In this document: positions 1 to 49,570 of the stretch, piece by piece
Layout: each line of letters begins with the position of its first letter
Position numbering within the stretch: the first letter of the stretch is position 1
DNA from: Bacteroidia bacterium
GTDB taxonomy: Bacteria > Bacteroidota > Bacteroidia > Flavobacteriales_E > Vicingaceae
Assembly (NCBI GenBank): GCA_030429925.1
Contig: JAUIGQ010000003.1
Coordinates: 1 to 49,570, forward strand
DNA length: 49,570 nucleotides
Direction of reading: 5' to 3'
Notes under the pieces: model-generated
Databases searched by the model: none
Seen by the model: only the letters and a program-made list of their open reading frames with translations
Told to the model about the DNA's origin: nothing
Program-made: the position numbers and the translations under genes

Positions 1-398
1 ATTGTCTTTATCACTCTGCTAGTTCACTAGCACGAGTTATGAGTAAGAAAGCCGATGAGCATTTTGCCGTTACCGGATTATCCTCATCTTATGCCCTAGT
101 CTTGATGTCTGTAAATGACACAAAAGGAATATCCACCGGAGAAATTGCTGAAGAGGTTCAATTGACGCCCAGCACAGTAACAAGATTTTTAGACAAGATG
201 GAATTCAAAGGGCTGATTAGCAGAGAACAATGTGGCAGAAACACATACGTAAAGATTACTGATCAGGGAAAAGCCTTGATCCCAAAAGTAAAAAAAGCAT
301 GGAAAGAACTTTATGCAGACTACACTCAATTAATTGGCGAGAAAGAGACAGCTGAGTTGACTTCTTGCATTAATACTGCGATGAAAAAATTAGATTGA
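1..398 (+). CDS. MarR-family transcriptional regulator, 5' end cut off by window edge
   Basis: The reading frame is open from base 3 to the stop at 398, and the residues before the first ATG at base 39 (CLYHSASSLARV) look like the usual MarR alpha-1 helix. The gene therefore most likely starts outside the window. A winged helix-turn-helix is visible: a GEIAEEVQLTPSTVTRFLDK helix pair followed by the KGLISREQ wing. MarR proteins are dimeric DNA-binding regulators, often of a neighbouring gene. The SDR gene starts 128 bases downstream on the same strand and is the obvious candidate target, but that link is inference. The family call is solid; the ligand is unknown. Confidence 0.85.
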   Translation, partial: CLYHSASSLARVMSKKADEHFAVTGLSSSYALVLMSVNDTKGISTGEIAEEVQLTPSTVTRFLDKMEFKGLISREQCGRNTYVKITDQGKALIPKVKKAWKELYADYTQLIGEKETAELTSCINTAMKKLD

Positions 399-526
399 TA
401 TTTTTTTAATTTGCAATGTTGTATGTACAAGCATTAATTTAATATTAAGTCAAGGTAAAAATTAAAATACGTCCAAAAGGACCTTCTATATAAATCAAAT
501 TTCAATTAACTAATTAAACTATTATC

Positions 527-1408
527 ATGAGCAAAGTACTTATAACAGGCGCCAACGGAGGATTTGGAGCCCTAACAGTTAAAACATTAATCAATAATGG
601 ACATCATGTGGCTGCTGCTATGCGAGATCCGGAAGGAAGAAACAAAGCAGCTGCATCAGAACTAAGCTCCCTTGGGGCTAAAATCGTTGAGATAGATGTA
701 ACCAATGATCAAAGTGTGCATTCAGGAGTTCAAGACGCTATCCAACAGCTTGGTGGTCTTGAAGTTTTGGTGAACAATGCAGGAGTTGGGGTTATTGGAT
801 TACAAGAACTATTCTCCATAGATGATTTCAAAAAAGTCTATGAGGTAAACGTCTTTGGTGTTCAAAGAGTCATTAAAGCTGCACTTCCTTATATGAAGAA
901 GCAAGGTTCCGGACTCTTGATCACTATTTCAAGCCTACTGGGAAGAATGAATATGCCATTCTACGGACCATATAATTCTACAAAATGGGCAGTTGAGTCG
1001 ATCGCTGAAAGCTATAGAATGGAATTATCCGGACTGGGCATAGATTCAGTGGTTGTTGAACCAGGCGGATTTGCAACAACTTTCTTTGGAAATCTTGTAC
1101 ATCCATCCGACAAAAGTGAAGAACCATCTTATGGCGAACTAGCAAATGGCCCGCAACATTTGGCAGAAAACTTTGGAGCAGCCTTGGAGCAAAATACAGA
1201 GCAAAATCCTCAGATGGTTGCTGATGCTGTTGCAAAACTAGTTGACACAAACGCAGGTGAAAGGCCATTCAGAACCATTGTTGATAAAATGGGAATGGGT
1301 GCTCCACTTCAGCCTTACAATGAGATGATCGATCAAATAACAGAGGGCATCTTCACCAACTTCGGAATGGAAGGAATGTTAAAACTAAATTCTAAAGTTG
1401 AAGCTTAA
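527..1408 (+). CDS. Short-chain dehydrogenase/reductase (SDR)
   Basis: This is a classical SDR of 293 residues, predicted to be a cytoplasmic NAD(P)-dependent oxidoreductase. The Rossmann dinucleotide motif TGANGGFG is at residues 7-14, NNAG at 83-86, the catalytic serine in ITISS near 135, and the YxxxK pair at Tyr149 and Lys153. The length is slightly above the usual 250, with a longer C-terminal substrate-binding part. The substrate cannot be told from sequence. It follows a MarR-type gene on the same strand and is followed by a hairpin terminator, so it may form a small regulated unit with the regulator. Confidence 0.93.
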   Translation: MSKVLITGANGGFGALTVKTLINNGHHVAAAMRDPEGRNKAAASELSSLGAKIVEIDVTNDQSVHSGVQDAIQQLGGLEVLVNNAGVGVIGLQELFSIDDFKKVYEVNVFGVQRVIKAALPYMKKQGSGLLITISSLLGRMNMPFYGPYNSTKWAVESIAESYRMELSGLGIDSVVVEPGGFATTFFGNLVHPSDKSEEPSYGELANGPQHLAENFGAALEQNTEQNPQMVADAVAKLVDTNAGERPFRTIVDKMGMGAPLQPYNEMIDQITEGIFTNFGMEGMLKLNSKVEA

Positions 1409-1436
1409 AATCTAACTTCTGAATCTAAAACTAAAG

Positions 1437-1462
1437 GCTCGGCAATAATTGGATTGTCGGGC
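1437..1462 (+). terminator. Rho-independent terminator after the SDR gene
   Basis: A 10-bp stem (1437-1446 with 1453-1462, two G-T wobbles) has a six-base loop and is followed by TTTTATTTT. It sits 29 bases after the SDR stop codon. Confidence 0.75.
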
Positions 1463-1502
1463 TTTTATTTTCATTTTTAACTTCTCTAATTACAACATAA
1501 GA

Positions 1503-2498
1503 ATGTACACTAAACGTAACTACGGCTTTTGGATGACCCTATGGTGGTCTAAGAAACCCTTGATCCTTGGAATTCTTTATTCCTACGCTATCTACTTACT
1601 CATCTATTTCACTGATTTTGAGATCATGATCCCATGGCAGCCTATTAGTGTGATTGGTATTGCCGTTGCCTTCTATTTGGGTTTTAAGAACAACTCATCT
1701 TACGATAGAACTTGGGAAGCGAGAAAGATCTGGGGAGCAATCGTTAATGATAGTAGATCTTATGCCGCTGCTGTCATTTCTTTTGTTAGAGGACCAAAAC
1801 AAGATGAATATAGAAGAGAGCTAATCTATAGACATATTGCATGGATGACTGCCTTGCGCTACCAATTGCGACTGAGCAGAGAATGGGAGCACACAGACCT
1901 TAGGGTAAACGGAAAGTTTGTGGCTACTGTCTGCGAAGACTTCTTCGATGAATTGGATTCCAAACTGGAAAAACTGATCTCAAAAGAAGAATTGAAGGAA
2001 ATGCAAGGGAAGACTAACTATGCAACTCAACTATTAAGAAAGCAAGCGGAAAGAATGGAAGACTTAAAGGATGAAGATTATTATGATGACTTCCGACATA
2101 TGGAGCTGCATCAGTTGATGGTGAGGCATTACGACAACCAAGGTAAATCTGAGAGGATCAAGAACTTCCCCTTTCCCAGGCAGTATGCATCCACTGCCCT
2201 TTGGTTAACCATTGTCTTTGCAGCCTTGATGCCATTTGGACTTTTAGATATTTTCGACAGAGTAGAACAACCTCTTCTTTATTGGTCGGCACCATTTATC
2301 AATGGATTATTGATCTGGGTATTCTTCTTAATGGAGAAAATTGGTGATTATTCAGAGAATCCTTTCGAAGGAACCTACAATGATGTACCCATCACTTCAA
2401 TTTCAATTGGAATTGAGATAGATCTGAGAGAGATGCTGAACGAACCTAAAGAGCTGATTCCAGCACCATTGCAGCCGGAAAATGGATTCTTATTGTAA
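1503..2498 (+). CDS. Bestrophin-like anion channel family membrane protein
   Basis: Bestrophin (UPF0187) family protein of 332 residues. The N-terminal KRNYGFWMTLWW segment, the hydrophobic first membrane helix near residues 18-36, and the motif region PISVIGIAVAFYLGFKNNSSYDR are typical. A second hydrophobic cluster lies near residues 232-285. Family members form pentameric chloride or other anion channels in the inner membrane; the direction and ion are not predictable here. An upstream GTG/ATG-type extension to 1449 would overlap the preceding terminator and adds non-conserved residues, so the ATG at 1503 is chosen. Confidence 0.85.
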   Translation: MYTKRNYGFWMTLWWSKKPLILGILYSYAIYLLIYFTDFEIMIPWQPISVIGIAVAFYLGFKNNSSYDRTWEARKIWGAIVNDSRSYAAAVISFVRGPKQDEYRRELIYRHIAWMTALRYQLRLSREWEHTDLRVNGKFVATVCEDFFDELDSKLEKLISKEELKEMQGKTNYATQLLRKQAERMEDLKDEDYYDDFRHMELHQLMVRHYDNQGKSERIKNFPFPRQYASTALWLTIVFAALMPFGLLDIFDRVEQPLLYWSAPFINGLLIWVFFLMEKIGDYSENPFEGTYNDVPITSISIGIEIDLREMLNEPKELIPAPLQPENGFLL

Positions 2499-2510
2499 AT
2501 GTCAAAGGTC

Positions 2511-2566
2511 AGATGTCAAAGGTCAGTTATACATTACCAAAGTTTGATATTTGACGTTTGACATCT
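2511..2566. terminator. Inverted repeat between convergent genes, probable bidirectional terminator
   Basis: AGATGTCAAA (2511-2520) is matched by TTTGACATCT (2557-2566). The intervening DNA carries further copies of GTCAAAGGTC-like words. It lies between the stops of the bestrophin gene and dapA, which converge. No strong T-run follows the stem, so the termination role is only likely. Confidence 0.5.
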
Positions 2567-2575
2567 CACATTTTA

Positions 2576-3463
2576 TTAACCTCCGATCGACTTTACTTTG
2601 GCAGCGATCTTTTGATCCAGTTCTTCACTTACTGGCCAAAGCGGTAAACGGAGATGATCTTCACAGATACCCATTGCTTTCAGGGCTGATTTGATCCCTC
2701 CAGGGTTCCCCTCTGAGAAAAGTAGTCCAATAAACTCCAGCAGCAGATAATGCAGCTTTCTTGCTTTCTCAAGATCACCATCTCTAGTAGCTCTTACCAT
2801 TTCAGCAAACTGTCCGGGATAGGCATTGGCCACAACAGAGATCACCCCTACTCCTCCGCAGGCAATAATTGGAAGAGTCAAAGCGTCCTCCCCTGAGATC
2901 ATCATGAAGTCAGCAGGCTTTTTCTCTATGATCTCCATCACTTGGTCCATATTGGCAGATGCCTCTTTTATCGCTATGATCTTATCAAAGTCTCTTGCCA
3001 ATCTCAATGTGGTGTCTGCTGTCAAATTAGAAGCCGTTCTACCCGGCACATTATACAAGATAATCGGTAATGGAGATGCTTCAGCCAATACCTTAAAGTG
3101 CTGATAGATTCCTTCTTGAGTGGGTTTATTATAATAAGGACTAGCAGAAAGAATAGCAGATACGCCATTCAAGTCGGCCGATTTGATCTGTTCAAGCACC
3201 AAAGAGGTATTGTTTCCCCCAATACCCAAAACAATTGGGAGTCTTCCCGCATTAACATCCTTGACCTTTTGGAGTACGTCCTTTTTCTCTTGAGTATTCA
3301 AAGTGGCTGACTCTCCTGTAGTTCCTTGAACCACAAGGTAATCCGCACCTTGATCTATCAAGTGATTGGTAAGTTTCTCCAAGCCTGGATAATCTACATT
3401 TCCATTGGAATCAAATGGAGTGACCATTGCAACTCCAACTCCTTCAAGTGATTTCATATTCAT
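2576..3463 (-). CDS. dapA: 4-hydroxy-tetrahydrodipicolinate synthase
   Basis: DapA condenses pyruvate with aspartate semialdehyde, the first committed step of lysine and diaminopimelate synthesis, in the cytoplasm. The 295-residue TIM-barrel carries GTTGE at 47-51, the catalytic tyrosine in YNVPGRT (Tyr137) and the Schiff-base lysine in IKEAS (Lys166), all as expected. It is the last gene of a leftward cluster, and its start overlaps the stop of the DUF6913 gene by four bases (ATGA), implying translational coupling. A second in-frame ATG two codons in is an equally possible start. Confidence 0.97.
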   Translation of the reverse strand: MNMKSLEGVGVAMVTPFDSNGNVDYPGLEKLTNHLIDQGADYLVVQGTTGESATLNTQEKKDVLQKVKDVNAGRLPIVLGIGGNNTSLVLEQIKSADLNGVSAILSASPYYNKPTQEGIYQHFKVLAEASPLPIILYNVPGRTASNLTADTTLRLARDFDKIIAIKEASANMDQVMEIIEKKPADFMMISGEDALTLPIIACGGVGVISVVANAYPGQFAEMVRATRDGDLEKARKLHYLLLEFIGLLFSEGNPGGIKSALKAMGICEDHLRLPLWPVSEELDQKIAAKVKSIGG

Positions 3464-3999
3464 TTATTATTTCTGTTGATCATATTCAAATAATGCTTGC
3501 ATTGCTCTTGCAGTGCAGCTATTGTATTTTCTTCTGTTCCTAAGAGTAGATCGCAAACTTCAGCTTGATAAGACCTATCGTTTCCCACTTTAAAATGGGA
3601 TTTAGACATGGAAGATATCCACTTCAAAGGAAAACTTCCTTCTAAATTGAAGTCGATGAGAAGGTCAAAATCCTCATTCATTAGCTTCTTCAATCTATTG
3701 CTATTAGGAATTTTCATCCAGTTCAGCTCCCCTTTCGAAAAATAGAAGTAGTTAAGCTCTTCTTTGGGAATATTCTCTTCTTCCTTGATCTTTTTAGGAA
3801 TAAAGGATAATGTGCTCGTCTTTATGCCCTCTTCCTTGAGAAAACGCGCAAAATCACGAATTTCTTTCTCCCTTCCCCCATCTTTGTGGATATAGAGGAT
3901 CAAAGCACTCTTGGCAGAGCTCAAATTATGAACCTGCACTTTGCGCTTTCTTTTGGATGCCTTTCTCTTCAATAAGAAATCTTGAATTCCTCCCAACAT
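3460..3999 (-). CDS. DUF6913-like hypothetical protein
   Basis: A 179-residue protein with a basic N-terminus (KRKASKRKRK) and no signal peptide or membrane segment. It resembles the Bacteroidota-restricted DUF6913 family, whose members are commonly found beside dapA; function is unknown. The resemblance is from memory of sequence pattern, not a search. It overlaps dapA by four bases and follows the DUF721 gene by six bases, so it belongs to the recF-dapA operon. Confidence 0.6.
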   Translation of the reverse strand: MLGGIQDFLLKRKASKRKRKVQVHNLSSAKSALILYIHKDGGREKEIRDFARFLKEEGIKTSTLSFIPKKIKEEENIPKEELNYFYFSKGELNWMKIPNSNRLKKLMNEDFDLLIDFNLEGSFPLKWISSMSKSHFKVGNDRSYQAEVCDLLLGTEENTIAALQEQCKHYLNMINRNNK

Positions 4000-4005
4000 C
4001 CGATC

Positions 4006-4290
4006 CTATTTGATAACTAATTTTTGCACGATGCTCTTCCCCATTTGCTGATTCAGTTTCTCAATCAATTTAGATTTTGCAAAATTAAGCTCTTGTTTCA
4101 AGGGGGCCGAATCTAGCTCGACATATAAATTACCTTCTTTGAAATAAATATTCTTGGTGTGCTTGCTGATCATTGGTCCAACAACATCTTCCCAGCACTT
4201 CAACAACTTTACTTCATCTAGCTTGCTACCTAGTCCATATGACCGCAACATCTTGTCGATCAATTCTCTTAGTGGTGACTCATCAGACAA
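4006..4290 (-). CDS. DUF721 (DciA-like) protein
   Basis: A short 94-residue DUF721 protein with the family pattern: an N-terminal helix (LRELIDKMLRSYGL), WEDVVGPMISKHT, then LYVELDSAPLKQELNFAKSKLIEKLN. Family members include DciA, the ancestral loader or partner of the replicative helicase DnaB. In many bacteria the gene sits next to recF, and here it overlaps recF by eight bases, which supports a replication or repair role. The bacteroidotal form is short and lacks the extra domain of longer DciA proteins. Confidence 0.85.
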   Translation of the reverse strand: MSDESPLRELIDKMLRSYGLGSKLDEVKLLKCWEDVVGPMISKHTKNIYFKEGNLYVELDSAPLKQELNFAKSKLIEKLNQQMGKSIVQKLVIK

Positions 4291-5386
4291 TTTCTACCTC
4301 CCCTTTATTTACAGAAAATGCTTTGTATTCAGTTTTAAGTTGGTCAAAAAGCTTTGGCAATCGATCTAAATGAGTATCGCTTATAAATACTTGTCCGAAC
4401 CAATCTCTTCTTACGATCTCCATCAAACGGGAGACTCTGTTTTCATCCAACTTATCATATATATCATCCAACAAGAGAATTGGAGGAATCTGTTTTTCTT
4501 CCTTCAGAAACTCCGCTTGGGCCAGTTTCAAAGCCAATAGAAAGGTCTTCTGCTGACCTTGTGAACCAAACTTCTTCAAAGGCATTCCTTCAATATTGAA
4601 TTGAAGATCATCCTTGTGTACACCAACCGTAGAATAGGTCATTCTGCGATCCTTCTCTCTTTTCTCTTTCAGGATATTGGAAAAATTACCTTCATCCAAT
4701 TGACTTTGATAAAGCAGTTCTACCTTCTCCTTTTGTTGGCTAATGAATTCATAGTTCTTTTGAAAGAGAGGCAGAAACTTCTCAATGAACTCCCTTCTTG
4801 CTTCATGTATAGGGGTTCCATGTTTGATCAAATGCTCGTCCCAAAGTTCAAGACTTGCCTCATCAAACCTTCTTGTTTCCATAAACTTCTTTAACAACCT
4901 ATTCCTCTGCGACAATGCTCGATTATACAGGATAAGTTCATTCAAGTACTTTCGATCATATTGCGAAATGATCAAGTCTAAAAATCTGCGACGGATATCA
5001 CTGCCTTCATTGATCAGATCTGAATCAGATGGAGAGATCATCACAAGTGGAACAAGTCCGATATGCTCGGCCAACTTCTCATATTGCTTTTTATTCCTTT
5101 TGAATTGCTTCTTCTGCCCCTTCTTTAATCCGCAATAGATCTTCTCCATCTCACCTTTTTTCTCAAACTCTCCCTCAACTACAAAAAAACCTTGATCGTA
5201 CTTGATCAATTGAGAGTCTGAGGGATTGAAAAAACTTTTGCAAAAAGCCAAGTAGAAGATGGCATCCAGGAGGTTTGTCTTACCACCACCATTTGGTCCT
5301 AAAAAACAATTGATCTGAGAAGAGAGCTCAAGCTTGGCTTCTTCGTAATTCTTGAAGTTTAAAACAGATAATTTTTTAAGATACAT
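4283..5386 (-). CDS. recF: DNA replication/repair protein RecF
   Basis: RecF is an SMC-like ATPase that binds gapped DNA and helps RecO and RecR load RecA. From the start chosen here it is 367 residues, the normal length. Walker A GPNGGGKT is at 30-37, the ABC signature region FGSQGQQKTF follows near residue 275, and Walker B ILLLDDIYDKLDE lies close behind. The earlier possible start would add ten hydrophobic residues not typical of RecF, so the ATG at 5386 is preferred; RecF proteins begin with a MYLKKLSVLNFKNY-type strand. Confidence 0.95.
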   Translation of the reverse strand: MYLKKLSVLNFKNYEEAKLELSSQINCFLGPNGGGKTNLLDAIFYLAFCKSFFNPSDSQLIKYDQGFFVVEGEFEKKGEMEKIYCGLKKGQKKQFKRNKKQYEKLAEHIGLVPLVMISPSDSDLINEGSDIRRRFLDLIISQYDRKYLNELILYNRALSQRNRLLKKFMETRRFDEASLELWDEHLIKHGTPIHEARREFIEKFLPLFQKNYEFISQQKEKVELLYQSQLDEGNFSNILKEKREKDRRMTYSTVGVHKDDLQFNIEGMPLKKFGSQGQQKTFLLALKLAQAEFLKEEKQIPPILLLDDIYDKLDENRVSRLMEIVRRDWFGQVFISDTHLDRLPKLFDQLKTEYKAFSVNKGEVEIV

Positions 5387-5437
5387 GGGAGGACAAAAGT
5401 AAGTAAAGGCGGGCATTGAACATATTGCAACAATAAA

Positions 5438-5467
5438 TTGGACACTGCTAAAAAAACCTTATTTTTG
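5438..5467 (+). promoter_or_regulatory. Bacteroidota-type promoter for the TPR-ribH operon
   Basis: TTG at 5438-5440 and TATTTTTG at 5460-5467 are separated by 19 bases, matching the Bacteroidota sigma-ABfr consensus TTG-N17-20-TAnnTTTG. The expected transcript start is about six bases downstream, which favours the second ATG (5490) over the first (5481) as the translation start. Confidence 0.7.
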
Positions 5468-5489
5468 CCCACTTCAAAAATTGCTCAAA

Positions 5490-6176
5490 ATGTCCAAGAA
5501 AACAGACCAAAGAGACGAGGTGATCGTCGATGTTGAAGAGGTTTACAGTAAAACGGAAACCTTTATTGAGGAAAATAAGAATGTATTAACCATTGTAGTT
5601 GCAGCCATTGCAATTGTAGTTGGTGGATATTTTGCTTACCAGTCTTTCTATCTTAAACCTTTGCAGATCGAAGCTCAAGAAGAGATGTTCATGGCAGAGA
5701 AATACTTTGGGGCAGACTCTATGAACCTTGCAATCTATGGGGATGGAGTTTATCCTGGATTTTTAGAGATATCAGATGAATACAGCGGCACCAAGGCGGG
5801 AAATCTAGCCAATTACTATTTGGGGATTGCCTATTTGAGAACCGGTCAGTATGAAGCAGCCATTGATGCACTTGAGGACTTTAACTCTGAAGACGTAATG
5901 GTTGGAAGTGTAGCTTTGGGAGCAGCAGGAGATGCTTATATGGAGTTAGGCGATTACAATAAGGCAGCCTCTTACTATCAAAAAGCAGCTAACAGAAAGA
6001 AGAACAATTTTACCACTCCTGTTTATTTGATGAAAGCAGCAAGAACATATGAGCTATTAGGCGAGTATGCAAATGCAATTGAACTTTACAATCAGATCAA
6101 GCAAGACTACAAGACTTCTCCTCAGGCAGTTGAGATTGATAAATACATTGCCAGAGCTGAGTCATACGTTCAGTAA
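5490..6176 (+). CDS. Membrane-anchored TPR protein
   Basis: About 228 residues. One membrane helix lies near residues 33-53 (VLTIVVAAIAIVVGGYFAYQ), followed by a soluble region with three to four tetratricopeptide repeats (for example LANYYLGIAYLRTGQYEAAI and AAGDAYMELGDYNKAASYYQ). The layout resembles YfgM/ancillary SecYEG-type TPR proteins, but assignment to a partner is inference. It is two bases upstream of ribH and probably cotranscribed from the promoter at 5438. Confidence 0.85.
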   Translation: MSKKTDQRDEVIVDVEEVYSKTETFIEENKNVLTIVVAAIAIVVGGYFAYQSFYLKPLQIEAQEEMFMAEKYFGADSMNLAIYGDGVYPGFLEISDEYSGTKAGNLANYYLGIAYLRTGQYEAAIDALEDFNSEDVMVGSVALGAAGDAYMELGDYNKAASYYQKAANRKKNNFTTPVYLMKAARTYELLGEYANAIELYNQIKQDYKTSPQAVEIDKYIARAESYVQ

Positions 6177-6178
6177 TC

Positions 6179-6682
6179 ATGGCAACCGCCAATCAAAATC
6201 TTTCCGATCACGATCCAAACAAAGTCCCTTCTGCTGAAGGAATGAAGATCTGCATTGTCGTTGCGGAATGGAATGCAGAGATCACAGAAAACCTTAAAAA
6301 AGGCGCCAGCGAAACCCTCCTGAAATATGGGATGCAGGAAAGTGACCTTTTGATCCAATATGTTCCGGGGAGTTTTGAACTGCCAACTGCAGCGCAGTTT
6401 GCTTTAGAATCCAACCAACAACTTGACGCAGTTATTTGCTTGGGTTGCGTGATCCAAGGAGAAACCAAGCATTTTGATTTTGTTTGTCAGGCCGTTTCTC
6501 AAGGAGTAAAGGATGTCTCTTTAAAATACAATAAGCCGGTGATCTTTGGGGTATTGACAGATAACACCATTGAACAAAGTCGCGCCAGATCGGGAGGAGC
6601 ACTGGGCAATAAAGGAGATGAAGCTGCTGTCAGCGCTATTAAGATGGTAGCATTGAAGAGGAGGCTGGAAGCTAGAAGCTAG
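6179..6682 (+). CDS. ribH: 6,7-dimethyl-8-ribityllumazine synthase
   Basis: RibH makes 6,7-dimethyl-8-ribityllumazine from the pyrimidine-dione and butanone-phosphate precursors, the penultimate step of riboflavin synthesis, in a 60-mer or pentameric shell. The 167-residue protein has VPGSFELP at 62-69, GCVIQGETKHFDFV with the catalytic histidine near 98, and a C-terminal AAVSAIKMVALKRRLE helix. The start immediately follows the TPR gene stop. Short GAAGCTAGA-type direct repeats follow its stop. Confidence 0.96.
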   Translation: MATANQNLSDHDPNKVPSAEGMKICIVVAEWNAEITENLKKGASETLLKYGMQESDLLIQYVPGSFELPTAAQFALESNQQLDAVICLGCVIQGETKHFDFVCQAVSQGVKDVSLKYNKPVIFGVLTDNTIEQSRARSGGALGNKGDEAAVSAIKMVALKRRLEARS

Positions 6683-6724
6683 AGGCTAGAGACCGGATAT
6701 TAGGTGTTTCTTTCTTCTTTCTTG

Positions 6725-7231
6725 TCAAACTTTCGTCTTCACTTTTTCCCAATCCTTAACTTGCCAAATGGTAGTGACAGTGCTAAAGTGAGTTCCATCC
6801 TTTCCTTTCAGCTCAATTGTACAATTGATGTCAGCTATGCCTTCTTTTTCAAGAGGATCCAGAACTTTATCTCTCAGCACTTCTTCACTCATTCCAAAGC
6901 TTGCAATGGCATCCATCTTTGCCTGATAGTGATATTCTGCCCTGATCTCTTTCATAATGATCCTGTATTTCTTTGCCCCTAATTTGTATAAGAGCCAAAG
7001 TCCGCTGGCATATTCTGCAACCGTAGTCTGGGCACAGGCATGAAGACCTTTCAAATGATTGAGGTTGTTTCTCTTGTAAGGCAATAAGATCCGAGCCGAT
7101 TCCCTATCAATTCTCAAGACCTTTAGTCCGTGAGGTTTATTGAAAGGAATAACCCTGTGGAGGATAAAGTTTAACTTCCAAAGGGAAAACTTTGATTGGG
7201 AAGAACTATTGATCAGCTTATTCAAATTCAT
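6725..7231 (-). CDS. DUF4442 hotdog-fold (thioesterase-like) protein
   Basis: A 168-residue protein matching the DUF4442 pattern: hydrophobic N-terminus with NKPHGLKVLRI, then NNLNHLKGLHACAQTTVAEYASGL in the hotdog helix position, and a C-terminal strand FSTVTTIWQVK. Hotdog proteins of this group are presumed acyl-CoA thioesterases, but no substrate is known. It is a single leftward gene converging on ribH and diverging from the FKBP gene. Confidence 0.75.
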   Translation of the reverse strand: MNLNKLINSSSQSKFSLWKLNFILHRVIPFNKPHGLKVLRIDRESARILLPYKRNNLNHLKGLHACAQTTVAEYASGLWLLYKLGAKKYRIIMKEIRAEYHYQAKMDAIASFGMSEEVLRDKVLDPLEKEGIADINCTIELKGKDGTHFSTVTTIWQVKDWEKVKTKV

Positions 7232-7384
7232 GCTTCTAAAGTTAGAAAATAAGAATGAGGCTCGGTGAAATTCAAGGACAATAGCAAGAACAATTGAGCA
7301 GGATCAACACATTCAAGTACAATTCCTTAGGCACTCCGAACATATAAACTTATTTTTGCAGTTCATAAAAAACAACACATTAAT

Positions 7385-7813
7385 ATGTCAGTAGCTAAGA
7401 AAGGCGACAAAGTAAAAGTTCATTACACAGGAAAGTTAACAGACGATACTATTTTCGATAGTTCCAGAGAAAGAGAGCCCTTAGAGTTCACTCTTGGGTC
7501 AGGTCAAATGATCAAAGGTTTTGATCAGGCGGTTGAAGGAATGAAAGTAGGTGAAAACAAGAAAGTAGAGATACCAAGCACTGAAGCTTATGGAGAAAGA
7601 AGTGCGGATGCGATGATCGAAGTTGAAAAAAGTCAACTACCGGCGAATATGGAACCGGCTAAAGGGATGCAGCTAGAAGCTACTAGTCAGGATGGTAGAA
7701 GACAAATACTTGTGATCGAAGAGGTAAAAGAAAGCACTGTGATCCTTGATGCTAATCACCCTCTTGCAGGCAAAGAATTGATCTTCGACATTGAATTGGT
7801 TGAAGTAGGATAG
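7385..7813 (+). CDS. FKBP-type peptidyl-prolyl isomerase, SlyD-like
   Basis: A 142-residue FKBP with an inserted flap domain, as in SlyD: VHYTGKLTDDTIFDSS at the N-terminus, GQMIKGFDQAVEGMKVGE as the active-site region, an insert-in-flap part (about 65-125), and the closing strand ELIFDIELVEV. It is expected to be a cytoplasmic prolyl isomerase and holdase chaperone. The metal-binding His/Cys tail of Escherichia coli SlyD is absent. A terminator follows it. Confidence 0.93.
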   Translation: MSVAKKGDKVKVHYTGKLTDDTIFDSSREREPLEFTLGSGQMIKGFDQAVEGMKVGENKKVEIPSTEAYGERSADAMIEVEKSQLPANMEPAKGMQLEATSQDGRRQILVIEEVKESTVILDANHPLAGKELIFDIELVEVG

Positions 7814-7840
7814 AAACAGCAAGTTCAAGAATATAGAGCA

Positions 7841-7870
7841 AGAGCCCTGATAATATTGGGGCTCTTTTTT
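7841..7870 (+). terminator. Rho-independent terminator after the FKBP gene
   Basis: AGAGCCC (7841-7847) pairs with GGGCTCT (7858-7864), with a ten-base loop and a run of T ending at 7870. Confidence 0.88.
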
Positions 7871-7914
7871 ATTTTATGGAGATATATGATTACTTGGAGT
7901 AATCCATTTGACTA

Positions 7915-8106
7915 TTAACCTTCTTTCTTCTGAGAGTCTGTATTCTGACCGTCTGACCTTTTAAACCTCCCTTCCTTCTTGAGTGCATTCACAATGATCC
8001 ACTCAAGTTGACCATTGGTACTGCGAAATTCGTCGGCTGCCCACTTTTCAACTTGCTGTAATACCTTGGGATCAAGGCGCAATGCAAAAGCTTTTTTCTT
8101 GGCCAT
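7915..8106 (-). CDS. Arc-like ribbon-helix-helix protein
   Basis: A 63-residue protein with a ribbon-helix-helix fold pattern: the strand AFALRLDPKVLQQVEKWA, a helix EFRSTNGQLEWIIVNALKK, and a charged tail. The FRSTNGQ turn is typical of Arc-family DNA-binding proteins. It is the last gene of a three-gene leftward unit (SPFH protein, 50-residue protein, this gene). It may regulate that operon. No toxin-like partner is next to it, so a toxin-antitoxin role is not supported. Confidence 0.85.
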   Translation of the reverse strand: MAKKKAFALRLDPKVLQQVEKWAADEFRSTNGQLEWIIVNALKKEGRFKRSDGQNTDSQKKEG

Positions 8107-8112
8107 GGAAAC

Positions 8113-8265
8113 CTATTTTTCTCTCTCCATAAGCACAGTCATAGTGCCTTGGTCGGAAGCAATGGAAATTGCCCTCCACCCTTCTAGAGAAAGGGAATTT
8201 ATTCTCTCATCAAACTTTGAGAGAGATTCGAAAATTCCCTTTTTTATGATCTTATATCTATCCAT
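8113..8265 (-). CDS. Small 50-residue protein in the SPFH operon (DUF4177-like)
   Basis: A complete reading frame of 50 codons with ATG at 8265 and stop at 8113, fitting exactly between the SPFH gene (4 bases away) and the ribbon-helix-helix gene (6 bases away). It begins MDRYKIIKKG and contains LNSLEGW-like residues (NSLSLEGWRAISIA) followed by a beta strand GTMTVLMERE. That arrangement (strand, helix, GW turn, two strands) resembles DUF4177 proteins. Its fit within the operon and the coding-like codon use are the main support; function is unknown. Confidence 0.75.
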   Translation of the reverse strand: MDRYKIIKKGIFESLSKFDERINSLSLEGWRAISIASDQGTMTVLMEREK

Positions 8266-8269
8266 ACTC

Positions 8270-9133
8270 TTAATGATTTAAGGTCCCTGTATTGATCACA
8301 GGAGAAGCGTCTTTATCGGCGCAAAGTACTGTCATCAGATTACTCACCATGGCAGCTTTCTTATCGTCATCCAGTTCAATAACATTTCGCTTTTTCAATT
8401 GATTGAGTGCTTCTTCAACCATCCAAACAGCACCTTCAACGATCTTCATTCTTGCTGCAACAATTGCTGTCGCTTGCTGTCTTCTCAACATAGCTGAAGC
8501 AATCTCTGAGGCATATGCCAAGTAACCGATCCTTGCTTCCAAGACCTCAATACCCGCAATCTCCAATCTTTCTGAAACTTCCTTTTCCATATTGTCATTG
8601 ATCTCTTCCATTCCTGATCTCAAAGTGATCTCCGATTCATCATCATCGAAATTATCATAGGCATACATTCCAGCGAGCTTTCTAACGGCAGCATCTGTTT
8701 GCACACGAACGAAGTTCTCGTAGATATCCACTTCAAAGGCAGCTTTATAAGTGTTCTTCACTCTCCAAACTAGGATCACACTAATGTTGATAGGATTACC
8801 CAGCTTATCGTTCACCTTCAATCTTTCCGAGTCGAAGTTTCTAGCCCTTAAGGAAATGCTCTTTCTAACAAAAAAAGGATTCACCCAATAAAAACCATGT
8901 TGCTTCACAGTTCCTTTATACTCACCAAAGAGAGTTAATACCCGAGAGCCGTTTGGATAAAGAAAGAAAAAGCCAATACATAGAAATAGAGAGAAAATGA
9001 TGGCTAAGGCAAACCATGGATTCTTGGTAATTACGATTCCTACAATGGATAGTGCCAATAAGATAAGGATCATCATCAGCATCAAATAACCCGACTTGGG
9101 TTTTACTTCTTTTTCTTGATTCATGTTTTTCAT
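8270..9133 (-). CDS. SPFH/Band 7 domain membrane protein
   Basis: A 287-residue protein with two closely spaced membrane helices (about residues 16-35 and 40-59), then the SPFH domain (FFLYPNGSRVLTLFGEYKGTV; KSISLRARNFDSERLKVNDK; SVILVWRV) and a helical ERLEIAGIEVLEARIGYLAYASEIASAMLRRQ-type region, with AMLRRQQATAIVAA as the family hallmark. SPFH proteins form membrane-associated ring oligomers and organise microdomains. It heads an operon with the two small genes downstream. The prophage sits just upstream of its promoter. Confidence 0.92.
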   Translation of the reverse strand: MKNMNQEKEVKPKSGYLMLMMILILLALSIVGIVITKNPWFALAIIFSLFLCIGFFFLYPNGSRVLTLFGEYKGTVKQHGFYWVNPFFVRKSISLRARNFDSERLKVNDKLGNPINISVILVWRVKNTYKAAFEVDIYENFVRVQTDAAVRKLAGMYAYDNFDDDESEITLRSGMEEINDNMEKEVSERLEIAGIEVLEARIGYLAYASEIASAMLRRQQATAIVAARMKIVEGAVWMVEEALNQLKKRNVIELDDDKKAAMVSNLMTVLCADKDASPVINTGTLNH

Positions 9134-9154
9134 ATTAATATCATTTTGATATCA

Positions 9155-9185
9155 CAATAATACATCTAATTTTTTAATTTTACAA
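9155..9185 (-). promoter_or_regulatory. Putative promoter of the SPFH operon
   Basis: On the minus strand a TTG (9183-9185 complement) is followed 20 bases later by TATTATTG (9155-9162 complement), one mismatch from the Bacteroidota -7 consensus TAnnTTTG. The element lies only about 14-18 bases from the prophage left end, so the promoter survives the insertion but any upstream activator sites do not. Confidence 0.45.
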
Positions 9186-9212
9186 ATGAATTGGTCAGCT
9201 TTTATAGGGGGT

Positions 9213-9319
9213 AAAACAGAATGTCCTAAATCCATATTCTCTTAAAAAGCGCAATTTTTGCACAAGGGACGCGGCTTTGAGTGCCATTTTCAGCACTACA
9301 TTTTCAAAACAGAATGTCC
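9213..9319. repeat. Left-end transposase sites L1 and L2
   Basis: Two identical 14-mers AAAACAGAATGTCC lie at 9213-9226 and 9306-9319, 93 bp apart, in inverted orientation to the two copies at the right end. A small hairpin (AGTGC/GCACT, 9280-9297) lies between them. Their position and pairing with the right-end copies indicate MuA-type binding sites. Confidence 0.8.
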
Positions 9320-9809
9320 TATTCTATACCATTTAACTCCCATTTAGAGAGGATCCGAGAGCACTACTATACCATCAGCTACCATCTACTCCCATAAAGG
9401 ATAGAGACTATTTGGAGATATTTTTCTATGTGCAGATAATTGTCTAAAAATATAGTAGGAACGGCAGTAGGAACGGCAGTAGGAACGGCAAAAGAGTAAA
9501 AAATTAGGCCGTCATGAAGGGGGATAAGTGCAAAAAATAGGGCAAAAATGTAGCTATTTGCACGTCATAGACCCCCATAGAAACACCTAGTAAAATTTTA
9601 ACACTTTACCGGATTGCCCGTAATTATTGAAAAAATAAAGAGTAAGCTGAGTGATTAACAAGAAAAAAATTACACGCAGAGACAATTAACTAACACTGTA
9701 GATATTATTCACTACTTTTATTTCCTATGTTTTTAAAAAATACCAGAATCTGAGTATTTACTTTGATAAGAATTAATTAGACTTTTACTCCAAATATCTT
9801 TAAACTAAT
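9320..9809. other. Noncoding left-end region of the prophage
   Basis: No convincing gene lies between the L2 site and the first phage gene at 9810. The stretch contains the triple 12-bp repeat (9455-9490) and an imperfect inverted repeat GTGCAAA...TTTGCAC (about 9528-9563) flanked by GGGGG and CCCCC. It is probably regulatory or part of the transposition complex; no promoter matching the Bacteroidota consensus was found with confidence. Confidence 0.6.
9455..9490 (+). repeat. Three tandem 12-bp repeats near the left end
   Basis: GTAGGAACGGCA is repeated three times perfectly and without spacers at 9455, 9467 and 9479. Head-to-tail 12-mers suggest a protein-binding iteron array or simple slippage. 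Location about 250 bp from the prophage end is compatible with a transposition enhancer, which is inference. Confidence 0.85.
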
Positions 9810-10058
9810 ATGACAGAAGCAGAAATACTAGAACAACTTGAACTTTTCACGATTAGTGAAGCCTTAGATTTTTCATTGCTTAGTGGAGCTTCCGGTGAAC
9901 GCTTTGCAGTTGTAAAAACTAGCAGTGGAACTGGAGCGACTGAGCCCCTCCAAGATGTAATGGACGAGTTATGTTCCAAATCGAAAGAAGTTCAACAAAG
10001 CATATATGATTCTTTCAACACTACCAGTCAAGTAATGGGTGGTAGACCATGTAAGTAA
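9810..10058 (+). CDS. Small left-end accessory protein, unknown
   Basis: An 82-residue acidic protein, MTEAEILEQLELF at the start, then a Ser/Gly/Thr-rich middle (KTSSGTGATEPLQDVMDEL). No signal peptide or membrane segment. It directly precedes a membrane-protein gene, whose ATG follows its stop after one base, so the two are probably coupled. Not recognised. As an accessory gene between the left end and the repressor it may act in the lysogen. Confidence 0.55.
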   Translation: MTEAEILEQLELFTISEALDFSLLSGASGERFAVVKTSSGTGATEPLQDVMDELCSKSKEVQQSIYDSFNTTSQVMGGRPCK

Positions 10059-10059
10059 T

Positions 10060-10491
10060 ATGGATCAGGATCAAAAAAATAGTATTCTAAAATTTGCATT
10101 TAACTACAAGTGGTTATTACTTTTAGGATACTATTTTTTCTTCGACCTCGGTCAAGAGTTCTGGGAACTTAATAGTGATGAAAGATTAGATTTCTATTTC
10201 ATCAACCAGTCAGCTTTTTTCTTGATTTTATGTATTTATCTTATTCAGGATGGGAAGCTGATTATGAACAAACTCACTCACTTTTTTTACAAAGGAGCCT
10301 TAGTTTACTTCGTTTGGGATCTTCTCGATAATATTGTCAACTCAGGGGCAAGAATTTATCAATCAGAAGCCATGGCTATTTCAGGCATTATCATTCTGAT
10401 TTTAATTCTAGATCTCTCATGGAGTGTGATCTACAAGAAGACCATCTTGGAATCCTTCTATGAGCTGATCAAATCGTTAATTAAAACTTAA
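10060..10491 (+). CDS. Four-helix membrane protein, unknown
   Basis: A 143-residue protein with about four hydrophobic segments (LLLLGYYFFFDLG, FFLILCIYLI, a third around YFVWDLLDNI, and AISGIIILILILDLSW). An in-frame ATG at 10039 lies inside the preceding gene; the ATG at 10060 is preferred because it follows that stop by one base. The family is not recognised. Left-end membrane proteins of temperate phages often block superinfection, but here that is only a possibility. Confidence 0.6.
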   Translation: MDQDQKNSILKFAFNYKWLLLLGYYFFFDLGQEFWELNSDERLDFYFINQSAFFLILCIYLIQDGKLIMNKLTHFFYKGALVYFVWDLLDNIVNSGARIYQSEAMAISGIIILILILDLSWSVIYKKTILESFYELIKSLIKT

Positions 10492-10495
10492 TGTG

Positions 10496-10921
10496 ATGGT
10501 TGGTAAACTAATCCTTAAAGATCTCTCAAGAAGAAGAGTCAATAAAAACCAAGTAGTTGATCTTCTTTCTTATTGTTTATCTAAGGTCCAAAATGACAAT
10601 GTAAATATCAATGAAGATCTAACTGAAGATCTAATTCGACTTCGAAGAAAATTCGCGATACTATATCCTAGTTATAATCCTAATAAGGATATTGTTTTAC
10701 ATCAAAGCAAATCAATGGGAGCACTAGTTAAAACTATAGAGATCTTAACTGAAAATTCTCATATTACTGATCGGAAGAAAATTTTGATTGTTATTGAAAA
10801 TGCGCTAAAGATAGAGGCCAATTCACTTTCAATTGACTCAGATCCTAAGAGGTCACCGGTTAGATTAGTCTATCAAAACCTAACTACGCACCCTTCTTCT
10901 GCTGTTCGTCGGATTTCTTAA
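10496..10921 (+). CDS. Left-end accessory protein, unknown
   Basis: A soluble, helix-rich protein of 141 residues (LSRRRVNKNQVVDLLSYCL; LIRLRRKFAILYPSYNPNKD). A GTG one codon upstream could also start it. It follows the membrane-protein gene by four bases and its last 38 bases overlap the convergent 3' end of the repressor gene. The three left-end genes look like one cassette. No recognised domain. Confidence 0.5.
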   Translation: MVGKLILKDLSRRRVNKNQVVDLLSYCLSKVQNDNVNINEDLTEDLIRLRRKFAILYPSYNPNKDIVLHQSKSMGALVKTIEILTENSHITDRKKILIVIENALKIEANSLSIDSDPKRSPVRLVYQNLTTHPSSAVRRIS

Positions 10922-11294
10922 TTGCTAGATCTATTTTCTCTCTTAGCTTTTTTCCATCTATTGAATCAAGCTCTTCAAGAATTATGTTCAAAGCCATCTC
11001 TGTTTCACTCTTGAATGATTCAAACTCATCTTTCAATAATGTCCAATGATCTATTGAATTATTGAAAAGATTATCGGCCGTTACTTCTGGTGAAAGAATT
11101 ATTGGTTCCTTGTCTAGAAGTACCCATAAGGGATTCAAGTCTGGGTAACATTCCACCATCTTTCGAAAATTATCTACGGAAAACGATTCACCTCTGTCTA
11201 GAAATCCATTTGAAAGACCGGTATTTAGATAAAAGGATCTTCTCGATATCCCCTTAAGCTCAATATAGGCCTTGATTTTTTCTTTATCTGTCAA
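10884..11294 (-). CDS. Candidate phage repressor (helix-turn-helix)
   Basis: A 136-residue protein whose N-terminal part (KIKAYIELKGISRRSFYLNT, then GLSNGFLDRGESFSVDNFRK) has the helix spacing of XRE-like phage repressors of Bacteroidota, with the typical YPDLNPLWVLLDKEPI segment following. The C-terminal half is a helical probable dimerisation region and there is no S24 peptidase domain, so RecA-driven self-cleavage is not expected. It is divergent from a Ner/Cro-like gene across an 88-base region with two palindromes, the expected layout of a Mu-type lysis-lysogeny switch. Confidence 0.75.
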   Translation of the reverse strand: MTDKEKIKAYIELKGISRRSFYLNTGLSNGFLDRGESFSVDNFRKMVECYPDLNPLWVLLDKEPIILSPEVTADNLFNNSIDHWTLLKDEFESFKSETEMALNIILEELDSIDGKKLREKIDLAIKKSDEQQKKGA

Positions 11295-11317
11295 TTCAAT
11301 TTAAAATTTAGCACTTA

Positions 11318-11369
11318 ATCTACACTCATGTAGATTATTTACTATATTTGTCACTATCTCTTAGACAAA
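11318..11369. promoter_or_regulatory. Early operator/promoter region of the prophage switch
   Basis: Two palindromes lie between the divergent repressor and Ner-like genes: ATCTACA-CTCA-TGTAGAT (11318-11335) and TTTGTC-N11-GACAAA (11347-11369). Between and overlapping them is TATATTTG (11343-11350), a perfect -7 element for the rightward promoter; no clear TTG is found at -33. The arrangement suggests that repressor and Ner-like protein bind here. Confidence 0.65.
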
Positions 11370-11382
11370 GATAGAATTAAAA

Positions 11383-11646
11383 ATGATTTATAAAGACGCT
11401 GAATTAATTAGAGATATCACTAAGGAATTGAAACTCAATAGTGGTCGAGGATATTCGGTCAATTACATCAATAGAGTTTTGTCTACAGAGGACAAAAGGA
11501 AGAACAAAGAGATCGAGCTGATCGCTTCCTTTCTCAATTCTGCAGTAGTCGAATCAAAAGCATTACTAACCAATAAGTTCACAAAGCTTGAATCGGGCAA
11601 AAAACATTGGGTACCGGTTAAGCCTGAACTAATCAAATCTGAATAA
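11383..11646 (+). CDS. Ner/Cro-like small regulator, first gene of the early operon
   Basis: An 87-residue protein with DAELIRDITKELKLNSGRGY, SVNYINRVLSTEDKRKNKE and a following helix IELIASFLNSAV, consistent with a helix-turn-helix. It is the first rightward gene facing the repressor across the operators and directly precedes the early operon, the place of ner in Mu or cro in lambda. Its role in shutting down the repressor or early transcription is inferred from position. Confidence 0.6.
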   Translation: MIYKDAELIRDITKELKLNSGRGYSVNYINRVLSTEDKRKNKEIELIASFLNSAVVESKALLTNKFTKLESGKKHWVPVKPELIKSE

Positions 11647-11647
11647 A

Positions 11648-11917
11648 ATGAGTGATACCAAAAGCAATGAAAATCAATTTGATCTTGAGCATCAATACCA
11701 GCTATATTTAAAAAGAGTTGGACTCAAAGAATGCAACATGAGTCCAGTACAGAAAACTGAAACTAAAAGAGCTTTTATCGGAGCTTGTGGTCAGATACTA
11801 CTTCTGTTAAGAGATGATCTAGCTGTATTAGAAGAGGAACAAGCCTTTCAAACTTTTGAAAACTTAATTAATCAAGCAGGGGAATTTTTCTTGAAAGAAA
11901 CTGGTCAAGCTAACTAA
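11648..11917 (+). CDS. Early phage protein, unknown
   Basis: An 89-residue helical protein (EHQYQLYLKRVGLKECNMSP; KRAFIGACGQILLLLRDDLA). Its ATG follows the previous stop by one base. It resembles small proteins that often precede the transposase in Mu-like prophages of Bacteroidota, but has no known function. Confidence 0.6.
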   Translation: MSDTKSNENQFDLEHQYQLYLKRVGLKECNMSPVQKTETKRAFIGACGQILLLLRDDLAVLEEEQAFQTFENLINQAGEFFLKETGQAN

Positions 11918-11927
11918 TCCATAGAGT

Positions 11928-12134
11928 ATGCAAAAGTTTTTAGACTTCTTATCCGAAAAAGAACGATCGTGTACTTACACTGATCAACAACTAAATGAAA
12001 TTGAAGAATTCTTTGAATCACTAATTGATTTTCAGAAGGCTACAATAATGGTCGATGTTGAATCAATTGAAAAATTGGTCAATAAGCTACTGTTAAAGGC
12101 CATAAAAGACATCGAAATAGAAATTAAGCCTTAA
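11928..12134 (+). CDS. Small early phage protein, unknown
   Basis: A 68-residue acidic, helix-rich protein (QQLNEIEEFFESLIDFQKAT). It lies 10 bases after the preceding gene and its stop codon TAA overlaps the ATG of the MuA-like gene by one base, so it is part of the early operon. Not recognised. Confidence 0.5.
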   Translation: MQKFLDFLSEKERSCTYTDQQLNEIEEFFESLIDFQKATIMVDVESIEKLVNKLLLKAIKDIEIEIKP

Positions 12135-14200
12135 TGCCACATATCTGGAATGACATAGCAGTTGTAACTAAGGACGAGCTTGTTCCAGAGTTTTACAATT
12201 CACTTAATTCACTTACCCGGGATATTTCCAGAAAGAAAGACAAGCCATACGGTATCAAGAAAGTTCAATCAGGAGGCAATGGGAGAAAGATGCTCATTGA
12301 TTATGATACACTTGATGCTGAGATTAGAGATCAGTTGAAGGATCCTAGAAGCTTCGAGCACATTTTAGAAAAGCTATTTGAGTTTGATTCTGAAGCTGTG
12401 AGGTTCTACAGCGAGTTCACCTATCCAAATGGGAACTACCTTCATTCAAATACAAAAGAACAGTACATCATCAATGCTTCGGTCCTTGGTGCAATTTGTC
12501 AGCTGGAGGAAAAGAGAAGGCAAGAGAGAATTTCCAAAGGCGGATCTGTTCATGGGATCTTAAAAACGCTCCACCAAGATTGCATTTCATTTAACAAGCA
12601 GCTGTTTGATCAGCATGAAGTAAAACACAACCTCCCCTCCTCCTATCGTCACTGGAGTACTACTTACAAAAATTTTAAAGAGAAGAGTTACATCTGCCTG
12701 ATCAAGGATGCTGAAGGCAAGACCTTGCAGAATGCTAGAAAAGTTGATGACAGCCTTCGTAAGCTGCTCAATGATCTATTTGCAACACAACCTCATAAAC
12801 CAACTGCAGCTGAAGTAGCATGGCAATATGAAGGCTTCTTAAAGAGTCGTATTGAAGTGATCAATCAAGATACCGGTGAAGTATATGATCCGGATGACTT
12901 TGTAAAAATCTCTAAGTCTACAATCACTCACTACCTCGCAAGTTGGGAAAGCAAGGTTGGTACCTATGCCAAGAGAAGCGGAAATGCTCAAGTGCTGAAG
13001 CAGAAGTTTGTTCCATATCACAGTCTTGAGCCACCTAAATACTCAGGATCATTGATCTCTATCGATGATAGACAGCCACCATTTGAATACGCTCCCGGGA
13101 AGAGAGTTTGGTTTTACTTGGCGATAGATCTTGCAAGTGAAGCAATTGTTTGTTGGGTACATGGAAAGACCAAGGAAGGACTTATTCTAGAGTTCTATAA
13201 GCAGCTTGTAAGAAACTATCATAAATGGGGTCTTCAGCTTCCACTTGGATTAGAATGTGAGAAGAGTTTGAACTGGAGCTTTAAGGATTCATTCCTTCGA
13301 AATGGATCTATGTTCGAGAATGTCCGGATTGAATCAAACAATGCCCGAGGTAAAAGAATTGAGAGATTCTTCAAGGAGATCCGATACAAGTATGAGAAGT
13401 CAAGAGAAGGTTGGATTGCTCGTCCCTTTGCTCTGAGTGAAGCTAATCAAGCAGGCCCTAAAGCAATTAAAGAGGAAGAAGCAAAAGCACAAAGATCCAA
13501 CTATAAGAGCTATGATCAGATTGTTAAAGAGTGTCTTCAGGACATTGTCAAGTGGAACCGGTCGGCACATTCTAAAAAGGAAATATCTCGCTGGGACTAC
13601 TTCTTAGGAAATCAGAATCCTAAGTTAAAGCCTACCAACTACAAGTCATTCATTAAGGAGTTCAAACAGAAAAGAATGACTAGCTGTAATGCCGGCATCA
13701 TCAAATTCAACAATCAAGAATGGCTTCTTGGAGACAATGGAGAGATCAAAGTTGGAGCTCCACTGATCGAGCTAATGAAAAAGGTAGAAGGTAGAACATT
13801 TGAGGTCTACTATCTAGAGGCTAAGGATGGATCCAATGTGAAGGCATTTATCTATATGCAGGATCGATACATCTGCGAGATCTTACCGAAACCTACCTAC
13901 TCTCGAGCAGATGCAGAAAGGACTCCAGAATGCGAAATGAATAGGGTTCTAATGTCTTCTTATGTGAGCACGATCCAAGCCTTCCAGAAAGAGAATGCCA
14001 AGAGCTTCGATCGCATTGAAGTGATAGACTATACAGAGCATGAAATAAGCAAGACATTCTCCATCGAAGAGATAGAGGAAGTCGAGTACGATGATCCAGA
14101 AGAGATAGAATCTTATGAAGAGATCGAGGAGGATCCGGATCCACCTACTGAAGAAAACGAAAACGACTCCAGCTCATGGAGGAATCAATTTAACTACTGA
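12134..14200 (+). CDS. MuA-like DDE transposase
   Basis: A 688-residue transposase that would bind the end sites, pair the ends and carry out strand transfer for integration and replicative transposition. The N-terminal third is a helical DNA-binding region; the RNase H-like core runs from about 305 to 420. The first acid is Asp311 or Asp312 (LISIDDRQPP), the last is Glu410 (NNARGKRIERFF). At the position of the second Asp there is ECEKS (Glu374 or Glu376), 36 or 34 residues before Glu410, so the triad may be D-E-E. The C-terminal 60 residues are very acidic, as in proteins that contact a MuB partner. MuB follows 18 bases downstream. Confidence 0.9.
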   Translation: MPHIWNDIAVVTKDELVPEFYNSLNSLTRDISRKKDKPYGIKKVQSGGNGRKMLIDYDTLDAEIRDQLKDPRSFEHILEKLFEFDSEAVRFYSEFTYPNGNYLHSNTKEQYIINASVLGAICQLEEKRRQERISKGGSVHGILKTLHQDCISFNKQLFDQHEVKHNLPSSYRHWSTTYKNFKEKSYICLIKDAEGKTLQNARKVDDSLRKLLNDLFATQPHKPTAAEVAWQYEGFLKSRIEVINQDTGEVYDPDDFVKISKSTITHYLASWESKVGTYAKRSGNAQVLKQKFVPYHSLEPPKYSGSLISIDDRQPPFEYAPGKRVWFYLAIDLASEAIVCWVHGKTKEGLILEFYKQLVRNYHKWGLQLPLGLECEKSLNWSFKDSFLRNGSMFENVRIESNNARGKRIERFFKEIRYKYEKSREGWIARPFALSEANQAGPKAIKEEEAKAQRSNYKSYDQIVKECLQDIVKWNRSAHSKKEISRWDYFLGNQNPKLKPTNYKSFIKEFKQKRMTSCNAGIIKFNNQEWLLGDNGEIKVGAPLIELMKKVEGRTFEVYYLEAKDGSNVKAFIYMQDRYICEILPKPTYSRADAERTPECEMNRVLMSSYVSTIQAFQKENAKSFDRIEVIDYTEHEISKTFSIEEIEEVEYDDPEEIESYEEIEEDPDPPTEENENDSSSWRNQFNY

Positions 14201-14218
14201 TAAACAATCAACTCAACA

Positions 14219-15103
14219 ATGAAATCAAAACTCAGTAAATCACTTAAAAAGAAGGTATTCGCAGCCGTACAAGAACAGCTCGATAAGGGCGTTCTTCCGG
14301 AAGAGCTTGCAAATACTCTCGGCATGAATCGAACTAAGTTCGAAAGGCTCAGAATGGAAGAGTTCGATAAGATCCCGGACGGAGATTGGCTAAGGATGGG
14401 AGCAACTTTGAATGTCAATGTCCATGATAAAAACTGGAAGGTTGCAAAAACCTTTGTTTATCGCAACATAGATGATGGACTTAGATTCTGTAAAGAGTAT
14501 TCCAAGTCAATGATGCTTGTTGATGAATGTGGTATCGGAAAAACTTTTTGTGCGAAGCAAGTAATCAAAACCCTAGACAATGCATTCTATCTAGATTGCT
14601 CTCAGGGTAAGAATAGATATGAGTTCATCAAAGAGCTTGCAAAGTCACTTGGACTTAACTCAGTAGGTAAGCATCAGGAACTAAAGGACCACATCAAATA
14701 TTATGTCAGCTACCTAGATAAGCCATTGATCATTTTGGATGAGTTTGGAGATCTTGATTATACCACTATGTTAACAGTCAAGGAGCTCTGGAATAGTCTA
14801 GAAGGAAAGTGTGGTTGGTATATCATGGGAGCAGATGGACTCCGGTCAAAAATTGAAAGAGGCATCCGGAATCAAAAGGTTGGCTATGCAGAGCTATTCA
14901 GCCGATTTGCGGATGAGTTTCTAACCCTTACTCCCTTGGATCCAAACGAGAAGAAAAAGTTTAGAATCAACCTTTTGGAAGGTGTTGCCAAAGTAAACGG
15001 AGAACACCTTTCAGATCAAGAGATAAGAGCTCTTGCAAGGAAGCTTGCCGAGAGGAACAAAACGTTAAGAAACCTACAAACAACGATTGAAATTGGACGA
15101 TAA
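14219..15103 (+). CDS. MuB-like AAA+ target-selection ATPase
   Basis: A 294-residue ATPase like Mu B, which coats target DNA, stimulates the transposase and gives target immunity. An N-terminal helix-turn-helix-like part (about 1-50: VLPEELANTLGMNRTKFERL) is followed by the ATPase with Walker A CGIGKT at 104-109 and Walker B LIILDEFGD at 170-178. It lies right after the transposase gene and one base before the next ATPase gene, in the early operon. Confidence 0.88.
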   Translation: MKSKLSKSLKKKVFAAVQEQLDKGVLPEELANTLGMNRTKFERLRMEEFDKIPDGDWLRMGATLNVNVHDKNWKVAKTFVYRNIDDGLRFCKEYSKSMMLVDECGIGKTFCAKQVIKTLDNAFYLDCSQGKNRYEFIKELAKSLGLNSVGKHQELKDHIKYYVSYLDKPLIILDEFGDLDYTTMLTVKELWNSLEGKCGWYIMGADGLRSKIERGIRNQKVGYAELFSRFADEFLTLTPLDPNEKKKFRINLLEGVAKVNGEHLSDQEIRALARKLAERNKTLRNLQTTIEIGR

Positions 15104-15730
15104 ATGGGTAAGGCTCTCTCAATTAAGAATGTACTCGAAAAGAAATACAACACTTTCCAATTTGAAGGACAATGGAGGAAGATAATGGGACAACCTGAAA
15201 GAAGCGGATTTTGGATTACCTATGGTAAGGAGAAGAATGGGAAAACCTTCTTCAACTTAAAGCTTGCTGAATACTTAAGTCAGTTTGAGAAGGTACTTTA
15301 TATATCTGCTGAAGAAGGCATGGCCAAGACCTTTCAGAAGTCTATTAAGAGAGCTGACCTTGATCCGGGCTGTAGGGTCAAGTTCGATGAATATATACCA
15401 CTTGAGGAGATTGAGCACAAGATGAGAATGCGCAATGGGTATAAGATCATCATCATTGATAACACGACAATTTACCAGAAGGAGCTTCTGCAGGGAAAAC
15501 CGGTTGAGCTTTTGAAGAAATACGGTAGAACAAGGCTAATCATTTGGATCTCGCATGAGGACCGAAAGGAGCCGGATCTAGCTGTTGCTCAAAAGATCAA
15601 AAAGCTGGCTTCAGTCATTTTCCGAGTACAAGGAATGACCTGCTTTGTTAGCGGTCGGGTTCCCGGCGGAAAGCTCGCACTTAATATAGAACAATCACAA
15701 CTCTACCATGGAACAGAGATAATGAATTAA
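15104..15730 (+). CDS. Small RecA-like P-loop ATPase
   Basis: A 208-residue protein with Walker A GKEKNGKT at 41-48 (preceded by FWITY), a switch segment VLYISAEEGMAKTF, and Walker B YKIIIIDN near 113-120. The fold order is that of RecA/KaiC-type NTPases of the sort annotated as phage nucleotide-binding proteins. It directly follows the MuB-like gene with no gap. A role in replication or recombination is likely but unproven; a second ATPase beside MuB is not part of the Mu gene set. Confidence 0.65.
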   Translation: MGKALSIKNVLEKKYNTFQFEGQWRKIMGQPERSGFWITYGKEKNGKTFFNLKLAEYLSQFEKVLYISAEEGMAKTFQKSIKRADLDPGCRVKFDEYIPLEEIEHKMRMRNGYKIIIIDNTTIYQKELLQGKPVELLKKYGRTRLIIWISHEDRKEPDLAVAQKIKKLASVIFRVQGMTCFVSGRVPGGKLALNIEQSQLYHGTEIMN

Positions 15731-15741
15731 CTGACTCAACA

Positions 15742-16164
15742 ATGAAATCAATAACAATCAAAGACAGAAAAAATAGGAGACTCATCTTTCGAGTACTTGG
15801 CATCTCTCAAGCAGATTATCAACTGATGCAGATTGACTTTATGCAGAAGTACCTTGAGGAGTATGTCCAAGAGAGATCTCTTATTGCAGATCTGCTTGAT
15901 TGTGAAGCTTTCAATAAGTGGTTCATTAACCTCTGGAATAGAAGAAACACCACCTTCATTCATAAATACTGCTTGAGATCTCAAGCAGAAAGAGAAGCAA
16001 AAGGTAAACCAGTTAGATATAACAAAGAATCACTTCTTGCCCGATATAGAGAATACAACCGGATCCATCACACAATGATCTATCCGGACTCAACTGTATT
16101 TGATCAGATCAGCAAGGAGATCTACAAACCTAAATCTAAAGGCAATGGCAAACAGCAGCATTAG
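15742..16164 (+). CDS. Early phage protein, unknown
   Basis: A 140-residue protein, basic and helix-rich with many aromatic residues (ISQADYQLMQIDFMQKYLEE; FINLWNRRNTTFIHKYCLRS). Its 3' end overlaps the start of the next gene by 20 bases. No domain recognised; the position suggests an accessory transposition or replication role. Confidence 0.55.
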   Translation: MKSITIKDRKNRRLIFRVLGISQADYQLMQIDFMQKYLEEYVQERSLIADLLDCEAFNKWFINLWNRRNTTFIHKYCLRSQAEREAKGKPVRYNKESLLARYREYNRIHHTMIYPDSTVFDQISKEIYKPKSKGNGKQQH

Positions 16165-16636
16165 AATCATTCAGGGCTTCTGCACTAGACACATGGTCAA
16201 TATTGAGGAGCTGATCATATCTGAAACAAACCTTCAAAAGGAGCTAAGAAGAAGGCTTATTAGAAAGCTATCTGATAGAGCTAAACTCTCTTTTAGAGAG
16301 ATCTCATTGATCTTCAGGATCCCTGAAGCAGTAACTAAGCACAACTACTACTGTCCACCGGTACTTACTAACTCTCAATTTCTAATCTCCATCCTTGAGC
16401 ATAAAAGAAAGATCTTCAGCAAAAGAGGTGCTGATATAACTGCAAAGCTAGTTGCAGGGAAAACAGTTGGAGGATCCGGGCAATTGATCAGTGATCGAGT
16501 GCATATCAACAACAAGCTTGATGAGATCAATTTTCAAATCAGAAACCTTAAAAACGGGGAGCCTTATTTCGGGACTGAAGCAGCAGAGAAGCTAGTCAAA
16601 GAATTGACATTACCAATGAATGTAACTATATCATAA
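16145..16636 (+). CDS. Early phage protein with possible helix-turn-helix, unknown
   Basis: A protein of 163 residues from the ATG at 16145; a longer in-frame start at 16100 lies within the preceding gene and is less likely. A segment LIRKLSDRAKLSFREISLIF followed by RIPEAVTKHNYY has helix-turn-helix spacing, so DNA binding is possible. A conserved-looking tail is NNKLDEINFQIRNLK. Not recognised. Confidence 0.55.
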   Translation: MANSSIRIIQGFCTRHMVNIEELIISETNLQKELRRRLIRKLSDRAKLSFREISLIFRIPEAVTKHNYYCPPVLTNSQFLISILEHKRKIFSKRGADITAKLVAGKTVGGSGQLISDRVHINNKLDEINFQIRNLKNGEPYFGTEAAEKLVKELTLPMNVTIS

Positions 16637-16649
16637 TTATCTACAAACC

Positions 16650-17294
16650 ATGAATGAATTAAACATTGATGCTCTATCAGAGGAGCAATTAAAGGAAGCC
16701 TTAGAAAAGAAGAGAAAGGCAAAGAAGGAAACAGAGAAGCAACTGAAGGACCAGTACATGATCGATAAGAATACTTTTCTAAGAGATCATGCAGAAGGAT
16801 TTCTTGCTGTAAATAGTGAATTAAAGAAGCTAAAGAAGACTGTGATCATTGAGGCATCAAAGCTTTACGATCGCATGTATGAGGTTGCCGGCAAAGAGCC
16901 AAAGGATACCAAGAGCTTTACTTTAAAAGATGAGACTGATAACATCAAGCTTATCGTTGAAAAGCAAGAGAGATTCGAGTTTACTGAGGAGGCTGCTGTT
17001 CATATCTCTGCCATTAAGGAGATCTTCCGGGACAAGTTTGCCAACCGAAACAAGGCCATGTACAATTTACTTGATAGTCTATTGATCAAAGGCTCTAAAG
17101 GAGAGTATGATCCTAAGCTATTAGCTAAAGCAAGAAGGCAAGTTAGAGAACTCGGTGATGATAACCTTATCGAGGAGTTCGATAAGCTGGATGAATGTCA
17201 GAAAGTAGTCGGCACTTCTTCCTACTGCAGACTTTATGTAAAAAATGAGAACGGCAGATGGGAAGATGTTTCATTGAATTTTAGTTCGTTGTAG
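16650..17294 (+). CDS. DUF3164 phage protein
   Basis: A 214-residue protein with a charged coiled-coil N-terminus (SEEQLKEALEKKRKAKKETE) and a C-terminal YCRLYVKNENGRWEDVSLNF motif that matches the DUF3164 family of Mu-like prophages, often mis-annotated as a sulfate transporter. It has no membrane segment. Function is unknown, but family members sit in the early operon beside MuA and MuB, as here. Confidence 0.75.
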   Translation: MNELNIDALSEEQLKEALEKKRKAKKETEKQLKDQYMIDKNTFLRDHAEGFLAVNSELKKLKKTVIIEASKLYDRMYEVAGKEPKDTKSFTLKDETDNIKLIVEKQERFEFTEEAAVHISAIKEIFRDKFANRNKAMYNLLDSLLIKGSKGEYDPKLLAKARRQVRELGDDNLIEEFDKLDECQKVVGTSSYCRLYVKNENGRWEDVSLNFSSL

Positions 17295-17534
17295 TAAATA
17301 GATGAGAGGTGAAATCAATGATTGCAAGCGATCATAAACAATACTGGATAACAAAAGCAAGTGCTTCCAGATTGGAAAGTAACCCTAACGGGAAGGTTAC
17401 ACCCGGTTAATAATAACCAAGACTTTGGCAAGAGACTGAAAGGAACTCTACCTGACTTCTGAAGAGCGCACTTTGTGAGAAATGGATGCATGCAGGTTCG
17501 AATCCTGCCTTCAGAACAAATATTGACAGAGATT
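17295..17534 (+). ncRNA. Noncoding, highly structured gap in the early operon
   Basis: In an operon where genes abut or overlap, this 240-base gap has no supported gene. It holds four consecutive hairpins: ATGATTG/CGATCAT (17319-17336), an interrupted CTGGA...TCCAG (about 17345-17374) containing AGCA/TGCT, GTAACC/GGTTAC (about 17380-17401), and GGTTA/TAACC (about 17405-17418), followed by a tRNA-like minihelix (17458-17515). A structured RNA, processed or not, is the best explanation. It does not match any riboswitch I know. Confidence 0.5.
17458..17516 (+). other. tRNA-like acceptor stem plus T-arm without D and anticodon arms
   Basis: TCTGAAG (17458-17464) pairs perfectly with CTTCAGA (17509-17515). 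Inside it is a perfect T-arm, GCAGG-TTCGAAT-CCTGC (17492-17508), with the canonical TTCGAAT loop, and an A at the discriminator position followed by CA. Only 27 bases lie between the 5' acceptor strand and the T-arm, too few for D and anticodon arms, and no anticodon stem can be drawn. It is either a minihelix that recruits tRNA enzymes or a decayed tRNA. Confidence 0.55.
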
Positions 17535-17765
17535 ATGAATAGAATTTTTGCTAAGCTAAACTCCTCAGAGAAAGCAATAGCCTTTTGTAGAAGAGAAGAT
17601 GCTCACCTTGTAATGACTAAACTGAATGATAAATATGGAGGCAGTTGGGTAGTTGTTGATCAACTTAAATACAATGAGGGGATCAAGTTCGATGATAACC
17701 TAATTTACAAAGGGTATCATGGAAAAGATGAGAGATATGTCAATGAAGTAATAAATGTCTTTTAA
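17535..17765 (+). CDS. Small early phage protein, unknown
   Basis: A protein of 76 residues from the ATG at 17535. A longer frame reaching back to 17475 would read through the tRNA-like T-arm and is rejected. The protein (KLNSSEKAIAFCRREDAHLV; YGGSWVVVDQLKYNEG) is not recognised. It precedes the next gene by two bases. Confidence 0.5.
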   Translation: MNRIFAKLNSSEKAIAFCRREDAHLVMTKLNDKYGGSWVVVDQLKYNEGIKFDDNLIYKGYHGKDERYVNEVINVF

Positions 17766-17767
17766 CT

Positions 17768-18067
17768 ATGGAATTCTACTTTGCAAAACTTGGTCAGACA
17801 GATTATGTATCTAAAAATAATCTTGAGAAGCAATGGAAAGATCATTGCTTCAAGATAGATGGCACTCTATTGAGGGGAACATTCGCCAGAGATCATTTCA
17901 TTCAGCAACTTCAGGCAGAACATGATTGGCTTCAAATCAAGAATCGTAGATGCAGAGAATATGACTTTAGGAAAGACAAAGATTATCACAACGAAGACAC
18001 CATGTATGTTGGATTGACTGGTGTTGGACTATTCACAATTTACAAAGTAAATCAGATAAAAGCATGA
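17768..18067 (+). CDS. Small early phage protein, unknown
   Basis: A 99-residue basic protein with several aromatic residues (MEFYFAKLGQTDYVSKNNLE; MYVGLTGVGLFTIYKV). It overlaps the HD-domain gene by four bases (ATGA), implying coupled translation. No recognised domain. Confidence 0.5.
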   Translation: MEFYFAKLGQTDYVSKNNLEKQWKDHCFKIDGTLLRGTFARDHFIQQLQAEHDWLQIKNRRCREYDFRKDKDYHNEDTMYVGLTGVGLFTIYKVNQIKA

Positions 18068-18621
18068 ACTTAGGCAAGCATCAAATACACAACAAGGACG
18101 GTAAGATCATGACTAACTCCGGAGTGCTCCTTTCGCTTCTGGATCCAAAGGAAGAAGATCTTAGAATTGAAGACATTGCTATTGGACTTGCTCGTCATGC
18201 AAGATTCGCAGGGCAGAATCGTTTTATATATACTGTTGCACAGCATAGCATTGCAGTGGCTTCAGAGCTGCATTTGTTGTATGGTAATCCAACACTTTCT
18301 CTTCAGGGTTTACTTCATGATGCTTCTGAGGCATTTTTAGGCGATATCCCGGGTCCGGTTAAACACGTGCTGCCTGATTACAAAGACCTTGAAGAAAAGG
18401 TTCAGCGTGCCATATTTAAGCGTTTTGGCCTATCTTATCCAATGGATCCAAGAGTCAAAGAGATCGATAAGAAGAGATTGGATGAAGAATGGCAATACAC
18501 CGTTCTTCAAGATGGCAGAACCCTTGGAATTGTAGATTATGAATCACTGAATGAAAAGGAGCAAGTAGATTTATTTATCAGCTGGTACTCAAGACTCAAA
18601 TACCTTATTAATCCTAACTAA
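18064..18621 (+). CDS. HD-domain phosphohydrolase
   Basis: A 185-residue HD-superfamily metal-dependent phosphohydrolase. The metal ligands are visible as His61 (VAQHSIAVA), the HD doublet His85-Asp86 with Glu89 (LLHDASEAF), in the order seen in YfbR-type 5'-nucleotidases and phage HD proteins. Such enzymes may adjust nucleotide pools during replication. It overlaps the genes on both sides by a few bases, in the middle of the early operon. Confidence 0.85.
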   Translation: MNLGKHQIHNKDGKIMTNSGVLLSLLDPKEEDLRIEDIAIGLARHARFAGQNRFIYTVAQHSIAVASELHLLYGNPTLSLQGLLHDASEAFLGDIPGPVKHVLPDYKDLEEKVQRAIFKRFGLSYPMDPRVKEIDKKRLDEEWQYTVLQDGRTLGIVDYESLNEKEQVDLFISWYSRLKYLINPN

Positions 18622-19022
18622 TGTATCCTAAGATTGATCATAAGGACCGGAAGCGTCTTTTCGCAATTCTTGGAAAGCTCGGCTTAAAAGAAGATCGGGC
18701 TTCTATCATTGAGGACCATACTCAAGGGAGGACCGGTAGTGTTGCCGAGCTCTATGATCATGAGGCTAATAGTTTGATTTCATTTCTACAGTCCACTGTT
18801 AAGGATTCAGCTGATAAGCAAAGAAAAAAGATCATCTATTATTTTAGAGCCATGGGCTGGGAAACAGAAGATGGAGCTGCTGATATGAAAAGAATCAATG
18901 AATTCTGTATTGAAAAGGGATATCTAAATAAGCCTCTAAACTCATACACTAAAGCAGAACTTCCTAAACTGGTGAGTCAGGTCCATTTAATCTATAAAAA
19001 GCATTTAGAAAAGGTACAATGA
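18621..19022 (+). CDS. GemA/Gp16-like (DUF1018) protein
   Basis: A 133-residue protein resembling the GemA/Gp16 family of Mu-like phages: an N-terminal KIDHKDRKRLFAILGKLGLK helix followed by an SVAELYDHEANSLISFLQ segment. In Mu, GemA affects host DNA supercoiling and gene expression. The stop overlaps the next gene's start by four bases. The family call comes from pattern and gene order. Confidence 0.65.
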   Translation: MYPKIDHKDRKRLFAILGKLGLKEDRASIIEDHTQGRTGSVAELYDHEANSLISFLQSTVKDSADKQRKKIIYYFRAMGWETEDGAADMKRINEFCIEKGYLNKPLNSYTKAELPKLVSQVHLIYKKHLEKVQ

Positions 19023-19360
19023 GCTTCAATTTGCCTAAATATAATATTGATCATTATGAGTTTACAATCACTTGGCAGACTGGAAGCCTTCTATCTGTTT
19101 TGATCAAAGATCGATTGGATAAAAAGGATGAAGCAGATCTTAACCAAAGGATCCAGCTGAGCATTGAGGCTTCCATCTACAATCATATCATCTCAAAGCT
19201 GAATACCAAGAATGCGACTGATAAGGTAAAGATCAAACTTACCTATCATGAAGCGATCGCTCTCTATAGACTTTGCCAGTCCTCCTCTATTTATATGCCA
19301 GACTACTTAAGCAGAATTGAGCTTGAGAAGATAGCCGGCGAAATTGATCAGAAGCTATGA
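19019..19360 (+). CDS. Early phage protein, unknown
   Basis: A 113-residue protein with beta-rich start (DHYEFTITWQTGSLLSVLIK) and helical rest. It overlaps both neighbours by four bases (ATGA), so all are translationally coupled. Not recognised. Confidence 0.5.
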   Translation: MSFNLPKYNIDHYEFTITWQTGSLLSVLIKDRLDKKDEADLNQRIQLSIEASIYNHIISKLNTKNATDKVKIKLTYHEAIALYRLCQSSSIYMPDYLSRIELEKIAGEIDQKL

Positions 19361-19785
19361 TCACAAAGATCTTTGAATATACACATCCACTATTGGAGTC
19401 CGGAAACCTTCGTTTTCAGTTTGATGAAAGGAATCAGCTTTGTGGATTTCAAGTGAACGCTGATCTGTCTGAAGATCTACTCGAAAAGATGATCACTCAC
19501 CTGCCAATCAAAACCTCCAACCTTCAGTACTGGAAGGATAGACCAAGCGGAAAGCTTACTGAGATCAATGTGGATGTTTCATTTGAAGATTTCTATGAGA
19601 AGTACAAGAGATATGGAGGAGAGAAGAGAAATAAGCTGAGAGCAGAGAGAGCATGGAATCGATTAAGTCGATTGGATAAGATCAGAGCATTCAATTATAT
19701 TAATTCATACATCTCTGGGTTGAAAACCGGAACAAGCCCAAAGTATCCGGATACATACCTCAGAGATCAAGTCTGGAACGATTAG
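19357..19785 (+). CDS. Replication-protein-like C-terminal domain protein
   Basis: A 142-residue protein ending in FEDFYEKYKRYGGEKRNKLR, then AERAWNRLSRLDKIRAFNYI and KYPDTYLRDQVW. This spacing (W at both ends, a helix rich in basic residues, TYLxxxxW end) is common at the C-terminus of phage replication initiators and helicase-loader partners. Such a tail could contact host replication proteins; the N-terminal 65 residues are not recognised. Confidence 0.5.
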   Translation: MITKIFEYTHPLLESGNLRFQFDERNQLCGFQVNADLSEDLLEKMITHLPIKTSNLQYWKDRPSGKLTEINVDVSFEDFYEKYKRYGGEKRNKLRAERAWNRLSRLDKIRAFNYINSYISGLKTGTSPKYPDTYLRDQVWND

Positions 19786-19795
19786 ATCAAATAGC

Positions 19796-20029
19796 ATGGC
19801 CAAACAATCCTACTGCCCAATTCCAAGAATGAAGGACCATTTAACTCAAAGAAGAAACTGGTATATCAGGAAAAGATTCAATGAGCTTTATGAAAAGGAA
19901 GGTGTTAGAATGGATAAAGCTCTTGAGCAATTGTCGCTAGACGAATTCTTCCTCTCAATTGAAACCATTGAGCAAATCATAAAGTATCAAGGCAGGTATA
20001 AGAACGATTTCAAGTTTCAGCTCCTTTAA
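19796..20029 (+). CDS. Candidate Mor-like transcription activator
   Basis: A 77-residue basic protein. KRFNELYEKEGVRMDKALEQ followed by LSLDEFFLSIETIEQIIKYQ resembles the C-terminal DNA-binding half of Mor/C activators of Mu (helix, 'LS..T...I' turn, recognition helix). It is the last gene of the early operon, where a middle or late activator is expected, and could act on the repeat array at 29779-29841. It is much shorter than Mor, so this is a position-supported guess. Its stop overlaps the convergent gene by four bases. Confidence 0.45.
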   Translation: MAKQSYCPIPRMKDHLTQRRNWYIRKRFNELYEKEGVRMDKALEQLSLDEFFLSIETIEQIIKYQGRYKNDFKFQLL

Positions 20030-20976
20030 AATGGAAGTTTATCAATGATTTTAAAATATTGTAAAGTTTTCCCTAGACTCCTCCCAAAAGGAGTGAATTG
20101 AACTCCCAATTTCATACCCTCTCGAATAATTGTTCTTGTTTTAATATCAATAACTCGAGAATTCTTCAAAGACTCAACTGCAGGTTCACTATAGTCTTTG
20201 TCAATGCCAACTTCCACAACGAATGTGTAAAATTTAGAGTCAAGCTCATCTATATTCTCAAGTGCCATCCTTATGAATGTCTCATATGCATGAGGTTCAA
20301 TCAGACCTACACCTTTTGCTAAGTATTCAGCATTTTCATTAGACTCAATCTGGTACTTCTCCAACTTTTTGTCTTTCAAGGAAAGTTCTGTCTCTAGTTT
20401 TGATTGCGAGGTAAATAATTCGGTTCTCTCTTCTGAAATTTCAATAAATTTTTTACTTACGGCATCTATTGATTCTTGAAGCTTAACTTCTCTCTCTTTC
20501 CCTTCATCAATTTGCTTATTTAATCGTTGTATCTCCTCAAGGTTCTCATTAATTTTCTTGCTTCCATCCCTAGCTTGTTGTGTTCTAAATTCTATTTCAG
20601 CGATCTCTTCTTCTTTCTCTTTAGCTTGTCTCAGAGACTCATAATAATTCGATATCCTAATCTCATTTGATTTCTTTAATACTTTATCGAATAGGTTCTT
20701 TAGGTGTGGAATTGCTATGTAATAGAATAGGGACAAAAAGAGCGGATAAACCAATCCATCAACGTAGTTAAGATAGTTATCATCAAGATAATTTATCCTT
20801 TCTACAACTGGCTTATCAATATAAATTAGAACCAAGATTGCTCGCCAGTTTACTACAATCCACGAAACTGCAAATGCCAGTACCAATCTATTCTTGAATC
20901 TGGTAGTAATAAAACCGGCAACCTCCTTTGATAAGTCAGTTACTAACTTGAATATTGAGTCTGTATTTGAAGCCAT
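20026..20976 (-). CDS. Membrane-anchored coiled-coil protein, prophage accessory gene
   Basis: A 316-residue protein with two to three membrane segments near residues 29-50 and 72-95, a long coiled coil from about 105 to 215 (heptad-rich, KEKEEEIAEIEFRTQQ; KLETELSLKDKKLEKY), and a globular C-terminal part of about 95 residues. No family recognised. It runs against the early operon, the usual sign of an independently expressed lysogen gene, and lies next to the secreted-protein gene. A sensor with a membrane effector is one possibility, as in abortive defence proteins; no enzymatic motif supports this. Confidence 0.6.
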   Translation of the reverse strand: MASNTDSIFKLVTDLSKEVAGFITTRFKNRLVLAFAVSWIVVNWRAILVLIYIDKPVVERINYLDDNYLNYVDGLVYPLFLSLFYYIAIPHLKNLFDKVLKKSNEIRISNYYESLRQAKEKEEEIAEIEFRTQQARDGSKKINENLEEIQRLNKQIDEGKEREVKLQESIDAVSKKFIEISEERTELFTSQSKLETELSLKDKKLEKYQIESNENAEYLAKGVGLIEPHAYETFIRMALENIDELDSKFYTFVVEVGIDKDYSEPAVESLKNSRVIDIKTRTIIREGMKLGVQFTPFGRSLGKTLQYFKIIDKLPF

Positions 20977-21040
20977 AATTTTTTCGAAGATAATAAAAAT
21001 CGTATCTTTAGTCCGCTAACACTTTCAGACATACTCAATT

Positions 21041-21142
21041 ATGAATAAAGACAAAGGCCACACCATGGTGTTTATCCTGAGGAAACGACGGATATCACAG
21101 TCTGACTGTGTTAGCACACCTAAAGTGTGGCTGACTCTTTAA
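21041..21142 (+). CDS. Possible 33-codon leader peptide, overlapping a structured RNA
   Basis: An ATG at 21041 opens a frame of 33 codons, ending TAA at 21142, just before the secreted-protein gene (ATG 21153). The peptide is basic (KRRISQSD region). The same bases form a strong multi-branched RNA fold, so the frame may be chance. Either the RNA or a translated leader could control the downstream gene. Confidence 0.25.
   Translation: MNKDKGHTMVFILRKRRISQSDCVSTPKVWLTL
21057..21131 (+). promoter_or_regulatory. Predicted three-way-junction RNA in the 5' leader of the T9SS gene
   Basis: Four helices nest cleanly: GCCACAC (21057-21063) with GTGTGGC (21125-21131); GGTGT (21067-21071) with ACACC (21116-21120); TATCC (21073-21077) with GGATA (21090-21094), 12-base loop; CACAG (21096-21100) with CTGTG (21106-21110), loop TCTGA. 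The closing helices lead to a junction with two hairpins, as in riboswitches. It ends 21 bases before the ATG of the secreted-protein gene. No known riboswitch consensus matches. Confidence 0.5.
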
Positions 21143-21152
21143 ACTAATTATT

Positions 21153-21884
21153 ATGAAAAAATTAATCTTAACAACAAAGGCCCTTCTATTATCAATTGTG
21201 GCCTTCAGTCAAATGTATCTTGGTCAGGGAGACGGGGTATTTGAATTTGAACAAATTGCTCCCGGAGAATTCAAGTATATTCATAGAATTGATCATACAA
21301 TATATATGTATGATGCAGATCTATCGGATACTGTTTCTTATACAATACCAACTCACCCAAACTCAGAGCCAACAAGAGTTGATTATGCTTCTCGAAATCT
21401 AGTTGATAATGATAACGGAATTGAATTCATTATCTCTTATTTTGATTCTACTGGTACTGATCTACTTGCGATTAAAGTATTAGATGATGGAGTTGCTACC
21501 ATGATTCCAAATTTTGTGACTGCAAATAATGCTCAAGTAATTATTGACAATCTTCAAAACAGCAGTATAATGAGGGTTATATTCTATAATTATGGCATAA
21601 ATGGATCCCAGCATACTCAACTTTATACATTGCCAGGTAAGGCGCTTTCGATCCGTACTCTTCAGCTGGAGAAGTTCAAATTGTTTCCTAACCCTGCTTC
21701 AGATGCAATCAAGGTTCCCGGTATTCCGGGCGATGAAGTGATGATCTTTGACTACAGTGGCCAAATGGTCAAGAAACAGCGAATAAGTACAACAGAAGAG
21801 CTAATTCTACTTGGAAATTTAACTAAGGGGAGCTATGTGGTCCGGACAAGTTCCGGAGGAGCATATAAGTTTGTTAAACAATAG
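21153..21884 (+). CDS. Phage-borne secreted protein with type IX secretion sorting domain
   Basis: A 243-residue protein with a Sec signal peptide (MKKLILTTKALLLSIVAFSQ, cleaved before Gln), a unique 145-residue middle, and a C-terminal type A T9SS sorting domain of about 70 residues: FKLFPNPASDAIKV, a GDEVMIFDYSGQMVKK strand pair, LTKGSYVVRTSSGGAYKFVK at the end. The type IX pathway of Bacteroidota exports such proteins across the outer membrane and often attaches them to the surface. It lies inside the prophage between early and late genes, so it probably changes the lysogen's surface. The middle domain is not recognised. A strong bidirectional terminator follows. Confidence 0.88.
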   Translation: MKKLILTTKALLLSIVAFSQMYLGQGDGVFEFEQIAPGEFKYIHRIDHTIYMYDADLSDTVSYTIPTHPNSEPTRVDYASRNLVDNDNGIEFIISYFDSTGTDLLAIKVLDDGVATMIPNFVTANNAQVIIDNLQNSSIMRVIFYNYGINGSQHTQLYTLPGKALSIRTLQLEKFKLFPNPASDAIKVPGIPGDEVMIFDYSGQMVKKQRISTTEELILLGNLTKGSYVVRTSSGGAYKFVKQ

Positions 21885-21886
21885 AG

Positions 21887-21908
21887 AAAAGCCCCGAGAG
21901 GGGCTTTT
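21887..21908. terminator. Bidirectional terminator between secreted-protein gene and left late arm
   Basis: AAAAGCCCC (21887-21895) pairs with GGGGCTTTT (21900-21908) around the loop GAGA, with T-runs on both strands. It ends transcription of the secreted-protein gene from the left and the late operon from the right. Confidence 0.92.
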
Positions 21909-21911
21909 TTA

Positions 21912-22469
21912 TTATCTAGTCTCTATATCAAATGAATCGTCCGGTTCTGGAGTAAGATTCTCCTGAGTCGGCTCAACCTCTAATACAAATTCAGCATCAA
22001 CCTGATCATTTCTCTTATCAGCTGAACGATCAACTGCCATTATCTCGTAGACAATGATATCCTTTAATTTATTATCATAGGTAACATCGTCAATCTCTTG
22101 CTTTCTGATCATAGTTGAAAAGCAATCAGGTTTCCATCCTTGAAGTGCTTTATTAATTTCAGCTAAGTATTGCAATGTAGCTAATCCCTCAACTTCAGTG
22201 AGTCCCATTTTCTGCTTTTTAAGACTTGCATTATAGCAATGGATCCTTACCTCAAATGTTGCTTCTTGAATTAGCTTAGATTGAGTCTCAAATCGAATTT
22301 CTGAGAACTCTATTGCAACAGCCAATCTTGGTAATGCTTCGTTCGGATCCTCAAACTGATTCCTAAACCGGGCAATATAGTTGAGTGGACCATAGGTACT
22401 CTTTAGAACCGTGGTATTCATCTTTTCTTTAAGCCTTAGTGCAATGGCTTCAAATAGTTCTGCTTTCAT
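21912..22469 (-). CDS. Mu gp37-like / tail terminator-type protein
   Basis: A 185-residue protein, last gene of the leftward late arm. It begins with KAELFEAIALRLKEKM and has a central QSKLIQEATFEVRIHCYNAS beta region, and resembles proteins of the Mu gp37 or tail-terminator group, which lie after gpG-like genes and cap the tail tube. The family is inferred mainly from position and a general helix-beta pattern. Its start overlaps the preceding gene's stop by four bases. Confidence 0.5.
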   Translation of the reverse strand: MKAELFEAIALRLKEKMNTTVLKSTYGPLNYIARFRNQFEDPNEALPRLAVAIEFSEIRFETQSKLIQEATFEVRIHCYNASLKKQKMGLTEVEGLATLQYLAEINKALQGWKPDCFSTMIRKQEIDDVTYDNKLKDIIVYEIMAVDRSADKRNDQVDAEFVLEVEPTQENLTPEPDDSFDIETR

Positions 22470-22945
22470 ATTGCTTTCTTATATAGAACTGTTAATCTTT
22501 TTCTAATTCGCAGGTTGAGTGTTTTACTGTTTCCCATATGCCTTCTTTGAGGCATCACATAGTCTACTCTTCTAGAATGAGCTCTGACTTGTTCTCTGCC
22601 TCGAGGAGTTCTTCTAGTATGAGCTCGAACATTTTGAACACCTCTAACTCTCAATCCTTCATTGTGAACTGGAGAATATGGAACAGAGTTTTCTACTCCA
22701 GCCTTGTACTTTCCAATCACCTTTCTTCTTACTCCTCTTCTTAACCTTCCGGACTTTGTTAGTATTCCTCTTCCTGCGTCACGTACTTTACGTTTTTTCC
22801 ATGGTTTGCCCTCCCAAGCTTGATCTCGCCATGTTTTAACAAAGTATCCCTCAGCTTCAATAGAAGCGATTTTAGGTGCCTCTTGATGGATCCTATCGAG
22901 CTTCTGCTGAAGCTGCTTCATGGTATGGGTATGCTTCAGTGGCAT
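22466..22945 (-). CDS. Phage virion morphogenesis protein (gpG/tail completion type)
   Basis: A 159-residue basic protein with the family pattern TWRDQAWEGKPWKKRK, ILTKSGRLRRGVRRK, VPYSPVHNEGLRVRG, close to the phage_tail_S/virion-morphogenesis family in which 'Y..vHNEG' is conserved. These proteins complete head-tail joining. Its ATG overlaps the stop of the tape-measure gene by one base (TAATG). Confidence 0.8.
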   Translation of the reverse strand: MPLKHTHTMKQLQQKLDRIHQEAPKIASIEAEGYFVKTWRDQAWEGKPWKKRKVRDAGRGILTKSGRLRRGVRRKVIGKYKAGVENSVPYSPVHNEGLRVRGVQNVRAHTRRTPRGREQVRAHSRRVDYVMPQRRHMGNSKTLNLRIRKRLTVLYKKAI

Positions 22946-24693
22946 TAATTACTTATTGCTTGCTCAGCATCTCTTACAACTCTCACAATGAGCTCAACCA
23001 TATATTGCTCAAATTCTTCCGGAGACATTCCTTCAGCTGAACCTTTGATGTGCTGCACCTCATTGATCAGGTTATTGATTGTGACATTTACGTTCCTAGA
23101 TTTTGAAACTGTCTCAATGCCGGTGATTGGAGTACTCTTGATGGAGCTTTCATCAGCTCCCATTTTATCCTTTGAAGTTAGCATTCCAACAATTGCATCA
23201 ATGGAGTTGATCTTGCCTTGAAGTTTAGCTCGATCGGATGGAGTCAACTTTGCAAAATCAGATCCTAATTGTCCTTCATAGAGTCCTTTTCTTGAGTTTA
23301 ACTTTTGAAGGAAGCTTGCTTGGCCTGCTGCACCCATTGCATTGAACTTGGCCTTAGTTTCATTTTCTTCAAATCGCTTCATCGCTTCTCTTTCAAAGCG
23401 GTTTGTGATACCATCCAGTTGACCTCTTTTATAGTGATCAGTATTAAAGAGCTTGTGCAATCCTTGGATGTTATCATCAATCTTCATGATTCCAACTAAG
23501 GCAACTTGCTTGAAGAAGTTGGTGAGTGGCTGAATGTTCTCTCCTAGCTTTATAAGAGCTGTATTGGTTTGATTATTCAGTATATCACTTAAGGTCTTTG
23601 AGTCATCCAGAGCATTCTTAAAAGCATCATTGAGGTTGTATTTGGTTTGATCAAACTGCTTAAAAGTGTCTAATACACTATCACCAGATGCCTTCAGCTG
23701 ATCAAGTAAACCTTTGATCCCTTCGGATCCACCAACTGCTTCCTTGAACTTTGCAAAATCCTGATCACTCATCTTCTGCAGTTTTGGAACTACATCTGAA
23801 GCGATTCGATCAACAGATCTCATTTTGCCTTCAGCATCAAATAAGGAGACTCCAATCTTTTCAAATCCTTTGATCGTAGATCCTTTGGTCAGATCTTGAA
23901 ATGCAGTCTTTGTGAGTGTAGCAGCAATGTCTACACTTTTCGCATTCTTAGAGAAGATTGCAAAAAGCTTATTGGCATCGTCAAAGTTTTGATTTGCAGC
24001 TGCAGCAGCTCCAGCATATTCAACTTGAACCTTGGCCAGCTGATCAAATGTGGTAATACCTACTTGAACAGTCTTTGCTGAAGACTCTAAGAATCGATCA
24101 AGTTGACTAGCATTGAGATTGAATATTCCCATTGATTTAGCTGCACCTTCAATGGAGGTATTGAAATCTGCTTTAGTTGCAGTTGAGAATTTAGAAAGCT
24201 TTGCAACAATTCGATCCACCTCAGGACCAAACTTTCCGGTGGCCGATTGAACATCAAAATAAGCTGTTGAAGTTTGAGAAGCATCTCTACCGGTAACAAA
24301 TGCGCTTGTAATTACCTTCTCTCGAAGCTTTTCAATTTGAGCCTCTGTTTTATCGAGATTTAAGTTCTTCAGCTCTAAAAACTGATTATTGAACTTTGCA
24401 GCTGCTTGATCAGCTTTATTCAAGACTGTTATAAGTCCAACAGTTGCAGCTGCAGCGCCTCCAATAGGAGACGCAAGAAGTGATAAGCTCCTATCAAGAA
24501 GTGGGATCTCAGATCGAATTGCCTGCAGATCCATTCTGAACTTCTTAGCACCCATATTAGCCCCTCTGAACGGATCCTTCTTCTCAAAGTGATCAACATT
24601 CTTTCCAATCTTCTCGAACTTAGTGTCCAAGGATCTAAAGGCAGCACTACTCTTATCTTTGAGTTCGAATAGCCATGTAGTCTTTTCTTGCAT
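22945..24693 (-). CDS. Phage tail tape measure protein
   Basis: A 582-residue protein with the TP901-type tape measure pattern: LASPIGGAAAATVGLI hydrophobic stretch near 70-90, then QASTAYFDVQSATGKFGPEV, GAAKSMGIFNLNASQL, and alanine-rich AAAAANQNFDDANKLF helices. Tape measures set tail length and are injected with the DNA. Mu's is much longer, so the tail here should be short. In most Mu-like phages it is placed with the tail tube and chaperone; here it is in the head arm on the other strand. Confidence 0.85.
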   Translation of the reverse strand: MQEKTTWLFELKDKSSAAFRSLDTKFEKIGKNVDHFEKKDPFRGANMGAKKFRMDLQAIRSEIPLLDRSLSLLASPIGGAAAATVGLITVLNKADQAAAKFNNQFLELKNLNLDKTEAQIEKLREKVITSAFVTGRDASQTSTAYFDVQSATGKFGPEVDRIVAKLSKFSTATKADFNTSIEGAAKSMGIFNLNASQLDRFLESSAKTVQVGITTFDQLAKVQVEYAGAAAAANQNFDDANKLFAIFSKNAKSVDIAATLTKTAFQDLTKGSTIKGFEKIGVSLFDAEGKMRSVDRIASDVVPKLQKMSDQDFAKFKEAVGGSEGIKGLLDQLKASGDSVLDTFKQFDQTKYNLNDAFKNALDDSKTLSDILNNQTNTALIKLGENIQPLTNFFKQVALVGIMKIDDNIQGLHKLFNTDHYKRGQLDGITNRFEREAMKRFEENETKAKFNAMGAAGQASFLQKLNSRKGLYEGQLGSDFAKLTPSDRAKLQGKINSIDAIVGMLTSKDKMGADESSIKSTPITGIETVSKSRNVNVTINNLINEVQHIKGSAEGMSPEEFEQYMVELIVRVVRDAEQAISN

Positions 24694-24726
24694 TTTTCTT
24701 ATCTTTACAGTCCAATCACGATTGAG

Positions 24727-24789
24727 AATGATTGAGGTGGCAAACGCAGTGAGCTAAAAACTCAAGGTAGCATCTACGCCTCAATCATT
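24727..24789. repeat. Inverted-repeat element between MuF and tape-measure genes
   Basis: AATGATTGAGG (24727-24737) and CCTCAATCATT (24779-24789) form a perfect 11-bp stem that encloses two small hairpins, TGAG/CTCA (24750-24764) and GTAG/CTAC (24767-24777). The stop codon of the MuF-like gene lies in the right arm. On the plus strand six T residues (24788-24793) follow, like a terminator. On the operon strand it is a 91-base intercistronic spacer, unusual in this tightly packed arm. Confidence 0.55.
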
Positions 24790-26059
24790 TTTTATATTCT
24801 AAAATCCCTTTTCTCCAATCCTCCATCACAGAGCTTTGTTTAGCTGAGTATATAGATCTCATCTTTACTTCATTTCCCTTTGTTTCAACAACCACCACAA
24901 CGGCTCTATCTCTAAAATACTTCAGATAGCCAGTCAAGACCCTCTGATTTACTTTTTGTCCTTTACCTGCCTTTATTTGAGTCCATACTTCATCCGGATC
25001 TAATATTGCCCTATCAATCTCAGTTCCTTCAAGTCTTCTTGAGTCTAGAAGCTTCTTTTGAACTTTTTTATCAATATGAATCTCTCTCATCTCTTCTGGT
25101 CCCTTCAGCACAAATCCAGTTTTATCAGTGTCCGGATTAGCTTTGATCTGAGCTTCAAAATATTCCTTCAGTTCCTCTTTGCTTTTCGCGAAATTGCTTG
25201 TTGGGAACTTAGCCGGCCTTTCGTACATCTTAACAACGGATCTCAATCCATAATTTGCAGTTGCTGTTGGCTGCTTAGGAAGTCTTTTGCCCATTGTTTT
25301 GATGTATGGGATATCATCTGTAAAAATGAGTCCTTCCTTCCCTACATTTCGTTTAAATAGCTTTGGAACTTTGGCCTTTTGTACTCTTGCAATGGCATCT
25401 TTAGATGGAGTTCTTCTTACTTCAGATCCTTCTTGGGTAACTGTGCATCGACATCGGAATCTATTAGGTGGATAAATAGTATTCCAGATATCATCATCTA
25501 CAGCTGCAGTTAATCCATCCAGTACTGCATGCTCCTCACTTACCCGGTCATCTCCAACTGTTCGATAAGTTAGGTTTGGAGAGAGTTCTTTGTCCTCTTC
25601 AAAGTCTTTCCACTTAGAAGCCATTTGAGCAGATCCGATTGCTGTAACATATTCTGCATTTAACCAATCTGTTCGATAAGGACCAAGGATCCTTCTTGCA
25701 TCTCGTCGAAAGTTTGTCCAAGGTTTAACCTTTCCCTTCTGATCAAGAAGTTGATCACGAACCTCTAAAGCCATAGAGAGCGACTTAGCAGCTGCGAATA
25801 CATGGATGTTTGCCTTCAGTGAGGAAGTAAGTGCATTCTTAGGACTGGAGTACTCATAATTACCTATCTGATCCTTGATACCAAGATTGAACATCTTGGC
25901 AGTCTCTAGATATAGTCTTTCCGGAATCTGGTCCTTTGAGATCTTACCATCGTAGATATCCTTGATTAGCTCATCAGAGAGCCTTGTGTACTCAGGTCGA
26001 TCTAAAGTGTTGGTGATTTGAAACCCGGGCTCACAAACATGACTTACAAGATGGCCCAT
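24785..26059 (-). CDS. MuF-like head morphogenesis protein with nuclease-like C-terminal domain
   Basis: A 424-residue protein. Residues about 60-240 match the phage MuF-type head morphogenesis domain (TDWLNAEYVTAIGSAQMASK; VGDDRVSEEHAVLDGLTAAV; NRFRCRCTVTQ, the last being the family signature). The C-terminal 120 residues (about 310-424) have the pattern of the phage Barnase-EndoU-ColicinE5/D-RelE-like nuclease group: ILDPDEVWTQIKAG, YFRDRAVVVVVETKGNEVKM, RSIYSAKQ. MuF proteins sit in the capsid, so the nuclease-like part may be injected into the host. No catalytic residue was verified by alignment. Confidence 0.82.
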   Translation of the reverse strand: MGHLVSHVCEPGFQITNTLDRPEYTRLSDELIKDIYDGKISKDQIPERLYLETAKMFNLGIKDQIGNYEYSSPKNALTSSLKANIHVFAAAKSLSMALEVRDQLLDQKGKVKPWTNFRRDARRILGPYRTDWLNAEYVTAIGSAQMASKWKDFEEDKELSPNLTYRTVGDDRVSEEHAVLDGLTAAVDDDIWNTIYPPNRFRCRCTVTQEGSEVRRTPSKDAIARVQKAKVPKLFKRNVGKEGLIFTDDIPYIKTMGKRLPKQPTATANYGLRSVVKMYERPAKFPTSNFAKSKEELKEYFEAQIKANPDTDKTGFVLKGPEEMREIHIDKKVQKKLLDSRRLEGTEIDRAILDPDEVWTQIKAGKGQKVNQRVLTGYLKYFRDRAVVVVVETKGNEVKMRSIYSAKQSSVMEDWRKGILEYKK

Positions 26060-26097
26060 TATTGATTTTTGAGCCTCCCAATGGCGATATGTGTCCT

Positions 26098-27366
26098 CTA
26101 CTTTCCCTCATCACCTCCTCCACCGGTGCTTGGGCTAGCAGGCTCAACTTTTTTAAGCCCTATAATCCTTGAATTGTACTTTTCTTTGAAGTAGTCCTCT
26201 TCAATCTCAAAGTGCTCTAAAAGCCACTGATCGATTTCCATTTGCTCTTTCAAAGAGAGTTCCTTGGTATCATCCCAAATGAATTTGTCTCCCTCTTTGA
26301 ACTCAGTAAATCCCTTTTTAATCAAGAAGGGTATCAGGTCATCATTGATCACGTAGGAAAGATCTACTCCATCAGCTTCAACTATGTCATCGGCAACATT
26401 CAAATGAACTTCAGCTTGAGACTTAGAAGATCCATCATCCATTGTCATGGTTTGACCTAAGATGGCTTTACTGATCTCTGAGTTTGCTCTCTCAATTCTT
26501 TTATCATAGACTTGGAAAGCATCCCCTTTCTTGGATTCCAAAATTTCTATATCGGTACCTTGGGCAAAACGTCCCCATGCATTGGATCCCATATCGGCAA
26601 GCATGCTGTCAATCTTTGAAGCTTCCTTCTTATCCTTCACAGATGTCTTTGCTATTCTGATTGGCATTCCAAACACTTCAGCAAACTCATCCCAAAAAGC
26701 CTTGAGATTACGTTTTGATATAGCGTCTGGAATCAATCTATTTAAAAGCCCAAGATTATCTGGATCACCAACTTCAATAACCCACTCAGATAGCTTTCCT
26801 TTTCTATAGGAGAGCCCATCATCATCCCCAAGCTCCACGATCACAATTCCAAACTCCGGGACAACATGAGGTCGTGGTACCTCTTTGATCTCAACAAACT
26901 TTCCTTCGATGAGATCACCAAACTGGATGAGTGTAGTTCCCCAGAACTCAGCCTTTAGTGCAAGGTGACAGAACTTCCTAAACCACTTCTTCTGAAGGGC
27001 AAGAGTTGCTTCTACATTCTCCTCTCCGTTTTGATCAATCACCTTGAATTTCCTCTGAAGAGTTTGGAGGATCCTATTACGAATTGCTCCAAAGATGTGT
27101 GGATCCAAAATGGCATCATGATAGATATAGATCAGATCTGCTCTTCTAGGTTTTTCAAAATCAAGTGCTGCTTCCAGTGCCGATCTCCAAGCAAGAATAT
27201 CCTTTCTTGATAGATCTCTATTAGATTCAACAAGCTTTACTAAAACAGACTTTAGATCCTTTCTTGACATTCCGGTTGCTTGATTGATCAACCTGCCTGC
27301 TTCAAAGTTCTTTCTGATTGAGTTTCCTTCAGGAAGGAATTTGATAAGTGATTCTGATAAATTCAT
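26098..27366 (-). CDS. Portal protein (DUF935 family, Mu gp29-like)
   Basis: A 422-residue portal-type protein, with the DUF935 motifs RRADLIYIYHDAILDPHIFG, a central EFWGTTLIQF and AILGQTMTMDDGSSKSQAEV, the last strongly typical of this family. The portal forms the DNA gate of the head. It is translated right after a head-tail adaptor gene and before MuF, as in Mu (29 then 30). Confidence 0.93.
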   Translation of the reverse strand: MNLSESLIKFLPEGNSIRKNFEAGRLINQATGMSRKDLKSVLVKLVESNRDLSRKDILAWRSALEAALDFEKPRRADLIYIYHDAILDPHIFGAIRNRILQTLQRKFKVIDQNGEENVEATLALQKKWFRKFCHLALKAEFWGTTLIQFGDLIEGKFVEIKEVPRPHVVPEFGIVIVELGDDDGLSYRKGKLSEWVIEVGDPDNLGLLNRLIPDAISKRNLKAFWDEFAEVFGMPIRIAKTSVKDKKEASKIDSMLADMGSNAWGRFAQGTDIEILESKKGDAFQVYDKRIERANSEISKAILGQTMTMDDGSSKSQAEVHLNVADDIVEADGVDLSYVINDDLIPFLIKKGFTEFKEGDKFIWDDTKELSLKEQMEIDQWLLEHFEIEEDYFKEKYNSRIIGLKKVEPASPSTGGGGDEGK

Positions 27367-27367
27367 A

Positions 27368-27775
27368 TTAATACCATTTTTGCTTTGGTCCGGAACCGTA
27401 ATTCAACCCACCTTCATCTTCCTCATCTTCATATTCCGGTAGATTTGGATTAGCCTTTGCATTTGATACATCTACAAGCCATTGAATTGCTGCATTATAG
27501 CGATCAGATCTTGTCTTTGGGATATCAGGCATTTCAAGAATTGGGAACAGGTGGTAGATAGCCATATCAACCAAGTACATTAGAATCAAATCATTTCTAC
27601 TATCTCCCTCCTGGGCAAATAGTGCAACAGTATCAAACCGGTCCCTTAAGTACCCGGCCATCTCTTCCATGGCAGCATTCTCTGCTTTGATTCTTTGCCT
27701 TGCAGATGGTGCAAGTTCTTCCATGGTCATCTTGCCAACCTGAAAATCGTAATCTTCTCTTTTTATAAATGCCAT
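27368..27775 (-). CDS. Head-tail connector-like protein (DUF1320/gp36-like)
   Basis: A 135-residue helical protein, ending in an acidic stretch (YEDEEDEGG) and a GPKQKWY tail. The VDMAIYHLFPILEMPDIPKT segment (a helix, then P-x-x-R..R..Ai.wL) is typical of DUF1320, the Mu gp36 adaptor family. It lies between the terminase and portal genes and is one base from the portal start. Confidence 0.7.
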   Translation of the reverse strand: MAFIKREDYDFQVGKMTMEELAPSARQRIKAENAAMEEMAGYLRDRFDTVALFAQEGDSRNDLILMYLVDMAIYHLFPILEMPDIPKTRSDRYNAAIQWLVDVSNAKANPNLPEYEDEEDEGGLNYGSGPKQKWY

Positions 27776-27785
27776 ACTTTATAGT

Positions 27786-29318
27786 TTACCAGCGTGCATT
27801 GTGTCTTTTTCCTCCAAAGGAAACTTCAACTTCACTTTGCACTCTGTGTTTAGACAAATAGTAAAATGCTCCTTCATCTGCATCTGGAGAATCATCAGGA
27901 GCTCCAGATCCTTTCTCAAAGGCTAATAAGTGGTCCTCAGCAATCTTCATATCATTACTATCCTTTTCAATTGCATTGTAATACACTTGACCTCTATGAT
28001 AGAATGCTGCTATTCTCTCAATTCTTAAGAACTTATCAGGCTTTGATCTTTTGTCCGGAGAGATAGGAATGAAATACCCTCTCTTTACTCCTTCTTCATC
28101 AAAGTCATTGATAAAGTCATCTTGAATAAAATTGCCTTCAATGTACCAAGTGATCATATCCTGGATCTCTTCCGGAAGCGACTCATGAAACTCATACAAC
28201 CAATCAGCTGCAATTGAGATATCACATTGTCTGACAAAGGATTTAAGTAAATGGAACTCCCTCTTCTTTAGTTTCAGCCCCCAAACTTTGATTGCTTTGT
28301 GGTCGGAGGTGGCCCGGTAAGACAAGTCTCCATAACCGACGATTGCGTCGTACTCTCCCCAGCTTTCTACAGGCATAGCCTTGTACTGGATCCATTCTTT
28401 AAGGAATACATTTCCGTCTTCAACCGGCTCCAACCAATATTCGCACATCCACACTCTCCATGTGGTGTTTTTCTTCTTCTCGTTCCAATACTCTTCACTA
28501 TATCTTTCAGGCCAAGTTGGAATGCCATCTTTATCAAATGGTTTTACCTCAATTATCTGAGTTGTCTCAATTTGACCTATTCGATCCAGAAGACCATCAA
28601 GGATCCCATCCTTTACCTTTCTGTTTTGAGCATAAACACACCTTTGTCTTCCCTTGTGCATTGCTTCCTTGAAGCCGGCAAGAATGTTATGCACTGCCTC
28701 TTTTACCAATACCTTGTTCTTGGCCTTCTTTACATTCTCGAAGTCATCAAAGCAGATGTAATCAGGTCTCCATGATTGGTTTCTAAGTCCCGATGGATCC
28801 TGAAGGATAGACATGGCCATAAATAGTACTCCATCCTTAGTCTTGAATTCTCCATCTGCCCAGTTCCCATAATTAAACTTCTTACCAAAGTCTTGAATGA
28901 TCCTTTGATTGTACTGAAGCTCTGCTTGGATATCTCCTAATAGCCTTCTAGTCTTTGCTTCATTGAAGCCCATTAAAAGCATGAAGTGGATCTCATCCTG
29001 AAGCATCATCCAAAGTGGAATGCCTACATCTGCATGAGTTGATTTAGCAGCACCTCGATGCCAGTTTAGAAAAAGATCGATCTCCTGATTATTCTTGACT
29101 GCTTCAGCTGCTTCAATATGATAGGTAGCGCATTTCGTCTTACCATCATCACAATAATGAGGAAAGTAGTATTCAAAGAACTTCTGGTAATTATTCAGCA
29201 GTCTTTTTTTCCTTCTCTCCTTTTCAGCTTTTGATTCACTTAAGGATTCAGGTGTTGATTGCTGAACCTGATCACAATGCCTTTCCCAATCCCTTAATAG
29301 CTTCTCCTTATTGTTCAT
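27786..29318 (-). CDS. Terminase large subunit
   Basis: A 510-residue TerL, the DNA-packaging motor. The Walker A-like motif WHRGAAKST is at 86-94, Walker B is ICFDDF near 188-193, and the nuclease domain begins at GYGDLSYRATSDHKAIKVWG near residue 325. It starts inside the end of the small-subunit gene (11-base overlap) and is followed by portal and head genes. Confidence 0.93.
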   Translation of the reverse strand: MNNKEKLLRDWERHCDQVQQSTPESLSESKAEKERRKKRLLNNYQKFFEYYFPHYCDDGKTKCATYHIEAAEAVKNNQEIDLFLNWHRGAAKSTHADVGIPLWMMLQDEIHFMLLMGFNEAKTRRLLGDIQAELQYNQRIIQDFGKKFNYGNWADGEFKTKDGVLFMAMSILQDPSGLRNQSWRPDYICFDDFENVKKAKNKVLVKEAVHNILAGFKEAMHKGRQRCVYAQNRKVKDGILDGLLDRIGQIETTQIIEVKPFDKDGIPTWPERYSEEYWNEKKKNTTWRVWMCEYWLEPVEDGNVFLKEWIQYKAMPVESWGEYDAIVGYGDLSYRATSDHKAIKVWGLKLKKREFHLLKSFVRQCDISIAADWLYEFHESLPEEIQDMITWYIEGNFIQDDFINDFDEEGVKRGYFIPISPDKRSKPDKFLRIERIAAFYHRGQVYYNAIEKDSNDMKIAEDHLLAFEKGSGAPDDSPDADEGAFYYLSKHRVQSEVEVSFGGKRHNARW

Positions 29319-29739
29319 TTGCCTTGAATTGAATAAAGTCGTTCTGGCTAAGATTGTTGGGCTTTAATAACTTTGGATAATGCTTTCCTAAAAACTCATT
29401 GTACTCTTTGAAAATCTCAATGTAAACCTGAAGAGTGTGTTTGTTTTCAAGTTTAGCAATTGAGTTAGTGATCTTGATAATTGTATCAGATTCCGACGCA
29501 GTTAGGCTTCGCTTTTCATCTCTTGCAGCTTCTTGGATATCTGCAATGTTGCCATATAGGTTTGAGATCACCTCTGGCTTGATCGATTCATTTGCTGCTT
29601 TAATTACTCCCCATTTATTATCCTTCACCCACTTGCCGATCGTTTTCTCTGTTACTGAGATGGTCTTAGAAATGTGCTTGTTAGTATAGCCGCTTAAATA
29701 AAGACTCTTAGCAACTTTTTTCTTTTGATCATTATTCAT
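29308..29739 (-). CDS. Terminase small subunit-like HTH protein
   Basis: A protein of 143 residues from the ATG at 29739 (a longer frame starts at 29754). The N-terminal helix-turn-helix AKSLYLSGYTNKHISKTISV-type segment resembles the DNA-recognition domain of small terminase subunits and of the Mu gp27 region. It is first in the leftward late operon and overlaps the large subunit gene by 11 bases. Confidence 0.75.
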   Translation of the reverse strand: MNNDQKKKVAKSLYLSGYTNKHISKTISVTEKTIGKWVKDNKWGVIKAANESIKPEVISNLYGNIADIQEAARDEKRSLTASESDTIIKITNSIAKLENKHTLQVYIEIFKEYNEFLGKHYPKLLKPNNLSQNDFIQFKANEQ

Positions 29740-29778
29740 ATAAGCAAATGTCAATAGAATGTGATTTATCCCCTAAAT

Positions 29779-29841
29779 GGGTTTTACGTGGTTAACGAAT
29801 TTCCTAACGTGGTTAACGCTGAGCCTGACGTGGTAAAACCC
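29779..29841. promoter_or_regulatory. Late control region: three 21-bp-spaced repeats between divergent late operons
   Basis: ACGTGGTTAACG occurs at 29786-29797 and 29807-29818, and a variant ACGTGGTAAAAC at 29828-29839. All three starts are 21 bp apart, two DNA turns, putting them on one face. The array is framed by a perfect inverted repeat, GGGTTTTAC (29779-29787) and GTAAAACCC (29833-29841). It lies between the terminase genes (leftward) and the protease-capsid genes (rightward), the likely binding site of a phage late activator. Confidence 0.78.
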
Positions 29842-29858
29842 AAATTGTAAAGCCGAGA

Positions 29859-31013
29859 ATGACTATTCAAATTTGCTACGTGAGCAAGGAGAAAAATTCA
29901 TTCTTTCAGGTCGTAAATGAAGCTAAGGGAAAAGCTACAGTTCTCATCGATGGTGCAATTGGACCATATGGTGGAAATAGCAACCGCAAAATATCAAGCC
30001 AGATAAGGGAGCTTTCAAAGAACAACAAGGAGATCACCTTTTTAATTAATTCAAATGGCGGTTATGTCGATGAAGGAGTGGCAATTTATAATGCCATCAA
30101 TGAATCCAAAGCAGAGACCACCGGTATTGTTGTGGGTGTTGCTGCTTCTATGGCTTTTATCCTTCTTCAGGCATTTGATCACCGAGGTATGAGAAAAATG
30201 ACTCGAGCAATGAGTCACAAGTTCTCCGGAGGAGCATATGGATCGGCTGATCAGCTGAGACAAAAAGCCAAGATGATGGAAGATTGGGAGAATGATGTGA
30301 TCACTGAACTTGCTAATCGCACAGACAAGGATGAATCTGTAATCAAGGACTACTTCAAGGAAGGAGTAGATAAATGGTTTTCTCCAAAGCAGATGCTTGA
30401 GGCAGGTCTAATTGACTTTATCGATGATGGTAAGGCTGCAAAAGCTCCAAAGAACATTAATGATGATGCAGAGGAGCTTTACAACTTCTACCATGATCAT
30501 GTTGTGAATGAATTCAAAGACGAATCAAACGAAGAATTAAACCCAATTAATACAATGAAAAAGGAACACTTGGCCTTAATCGGCCTTCAGGAAGGTGCAG
30601 ATGATTCTGCAATTGAAAACAAGCTTAAGGAGCTTGCTGGAAAGGCTGAAAAAGCCGAGAAGCAAATCAAAGATCAATCTAAAGCTACCGTCGATCAGTT
30701 GATCAAAGACGGAAAGCTTGAGGAAGAGCAAAGAGAATTTGCTGAAAACCTCTTGAACAATGATCCAGTTAAAGGCCCGGGCTTTTTAAACTCCTTAACA
30801 AAAAACAAGGAGAATGCTGAGGAGGAATCTTCAGAAGAAGCTAGACCTACTGATATGATCAAAGGTCAAGGAACCAGAAAGCCTGCAGGATCCAAAGAGA
30901 AGGAAGAAAGAAAGGGTTGGAAGCTTAAAGACTATATCGAGAAAGGTGTAGTTGATGAGCTTACTGATGAGGAGTATGCAAAGCTTGAAGCTGAAGCTGA
31001 ATTGAATAATTAA
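29859..31013 (+). CDS. ClpP-like head maturation protease/scaffold
   Basis: A 384-residue protein. The ClpP/crotonase-like protease fold spans about 25-200: INSNGGYVDEGVAIYNAI, catalytic Ser97 in VGVAASMAF and His120 in AMSHKFSG. The charged C-terminal 150 residues are a probable scaffold region (a helical segment near 220-270, then acidic). Mu gene I has the same arrangement. It opens the rightward late arm directly after the operator array. Confidence 0.9.
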   Translation: MTIQICYVSKEKNSFFQVVNEAKGKATVLIDGAIGPYGGNSNRKISSQIRELSKNNKEITFLINSNGGYVDEGVAIYNAINESKAETTGIVVGVAASMAFILLQAFDHRGMRKMTRAMSHKFSGGAYGSADQLRQKAKMMEDWENDVITELANRTDKDESVIKDYFKEGVDKWFSPKQMLEAGLIDFIDDGKAAKAPKNINDDAEELYNFYHDHVVNEFKDESNEELNPINTMKKEHLALIGLQEGADDSAIENKLKELAGKAEKAEKQIKDQSKATVDQLIKDGKLEEEQREFAENLLNNDPVKGPGFLNSLTKNKENAEEESSEEARPTDMIKGQGTRKPAGSKEKEERKGWKLKDYIEKGVVDELTDEEYAKLEAEAELNN

Positions 31014-31041
31014 TAAAGTAGAGAACGAACACTAAATAGAA

Positions 31042-31932
31042 ATGCCAGAATTAAGAAAATCGGTTTGGGAGAAAGAATTCATTAAGGACTTCTTCCCTTC
31101 TTCAACTTTTTTGAAAGAAGCTGAAGATAAATCTTCAATGGTGGATAATGACAAGATCCATCTTGCTGAGTTAGGAGTTGATCCGGAAGTGTTGATCAAT
31201 AACAATTCATTCCCAATTGGAATTGTTGAAGGCACTGATACTCCAAGAGAAATCCTATTGGAGACCATGTCAACTGTAAATACAGTTGTAAGAGAGATCA
31301 ACAAAGCAGCAAGAGCTCAAAATTTGAGAAAAGAGTACATGGCACCTCATAAGAGGAATATGATGCTGAAGTATTTAGAGAGAGCAGCATGGTCTTTCTC
31401 TCTTGCTACAGTCGATGCAGCCAAAGGAAACGTAGTAGTTCCTACAACTGGTAATGACAGAGGTGATGGAAACAGAGCTGCAACTTTTGCGGATCTTCAT
31501 TCTTTAGCTGCTGTCTACCAAGGCAAGGATGTTCCATTGGAAGATGTAAATGTGGTTCTTACCATAGAACACTTGAATGAGCTGAAACAAGCAGATCTTA
31601 AAGAGTATAAGGAGTTGATGGAAAGCATCAATGAAGGAAAGATCAGTACTCGTTTTGGAATGAAGTTCCATGTCTACTCAAGATGCCCTTATTATACAAT
31701 AGCTGATAATACCAAGCTTGCATTTGGAGCTGCTCCTGCAGCTGGAGATCACAGAGCAAGTTTTGCATTTGTGAAGTCTGAAGTTGTAAGAGCTTGGGGT
31801 ACAGTGAAGATGTTTGCTCGATTGGATGATCCGGAAGCTGAAGGTGATATCTTCCACTTCCACACAAGGTTCATCGCATCGCAAAAGAGAGATATGTACA
31901 GATCTCTTCTTATGACAAAAGCGGTAGCATAG
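31042..31932 (+). CDS. Major capsid protein
   Basis: A 296-residue protein with the position and length of the Mu-like major head protein. It follows the protease-scaffold gene by 28 bases and precedes a strong terminator. Segments such as EFIKDFFPSSTFLKEAEDKS and the C-terminal FHFHTRFIASQKRDMYRSLL support a HK97-type capsid of the type found in Bacteroidota Mu-like phages. Assignment is by context and general resemblance. Confidence 0.75.
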   Translation: MPELRKSVWEKEFIKDFFPSSTFLKEAEDKSSMVDNDKIHLAELGVDPEVLINNNSFPIGIVEGTDTPREILLETMSTVNTVVREINKAARAQNLRKEYMAPHKRNMMLKYLERAAWSFSLATVDAAKGNVVVPTTGNDRGDGNRAATFADLHSLAAVYQGKDVPLEDVNVVLTIEHLNELKQADLKEYKELMESINEGKISTRFGMKFHVYSRCPYYTIADNTKLAFGAAPAAGDHRASFAFVKSEVVRAWGTVKMFARLDDPEAEGDIFHFHTRFIASQKRDMYRSLLMTKAVA

Positions 31933-31951
31933 AAGATTGGTTAGTTGAAAT

Positions 31952-31988
31952 GGGCCGGTAGTTTTTTAAAATTTTTTCCTACCGGCCC
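31952..31988 (+). terminator. Strong hairpin after the capsid gene
   Basis: GGGCCGGTAG (31952-31961) pairs with CTACCGGCCC (31979-31988), a perfect 10-bp stem with an A/T-rich 17-base loop. It lies between the capsid gene and the next gene. No T-run follows the stem, so it may be a partial terminator or an mRNA-stabilising hairpin that raises capsid mRNA. Confidence 0.7.
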
Positions 31989-31997
31989 CTTCCAAAG

Positions 31998-32297
31998 ATG
32001 AAAGATCTAAATATCAATATGGAGGAAATCAAAGCGTGGATAGGAAGGGCGCTGTTAGCTTTAATTACATACTTCCTGATGCAGATCAATGATAAGTTTA
32101 CTGATGTAGTAGATACACTAGATGAGCTTGTAATTAAAGTTGAGATCATCATTAATGAACAAGAAGAGATCTGGTCCGAAATAGATGATCTGAAATCTGA
32201 AACAGAGAAGCTTGAAAAAAAAGATCAAGAGTTTCAAAAAGGCATAATTGACTTTTACAGAACTAAGCAAAAAGAGAATCAACCTAGTACTAATTAA
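31998..32297 (+). CDS. Small membrane coiled-coil protein, possible holin or spanin-type
   Basis: A 99-residue protein with one membrane helix near residues 16-32 (GRALLALITYFLMQIND) followed by a coiled coil (LKSETEKLEKKDQEFQKGII). It lies 11 bases before the lysozyme gene, so a role in lysis is likely. A type II holin or an i-spanin fits the topology. No specific family is recognised. Confidence 0.55.
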   Translation: MKDLNINMEEIKAWIGRALLALITYFLMQINDKFTDVVDTLDELVIKVEIIINEQEEIWSEIDDLKSETEKLEKKDQEFQKGIIDFYRTKQKENQPSTN

Positions 32298-32307
32298 TTC
32301 ATATAAA

Positions 32308-32997
32308 ATGAAATCACTTAAAACAATTACCGGACTACTCTTAGTCTTCTTAACACTCAACACCATGGCAAATTTCCAACCGGCATTCGAAAAGACCGCC
32401 CAGATTGAGGGTGGCTATGTAAACCTCCCTTCAGACAGAGGAGGCGAAACAATTGATGGGATCTCAAGGAAGTTTCATCCCAATGCAAGAGTTTGGATTT
32501 TTGTTGATACTGTCAAGCAAGGAATCTCGCTTGAAGAGAATGAAACAGTCCATTCAAGAAGTTACTTTAATAAGATTGAGCATAGGCTTTCAAAGCTTCC
32601 CCAATTCAAGACCGCTGTAAAAGAGTTCTATAAATCGAAGTTTTGGGACACATTGAAACTTGATCTACTATCCTCACAATCAATTGCAGAGGAGTTATAT
32701 GATACAGCAGTGAATCAAGGGCCTTCAACATCGGTCAGGTACCTTCAGAGATCATTAAATCTTCTCAATAGGAATCAGTCAAGTTATAGAGATCTATCCG
32801 TTGATGGACAGCTTGGCCCGATCACACTGAAGACAGTAGAAGATTACTTCAGTTCCTACAGTCGGTACGGGCGGGACTTTGCAGTCCAAACCTTACTGAA
32901 GGCACTTAATGGAGAACAATACATTACCTATCGACAGATAGCTATCTCATCTCCCAGTCAGGAAATCAATTTTGCAGGCTGGCTGAGAAGGGTATAA
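32308..32997 (+). CDS. GH108 family endolysin with signal peptide
   Basis: A protein of 229 residues from the ATG at 32308. A signal peptide (MKSLKTITGLLLVFLTLN) is followed by the GH108 domain with catalytic Glu34 in AQIEGGYVNL and a DRGGETIDGIS motif, then QGPSTSVRYLQRSLN with the peptidoglycan-binding pattern near 165-190. GH108 enzymes are phage N-acetylmuramidases that degrade cell wall. The exported signal implies Sec-dependent release rather than strictly holin-controlled release. The tRNA gene follows by six bases. Confidence 0.85.
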   Translation: MKSLKTITGLLLVFLTLNTMANFQPAFEKTAQIEGGYVNLPSDRGGETIDGISRKFHPNARVWIFVDTVKQGISLEENETVHSRSYFNKIEHRLSKLPQFKTAVKEFYKSKFWDTLKLDLLSSQSIAEELYDTAVNQGPSTSVRYLQRSLNLLNRNQSSYRDLSVDGQLGPITLKTVEDYFSSYSRYGRDFAVQTLLKALNGEQYITYRQIAISSPSQEINFAGWLRRV

Positions 32998-33003
32998 AAG
33001 AAT

Positions 33004-33076
<73 letters not shown>

Positions 33077-33091
33077 CTAATAAAACAAGCA

Positions 33092-33619
33092 ATGGCTGAA
33101 AAGGAAAAGACAAAATTTGGAAAGTTTCTTCAGAAAGTAGGAGGAGTCTTTCCTGATATTCTTGAGGTTGGATTAACTGCTGCTGCAGGTAATCCAATTC
33201 AAGCCATCAAGCTTGTTAAGGATAAGCTAACCGGAGAGGCAGCAAAGGATAACGAAAACTCAAGAACTGCTACAGAGCTCATGATGGAGCTTGAGGCAAT
33301 GGAAAATGAGTTTTTAAAGGAGATGTATCAAGAAGATACTAAGAGGATCCTTTCTGCTCATGAACTTGAAAAAGTTCAGCTCGAGCAGTCAGATCTCTTT
33401 ACCAAAAGAGCTCGACCAACGAGACAGTACTTCTGGTTGCTATTCTTACTTGTATGCTATCCAGTTGCATCCTTTGTGGCTGGATCAGTAATTCCACTGC
33501 CTGAGATCGTTCTGATTGGAATGTTTGGAGACATGGGATTCTATGCCTATAAGAGAACTGAAGAAAAGATCAAATTGGGAGGTTCACTTCCAGAAATCAT
33601 AAATCAAAAATTGAGATAA
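33092..33619 (+). CDS. Holin-like protein (3-TM GTA/phage holin family)
   Basis: A 175-residue protein. An N-terminal part with IPDILEVGLTAAAGNPIQAIK-like segment, a long linker helix (ELMMELEAMENEFLKEMYQE), then RARPTRQYFWLLFLLVCYPV and a second hydrophobic helix near 140-155. The 'P.R..W' then membrane-helix order is that of the 3TM GTA holin family. It starts 16 bases after the tRNA and overlaps the next gene by one base. Confidence 0.75.
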   Translation: MAEKEKTKFGKFLQKVGGVFPDILEVGLTAAAGNPIQAIKLVKDKLTGEAAKDNENSRTATELMMELEAMENEFLKEMYQEDTKRILSAHELEKVQLEQSDLFTKRARPTRQYFWLLFLLVCYPVASFVAGSVIPLPEIVLIGMFGDMGFYAYKRTEEKIKLGGSLPEIINQKLR

Positions 33620-34071
33620 TGTCAAGAGCGGATAAAGTATTCAAAGGCAATAAGAGTTTGAACAAGTTGTTCCAAACTTCAGATGGACAATGTTTTCCAG
33701 TAAAGAGTGATGCTAGGAATCACTCAAGATCACTTTCTGATCAAATTATCAAAGAGATTCATAGAAGCGGCAAAACTGAAAAGGTAAAGGAAAAGAAAGC
33801 TCCTGATTCTGGTCAAGTCGAAAACTCCAATCCGGGAGGACAAATGACAGATGATCAGATCATCCTTCGCTTGGTTCAAGACAACACAGTTGAAGAGAAT
33901 CTAAAGATCGCAGCTGATCATAAAGTGCCTGAAGCAGAGCTTAAGGGAGCCAATGAGGAGGAAATTGCAAGAGCCATTTTGAAGTATGCAACTGAATCAG
34001 AAAAAGAGTTGATCATTCAGAAGATCGAAGAGGGCTCTGAAGAGGAAGAAGAAGAAAAAACCGGAGAGTAA
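33619..34071 (+). CDS. Late phage protein, unknown, acidic C-terminus
   Basis: A 150-residue protein: basic N-terminus (MSRADKVFKGNKSLNKLF), a low-complexity middle (KEKKAPDSGQVENSNPGGQM) and an acidic, helical end (GSEEEEEEKTGE). It sits between the holin-like and sheath genes. Not recognised. Confidence 0.55.
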   Translation: MSRADKVFKGNKSLNKLFQTSDGQCFPVKSDARNHSRSLSDQIIKEIHRSGKTEKVKEKKAPDSGQVENSNPGGQMTDDQIILRLVQDNTVEENLKIAADHKVPEAELKGANEEEIARAILKYATESEKELIIQKIEEGSEEEEEEKTGE

Positions 34072-34072
34072 G

Positions 34073-35290
34073 ATGGGAAAAATTAATACAATAATCGAGA
34101 ACGGAGGATTCTCCAGAAGAGTGCCATCTGAAGATGGTAATGCTGGATTTGTCTTTGGTGGAGTTGCAGCTTCAGGACTTGCCTTAGATACCGTTTCTCC
34201 GGTTATGACATCCATTGAGGAAGCTGAAGCATTAGGTATTGATGTTGCATACGACACCACAAATGTTGTATTGGTTCACGAGCATTTGAAAAGGTTCTGG
34301 AAAAGAAATCCGGGGACTAAGGTGTGGATTATGTTGGTTGCTCAAGGCACTCTTCTATCTGCCATGGCAGATGTGAACAATGCCTATATGAATACGCTGA
34401 TCCAAGAAACTGAAGGAAAGATCAAGATTATTGGATTGGTTTTGAACCCTGCAGCACCCTATGCTCCAGACGTAACATCCGGATTAGATGATGATACTGC
34501 TACTGCTGTTGCTAAAGCTCAGGAGACTGCAGATGCTCAAGCTGAGAAATATAGAGATGTTCTTGTAGTAATTGAAGGTAAATCATTAACCGGTACTGCA
34601 GCAGCTCTTACAGATCTGAGAGCAGCTGATCAGAGAAATGTAATGGTCACTACCCTATCAGATCCTATTCTTTGGGAATTGAATGCGCTTCACGAATCTC
34701 ACGCTGCAGTAGGAGATGTAGTTGGATTACTTTCAGCAGCAAGAGTTCATGAGAACATTGGATGGCCAGAAAAATTCAACCTTCAGGATAAGGCTAATGG
34801 CTACTTTGAGACTGTTGGAATGAGTGACGGTGAACTTGCTGGAACAAGAGAAGCTGAATTTGATACACTCAACCAAAAGGGCATTGCATTCGGTAGAAAG
34901 TACCCTCAGCAAGATGGAGTTTATATGCATGACGCACCATCATGTGATGTGTTGGTAAGTGACTATGCATATGCAACAGAAACTCGAGTTGTAAATAAAG
35001 CGAAGCTTCTTACCTACAATGCATTGTTTCCAAAGGTGAACTCTCCTGTAAAGGTTGATGCTAAAACAGGTCAGATCGATAGAGAAACGATCGCAGCATG
35101 GGAAGCATTGGCTCAGAGAGAGCTGGACGCTATGGCCAGAGATGGAGAGATCAGCGGAGGAGAAGCATATATTGATCCTGCTCAGAATGTCACTTCAACC
35201 GGAAAAGTTATTGTGAAGATCAAGATTGTTTCTATCGCTACCGGTAGAACTATTGAGATCTCTATTGGATTCACTAAAAGTCTAAACTAA
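34073..35290 (+). CDS. Contractile tail sheath protein (DUF2586-like)
   Basis: A 405-residue protein at the sheath position, just before the tail tube. Features are a Gly/Ala-rich N-terminus (GFVFGGVAASGLALDTVSPV), a central PDVTSGLDDDTATAVAKAQE helix and the closing ISGGEAYIDPAQNVTST strand, as in Mu-like sheaths of the DUF2586 group. The sheath surrounds the tube and contracts to inject DNA, so the phage should be a myovirus-type. Confidence 0.8.
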   Translation: MGKINTIIENGGFSRRVPSEDGNAGFVFGGVAASGLALDTVSPVMTSIEEAEALGIDVAYDTTNVVLVHEHLKRFWKRNPGTKVWIMLVAQGTLLSAMADVNNAYMNTLIQETEGKIKIIGLVLNPAAPYAPDVTSGLDDDTATAVAKAQETADAQAEKYRDVLVVIEGKSLTGTAAALTDLRAADQRNVMVTTLSDPILWELNALHESHAAVGDVVGLLSAARVHENIGWPEKFNLQDKANGYFETVGMSDGELAGTREAEFDTLNQKGIAFGRKYPQQDGVYMHDAPSCDVLVSDYAYATETRVVNKAKLLTYNALFPKVNSPVKVDAKTGQIDRETIAAWEALAQRELDAMARDGEISGGEAYIDPAQNVTSTGKVIVKIKIVSIATGRTIEISIGFTKSLN

Positions 35291-35291
35291 A

Positions 35292-35720
35292 ATGGCAAAA
35301 GGTCAAGTTTTAATCAATGGAGATGGGTATTCAAGTGCAGATGTTAGCTGCAATTTACTTGGAAGAACTATTGAAGGATTGAGAGCTATCAATTTTTCAA
35401 CATCTCAGGTAAAAGAAGACACTCCCGGGCGTGGAGGGGAATCAGTTGAGAGAATTAGAGGGAATAAGTCAAGAAGCGGATCAATTAGAGTAACTGCAAA
35501 AGAAGCAGCTGCTATTAAGAGATCACTTCCACCCAATAAAGACATTACTGATGTTGCACCATTTCCAATCGTATTGACAATTGTTAATGAAAGCAATGTC
35601 CCAGTGATTTATACTCTGAATTATGCAGAATTTACAGGAGACGGCTTTCAGATGGATGCCGGAACAGCTGGAATGGAAGAAGAATTTCCACTAATTATTG
35701 GATCAATAATAGTAACATAA
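35292..35720 (+). CDS. Tail tube protein
   Basis: A 142-residue beta-rich protein right after the sheath gene (AKGQVLINGDGYSSADVSCN; VKEDTPGRGGESVERIRGNK; YAEFTGDGFQMDAGTAGMEE). Size and position match the tube that forms the channel of a contractile tail. The start is one base after the sheath stop. Confidence 0.7.
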   Translation: MAKGQVLINGDGYSSADVSCNLLGRTIEGLRAINFSTSQVKEDTPGRGGESVERIRGNKSRSGSIRVTAKEAAAIKRSLPPNKDITDVAPFPIVLTIVNESNVPVIYTLNYAEFTGDGFQMDAGTAGMEEEFPLIIGSIIVT

Positions 35721-35721
35721 G

Positions 35722-36090
35722 ATGAATAAGAAATCAACAGCAGCAAAAGACCTCCTACCGGGAGGCATAACCAAGGAGCAATTGCAAGCTTGGAAAAGAG
35801 ATTATCCAGAAGGCGTAAATGTTCTTGAAGTTCAAATTGAGCCCAAAGAAGAAGGCAAGGATCCTGAGAAGGCAACCATCTATGTGATGGATCCTTTCAA
35901 CAAGCCTGAGATCGTCACTGAAGCTATGGGCAAGGAATCTAAGTTTGAGCAAATGGATTACCTCTTTGCAAGATGTTTCCTTGGTGGAGACAAGGAGGTT
36001 GTATTTGGGAGCAAGAAAGCAAAGTTTGCTGCTGCCCTTGAGAACTTCTCATTGGTTGAAATCTACGAGGCTAGCATAAAAAAGGCTTAA
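35722..36090 (+). CDS. Tail assembly chaperone, short form (G-like)
   Basis: A 122-residue protein between tail tube and tail structural genes, where the G-type chaperone of contractile and long-tailed phages sits. It ends at IYEASIKKA with the stop at 36088-36090. The last codons contain the slippery heptamer A AAA AAG, so a fraction of ribosomes should continue in the -1 frame (see 35722-36272). Chaperones of this type hold the tape measure before tail assembly. Confidence 0.8.
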   Translation: MNKKSTAAKDLLPGGITKEQLQAWKRDYPEGVNVLEVQIEPKEEGKDPEKATIYVMDPFNKPEIVTEAMGKESKFEQMDYLFARCFLGGDKEVVFGSKKAKFAAALENFSLVEIYEASIKKA

Positions 36091-36272
36091 ACTCCTTCAG
36101 TCTTCCGGATGACCCGGAGGAGTTTGATCTAGCCCATGTTTATGCATTGATCAGTTTCTACTTGCACATACCCTTTCCGGAGGAGTTGAAAAAGGAAGTA
36201 CTGAATCAAAAGTGGGCTCAAGCAAAATGGGTTCATAAAATGAACATTAATCTAAAGATAAGAGGTGGCTGA
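35722..36272 (+). CDS. Tail assembly chaperone, -1 frameshift product (G-T fusion)
   Basis: After the slip at 36078-36084 the -1 frame stays open for 62 codons from 36084 to the TGA at 36270-36272, giving a fused protein of about 183 residues. The extension (GLNSFSLPDDPEEFDLAHVY, then FPEELKKEVLNQKWAQ) has no ATG start of its own in a usable place, so frameshifting is the best way to express it. The next gene's GTG at 36265 overlaps its stop. The fused long form is the usual tape-measure-binding partner. Confidence 0.78.
36078..36125 (+). promoter_or_regulatory. Programmed -1 ribosomal frameshift signal
   Basis: Slippery heptamer A AAA AAG at 36078-36084 is in the right phase (ATA AAA AAG) and identical to the dnaX site. 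Four bases later a hairpin starts: AAACTCC (36089-36095) with GGAGTTT (36119-36125), topped by TCCGG (36104-36108) with CCGGA (36114-36118). Distance and strength suit a stimulatory structure. Confidence 0.82.
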
Positions 36273-36840
36273 CATTGCCTTTAATATTGTTGAGTTGACG
36301 CGGCAGGTATTCGGTCTAGGAGCTATTTCAATCTCCGGTTCGAGCCTGCCGCGCTCGATTGAATACGATGGGATTGAAACCATCAATCTAGAAGGTAATT
36401 ATCCAAAAAGCCGACTTCTTGGCAATCCCGTATTAGATACAGTTCTCTTCAAACAAAACATCAACGGAGAGCCATTTGAGTACTTCTTAGACAGAGCTCC
36501 AGTTATCTCTGTTAATCAACCTAGCCATATAGTCTATTCAAGAGTAAGAAGAAGAAGAGGTAATGTAAAGGAGATTATAAATCTAGGGGACTATGTAGGT
36601 AAGATCGAAGGGATCATTGCTAATGTCGATTCCAATGATCCACCTTATGAAGAAATGGCTGAGATGGACAAGTTGAAAAGTACTCAGCCATGGGAAGTTG
36701 AGTCTGATCTATTTGCAGCCTTGGAGATCTTCTATTTAGTAATCAAGGATGTAAAATTTCCAGCTTATAGAGGAATGGGTAACAGTCAACCTTATGTGAT
36801 TGAATTCATCAGTGATGAACCAATAGTTCTTGAGATCTAA
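36265..36840 (+). CDS. Tail protein between chaperone and baseplate hub (DUF6046-like)
   Basis: A 191-residue protein with GTG start overlapping the end of the frameshift product. It has a beta-rich N-terminus (QVFGLGAISISGSSLPRSIE) and a YSRVRRRRGNVKEIINLGDY segment. The pattern resembles DUF6046 of Bacteroidota phages, but I hold this loosely. It precedes the baseplate hub gene, so a tail-baseplate connector is likely. A 9-bp inverted repeat (36299-36307 with 36345-36353) lies within its early codons. Confidence 0.55.
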   Translation: MADIAFNIVELTRQVFGLGAISISGSSLPRSIEYDGIETINLEGNYPKSRLLGNPVLDTVLFKQNINGEPFEYFLDRAPVISVNQPSHIVYSRVRRRRGNVKEIINLGDYVGKIEGIIANVDSNDPPYEEMAEMDKLKSTQPWEVESDLFAALEIFYLVIKDVKFPAYRGMGNSQPYVIEFISDEPIVLEI

Positions 36841-37790
36841 TGGAGCCTACAATGAAAATACGAATTGGAGATCTTCCTGAACTAGACTTCTTGATCAATT
36901 TAGAGATAGACTCAAGCTGGAGGCAATTAACAGACTTTGGACATTTGGTCCTTCCAAGAAACATTCAGACTCTCTCCGGAAAGGATATTGCAAAACTGAT
37001 CAAGAGATCGGATCCCATTGAGATCGATCTTGGATACAATGGCAATAATGAGCTTGAGTTTAAAGGCTTTGTAACAGATGTAACTGCAGGATATCCGATT
37101 GTTATCAACTTTGAAGATTCAATGTTTCTTCTAAAGAAGCAGCCAGTATCCATTTCCGGAAAGTCAACTACACTGAAAAACCTAGTTTCTCAAATCCTCC
37201 CTGCAGGGATCAAATCTGAAGTTGTTAATGCTGAGATCGGAGCTTATAGGTATAGTAAGGTTACTGCAGCACAAATCCTGCAGCAATTGAGAGAAGAAAG
37301 AGGCATTTATTCATGGTTTAGAAATGAGGTGCTGCATGTTGGTTTTGCTTATGACTTCTCCTACTCTACTATCAATTATGATTTTGAGCAAAACATCAAA
37401 GAATCTGGCAACCAGCTTCAGTATAGATTTGGAGATGAGCAGAACTTCAAAGTAAATGCAATCTCTATTCTTCCGGACAACACCAAGATCGAAACCACCA
37501 TTGGTGATAATGATGGAGAGACCAGAACCCTTCACTTCTACAACATCAAAACAGAATCTGAGCTGAAGCGAATTGCCACACAAGAGCTGGATAAGCTAAA
37601 ACAGGATGGCTGGAGAGGAAGGTTTAGAACTTTTGGTCTGCCTCGAGCAAAGCATGGAGATCTTGCTGTGATCACTGATCCTGACTTTCCAGAATACAAT
37701 AGAGGAACTCACTTTATTGATAGAGTAAAGACTTTTAGTGGCATTCATGGGTATTATAGAATCATAACACCGGGGAGGATCGCAGCATGA
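36840..37790 (+). CDS. Baseplate hub protein (late control gene D-type)
   Basis: A 316-residue protein like gpD/hub proteins: an N-terminal LPELDFLINLEIDSSWRQLT part, LEFKGFVTDVTAGYPIVINF, an insert with RYSKVTAAQILQQLREERGI, and a C-terminal RTFGLPRAKHGDLAVITDPD segment. In contractile tails the hub sits at the centre of the baseplate, over the spike. The genes on both sides overlap it by one to four bases. Confidence 0.75.
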   Translation: MEPTMKIRIGDLPELDFLINLEIDSSWRQLTDFGHLVLPRNIQTLSGKDIAKLIKRSDPIEIDLGYNGNNELEFKGFVTDVTAGYPIVINFEDSMFLLKKQPVSISGKSTTLKNLVSQILPAGIKSEVVNAEIGAYRYSKVTAAQILQQLREERGIYSWFRNEVLHVGFAYDFSYSTINYDFEQNIKESGNQLQYRFGDEQNFKVNAISILPDNTKIETTIGDNDGETRTLHFYNIKTESELKRIATQELDKLKQDGWRGRFRTFGLPRAKHGDLAVITDPDFPEYNRGTHFIDRVKTFSGIHGYYRIITPGRIAA

Positions 37791-38302
37791 CTTTAGGAGA
37801 AGCCTTCCATATGTTATTCAGTAAGTATATCAAAAGTGACTTGATCAGAGGAACTGTCAAGTCTATTGATAAACCAACTAACACTTGTGTAGTAACTCCA
37901 GTTGATGGTGGAGCTGATTACGTTGACGTAAAATTAACGGCTCAGGAAGGAGATATTAAGAGCTCTATACTCTTATACCCTAGGAAAGGCTCAACCGTTT
38001 TTATAGGGCTAATAAATGGCAATCAAGCTGATTCATTCGTTGCTCAGTTCACAGACATTGAAGAGATCATTTTTCAAGATGGAAAAAATGGCGGACTATG
38101 TATAACTCCAGAGCTTGTTACACAACTTGGCAGGATGTCGCAAAGAATAGATCTTATATATAATGCCATCCAAGCAGGAGTGCCGGCAACTGGTGCCCCG
38201 GATTCTGGTGCAGCACTCAAGTCAACCATTCTTGCAGTACTGAATACTCCTCTACCTAAAGAAGACTTCACAAAAATTGAGAACAAAAGCTTCAAGCACT
38301 AA
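37787..38302 (+). CDS. Baseplate spike/gpV-like protein
   Basis: A 171-residue protein at the spike position behind the hub. It has a conserved-looking OB-like core (GTVKSIDKPTNTCVVTPVDG, KSSILLYPRKGSTVFIGLIN). Spike proteins pierce the outer membrane. The helical spike tip found in Mu gp45 is not obvious. The start overlaps the hub stop by four bases. Confidence 0.55.
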   Translation: MTLGEAFHMLFSKYIKSDLIRGTVKSIDKPTNTCVVTPVDGGADYVDVKLTAQEGDIKSSILLYPRKGSTVFIGLINGNQADSFVAQFTDIEEIIFQDGKNGGLCITPELVTQLGRMSQRIDLIYNAIQAGVPATGAPDSGAALKSTILAVLNTPLPKEDFTKIENKSFKH

Positions 38303-38601
38303 TGAAAGGGATACTAACAGATGATAATGGCTTTGTAATACTTGCTGGAGGTTTTGCTTCAGCTGACATTGATAATCAATGTCTAAAAGCGATCGCATTA
38401 CAGTCTCCCGGACATGCCGGCAACTCCCCTTACCTGGGAATCAATTTGAGAAAGTATATCAATGCCCCGGGAGAGAGCAAAGTGCTTAATCAATTAAAGA
38501 GGACCGCCAAGCTGAATATGAAACTGGATGGCTTTGAGGACCGGGAAATTGATGTTAAGGAATATCCAGTTGTACGATTAAAGGGAAAGATCTATGGCTA
38601 A
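38302..38601 (+). CDS. Small baseplate protein, gp46/W-like by position
   Basis: A 99-residue protein after the spike and before the LysM-like gene (GGFASADIDNQCLKAIALQS; LRKYINAPGESKVLNQLKR). Size and place fit a baseplate wedge protein of the gp25/W type, but sequence support is weak. Overlaps the previous stop by one base and the next gene by eight bases. Confidence 0.45.
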   Translation: MKGILTDDNGFVILAGGFASADIDNQCLKAIALQSPGHAGNSPYLGINLRKYINAPGESKVLNQLKRTAKLNMKLDGFEDREIDVKEYPVVRLKGKIYG

Positions 38602-38878
38602 GGTAGAAGAAGGTCAAACACTTCATGATTTATGCATTCAGCATTATGGCAGTTATGATGGGCTAGCTGATTTAATCAAACTGAACCCCGGAGTAATTAC
38701 TTCAGTTGATCAGATGCTACCGGTAGGAACAGAGCTAATAATTGGTGTAGCCATCGATCAGGATCTTGTCAACTATTACAAGGCCAATGGTCTAACAATA
38801 GTGAGTGGATTAGAAGGGCTGCAGCAGGCAGGAAGTCAAGGAGTATTTGGAGATGAATTTTCAGAAGAATTTGCATAG
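38594..38878 (+). CDS. LysM-type small tail protein
   Basis: A 94-residue protein dominated by one LysM-like unit: VEEGQTLHDLCIQHYGSYDG, LADLIKLNPGVIT, MLPVGTELIIGVAIDQ. LysM modules in tails usually bind peptidoglycan or connect to the tube. In Mu-like phages a LysM protein often lies near the baseplate hub. It overlaps the preceding gene by eight bases. Confidence 0.75.
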   Translation: MAKVEEGQTLHDLCIQHYGSYDGLADLIKLNPGVITSVDQMLPVGTELIIGVAIDQDLVNYYKANGLTIVSGLEGLQQAGSQGVFGDEFSEEFA

Positions 38879-38880
38879 AT

Positions 38881-39240
38881 ATGGAATCATTTAAGAAAGG
38901 TGAAGATATAAGTATTGATCTCGAATGGAAAGGAGCTGATGATCAGCCAGTCCTTCCAAGTTCCCTTGTTGACTATGAAATCAAAGTCTATTCTATGGAT
39001 GACAATACCAATGAGGTATTGGTCTTTGCAAAAGATGAAGTCGGAGCTGAAAAGCCGATCGAAGTTGTAAGTGATCCTGATGGAGAGGTAAGAATCAAGT
39101 TTGATAGAACATGGAGTGCTGTAGCTGAAGCAACCAACTATATCGCAGACATATATTGGTATTATAACGAGCCACAAGGAGTTGATGGTAAGGATCTCGA
39201 AATCATCTCAGGTATTGAATTATTTGAGTTACAAGACTAA
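38881..39240 (+). CDS. Tail/baseplate protein with BppU-like pattern, tentative
   Basis: A 119-residue beta-rich protein (GEDISIDLEWKGADDQPVLP; DPDGEVRIKFDRTW; NYIADIYWYYNEPQG). The strand pattern, with a polarity change and a WxxY-rich second half, resembles N-terminal domains of baseplate-attached fibre proteins (BppU type), but I am not certain. The stop overlaps the next start by one base. Confidence 0.4.
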   Translation: MESFKKGEDISIDLEWKGADDQPVLPSSLVDYEIKVYSMDDNTNEVLVFAKDEVGAEKPIEVVSDPDGEVRIKFDRTWSAVAEATNYIADIYWYYNEPQGVDGKDLEIISGIELFELQD

Positions 39241-39983
39241 TGAGCGAGGTAATTGTAAAAGCTAGAGATAAGAAGATCATAGGAGTTAAGAGTCCTGTAA
39301 TCCAATACAATCCACCTGATATTGTGCCGGCTGCCGGCATTCAATACAACTCTCTTATTTCTGGATGGTCCGGCTTTAAAACAAGCTATGATGTTGGAGA
39401 TGAAGCATGGCGATATGGCCAAGGTCATTTTGATGATCATGTTCTACCTAATCCAGCTGTTGTAATGTCTCTTGATTGGAACTCTCCGGATCCGATGAGG
39501 ACGCTTTTACCAGATAACATCTTTGGTAATAAGAACCGCTTTACTGCACCGGATGGAACACAGAATTATGTCTCATTTGCTGTTGCAACTTATGCTGAGC
39601 CAATGGCCATCATTCTTGATCACTTGTATGGTCAAGCAATGGTGCTTCCTTATAATCAATCAGGATTTGCAAATCAATCTAGTTTTCAATCCTCTAGAGA
39701 TGCAGCACTTGCAATTAATGAGCAAGGCTATTCTTCCTTTCATGTTATGACTATTAAGGAAATAAAGAGACTGGCTGATATGGAAGGAGGAGATGCATTT
39801 AACAAAGCTCCTTTTAACATAGACTACAGCGGAAGGGTATTAGGTTCTTCTTCGCCAAGATATGACAATACCGATGAAGTAATCGACTATTTCCCAATGA
39901 GAGGAACAAGCTCTACAACATTAAAAACAGCAAATAGAAACTACCTTTTTATAAAAAACATTCAACAAACTCTGCAGCCATGA
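39240..39983 (+). CDS. Fibre-associated protein with Lcl C-terminal/DUF1566-like domain
   Basis: A 247-residue protein. The segment GNKNRFTAPDGTQNY, then IILDHLYGQAMVLPYNQSGF, ALAINEQGYSSFHVMTIKEI and KRLADMEGG follows the pattern of the DUF1566/Lcl domain, which is found on surface-binding proteins and phage fibres. Its exact ligand is unknown. It probably belongs to the adsorption apparatus. Overlaps the next gene by four bases. Confidence 0.6.
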   Translation: MSEVIVKARDKKIIGVKSPVIQYNPPDIVPAAGIQYNSLISGWSGFKTSYDVGDEAWRYGQGHFDDHVLPNPAVVMSLDWNSPDPMRTLLPDNIFGNKNRFTAPDGTQNYVSFAVATYAEPMAIILDHLYGQAMVLPYNQSGFANQSSFQSSRDAALAINEQGYSSFHVMTIKEIKRLADMEGGDAFNKAPFNIDYSGRVLGSSSPRYDNTDEVIDYFPMRGTSSTTLKTANRNYLFIKNIQQTLQP

Positions 39984-40222
39984 TGAAATCAAATAATTCA
40001 GAACAAGTTGTTCAGGATCTAATCTTGAACAAACCAACAGCTGAGATAAAGAGTGTTTCCTATGATTGGGAAACCAACATTGCAAAGGTTGGAGTACTCT
40101 TTAAAGAAGAAAATGCAAGGATCTCACATATGAGATATTGGGAGCAAGAAACGAATGGCCAAGAAGTCACTGCAACTCAAATTGAAGATTTTATTTCTAA
40201 TGAACTAAACGATTTTGAATAA
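39980..40222 (+). CDS. Small tail-region protein, unknown
   Basis: An 80-residue protein (KPTAEIKSVSYDWETNIAKV; HMRYWEQETNGQEVTATQIE), overlapping the genes on both sides by four and one bases. It may be a chaperone for the fibre encoded next. Not recognised. Confidence 0.45.
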   Translation: MMKSNNSEQVVQDLILNKPTAEIKSVSYDWETNIAKVGVLFKEENARISHMRYWEQETNGQEVTATQIEDFISNELNDFE

Positions 40223-41145
40223 TGGCAAAGAAGAATATAGCAGATCTTACGGACGATATTAACACAGTACTGGATCAAGTAGATCCGGGATCGATCTCTC
40301 CAGCGGAACTAAAAACGCTATTTGAATCGATCAGGGATAGCTTTGTTAATAGGATTGATCATCTCACCTTATTAGGCCTTAGAAAACATGATGAAAATAG
40401 AGCAGAGCCATATGTTGCAGATGAAATGGCTCACTTAAATGGTGCTCTTCATATCAACAGATCCGGATCCCAAGGAGCACTTTCAACCGCAAACTTCCTA
40501 CAAATCACTCCCGGAGTAATTCTCTATGATCTTCCACTGATCAATGGCAGTCAAAGCTTTGATCAATACGAGCTTGTTAGGTATGAAAATAGAGCTTTTC
40601 AGAAGCTCAATAACAACTCAGCTTGGGATGTGTATGATGAGTTTGAGTTTGATCAACTAAATGTTCCTCTTGGCTACTATGGCGAAGATTGGATCGGTGA
40701 TGGGATTTACAAGGATGGTATGGTTGTAAAGGCGACTGTGGGTGGAAGAGAAGTATATCTGAGGAATAACTCTGTCGAACCAATGAGATCCACTGACATA
40801 AGCGCAGAATGGATTGCCGGCAACTGGGATTATGTTGCTGATGCAAAAGAGGGTGGCCTAACTGCTTTAGGAGCAACCAAAACACTTGATGCAACTGATC
40901 ATGGCAAGACATTTTATGTAGAAGCTCAGAACAGTACAGTTTCAATTCCAATTGCCCTTCCTGATGGGTTTAATTGCAGGTTTGTGAGCTACGATACTAG
41001 CTATGTGGATTTTGTAGAAATAGGAGGATCGCTTGCATCAAATGCAAGCGGACATAAAAGACTTGCAGGTTATGGGCAAGTTAAATATGAGCAATATGCT
41101 GGAGGATTTAGAAAGATCACCGGTGACTTAATATCTGATGAATAA
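40222..41145 (+). CDS. Tail fibre-like protein
   Basis: A 307-residue protein with an N-terminal assembly-type segment (SISPAELKTLFESIRDSFVN) and beta-rich repeats (YELVRYENRAFQKLNNNSAW; DGMVVKATVGGREVYLRNNS) typical of fibre shafts. It lies next to the baseplate J-like gene. Fibre identity is by position and composition. The 5' and 3' ends overlap neighbouring genes by one base. Confidence 0.55.
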   Translation: MAKKNIADLTDDINTVLDQVDPGSISPAELKTLFESIRDSFVNRIDHLTLLGLRKHDENRAEPYVADEMAHLNGALHINRSGSQGALSTANFLQITPGVILYDLPLINGSQSFDQYELVRYENRAFQKLNNNSAWDVYDEFEFDQLNVPLGYYGEDWIGDGIYKDGMVVKATVGGREVYLRNNSVEPMRSTDISAEWIAGNWDYVADAKEGGLTALGATKTLDATDHGKTFYVEAQNSTVSIPIALPDGFNCRFVSYDTSYVDFVEIGGSLASNASGHKRLAGYGQVKYEQYAGGFRKITGDLISDE

Positions 41146-42005
41146 TGACTACAAAAGAAACCTATAATGAAATCGTTGAAGAAGTTCAAAGCAAAGCTGA
41201 ATTTGAAGATCTTCTTCCTGAGAATGATAATAGCACCAAATTACTTGCTGACTATTCTAGCAAAAGCAAAGTGGATCCATGGAGAGGAATTGCATGGGTA
41301 ATTGCCTCAATCATATCTGCCTTCAGATTGGACTTTGATAAATTCAAAGAGGATACCGGAGTTGAGGCAAGAAATAATAGAATCGGCACAGCTGATTGGT
41401 GGCTTGCTTCAGCCTACGCCTTTCAATATGGAGATTTTGTTGAAGTAATTAGTGGTAAAACTAACTATGCCGTGATCGATGAAGCAAAGCAAATTATCAC
41501 AAATGCTTCTCACCAAGTTAACGCTGGCATTAACCTAGTTAAGTGTGTTAAAGGTGAATTTCCTGATTTTGAACCATTGTCTGCAGCTGAAGCAAGCTCT
41601 TTGAGAAGTTACTACAAAAGAATTGCTCCTCCGGGAATATCTTATGCGGTGATATCTTCAGTTGCAGAGGAGATAAAGATTGTAGCCAATGTCTATTACA
41701 ATGGCAACAAAGATATAGCTACTGTTACAGCAAATGTAGAAGCAGCAATTGAGGACTATATCAAATATCTACCAGTAGAAGGTGAAAATAATATCTTCAA
41801 TGGAACCTTGGTCCAAAATGAACTAATTGATAAGGTACGATCCATCGAAGGTGTTAATGACTTTCAGCTGACCGAGATCTTAATCTCAGTTGATGGCCAA
41901 GACAAAGTCCCGGGAAGAACTTATCAGCCACTCTCTGGCTGGTTGAGGATGAAGGATGGTTTTCCCCTTTCTAACACTCTAACTTACTACGCGACTAATG
42001 TTTAG
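41145..42005 (+). CDS. Baseplate J-like wedge protein (Mu gp47-like)
   Basis: A 286-residue protein. The N-terminal KVDPWRGIAWVIASIISAFR helix, GTADWWLASAYAFQYGD and the C-terminal EDYIKYLPVEGENNIFNG, then EGVNDFQLTEILISVDG match baseplate J/gp47, which forms the wedges that trigger sheath contraction. It overlaps the next gene by eight bases. Confidence 0.75.
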   Translation: MTTKETYNEIVEEVQSKAEFEDLLPENDNSTKLLADYSSKSKVDPWRGIAWVIASIISAFRLDFDKFKEDTGVEARNNRIGTADWWLASAYAFQYGDFVEVISGKTNYAVIDEAKQIITNASHQVNAGINLVKCVKGEFPDFEPLSAAEASSLRSYYKRIAPPGISYAVISSVAEEIKIVANVYYNGNKDIATVTANVEAAIEDYIKYLPVEGENNIFNGTLVQNELIDKVRSIEGVNDFQLTEILISVDGQDKVPGRTYQPLSGWLRMKDGFPLSNTLTYYATNV

Positions 42006-42528
42006 TTATAACTTCTCCATACAAAAGTTAATAGAGCAGAATAGGAATCCATTTGTGATTGTAGGAAATATGATCACCTTTTGTCTTGCATTGTGCAAGC
42101 CATTACAAAGTTTAAAGGATGAAATGATGGCTTTTATCATTGGATCCATCGAAAAGGAGAAGTGGACCTTTCAAATTATGAGCATGGAGAAGCTGCTCAA
42201 TGATAAGTATGCTGTTAATCTACCTAACATCTACATTGAAACACTTTATGCTGCACAAGTCCATCCATTAGCAAATAGATTCGGAGGCAACTCCTTTTTA
42301 GGTGAAAGAGGAAGCATAAAAGGATTTCTCATTCCAACTAAAGAACAAGCTGTAGAAGCAACTGGAGTGAATGATCATTTTGTAATCTATGCTGATCAGG
42401 ATACAATTGATCAAAATGGTGAGGAGATAAAGAAAACCATTGACTACTATAAGTTTTCAGGCTTACGATACCAACTTAGAAGCCTTGATGATATAATTAT
42501 TAATCCAGACAAATTACTTTTTGAATAA
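41998..42528 (+). CDS. Tail protein following gpJ (gpI/gp48 position)
   Basis: A 176-residue protein after the J-like gene, the place of gpI or Mu gp48, which joins fibres to the baseplate. It is helical at the start (NRNPFVIVGNMITFCLALCK) and mixed later. No strong motif, so the role is from gene order. The start overlaps the J-like gene by eight bases, the stop overlaps the fibre gene by one. Confidence 0.5.
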   Translation: MFSYNFSIQKLIEQNRNPFVIVGNMITFCLALCKPLQSLKDEMMAFIIGSIEKEKWTFQIMSMEKLLNDKYAVNLPNIYIETLYAAQVHPLANRFGGNSFLGERGSIKGFLIPTKEQAVEATGVNDHFVIYADQDTIDQNGEEIKKTIDYYKFSGLRYQLRSLDDIIINPDKLLFE

Positions 42529-43421
42529 TGAACAAGCTAAACTACCCAGAAGGATTAGGCTATATCTTTTTGAGAAATCTTGAGATCTCATTCTTGCAAG
42601 ATGCAATCGATGGAGCCTTTGAAGGATTACTGCATACCTTTTCTGACTCATCTGAAGCCAAGAATGGAATAATTCTCTCAGGTTGTGAAATAACCGAGAA
42701 TGCGGGCACTTATGATATCACTGCAGGATATATTTATCTATTAGGTGAGATCTTTAAAGTAAATGCTCAGCAAATTGTTTCCGGAGGCGATACTGTCTAC
42801 TTTGATATAGAACAAACGGACTTTGATGATCAATGGCCATCACCAATTGAAGGAGGAGGTGATCATCAAACAAGAAAGCAAAGAATAGCCAAGCTAGTTA
42901 AATCAGCAGCACCTCCAAATGATCGCATGGATGTCACAGCACCAACTCTTGAAACCAAGATAATGAACGCAGCTCACCCTGCAGGCCATCCAATTTGGTT
43001 TGACCCGAGATTAAAGGGTGAGGTTATGACTGATTACTTCAATATGTCTAGTGGAGAAGGTTTAGTTGGAAAAAAGTATGAAGGATGGATTGTATTAGGA
43101 GTATATTCTGGAACAGAAGCTTACAAAGGGAAATGCCTAGTGAACCTTGATTTGGCTGATGGAGACTTTGATGCAGTTGGAGATAGTGGTGGAGAAAAAA
43201 CACATCAGCTGACAGTTGCTGAAATGCCTATTCATAATCATGATCAAATCTATAGGGGTTTCCCAGGCGGTGCTCAAGTTCAGTCAGGATCAGGTGGAGC
43301 AATTACTACGGAGAATCAGCCTACCGGCGACGCTGGCGGTGATACACCACACAACAATATGCAACCATTCATTGTGGCAGCTTTGATTTGCAGAAAGGAC
43401 CCTAATGGATTCTATGTTTAG
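42528..43421 (+). CDS. Tail fibre with collar-type C-terminus
   Basis: A 297-residue protein. The C-terminal VAEMPIHNHDQ, G-rich loop and HNNMQPFIVAALICRKD form the classic phage tail collar motif ('aeMP.HnH...NnmqPf'). The N-terminal half (SGCEITENAGTYDITAGYIY) is fibre-like. It is the last structural gene of the rightward arm and probably determines receptor binding. A host-range gene by position; no invertible repeats are seen nearby. Confidence 0.82.
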   Translation: MNKLNYPEGLGYIFLRNLEISFLQDAIDGAFEGLLHTFSDSSEAKNGIILSGCEITENAGTYDITAGYIYLLGEIFKVNAQQIVSGGDTVYFDIEQTDFDDQWPSPIEGGGDHQTRKQRIAKLVKSAAPPNDRMDVTAPTLETKIMNAAHPAGHPIWFDPRLKGEVMTDYFNMSSGEGLVGKKYEGWIVLGVYSGTEAYKGKCLVNLDLADGDFDAVGDSGGEKTHQLTVAEMPIHNHDQIYRGFPGGAQVQSGSGGAITTENQPTGDAGGDTPHNNMQPFIVAALICRKDPNGFYV

Positions 43422-43443
43422 TATTTAATCAAAACTATATATA

Positions 43444-44262
43444 ATGAAGAGTGTGACGACTCCGGAGTTAAAAACTCCTATCTCCTACTATGGAGGCAAG
43501 CAAAGTATGATCAAGGATATCTTGCCCCTGATCCCAGACCATAAAATTTATGTTGAGCCCTTTTTTGGTGGAGGAGCCATCTTTTGGGCCAAGAAGCCAT
43601 CTGATATTGAAGTGATCAATGATGTGAACATGAACATCATAAACTTCAATTTGGTCCTGAAGCATAGTTACTTCGAGCTCAAGAAGAAACTAGAATCCAC
43701 TCTCCATAGCAGAGAGACATATAAAAAGGCTCTGATCATCTATGAATGTCCATGGCTGTTTGATGAGCAACCGGTTGTCCGGGCATGGGCCTTCTATACT
43801 TTGACTCAGCAAGGATTTGCTTCAAAGATTGGAACGTGGGGTTATGATCGATCCGGATCAACTAGTAAGAAGATCTCAAACAAAATAGACCAATTCACAG
43901 AAGATCTAAGCGAAAGGCTTAGGTTAGTCCAAATAGAGCAAAATGATGCGTGTAAGGTTATTAAAAGCCGAGATACAAAGGAATCATTCATCTATGCAGA
44001 TCCGCCATACGTTGGAACAAACCAAGGTCATTATGGAGGCTACACTGAGGAGCACTTTGAAGAGCTGCTCAACACTCTAAATTCATTGGAGGGAAAGTTT
44101 CTGCTCAGTTCATATCCATCAGAGCAGCTAGACTATCACATCCAAAAGAATGGATGGCACACAAAGCATCTAACTAAGACATTGAGTGCATCAAATGGAG
44201 CAAACCAGAAAACAAGAAAAAAAAAGACTGAAGTATTAACTGCGAATTACCCAATTGAATAA
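43444..44262 (+). CDS. D12-class DNA N6-adenine methyltransferase (Dam-like)
   Basis: A 272-residue Dam-family enzyme. SYYGGKQSMIKDILPLIP at the start, the AdoMet motif EPFFGGGAIF at 38-47, and the catalytic DPPYVG at 186-191 are visible. No restriction enzyme is present, so it is an orphan methylase. It could protect phage DNA from host restriction or influence phage gene control, like Mu mom but by a different chemistry. It lies in the late arm, 22 bases after the fibre gene. Confidence 0.93.
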   Translation: MKSVTTPELKTPISYYGGKQSMIKDILPLIPDHKIYVEPFFGGGAIFWAKKPSDIEVINDVNMNIINFNLVLKHSYFELKKKLESTLHSRETYKKALIIYECPWLFDEQPVVRAWAFYTLTQQGFASKIGTWGYDRSGSTSKKISNKIDQFTEDLSERLRLVQIEQNDACKVIKSRDTKESFIYADPPYVGTNQGHYGGYTEEHFEELLNTLNSLEGKFLLSSYPSEQLDYHIQKNGWHTKHLTKTLSASNGANQKTRKKKTEVLTANYPIE

Positions 44263-44267
44263 AAAGG

Positions 44268-44382
44268 CCCTCGGGCGAGTTGTCACACTCTTTAATAGAC
44301 AAAAGTCCAATCAAGTGAACTCACTCGGAGTTCAACGCCCGAGGGTAATTCTTATGATTGGACTTTTTAGAGAGTGTGACAA
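44268..44382 (+). other. Pseudoknotted inverted-repeat element near the right end
   Basis: Four perfect pairings fill 115 bases: A CCCTCGGGCG (44268-44277) with 44336-44345; B TTGTCACACTCT (44280-44291) with 44371-44382; C AAAAGTCCAATCA (44301-44313) with 44355-44367; D TGAACTC (44316-44322) with 44328-44334. Order is A B C D D' A' C' B', so A-A' crosses B and C: a pseudoknot. It lies six bases after the methylase stop and 42 bases before the last small gene. Confidence 0.75.
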
Positions 44383-44424
44383 TGTAAAAGTATACCTTAG
44401 TAATCTAATTATAAAATCGAAATT

Positions 44425-44628
44425 ATGTTTATTCAATTAACAGGAATTGGCAATACTGACCCTACGCTTGTCAATGCAGACAATATTGCCAAAATAGAAA
44501 ATGTAAATGGCAAGTCAAGAATAAGTTATAATACCTCAGGTCCAAGTGGTGGTTTGATATCTGAACAATTTGAGGAAGACATCAATACTATCTATCAAAG
44601 GCTTAAAGCTATTAATGCTATAAAATAA
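44425..44628 (+). CDS. Small right-end phage protein, unknown
   Basis: A 67-residue protein (FIQLTGIGNTDPTLVNADNI, then ISEQFEEDINTIYQRLKAIN). The two-strand start with 'VNADNI' is reminiscent of small regulators such as FlbD, but similarity is weak. It is the last gene before the right-end transposase sites and lies downstream of the pseudoknot element, which may control its translation. Confidence 0.55.
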   Translation: MFIQLTGIGNTDPTLVNADNIAKIENVNGKSRISYNTSGPSGGLISEQFEEDINTIYQRLKAINAIK

Positions 44629-44637
44629 ATTCAAAAC

Positions 44638-44673
44638 GGACATTCGGTTTTGAAAAAGTGGACATTCGGTTTT
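44638..44673. repeat. Right-end transposase sites R1 and R2
   Basis: Two copies of GGACATTCGGTTTT at 44638-44651 and 44660-44673, spaced 22 bp (two DNA turns). Reversed, they are AAAACCGAATGTCC, differing from the left-end sites by one base (A to C at the sixth position). They mark the prophage right end together with CCGACTATA just outside. Confidence 0.8.
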
Positions 44674-44795
44674 GCCGACTATACTTTACAACTGAAATAC
44701 CTATTTTGTCTACAGCTAATTACTCCTAGTTCAACTTGATGCGAAAAGTAAAATAGATCCATCTAGGCAACTGATTATTAGCAATCTATCACCCA

Positions 44796-45362
44796 ATGGA
44801 GCTCAACGAAAAAGAAATTGAATTTCTCACCCAAAAAGAATGGGTCGACATAAAGACTAAAGTCTTCGATCAACTTTACAAGAAGTTCACAGCACTTGGA
44901 AAGGAGTTTCAGATTCGGTATTCTGACAATTTCCCTACAAGTAAAAATGCAAAAGTGAGTCGTGGTGAATATCACCAAGGATATCCTTATATGGTTTTAG
45001 ACTATCCAAGAATATTTGAACTGAACAATGTACTCGCCTTCCGACTTCTGTTCTGGTGGGGAAATTATATTAGCTGCACACTTCACTTGAAGGGAGAGCA
45101 TCTAAAACAACATTCTCACAAAATGAGTCTCTTGTTTGATCTACTCAAAAAGGAAAAGATCAAAACGTATATCAGTATAGAAGGAGACGAATGGGATCAT
45201 GATCTTGAAAGTTCCAGCTATTGTCAATTGGATGACTTTAACAATAGTATTGATCTGGATTCCTTTTTGAAGATATCATTTCGTCTCCCCCTTGAAGAAA
45301 TAAATAACTTAGACCAATTCACTAAAAACTGCGAAAACATATTGCTAAAAACACTACTATGA
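44796..45362 (+). CDS. Host hypothetical protein next to thioesterase
   Basis: A 188-residue protein, host-side of the prophage right end. It is soluble, rich in charged and aromatic residues (LLFWWGNYISCTLHLKGEHL). It overlaps the thioesterase start by four bases (ATGA), indicating one operon. Not recognised. Because the prophage end lies about 110 bases upstream, its promoter may have been separated from distal control sites. Confidence 0.6.
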   Translation: MELNEKEIEFLTQKEWVDIKTKVFDQLYKKFTALGKEFQIRYSDNFPTSKNAKVSRGEYHQGYPYMVLDYPRIFELNNVLAFRLLFWWGNYISCTLHLKGEHLKQHSHKMSLLFDLLKKEKIKTYISIEGDEWDHDLESSSYCQLDDFNNSIDLDSFLKISFRLPLEEINNLDQFTKNCENILLKTLL

Positions 45363-45796
45363 AAGATTTTGACCTCAGTAAGTTTCGCCATAAGACAGAG
45401 TTGAATGTCCGCTTTATGGATGTTGATGCTTTACAGCATGTGAACAATGCCAGATATCTCAACTTTTTGGAAGAAAGCAGGTTGGCATATTCTGAAGAGG
45501 TGCTGGGTATGTATAAAGATCTTAGTGAGATGAATGTAGTCGTTGCTCGCATTGAGATCGATTTTCTAAGACCCATTACTTTCAAAGAAAAAGTTGTGAT
45601 CTATACTAGAGTCGCCAAGATCGGAAATAGCAGTTTCACTTTCGAAAGTATCATTTGCGCACAACTGAATGATAAGATCATTCCTTCTGCGCGCTCTGTA
45701 CAAATAGTGGTTGCTTTCGACCTGAAAACTCAGAAATCAATCCCGCTTCCCGATGATATAAAAAAGAAAGTTGAAGCTTATGAAGGCTCAAATTGA
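45359..45796 (+). CDS. Acyl-CoA thioesterase (hotdog, YbgC/4HBT type)
   Basis: A 145-residue hotdog protein. The motif RFMDVDALQHVNNARYLNFL carries the conserved Asp and His-Asn-Asn of 4HBT/YbgC thioesterases, followed by the hotdog helix EESRLAYSEE. It hydrolyses acyl-CoA or aryl-CoA thioesters; the substrate is unclear. Confidence 0.9.
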   Translation: MKDFDLSKFRHKTELNVRFMDVDALQHVNNARYLNFLEESRLAYSEEVLGMYKDLSEMNVVVARIEIDFLRPITFKEKVVIYTRVAKIGNSSFTFESIICAQLNDKIIPSARSVQIVVAFDLKTQKSIPLPDDIKKKVEAYEGSN

Positions 45797-45831
45797 TTTG
45801 CAACTTTAAAAAGAGTTTCTATCTTTAAAAA

Positions 45832-46314
45832 GTGAAGTACAGATATTTGACATATCAGGAATTCAGTGTAGTAGAGGATGACTTCTCAAATTTCCTTTAC
45901 GACCAAGGCTTCAATCGCTATGAGTGGAACATCTTGCAAGATCAAGATTCCGAGCAAGCTCTTTCCCTCTTGGGTGATTATAGTGATCGCATATTTGATC
46001 GATTGGTCAAGGATGTTCAATATCTGGAATTTCGCTCCGACAAGCAGCTAAGGGCAATTGAATGTCACACTGATCATATGGTCTCCATTGGTATTCAAGT
46101 TCCCGATAAGTCTACTTTAAATCTAACTGATATCTCCAGCCTTATTGAGTTGAACAAAAGAGACACAGAACCCTATAGATGTTTCAAAGAGATCTATCAC
46201 TACAATACAGATAGAGATCATGAGATCTTTGACTTGATAGAAGCAGGCTGCTATGTTGTAGATTCCTCCGTCTTTGAACAGCTGAATCTTCTAAGGGTTA
46301 GCTTTCAAAATTAA
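45832..46314 (+). CDS. DUF6495-like protein, GTG start
   Basis: A 160-residue protein beginning at a GTG with MKYRYLTYQEFS, which matches the normal start of the Bacteroidota DUF6495 family, so GTG is preferred to a later ATG. FDRLVKDVQYLEFRSDKQLR is the most conserved-looking part. Function unknown. Confidence 0.7.
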   Translation: MKYRYLTYQEFSVVEDDFSNFLYDQGFNRYEWNILQDQDSEQALSLLGDYSDRIFDRLVKDVQYLEFRSDKQLRAIECHTDHMVSIGIQVPDKSTLNLTDISSLIELNKRDTEPYRCFKEIYHYNTDRDHEIFDLIEAGCYVVDSSVFEQLNLLRVSFQN

Positions 46315-46337
46315 GAAAGGAGTGTGCTGACTTCAAG

Positions 46338-46354
46338 ACTTCGACAAGCTCAGT
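46338..46354. repeat. Short REP-like sequence after the DUF6495 gene
   Basis: ACTTCGACAAGCTCAGTC (ending at 46355), reverse GAGCTTGTCGAAGT, is a word commonly seen as a dispersed short repeat in bacterial intergenic DNA. It sits between convergent genes and with neighbouring bases forms a loose hairpin. Confidence 0.45.
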
Positions 46355-46409
46355 CCGGCGGAGCCTCAGTCAGTGAAATTTCCAATCAAGCTTCTGTATA
46401 TCTGATTTT

Positions 46410-47669
46410 CTAATTATCAGTCTCTCTGTATTTCCGTTTATCTCTTTCTCTGATCTCTAAAAGCTGTTCTTTGGGGTCTGTGCTACCTATGTCCTTTAAC
46501 TTCTGAACCTGTAATACCAATGGTTCGTCAGAGAAATATTCATCTCTTAAATAATGGATGAACTTTAGCAGTCGAAATGGAGTAAACCATTGTAAAAACC
46601 GACTTTGGAAAGACTCCTTGTCTTTGCTTTGAGCCATCAGCTTCTTCCAAACCTCTTCCCAATTGTCATCTTTCAGAAATTCCTTGAACTCTTTTCCAAT
46701 TTCAGGTAGCTCTGGGTAGGAACTATTGATAATATCAATCAATTCCTTCAATAGTTCAAACGATCTGGATGAGTAGGTCAAACGTAGATCCTTTCTTCTT
46801 TCTTGATGGTCCGCAATTGCTCTGCCTGTGCCAAAAGGAACTCTATCAGATATTCTAGGAGAGGGAAATACAGTTGATTCATAAAGTTCATCAAGGTCTT
46901 CCTTTATCAAATACTTCTGGAGAAAATAAAAATCTTCACCGGCCTTTCTTTTGTTCATGCCCCCTTCTCTAGCATATGCAAGAGCTTTTACTGCCATAGA
47001 AGACCCAACAGTGTAACGATCATAAGGAATTCCTATATGGTTCATGGCCCATTTGAAATACCTTAAATGCAGTTCGTAGAGTGTAATTGCCTCGTAGATC
47101 TCTTCTGCATACATCTCTCCTTCTAAGGGATGCTCAAAGTGTATGCTTACAGCTCCTTTCGACTTCTTCTGTAAAAAATAATTTTCGATAGCAGCTAAGT
47201 AACTATTTGAAACGGTGCAATCTCCATCTAAGCAGATTATAATGCCATTTGGCTGTTTGGCTGTCATCGATCTCCTAACAGCCTCATCCATGCCGATCTT
47301 CCTGGCAATGCCAACACCGGCCTCCTTAGAACTTAGGTTGTTCTCTTCAATGATATGAAGCTTGAAGAAAGGTTCATTCTCCTTTTGCCAGCTTCTAAGC
47401 GCCCTAGCACTCTTTTGATTGTGCTCAATTGCTTCTTCATCCTCTAAAGAAGAGTTAAAGACAATAAGTACTTCTATTCCGGAGCTAGGTCGATTGCATT
47501 CTAGAAGTGAATCCAAACACTTTAATAAAGCTTCTTCCTTAAAAACAGGGATAACAACGAAAATTGCCGCATTGTCGGCAACCTCTTCCATGACCAATCT
47601 TGGCCTTATGGCGAATTTATGAAGATAGTCTTCCAGCCTTCTTAAGGATACAGCCTGCTTTTCTGCCAT
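46410..47669 (-). CDS. Glycosyltransferase family 2 protein
   Basis: A 419-residue GT-A fold protein. The first strand IFVVIPVFKEEALLKCLDSL (about 31-50), the metal-binding acidic pair in CLDGDCTVSN, and a later AGEDFYFLQKYL region are typical of GT2 enzymes. No membrane helix is present, so it probably acts at the cytoplasmic side. It overlaps pdxH by 28 bases and closes a leftward cluster with a GT9 gene, suggesting surface glycan synthesis. Confidence 0.85.
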   Translation of the reverse strand: MAEKQAVSLRRLEDYLHKFAIRPRLVMEEVADNAAIFVVIPVFKEEALLKCLDSLLECNRPSSGIEVLIVFNSSLEDEEAIEHNQKSARALRSWQKENEPFFKLHIIEENNLSSKEAGVGIARKIGMDEAVRRSMTAKQPNGIIICLDGDCTVSNSYLAAIENYFLQKKSKGAVSIHFEHPLEGEMYAEEIYEAITLYELHLRYFKWAMNHIGIPYDRYTVGSSMAVKALAYAREGGMNKRKAGEDFYFLQKYLIKEDLDELYESTVFPSPRISDRVPFGTGRAIADHQERRKDLRLTYSSRSFELLKELIDIINSSYPELPEIGKEFKEFLKDDNWEEVWKKLMAQSKDKESFQSRFLQWFTPFRLLKFIHYLRDEYFSDEPLVLQVQKLKDIGSTDPKEQLLEIRERDKRKYRETDN

Positions 47670-48289
47670 TTTCCATCCTTCAACTCATAAGCTATTCTAT
47701 CGTGCAGTCGGCTTGGTCTGCCTTGCCAGAATTCATAATAATAGGGCTTAGCCAGGTATCCGCCCCAGAAATCAGGTCGATGCACTTCTTTTCCCTCAAA
47801 CTCCTTTGTTAAACGCTCTACCTCTGCTTCTAAATGAGCCCTGCTTTCAAGTCGGGCACTTTGTTTTGAAGCCCAAGCTCCAATTCTGCTTTCTCTAGGT
47901 CGAGACATAAAATACTCGTCTGATTCAACTTTATTTAGCTTTTCAACCTTCACTTTTATCCTTAGTTGTCGGTCTAGATCTGCCCAAAAGAAATTCACTG
48001 CTGCCTGATGATGTTCCGCCAACTCCTTTCCTTTATTACTTCCGTAATTGGTAAAGAACTGCAATCCCTCTTCATAGATATCTCTTATCAAAACCACTCT
48101 GCTATCAACCTCTCCATTAGCGTAAGTAGAAATAGTAAAAGCATTGGCATCCTTGATCTCAGACTCTATTGCTTGATGAAGCCAATCTCTAAACAAAACG
48201 ATTGGATCATCCGGGCAGCTCGCTTCACTCAATTCAACATTGGCAAAATCTCTTCTTAAATTCTTCACCTTATTTCTGATCTCATCCAT
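47642..48289 (-). CDS. pdxH: Pyridoxamine 5'-phosphate oxidase
   Basis: PdxH oxidises pyridoxine or pyridoxamine 5'-phosphate to pyridoxal phosphate with FMN. The 215-residue protein shows the family start, NAFTISTYANGEVDSRVVLI, the FMN site RVVLIRDIYEEGLQFFTNYG, and the C-terminal PDFWGGYLAKPYYYEFWQGR and RLHDR signature. Length is normal. It is coupled to both flanking glycosyltransferase genes by short overlaps. Confidence 0.97.
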   Translation of the reverse strand: MDEIRNKVKNLRRDFANVELSEASCPDDPIVLFRDWLHQAIESEIKDANAFTISTYANGEVDSRVVLIRDIYEEGLQFFTNYGSNKGKELAEHHQAAVNFFWADLDRQLRIKVKVEKLNKVESDEYFMSRPRESRIGAWASKQSARLESRAHLEAEVERLTKEFEGKEVHRPDFWGGYLAKPYYYEFWQGRPSRLHDRIAYELKDGKWQKSRLYP

Positions 48290-49493
48290 TTTCTATGACT
48301 GATTTTTCTTCCAATTGTAACAATGCTTTTTCAAATACCTCCTCTACCCCAATTGACTGCATACAAATATTGTTTGTGCATGGAGAGAACCTATGGTTAT
48401 AAACGTTCACACAGGGTGAACAAGCAAGATTCTTATATACCACTTCAACCCTGTCACTTAGGGGAGCATAAAGGTAAGGAGATTCCGGCCCAAAGAGCAC
48501 GATGACCCTGATATTGTAGAGAGAGGCAAAATGAGCCGGACCGCTGTCGTTAGTTATCAAAAGGTCGGAAAGCTCATACAATTTCATCAATTCCGGGAAG
48601 CTAGTCCTTCCTGCTAAATTGAAGGCATTCTTCAGTTGGTGTTGATCGATCAATTTCTCCGCTGCTGCTTTTTCCTTATCGATCCCGGTGAATATTATCT
48701 GAATCTCAGGAAGGGTCTTTGTCAGCTTTGCACCTAATTCTCCAAACTTACTCCCCTCCCACTTTCTCAAAGGAAGCATGTCACTTGCATTCGGATTTAA
48801 GATCACCATTGGTTTGGCTCTATCGATCTTAAATTTATTTGCCAAGGCATCCAACTCTTCTTTCTCGACAGACAACTGAGGATGCTCAACCTTTAATCCT
48901 TCAGTTGGGATCTTTAGCAAGGGTTCTTTTGAACCTTTTTCTTCAAGAGCCTTTACCATTAGCAAATAATACATTGAGACATGTTGGTAGGGATTGTATA
49001 TCAAACGGTGAGTGATCAAATTTCCTCTATAAGGCTGTTCTCCCTGGAATCTGAACAATCCAACCCTATTTGATGCTCCCATCAGAAAGGCAAAGATTGC
49101 TGAGGCTCTTGAGAAGTATTCAAGATCTACACAGGAATCAATCCCGATCCTTCTCAATTTTAGAATTGCTCGGAATGAATCCAGCAGAAAGGGAAGCAAT
49201 CCTTTTTGATTCACCTCAATGATATTCTTCGGCTCCAGAATATTGAGTTGATCTAAAATGAATCTGTTCTCTGAAAAGACAAGGAAATATACATTCTCTT
49301 TCCCGTACTTCTCTACACTATACTTCAATGCTGAATAAGCTAATACTGATGCTCCTTGCTCAATGAGCTTGATAAAAGCAACTCGTTTAGCTTGTTTTTT
49401 AGGATTAGGCAGTAGGGAGTTCAGAATACTGAGAAGAAAGCAGAAGGGAACTCCCACCCTTCGATCAAGCCATTTGATGGTTGTTGCCTTCAT
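48282..49493 (-). CDS. Glycosyltransferase family 9 (heptosyltransferase-like)
   Basis: A 403-residue GT-B enzyme related to lipopolysaccharide heptosyltransferases. The conserved C-terminal GT9 part PMVILNPNASDMLPLRKWEG, IIFTGIDKEKAAAEKL, LLITNDSGPAHFASLYNIRV, VVLFGPESP is clear. A cysteine-rich end (NLACSPCVNVYN, CTNNICMQSI) is often seen in this family. It overlaps pdxH by eight bases and its ATG overlaps the stop of the TPR gene. Confidence 0.93.
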   Translation of the reverse strand: MKATTIKWLDRRVGVPFCFLLSILNSLLPNPKKQAKRVAFIKLIEQGASVLAYSALKYSVEKYGKENVYFLVFSENRFILDQLNILEPKNIIEVNQKGLLPFLLDSFRAILKLRRIGIDSCVDLEYFSRASAIFAFLMGASNRVGLFRFQGEQPYRGNLITHRLIYNPYQHVSMYYLLMVKALEEKGSKEPLLKIPTEGLKVEHPQLSVEKEELDALANKFKIDRAKPMVILNPNASDMLPLRKWEGSKFGELGAKLTKTLPEIQIIFTGIDKEKAAAEKLIDQHQLKNAFNLAGRTSFPELMKLYELSDLLITNDSGPAHFASLYNIRVIVLFGPESPYLYAPLSDRVEVVYKNLACSPCVNVYNHRFSPCTNNICMQSIGVEEVFEKALLQLEEKSVIENG

Positions 49494-49570
49494 TATCTAT
49501 TCAGTAGCTGGAGATTATTCCTTGTGTTAATATCATTGGGGTTCAACTGCAAAGCTTTCTCATAATACTG
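49493..49570 (-). CDS. TPR protein, 3' end only
   Basis: On the minus strand a frame from the window edge reads YYEKALQLNPNDINTRNNLQ and ends TAA, overlapping the ATG of the GT9 gene (TAATG). The motif 'YYEKALQLNPND...NN' is a tetratricopeptide repeat. Only 25 codons are visible. Confidence 0.75.
   Translation of the reverse strand, partial: QYYEKALQLNPNDINTRNNLQLLNR

Follow-up and report, generated by a model that had tools for sequence, protein, structure and literature searches.

A probable gene for a structured small RNA beside the DNA-modification genes of Mu-like phages of Bacteroidota

What is the dense cluster of base-paired segments close to the right end of a Mu-like prophage in a Bacteroidia bacterium, and from which strand is it read? 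The DNA analysed here (the window, 49,570 nucleotides) is one contig of an incomplete genome of 2.6 Mb in 193 contigs. The Mu-like prophage spans roughly 9.2-44.7 kb of the window and encodes a Mu-type transposase (PHROG 310). Inverted GGACATTC(T/G)GTTTTG repeats at 9212, 9305, 44639 and 44661, presumably transposase binding sites, mark both of its ends. A tRNA gene was also detected at 33004-33076 (Rfam, 66.7 bits), inside the late gene region. At the right end, where mom lies in Mu, the prophage carries a D12 adenine methylase gene (PF02086), and the element is located between this gene and an ORF of 67 aa, near the prophage end to which a previous sequence-only reading had assigned it.

The four perfect helices described in that reading were recovered exactly, with lengths of 10 bp (A), 12 bp (B), 13 bp (C) and 7 bp (D, 44316-44322 with 44328-44334), and together they pair 84 of the 115 bases between 44268 and 44382 (Table 1). 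The pairing was indeed far denser than expected by chance. Relative to dinucleotide shuffles, the folding energy of the element as RNA was lower by 7.4 SD (plus strand) and by 6.9-7.2 SD (minus strand). When the topology A-B-C-A'-C'-B' was searched for, the element scored 93.2, compared with best scores of 61-75 (at most 75.0) in each of 20 dinucleotide-shuffled 49.6-kb windows. As the linker between B and A has only 2 nt in the window (9-17 nt in most relatives) and A' is placed at the far end of the B+C stem of approximately 25 bp, all the helices may not coexist there without a sharp bend.

A DNA similarity search against the genomes of relatives gave short chance matches only, and protein searches found no homologues of the window methylase in IMG/VR, of the terminase in GTDB or of the small ORF in phages. 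Relatives were reached through the transposase, which led to related prophages whose right ends were then retrieved. The order A B C A' C' B' was recognized, by eye and with a topology script, in at least 12 relatives with entirely different sequences, including Winogradskyella phage Peternella_1 and Porphyromonas phage 006a. A pattern derived from the loop and tail alone was scanned over GTDB genomes and IMG/VR and matched 64 and 110 stretches, respectively. The resulting 174 loci contained 140 distinct cores, in which parts of the loop and tail are fixed by the pattern; some loci of the two sets are the same prophage, and the 140 members include related phages, forming 18 clusters at 75% identity. 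The named hosts of the pattern matches were almost all Flavobacteriia. In addition to the 140 distinct close members, divergent ones were found, and together they occur in phages of Flavobacterium, Chryseobacterium, Capnocytophaga, Riemerella, Winogradskyella and Porphyromonas, and one member lies in a published active phage, Flavobacterium phage fF4 (MN850656.1). A 33-sequence covariance model (R2), applied with strict filters to 395 genomes of the phylum, gave matches in three genomes.

At the gathering threshold, Rfam 15 detected only the tRNA gene at 33004-33076 in the window and gave no match in seven relatives. When the search was extended up to E = 10, weak matches to plant miRNA precursors appeared, which were rejected as chance similarities of the long-hairpin type. 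The element apparently represents an undescribed RNA family, for which no Rfam entry was found and which is carried by Mu-like phages infecting Bacteroidota. It adds at least 140 distinct versions of such an RNA to a phylum with little-known phage RNA biology.

MAFFT alone misaligned the stems, and a structural alignment was therefore bootstrapped from a one-sequence covariance model. Among 32 distinct aligned sequences, stems B and C showed two-sided changes in 24 of the 31 pairs, with 95.1% of the cells paired. The covariation score was 0.612, compared with 0.156 after shuffling and at most 0.067 with slid partners. Within the close family the loop-tail pseudoknot was nearly constant, in part because of how the search pattern was built, with AGAAGAC-UUAU-GUCCUCC as the constant loop; in nine divergent members, permuted tails never reached the total obtained with the members' own tails (0 of 20,000). 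The covariation in related Mu-like right ends, proposed earlier as a check, was accordingly positive for both the stems and the loop-tail pseudoknot, and the crossing of the nested helices by helix A is real. Helix D was not common to the relatives, where it was mostly absent or replaced by a short mini-hairpin.

In nearly all relatives, the sequence to the right of stem B was GCAAAnATA, corresponding on the other strand to TATnTTTGC, the -7 promoter box of Bacteroidota. The A segment on the minus strand read GGAGGAC followed by a run of T (tail GGAGGAC-U6). Both features put the RNA on the minus strand, and the plus strand adopted in the sequence-only reading was wrong. An exact minus-strand TAnnTTTG was present at the right place in 133 of the 140 distinct members, with C or T as the next base in every case, and this promoter region lay outside the search pattern. 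Between the tail and the next gene, plus-strand TAnnTTTG occurred in none of those 133 members (7.7 expected). The relatives also showed a -33-like TT peak at -23/-22. Stem B begins 1-4 nt past the -7 box in most members, which is the expected start site, and the T-run following GGAGGNC reached at least five in approximately 90% of members. The promoter, the covariation of B and C, the pseudoknot, the U-tract, the at least 140 members and the position beside modification genes, all of them computed, make it very probable that the element is a minus-strand gene for a structured small non-coding RNA of approximately 120 bases.

The wobble pairs were distributed unevenly. Internal U-G pairs of the pseudoknot on the minus strand were found in 33 of 133 members. 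Stems B and C were almost free of wobbles, and the few present leaned to the plus strand (A-C on the minus strand 89, versus G-U on the minus strand 27), a lean of 8 versus 2 when counted by cluster (p = 0.11). Since the pseudoknot wobbles point to the minus strand and the stem wobbles weakly to the plus strand, folding may occur on both strands, as it does in sense-antisense pairs. Kissing-loop YUNR motifs were set aside as too common in AT-rich sequence, as was a likeness of CTCTCAC to the direct repeats of Cas13b, the stem being too variable. Separately, CCTCC was found shortly past the tail and U-tract in 103 of 139 members (3.9 expected; loci L167-L340); it could replace the loop as the pairing partner of the tail GGAGG, which suggests an alternative structure.

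The covariance model R2 matched the minus strand of the window at 44392-44260 over its full length (1-125 of 125) with 37.4 bits (E 6.5e-7 in 1.5 kb, filters off), and the plus strand with 20.5 bits only; a search with default filters missed this copy. Judged by its sequence, the window copy is a divergent family member. It has the topology A-B-C-A'-C'-B' with the loop-tail pseudoknot of the family, and its putative -7 box is one base off, lacking the final G of TAnnTTTG, and is followed by C. It departs from the usual layout in having the methylase gene to the left and the orphan 67-aa ORF to the right. The best plus-strand complementarity to the RNA 5' end within the prophage lay in codons 2-5 of the methylase gene. 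Pairing at this site is suggestive, but its 12-nt length was matched or exceeded by 13 of 60 shuffled seeds and was not significant.

Table 1. Predicted features of the RNA gene and its surroundings in the window
Feature	Position	Strand	Remarks
Small non-coding RNA gene, ~122 nt	44261..44382	-	5' end in stem B near 44382; match of covariance model R2
RNA 3' U-tract	44265-44261	-	overlaps stop codon of upstream methylase gene
-7 promoter box TACTTTTA	44385..44392	-	family consensus TAnnTTTGY; last base of octamer differs
-33 promoter region TTTT	44413..44416	-	21-24 nt upstream of -7 box; spacing matches relatives' TT peak at -23/-22
Stem B, RNA 5' arm (UUGUCACACUCU)	44371..44382	-	
Stem B, 3' arm	44280..44291	-	
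Stem C, 5' arm	44355..44367	-	
Stem C, 3' arm	44301..44313	-	
Pseudoknot loop segment a (CCCUCGGGCG)	44336..44345	-	pairs with 44268-44277 (helix A)
3' tail segment a' (CGCCCGAGGG), then CC and U-tract	44268..44277	-	
Helix D hairpin	44316..44334	-	apical-loop insertion; most relatives without it
Segment downstream of U-tract	44244..44252	-	9 bp complementary to apical loop 44343-44351; possible counterpart of relatives' CCTCC
D12-class N6-adenine DNA methyltransferase gene	43444..44262	+	left of RNA gene; Pfam PF02086 E 6.3e-24
Methylase codons 2-5	43448..43459	+	12 nt complementary (one G-U) to RNA 5' end
67-aa ORF, no assigned function	44425..44628	+	occupies the place of relatives' modification gene; starts ~33 nt from -7 box
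Two GGACATTCGGTTTTG repeats, putative right-end transposase sites	44633..44674	+	inverted copies at 9212 and 9305

In the relatives, the gene on the right-hand side of the element was assigned to a DNA-modification family in 100 of the 116 loci with a scorable ORF. Five unrelated kinds were found: D12 adenine methylases (48 loci), thymidylate-synthase-like proteins (21 loci), ABC ATPases, frequently accompanied by a GNAT protein in the manner of Mom-like modification (17 loci), cytosine-C5 methylases (8 loci) and the Mom family (Pfam PF25680; 6 loci). The Porphyromonas phage carried an ABC-GNAT fusion and a formyltransferase. That modification genes lie at the right end of such phages has already been noted in the paper on fF4 (PMC7761591), and the part of that paper considered here makes no mention of an RNA. 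The fixed place beside five unrelated kinds of genes makes the RNA the common factor of the anti-restriction locus of these phages. The start codon of the right-hand gene usually lay 8-47 nt from the -7 box, so that the leader of the modification gene is at the same time the promoter of the RNA. No promoter belonging to the right-hand gene itself was seen in the element.

The RNA gene and its surroundings did not vary together. RNA genes of 92-96% identity preceded different kinds of modification genes between unalignable flanks, and in 40 locus pairs the element was at least 90% identical while both flanks could not be aligned; in ten alignments examined, the common stretch was approximately 150-190 bp, centred on the element. 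Elsewhere, near-identical flanks carried RNA genes differing in both arms of both stems. Two prophages in one genome of Flavobacterium davisii had flanks of approximately 99.4% identity (800 bp on each side) and RNA genes of 82% identity. The same RNA in different flanks and different RNAs in the same flanks indicate that the RNA gene is exchanged or diversified separately from its surroundings. Stems that change while the adjoining DNA does not point to strong selection or frequent exchange acting on the RNA. Two polylysogens (G836 and G827) each contained two RNA gene copies of 98-99% identity. In the former, a Flavobacterium genome with three prophages (L374, L375 and L376), the two RNA genes were 98% identical within flanks of 88-89% identity, and that of the third prophage differed (76%); local gene conversion among these prophages is likely.

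From this geometry and neighbourhood we tentatively propose, as the most likely role, that the RNA controls the modification gene of the phage by antisense pairing and road-block, a role that we rate somewhat below an even balance; for the combined statement of an RNA gene with control of the modification gene, we regard the balance as even. Transcription of the RNA from a host-type promoter of its own would run leftward, opposite to the late operon of the phage, and the host polymerase would make the RNA constitutively, also in the lysogen. As the RNA promoter spans both the leader and the start of the modification gene, and the RNA is antisense to read-through late transcript, the gene would be held off by both road-block and pairing until strong late transcription overrides the block. 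The stems would be free to vary because only their complementarity matters, and the loop and tail would stay constant because they form the conserved fold. The modification of DNA by the right-hand gene in most scored loci, by five unrelated routes, speaks for such a control, as do the presence of near-identical RNA genes before different kinds of modification genes, the short distance from the start codon to the -7 box and, in the window, the complementarity of methylase codons 2-5 to the RNA 5' end. The exchange of stems between near-identical phages is not predicted by a simple regulator and counts against it.

Cis-antisense RNA pairs of the CopA/CopT type offer one parallel. As in these, the hairpins are mirrored on both strands, the stems are nearly without wobbles, and the controlled gene has the sense strand as its leader. 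Unlike them, the element has a conserved rather than divergent loop and a loop-to-tail pseudoknot. The RNA would also be, in these phages, the counterpart of the Com/mom controls of phage Mu, where a translation inhibition structure in the mom mRNA and the zinc-finger protein Com are involved (PMC6483171). In both cases a regulatory RNA structure lies directly upstream of a DNA-modification gene at a Mu-like right end, and some relatives carry a true Mom family protein (PF25680). In contrast to Mu, the element has its promoter on the opposite strand, for an RNA separate from the mRNA, and the modification gene beside it can be any of five unrelated kinds. An unsystematic look at these phages gave no homologue of Com.

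The exchange of alleles within unchanged flanks looks like diversifying selection, and would suit an RNA that itself counteracts a host defence, for example as a structured decoy or inhibitor, within the anti-restriction arsenal of the phage. The constitutive host-type promoter, the compact and highly structured RNA, the constant apical loop on hypervariable stems and the fixed neighbourhood of five kinds of anti-restriction genes would also fit. We nevertheless consider this candidate role unlikely, and the members searched gave no Rfam match. Just as doubtful, or slightly more so, is the broader proposal of a widespread class of phage RNAs with a constant loop-tail pseudoknot and hypervariable, exchangeable stems acting in this way. 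If true, the class would be a bacterial counterpart of viral decoy RNAs and the constant partner of a swappable anti-restriction cassette.

The same exchange data could be read at the level of DNA. The element may be a protein-binding DNA site or a recombination element, serving as an exchange hub or hairpin site for the swapping of right-end modification cassettes or as a tiny mobile unit, with the RNA secondary. The 40 locus pairs sharing it between unalignable flanks, the different alleles within near-identical flanks, and the near absence of stem wobbles, expected if DNA or both strands are selected, agree with this reading. However, a DNA site needs neither conserved promoter boxes nor a U-tract, the U-G pairs in the pseudoknot favour RNA, and no empty sites were found in a sampling of loci that was biased against them. 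We judge this explanation improbable.

Still less probable is a structure of the plus strand in the late mRNA, acting as a translation operator, an RNase-resistant end or an HDV-like ribozyme. On the plus strand the wobbles of B and C are more often of the G-U type, and a hairpin just upstream of the start of the next gene resembles the structure in Mu mom mRNA (PMC6483171). Against it stand the minus-strand promoter and U-tract and the higher score of R2 on the minus strand. Of the translation operator for the next small gene suggested in the sequence-only reading, the adjacency holds, as the element abuts the start of that gene, but the relatives speak for an independent RNA gene. The likeness to HDV-like ribozymes noted in the same reading lies in the plus-strand order A B C D D' A' C' B', which resembles the nesting P1-P2-P3-P3'-P1'-P2'. 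Unlike these ribozymes, the element has a 'P2' of 25 bp and a first pair that is G-C in most relatives, and its RNA is made from the opposite strand, on which the order B' C' A' C B A is that of an H-type pseudoknot. Neither a P4 helix nor a catalytic J4/2 was found in the window copy, whose A' and C' are separated by 9 nt that contain no helix, and the HDV-type models of Rfam gave no match at the gathering score, nor up to E = 10 for the region. A ribozyme is not supported.

The c4 RNA of P1/P7 is an antisense RNA of phage immunity (PMC12197685), and the RNA proposed here would share with it a small structured form, a putative antisense mode and a sequence that varies between related phages; it would be complementary to the leader of a modification gene, whereas c4 is complementary to an antirepressor gene. 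An immunity or incompatibility RNA whose differing alleles let related phages coexist, as the Flavobacterium davisii prophages might illustrate, is very improbable, and a strict incompatibility factor was rejected, because near-identical alleles coexist in one host in both polylysogens.

A minor observation concerns a methylase gene. At locus L027 (G411:C3), positions 1417-2292 encode a D12 adenine methylase 54% identical to that of the window, with seven in-frame TGA codons, several of them at glycine positions of the relatives. The frame is open under code 25, in which UGA is read as Gly (SR1/Gracilibacteria), and a nearby resolvase-like gene also seems to contain in-frame TGA. This methylase gene may be a contaminant, a chimera or a cassette from a bacterium using code 25.
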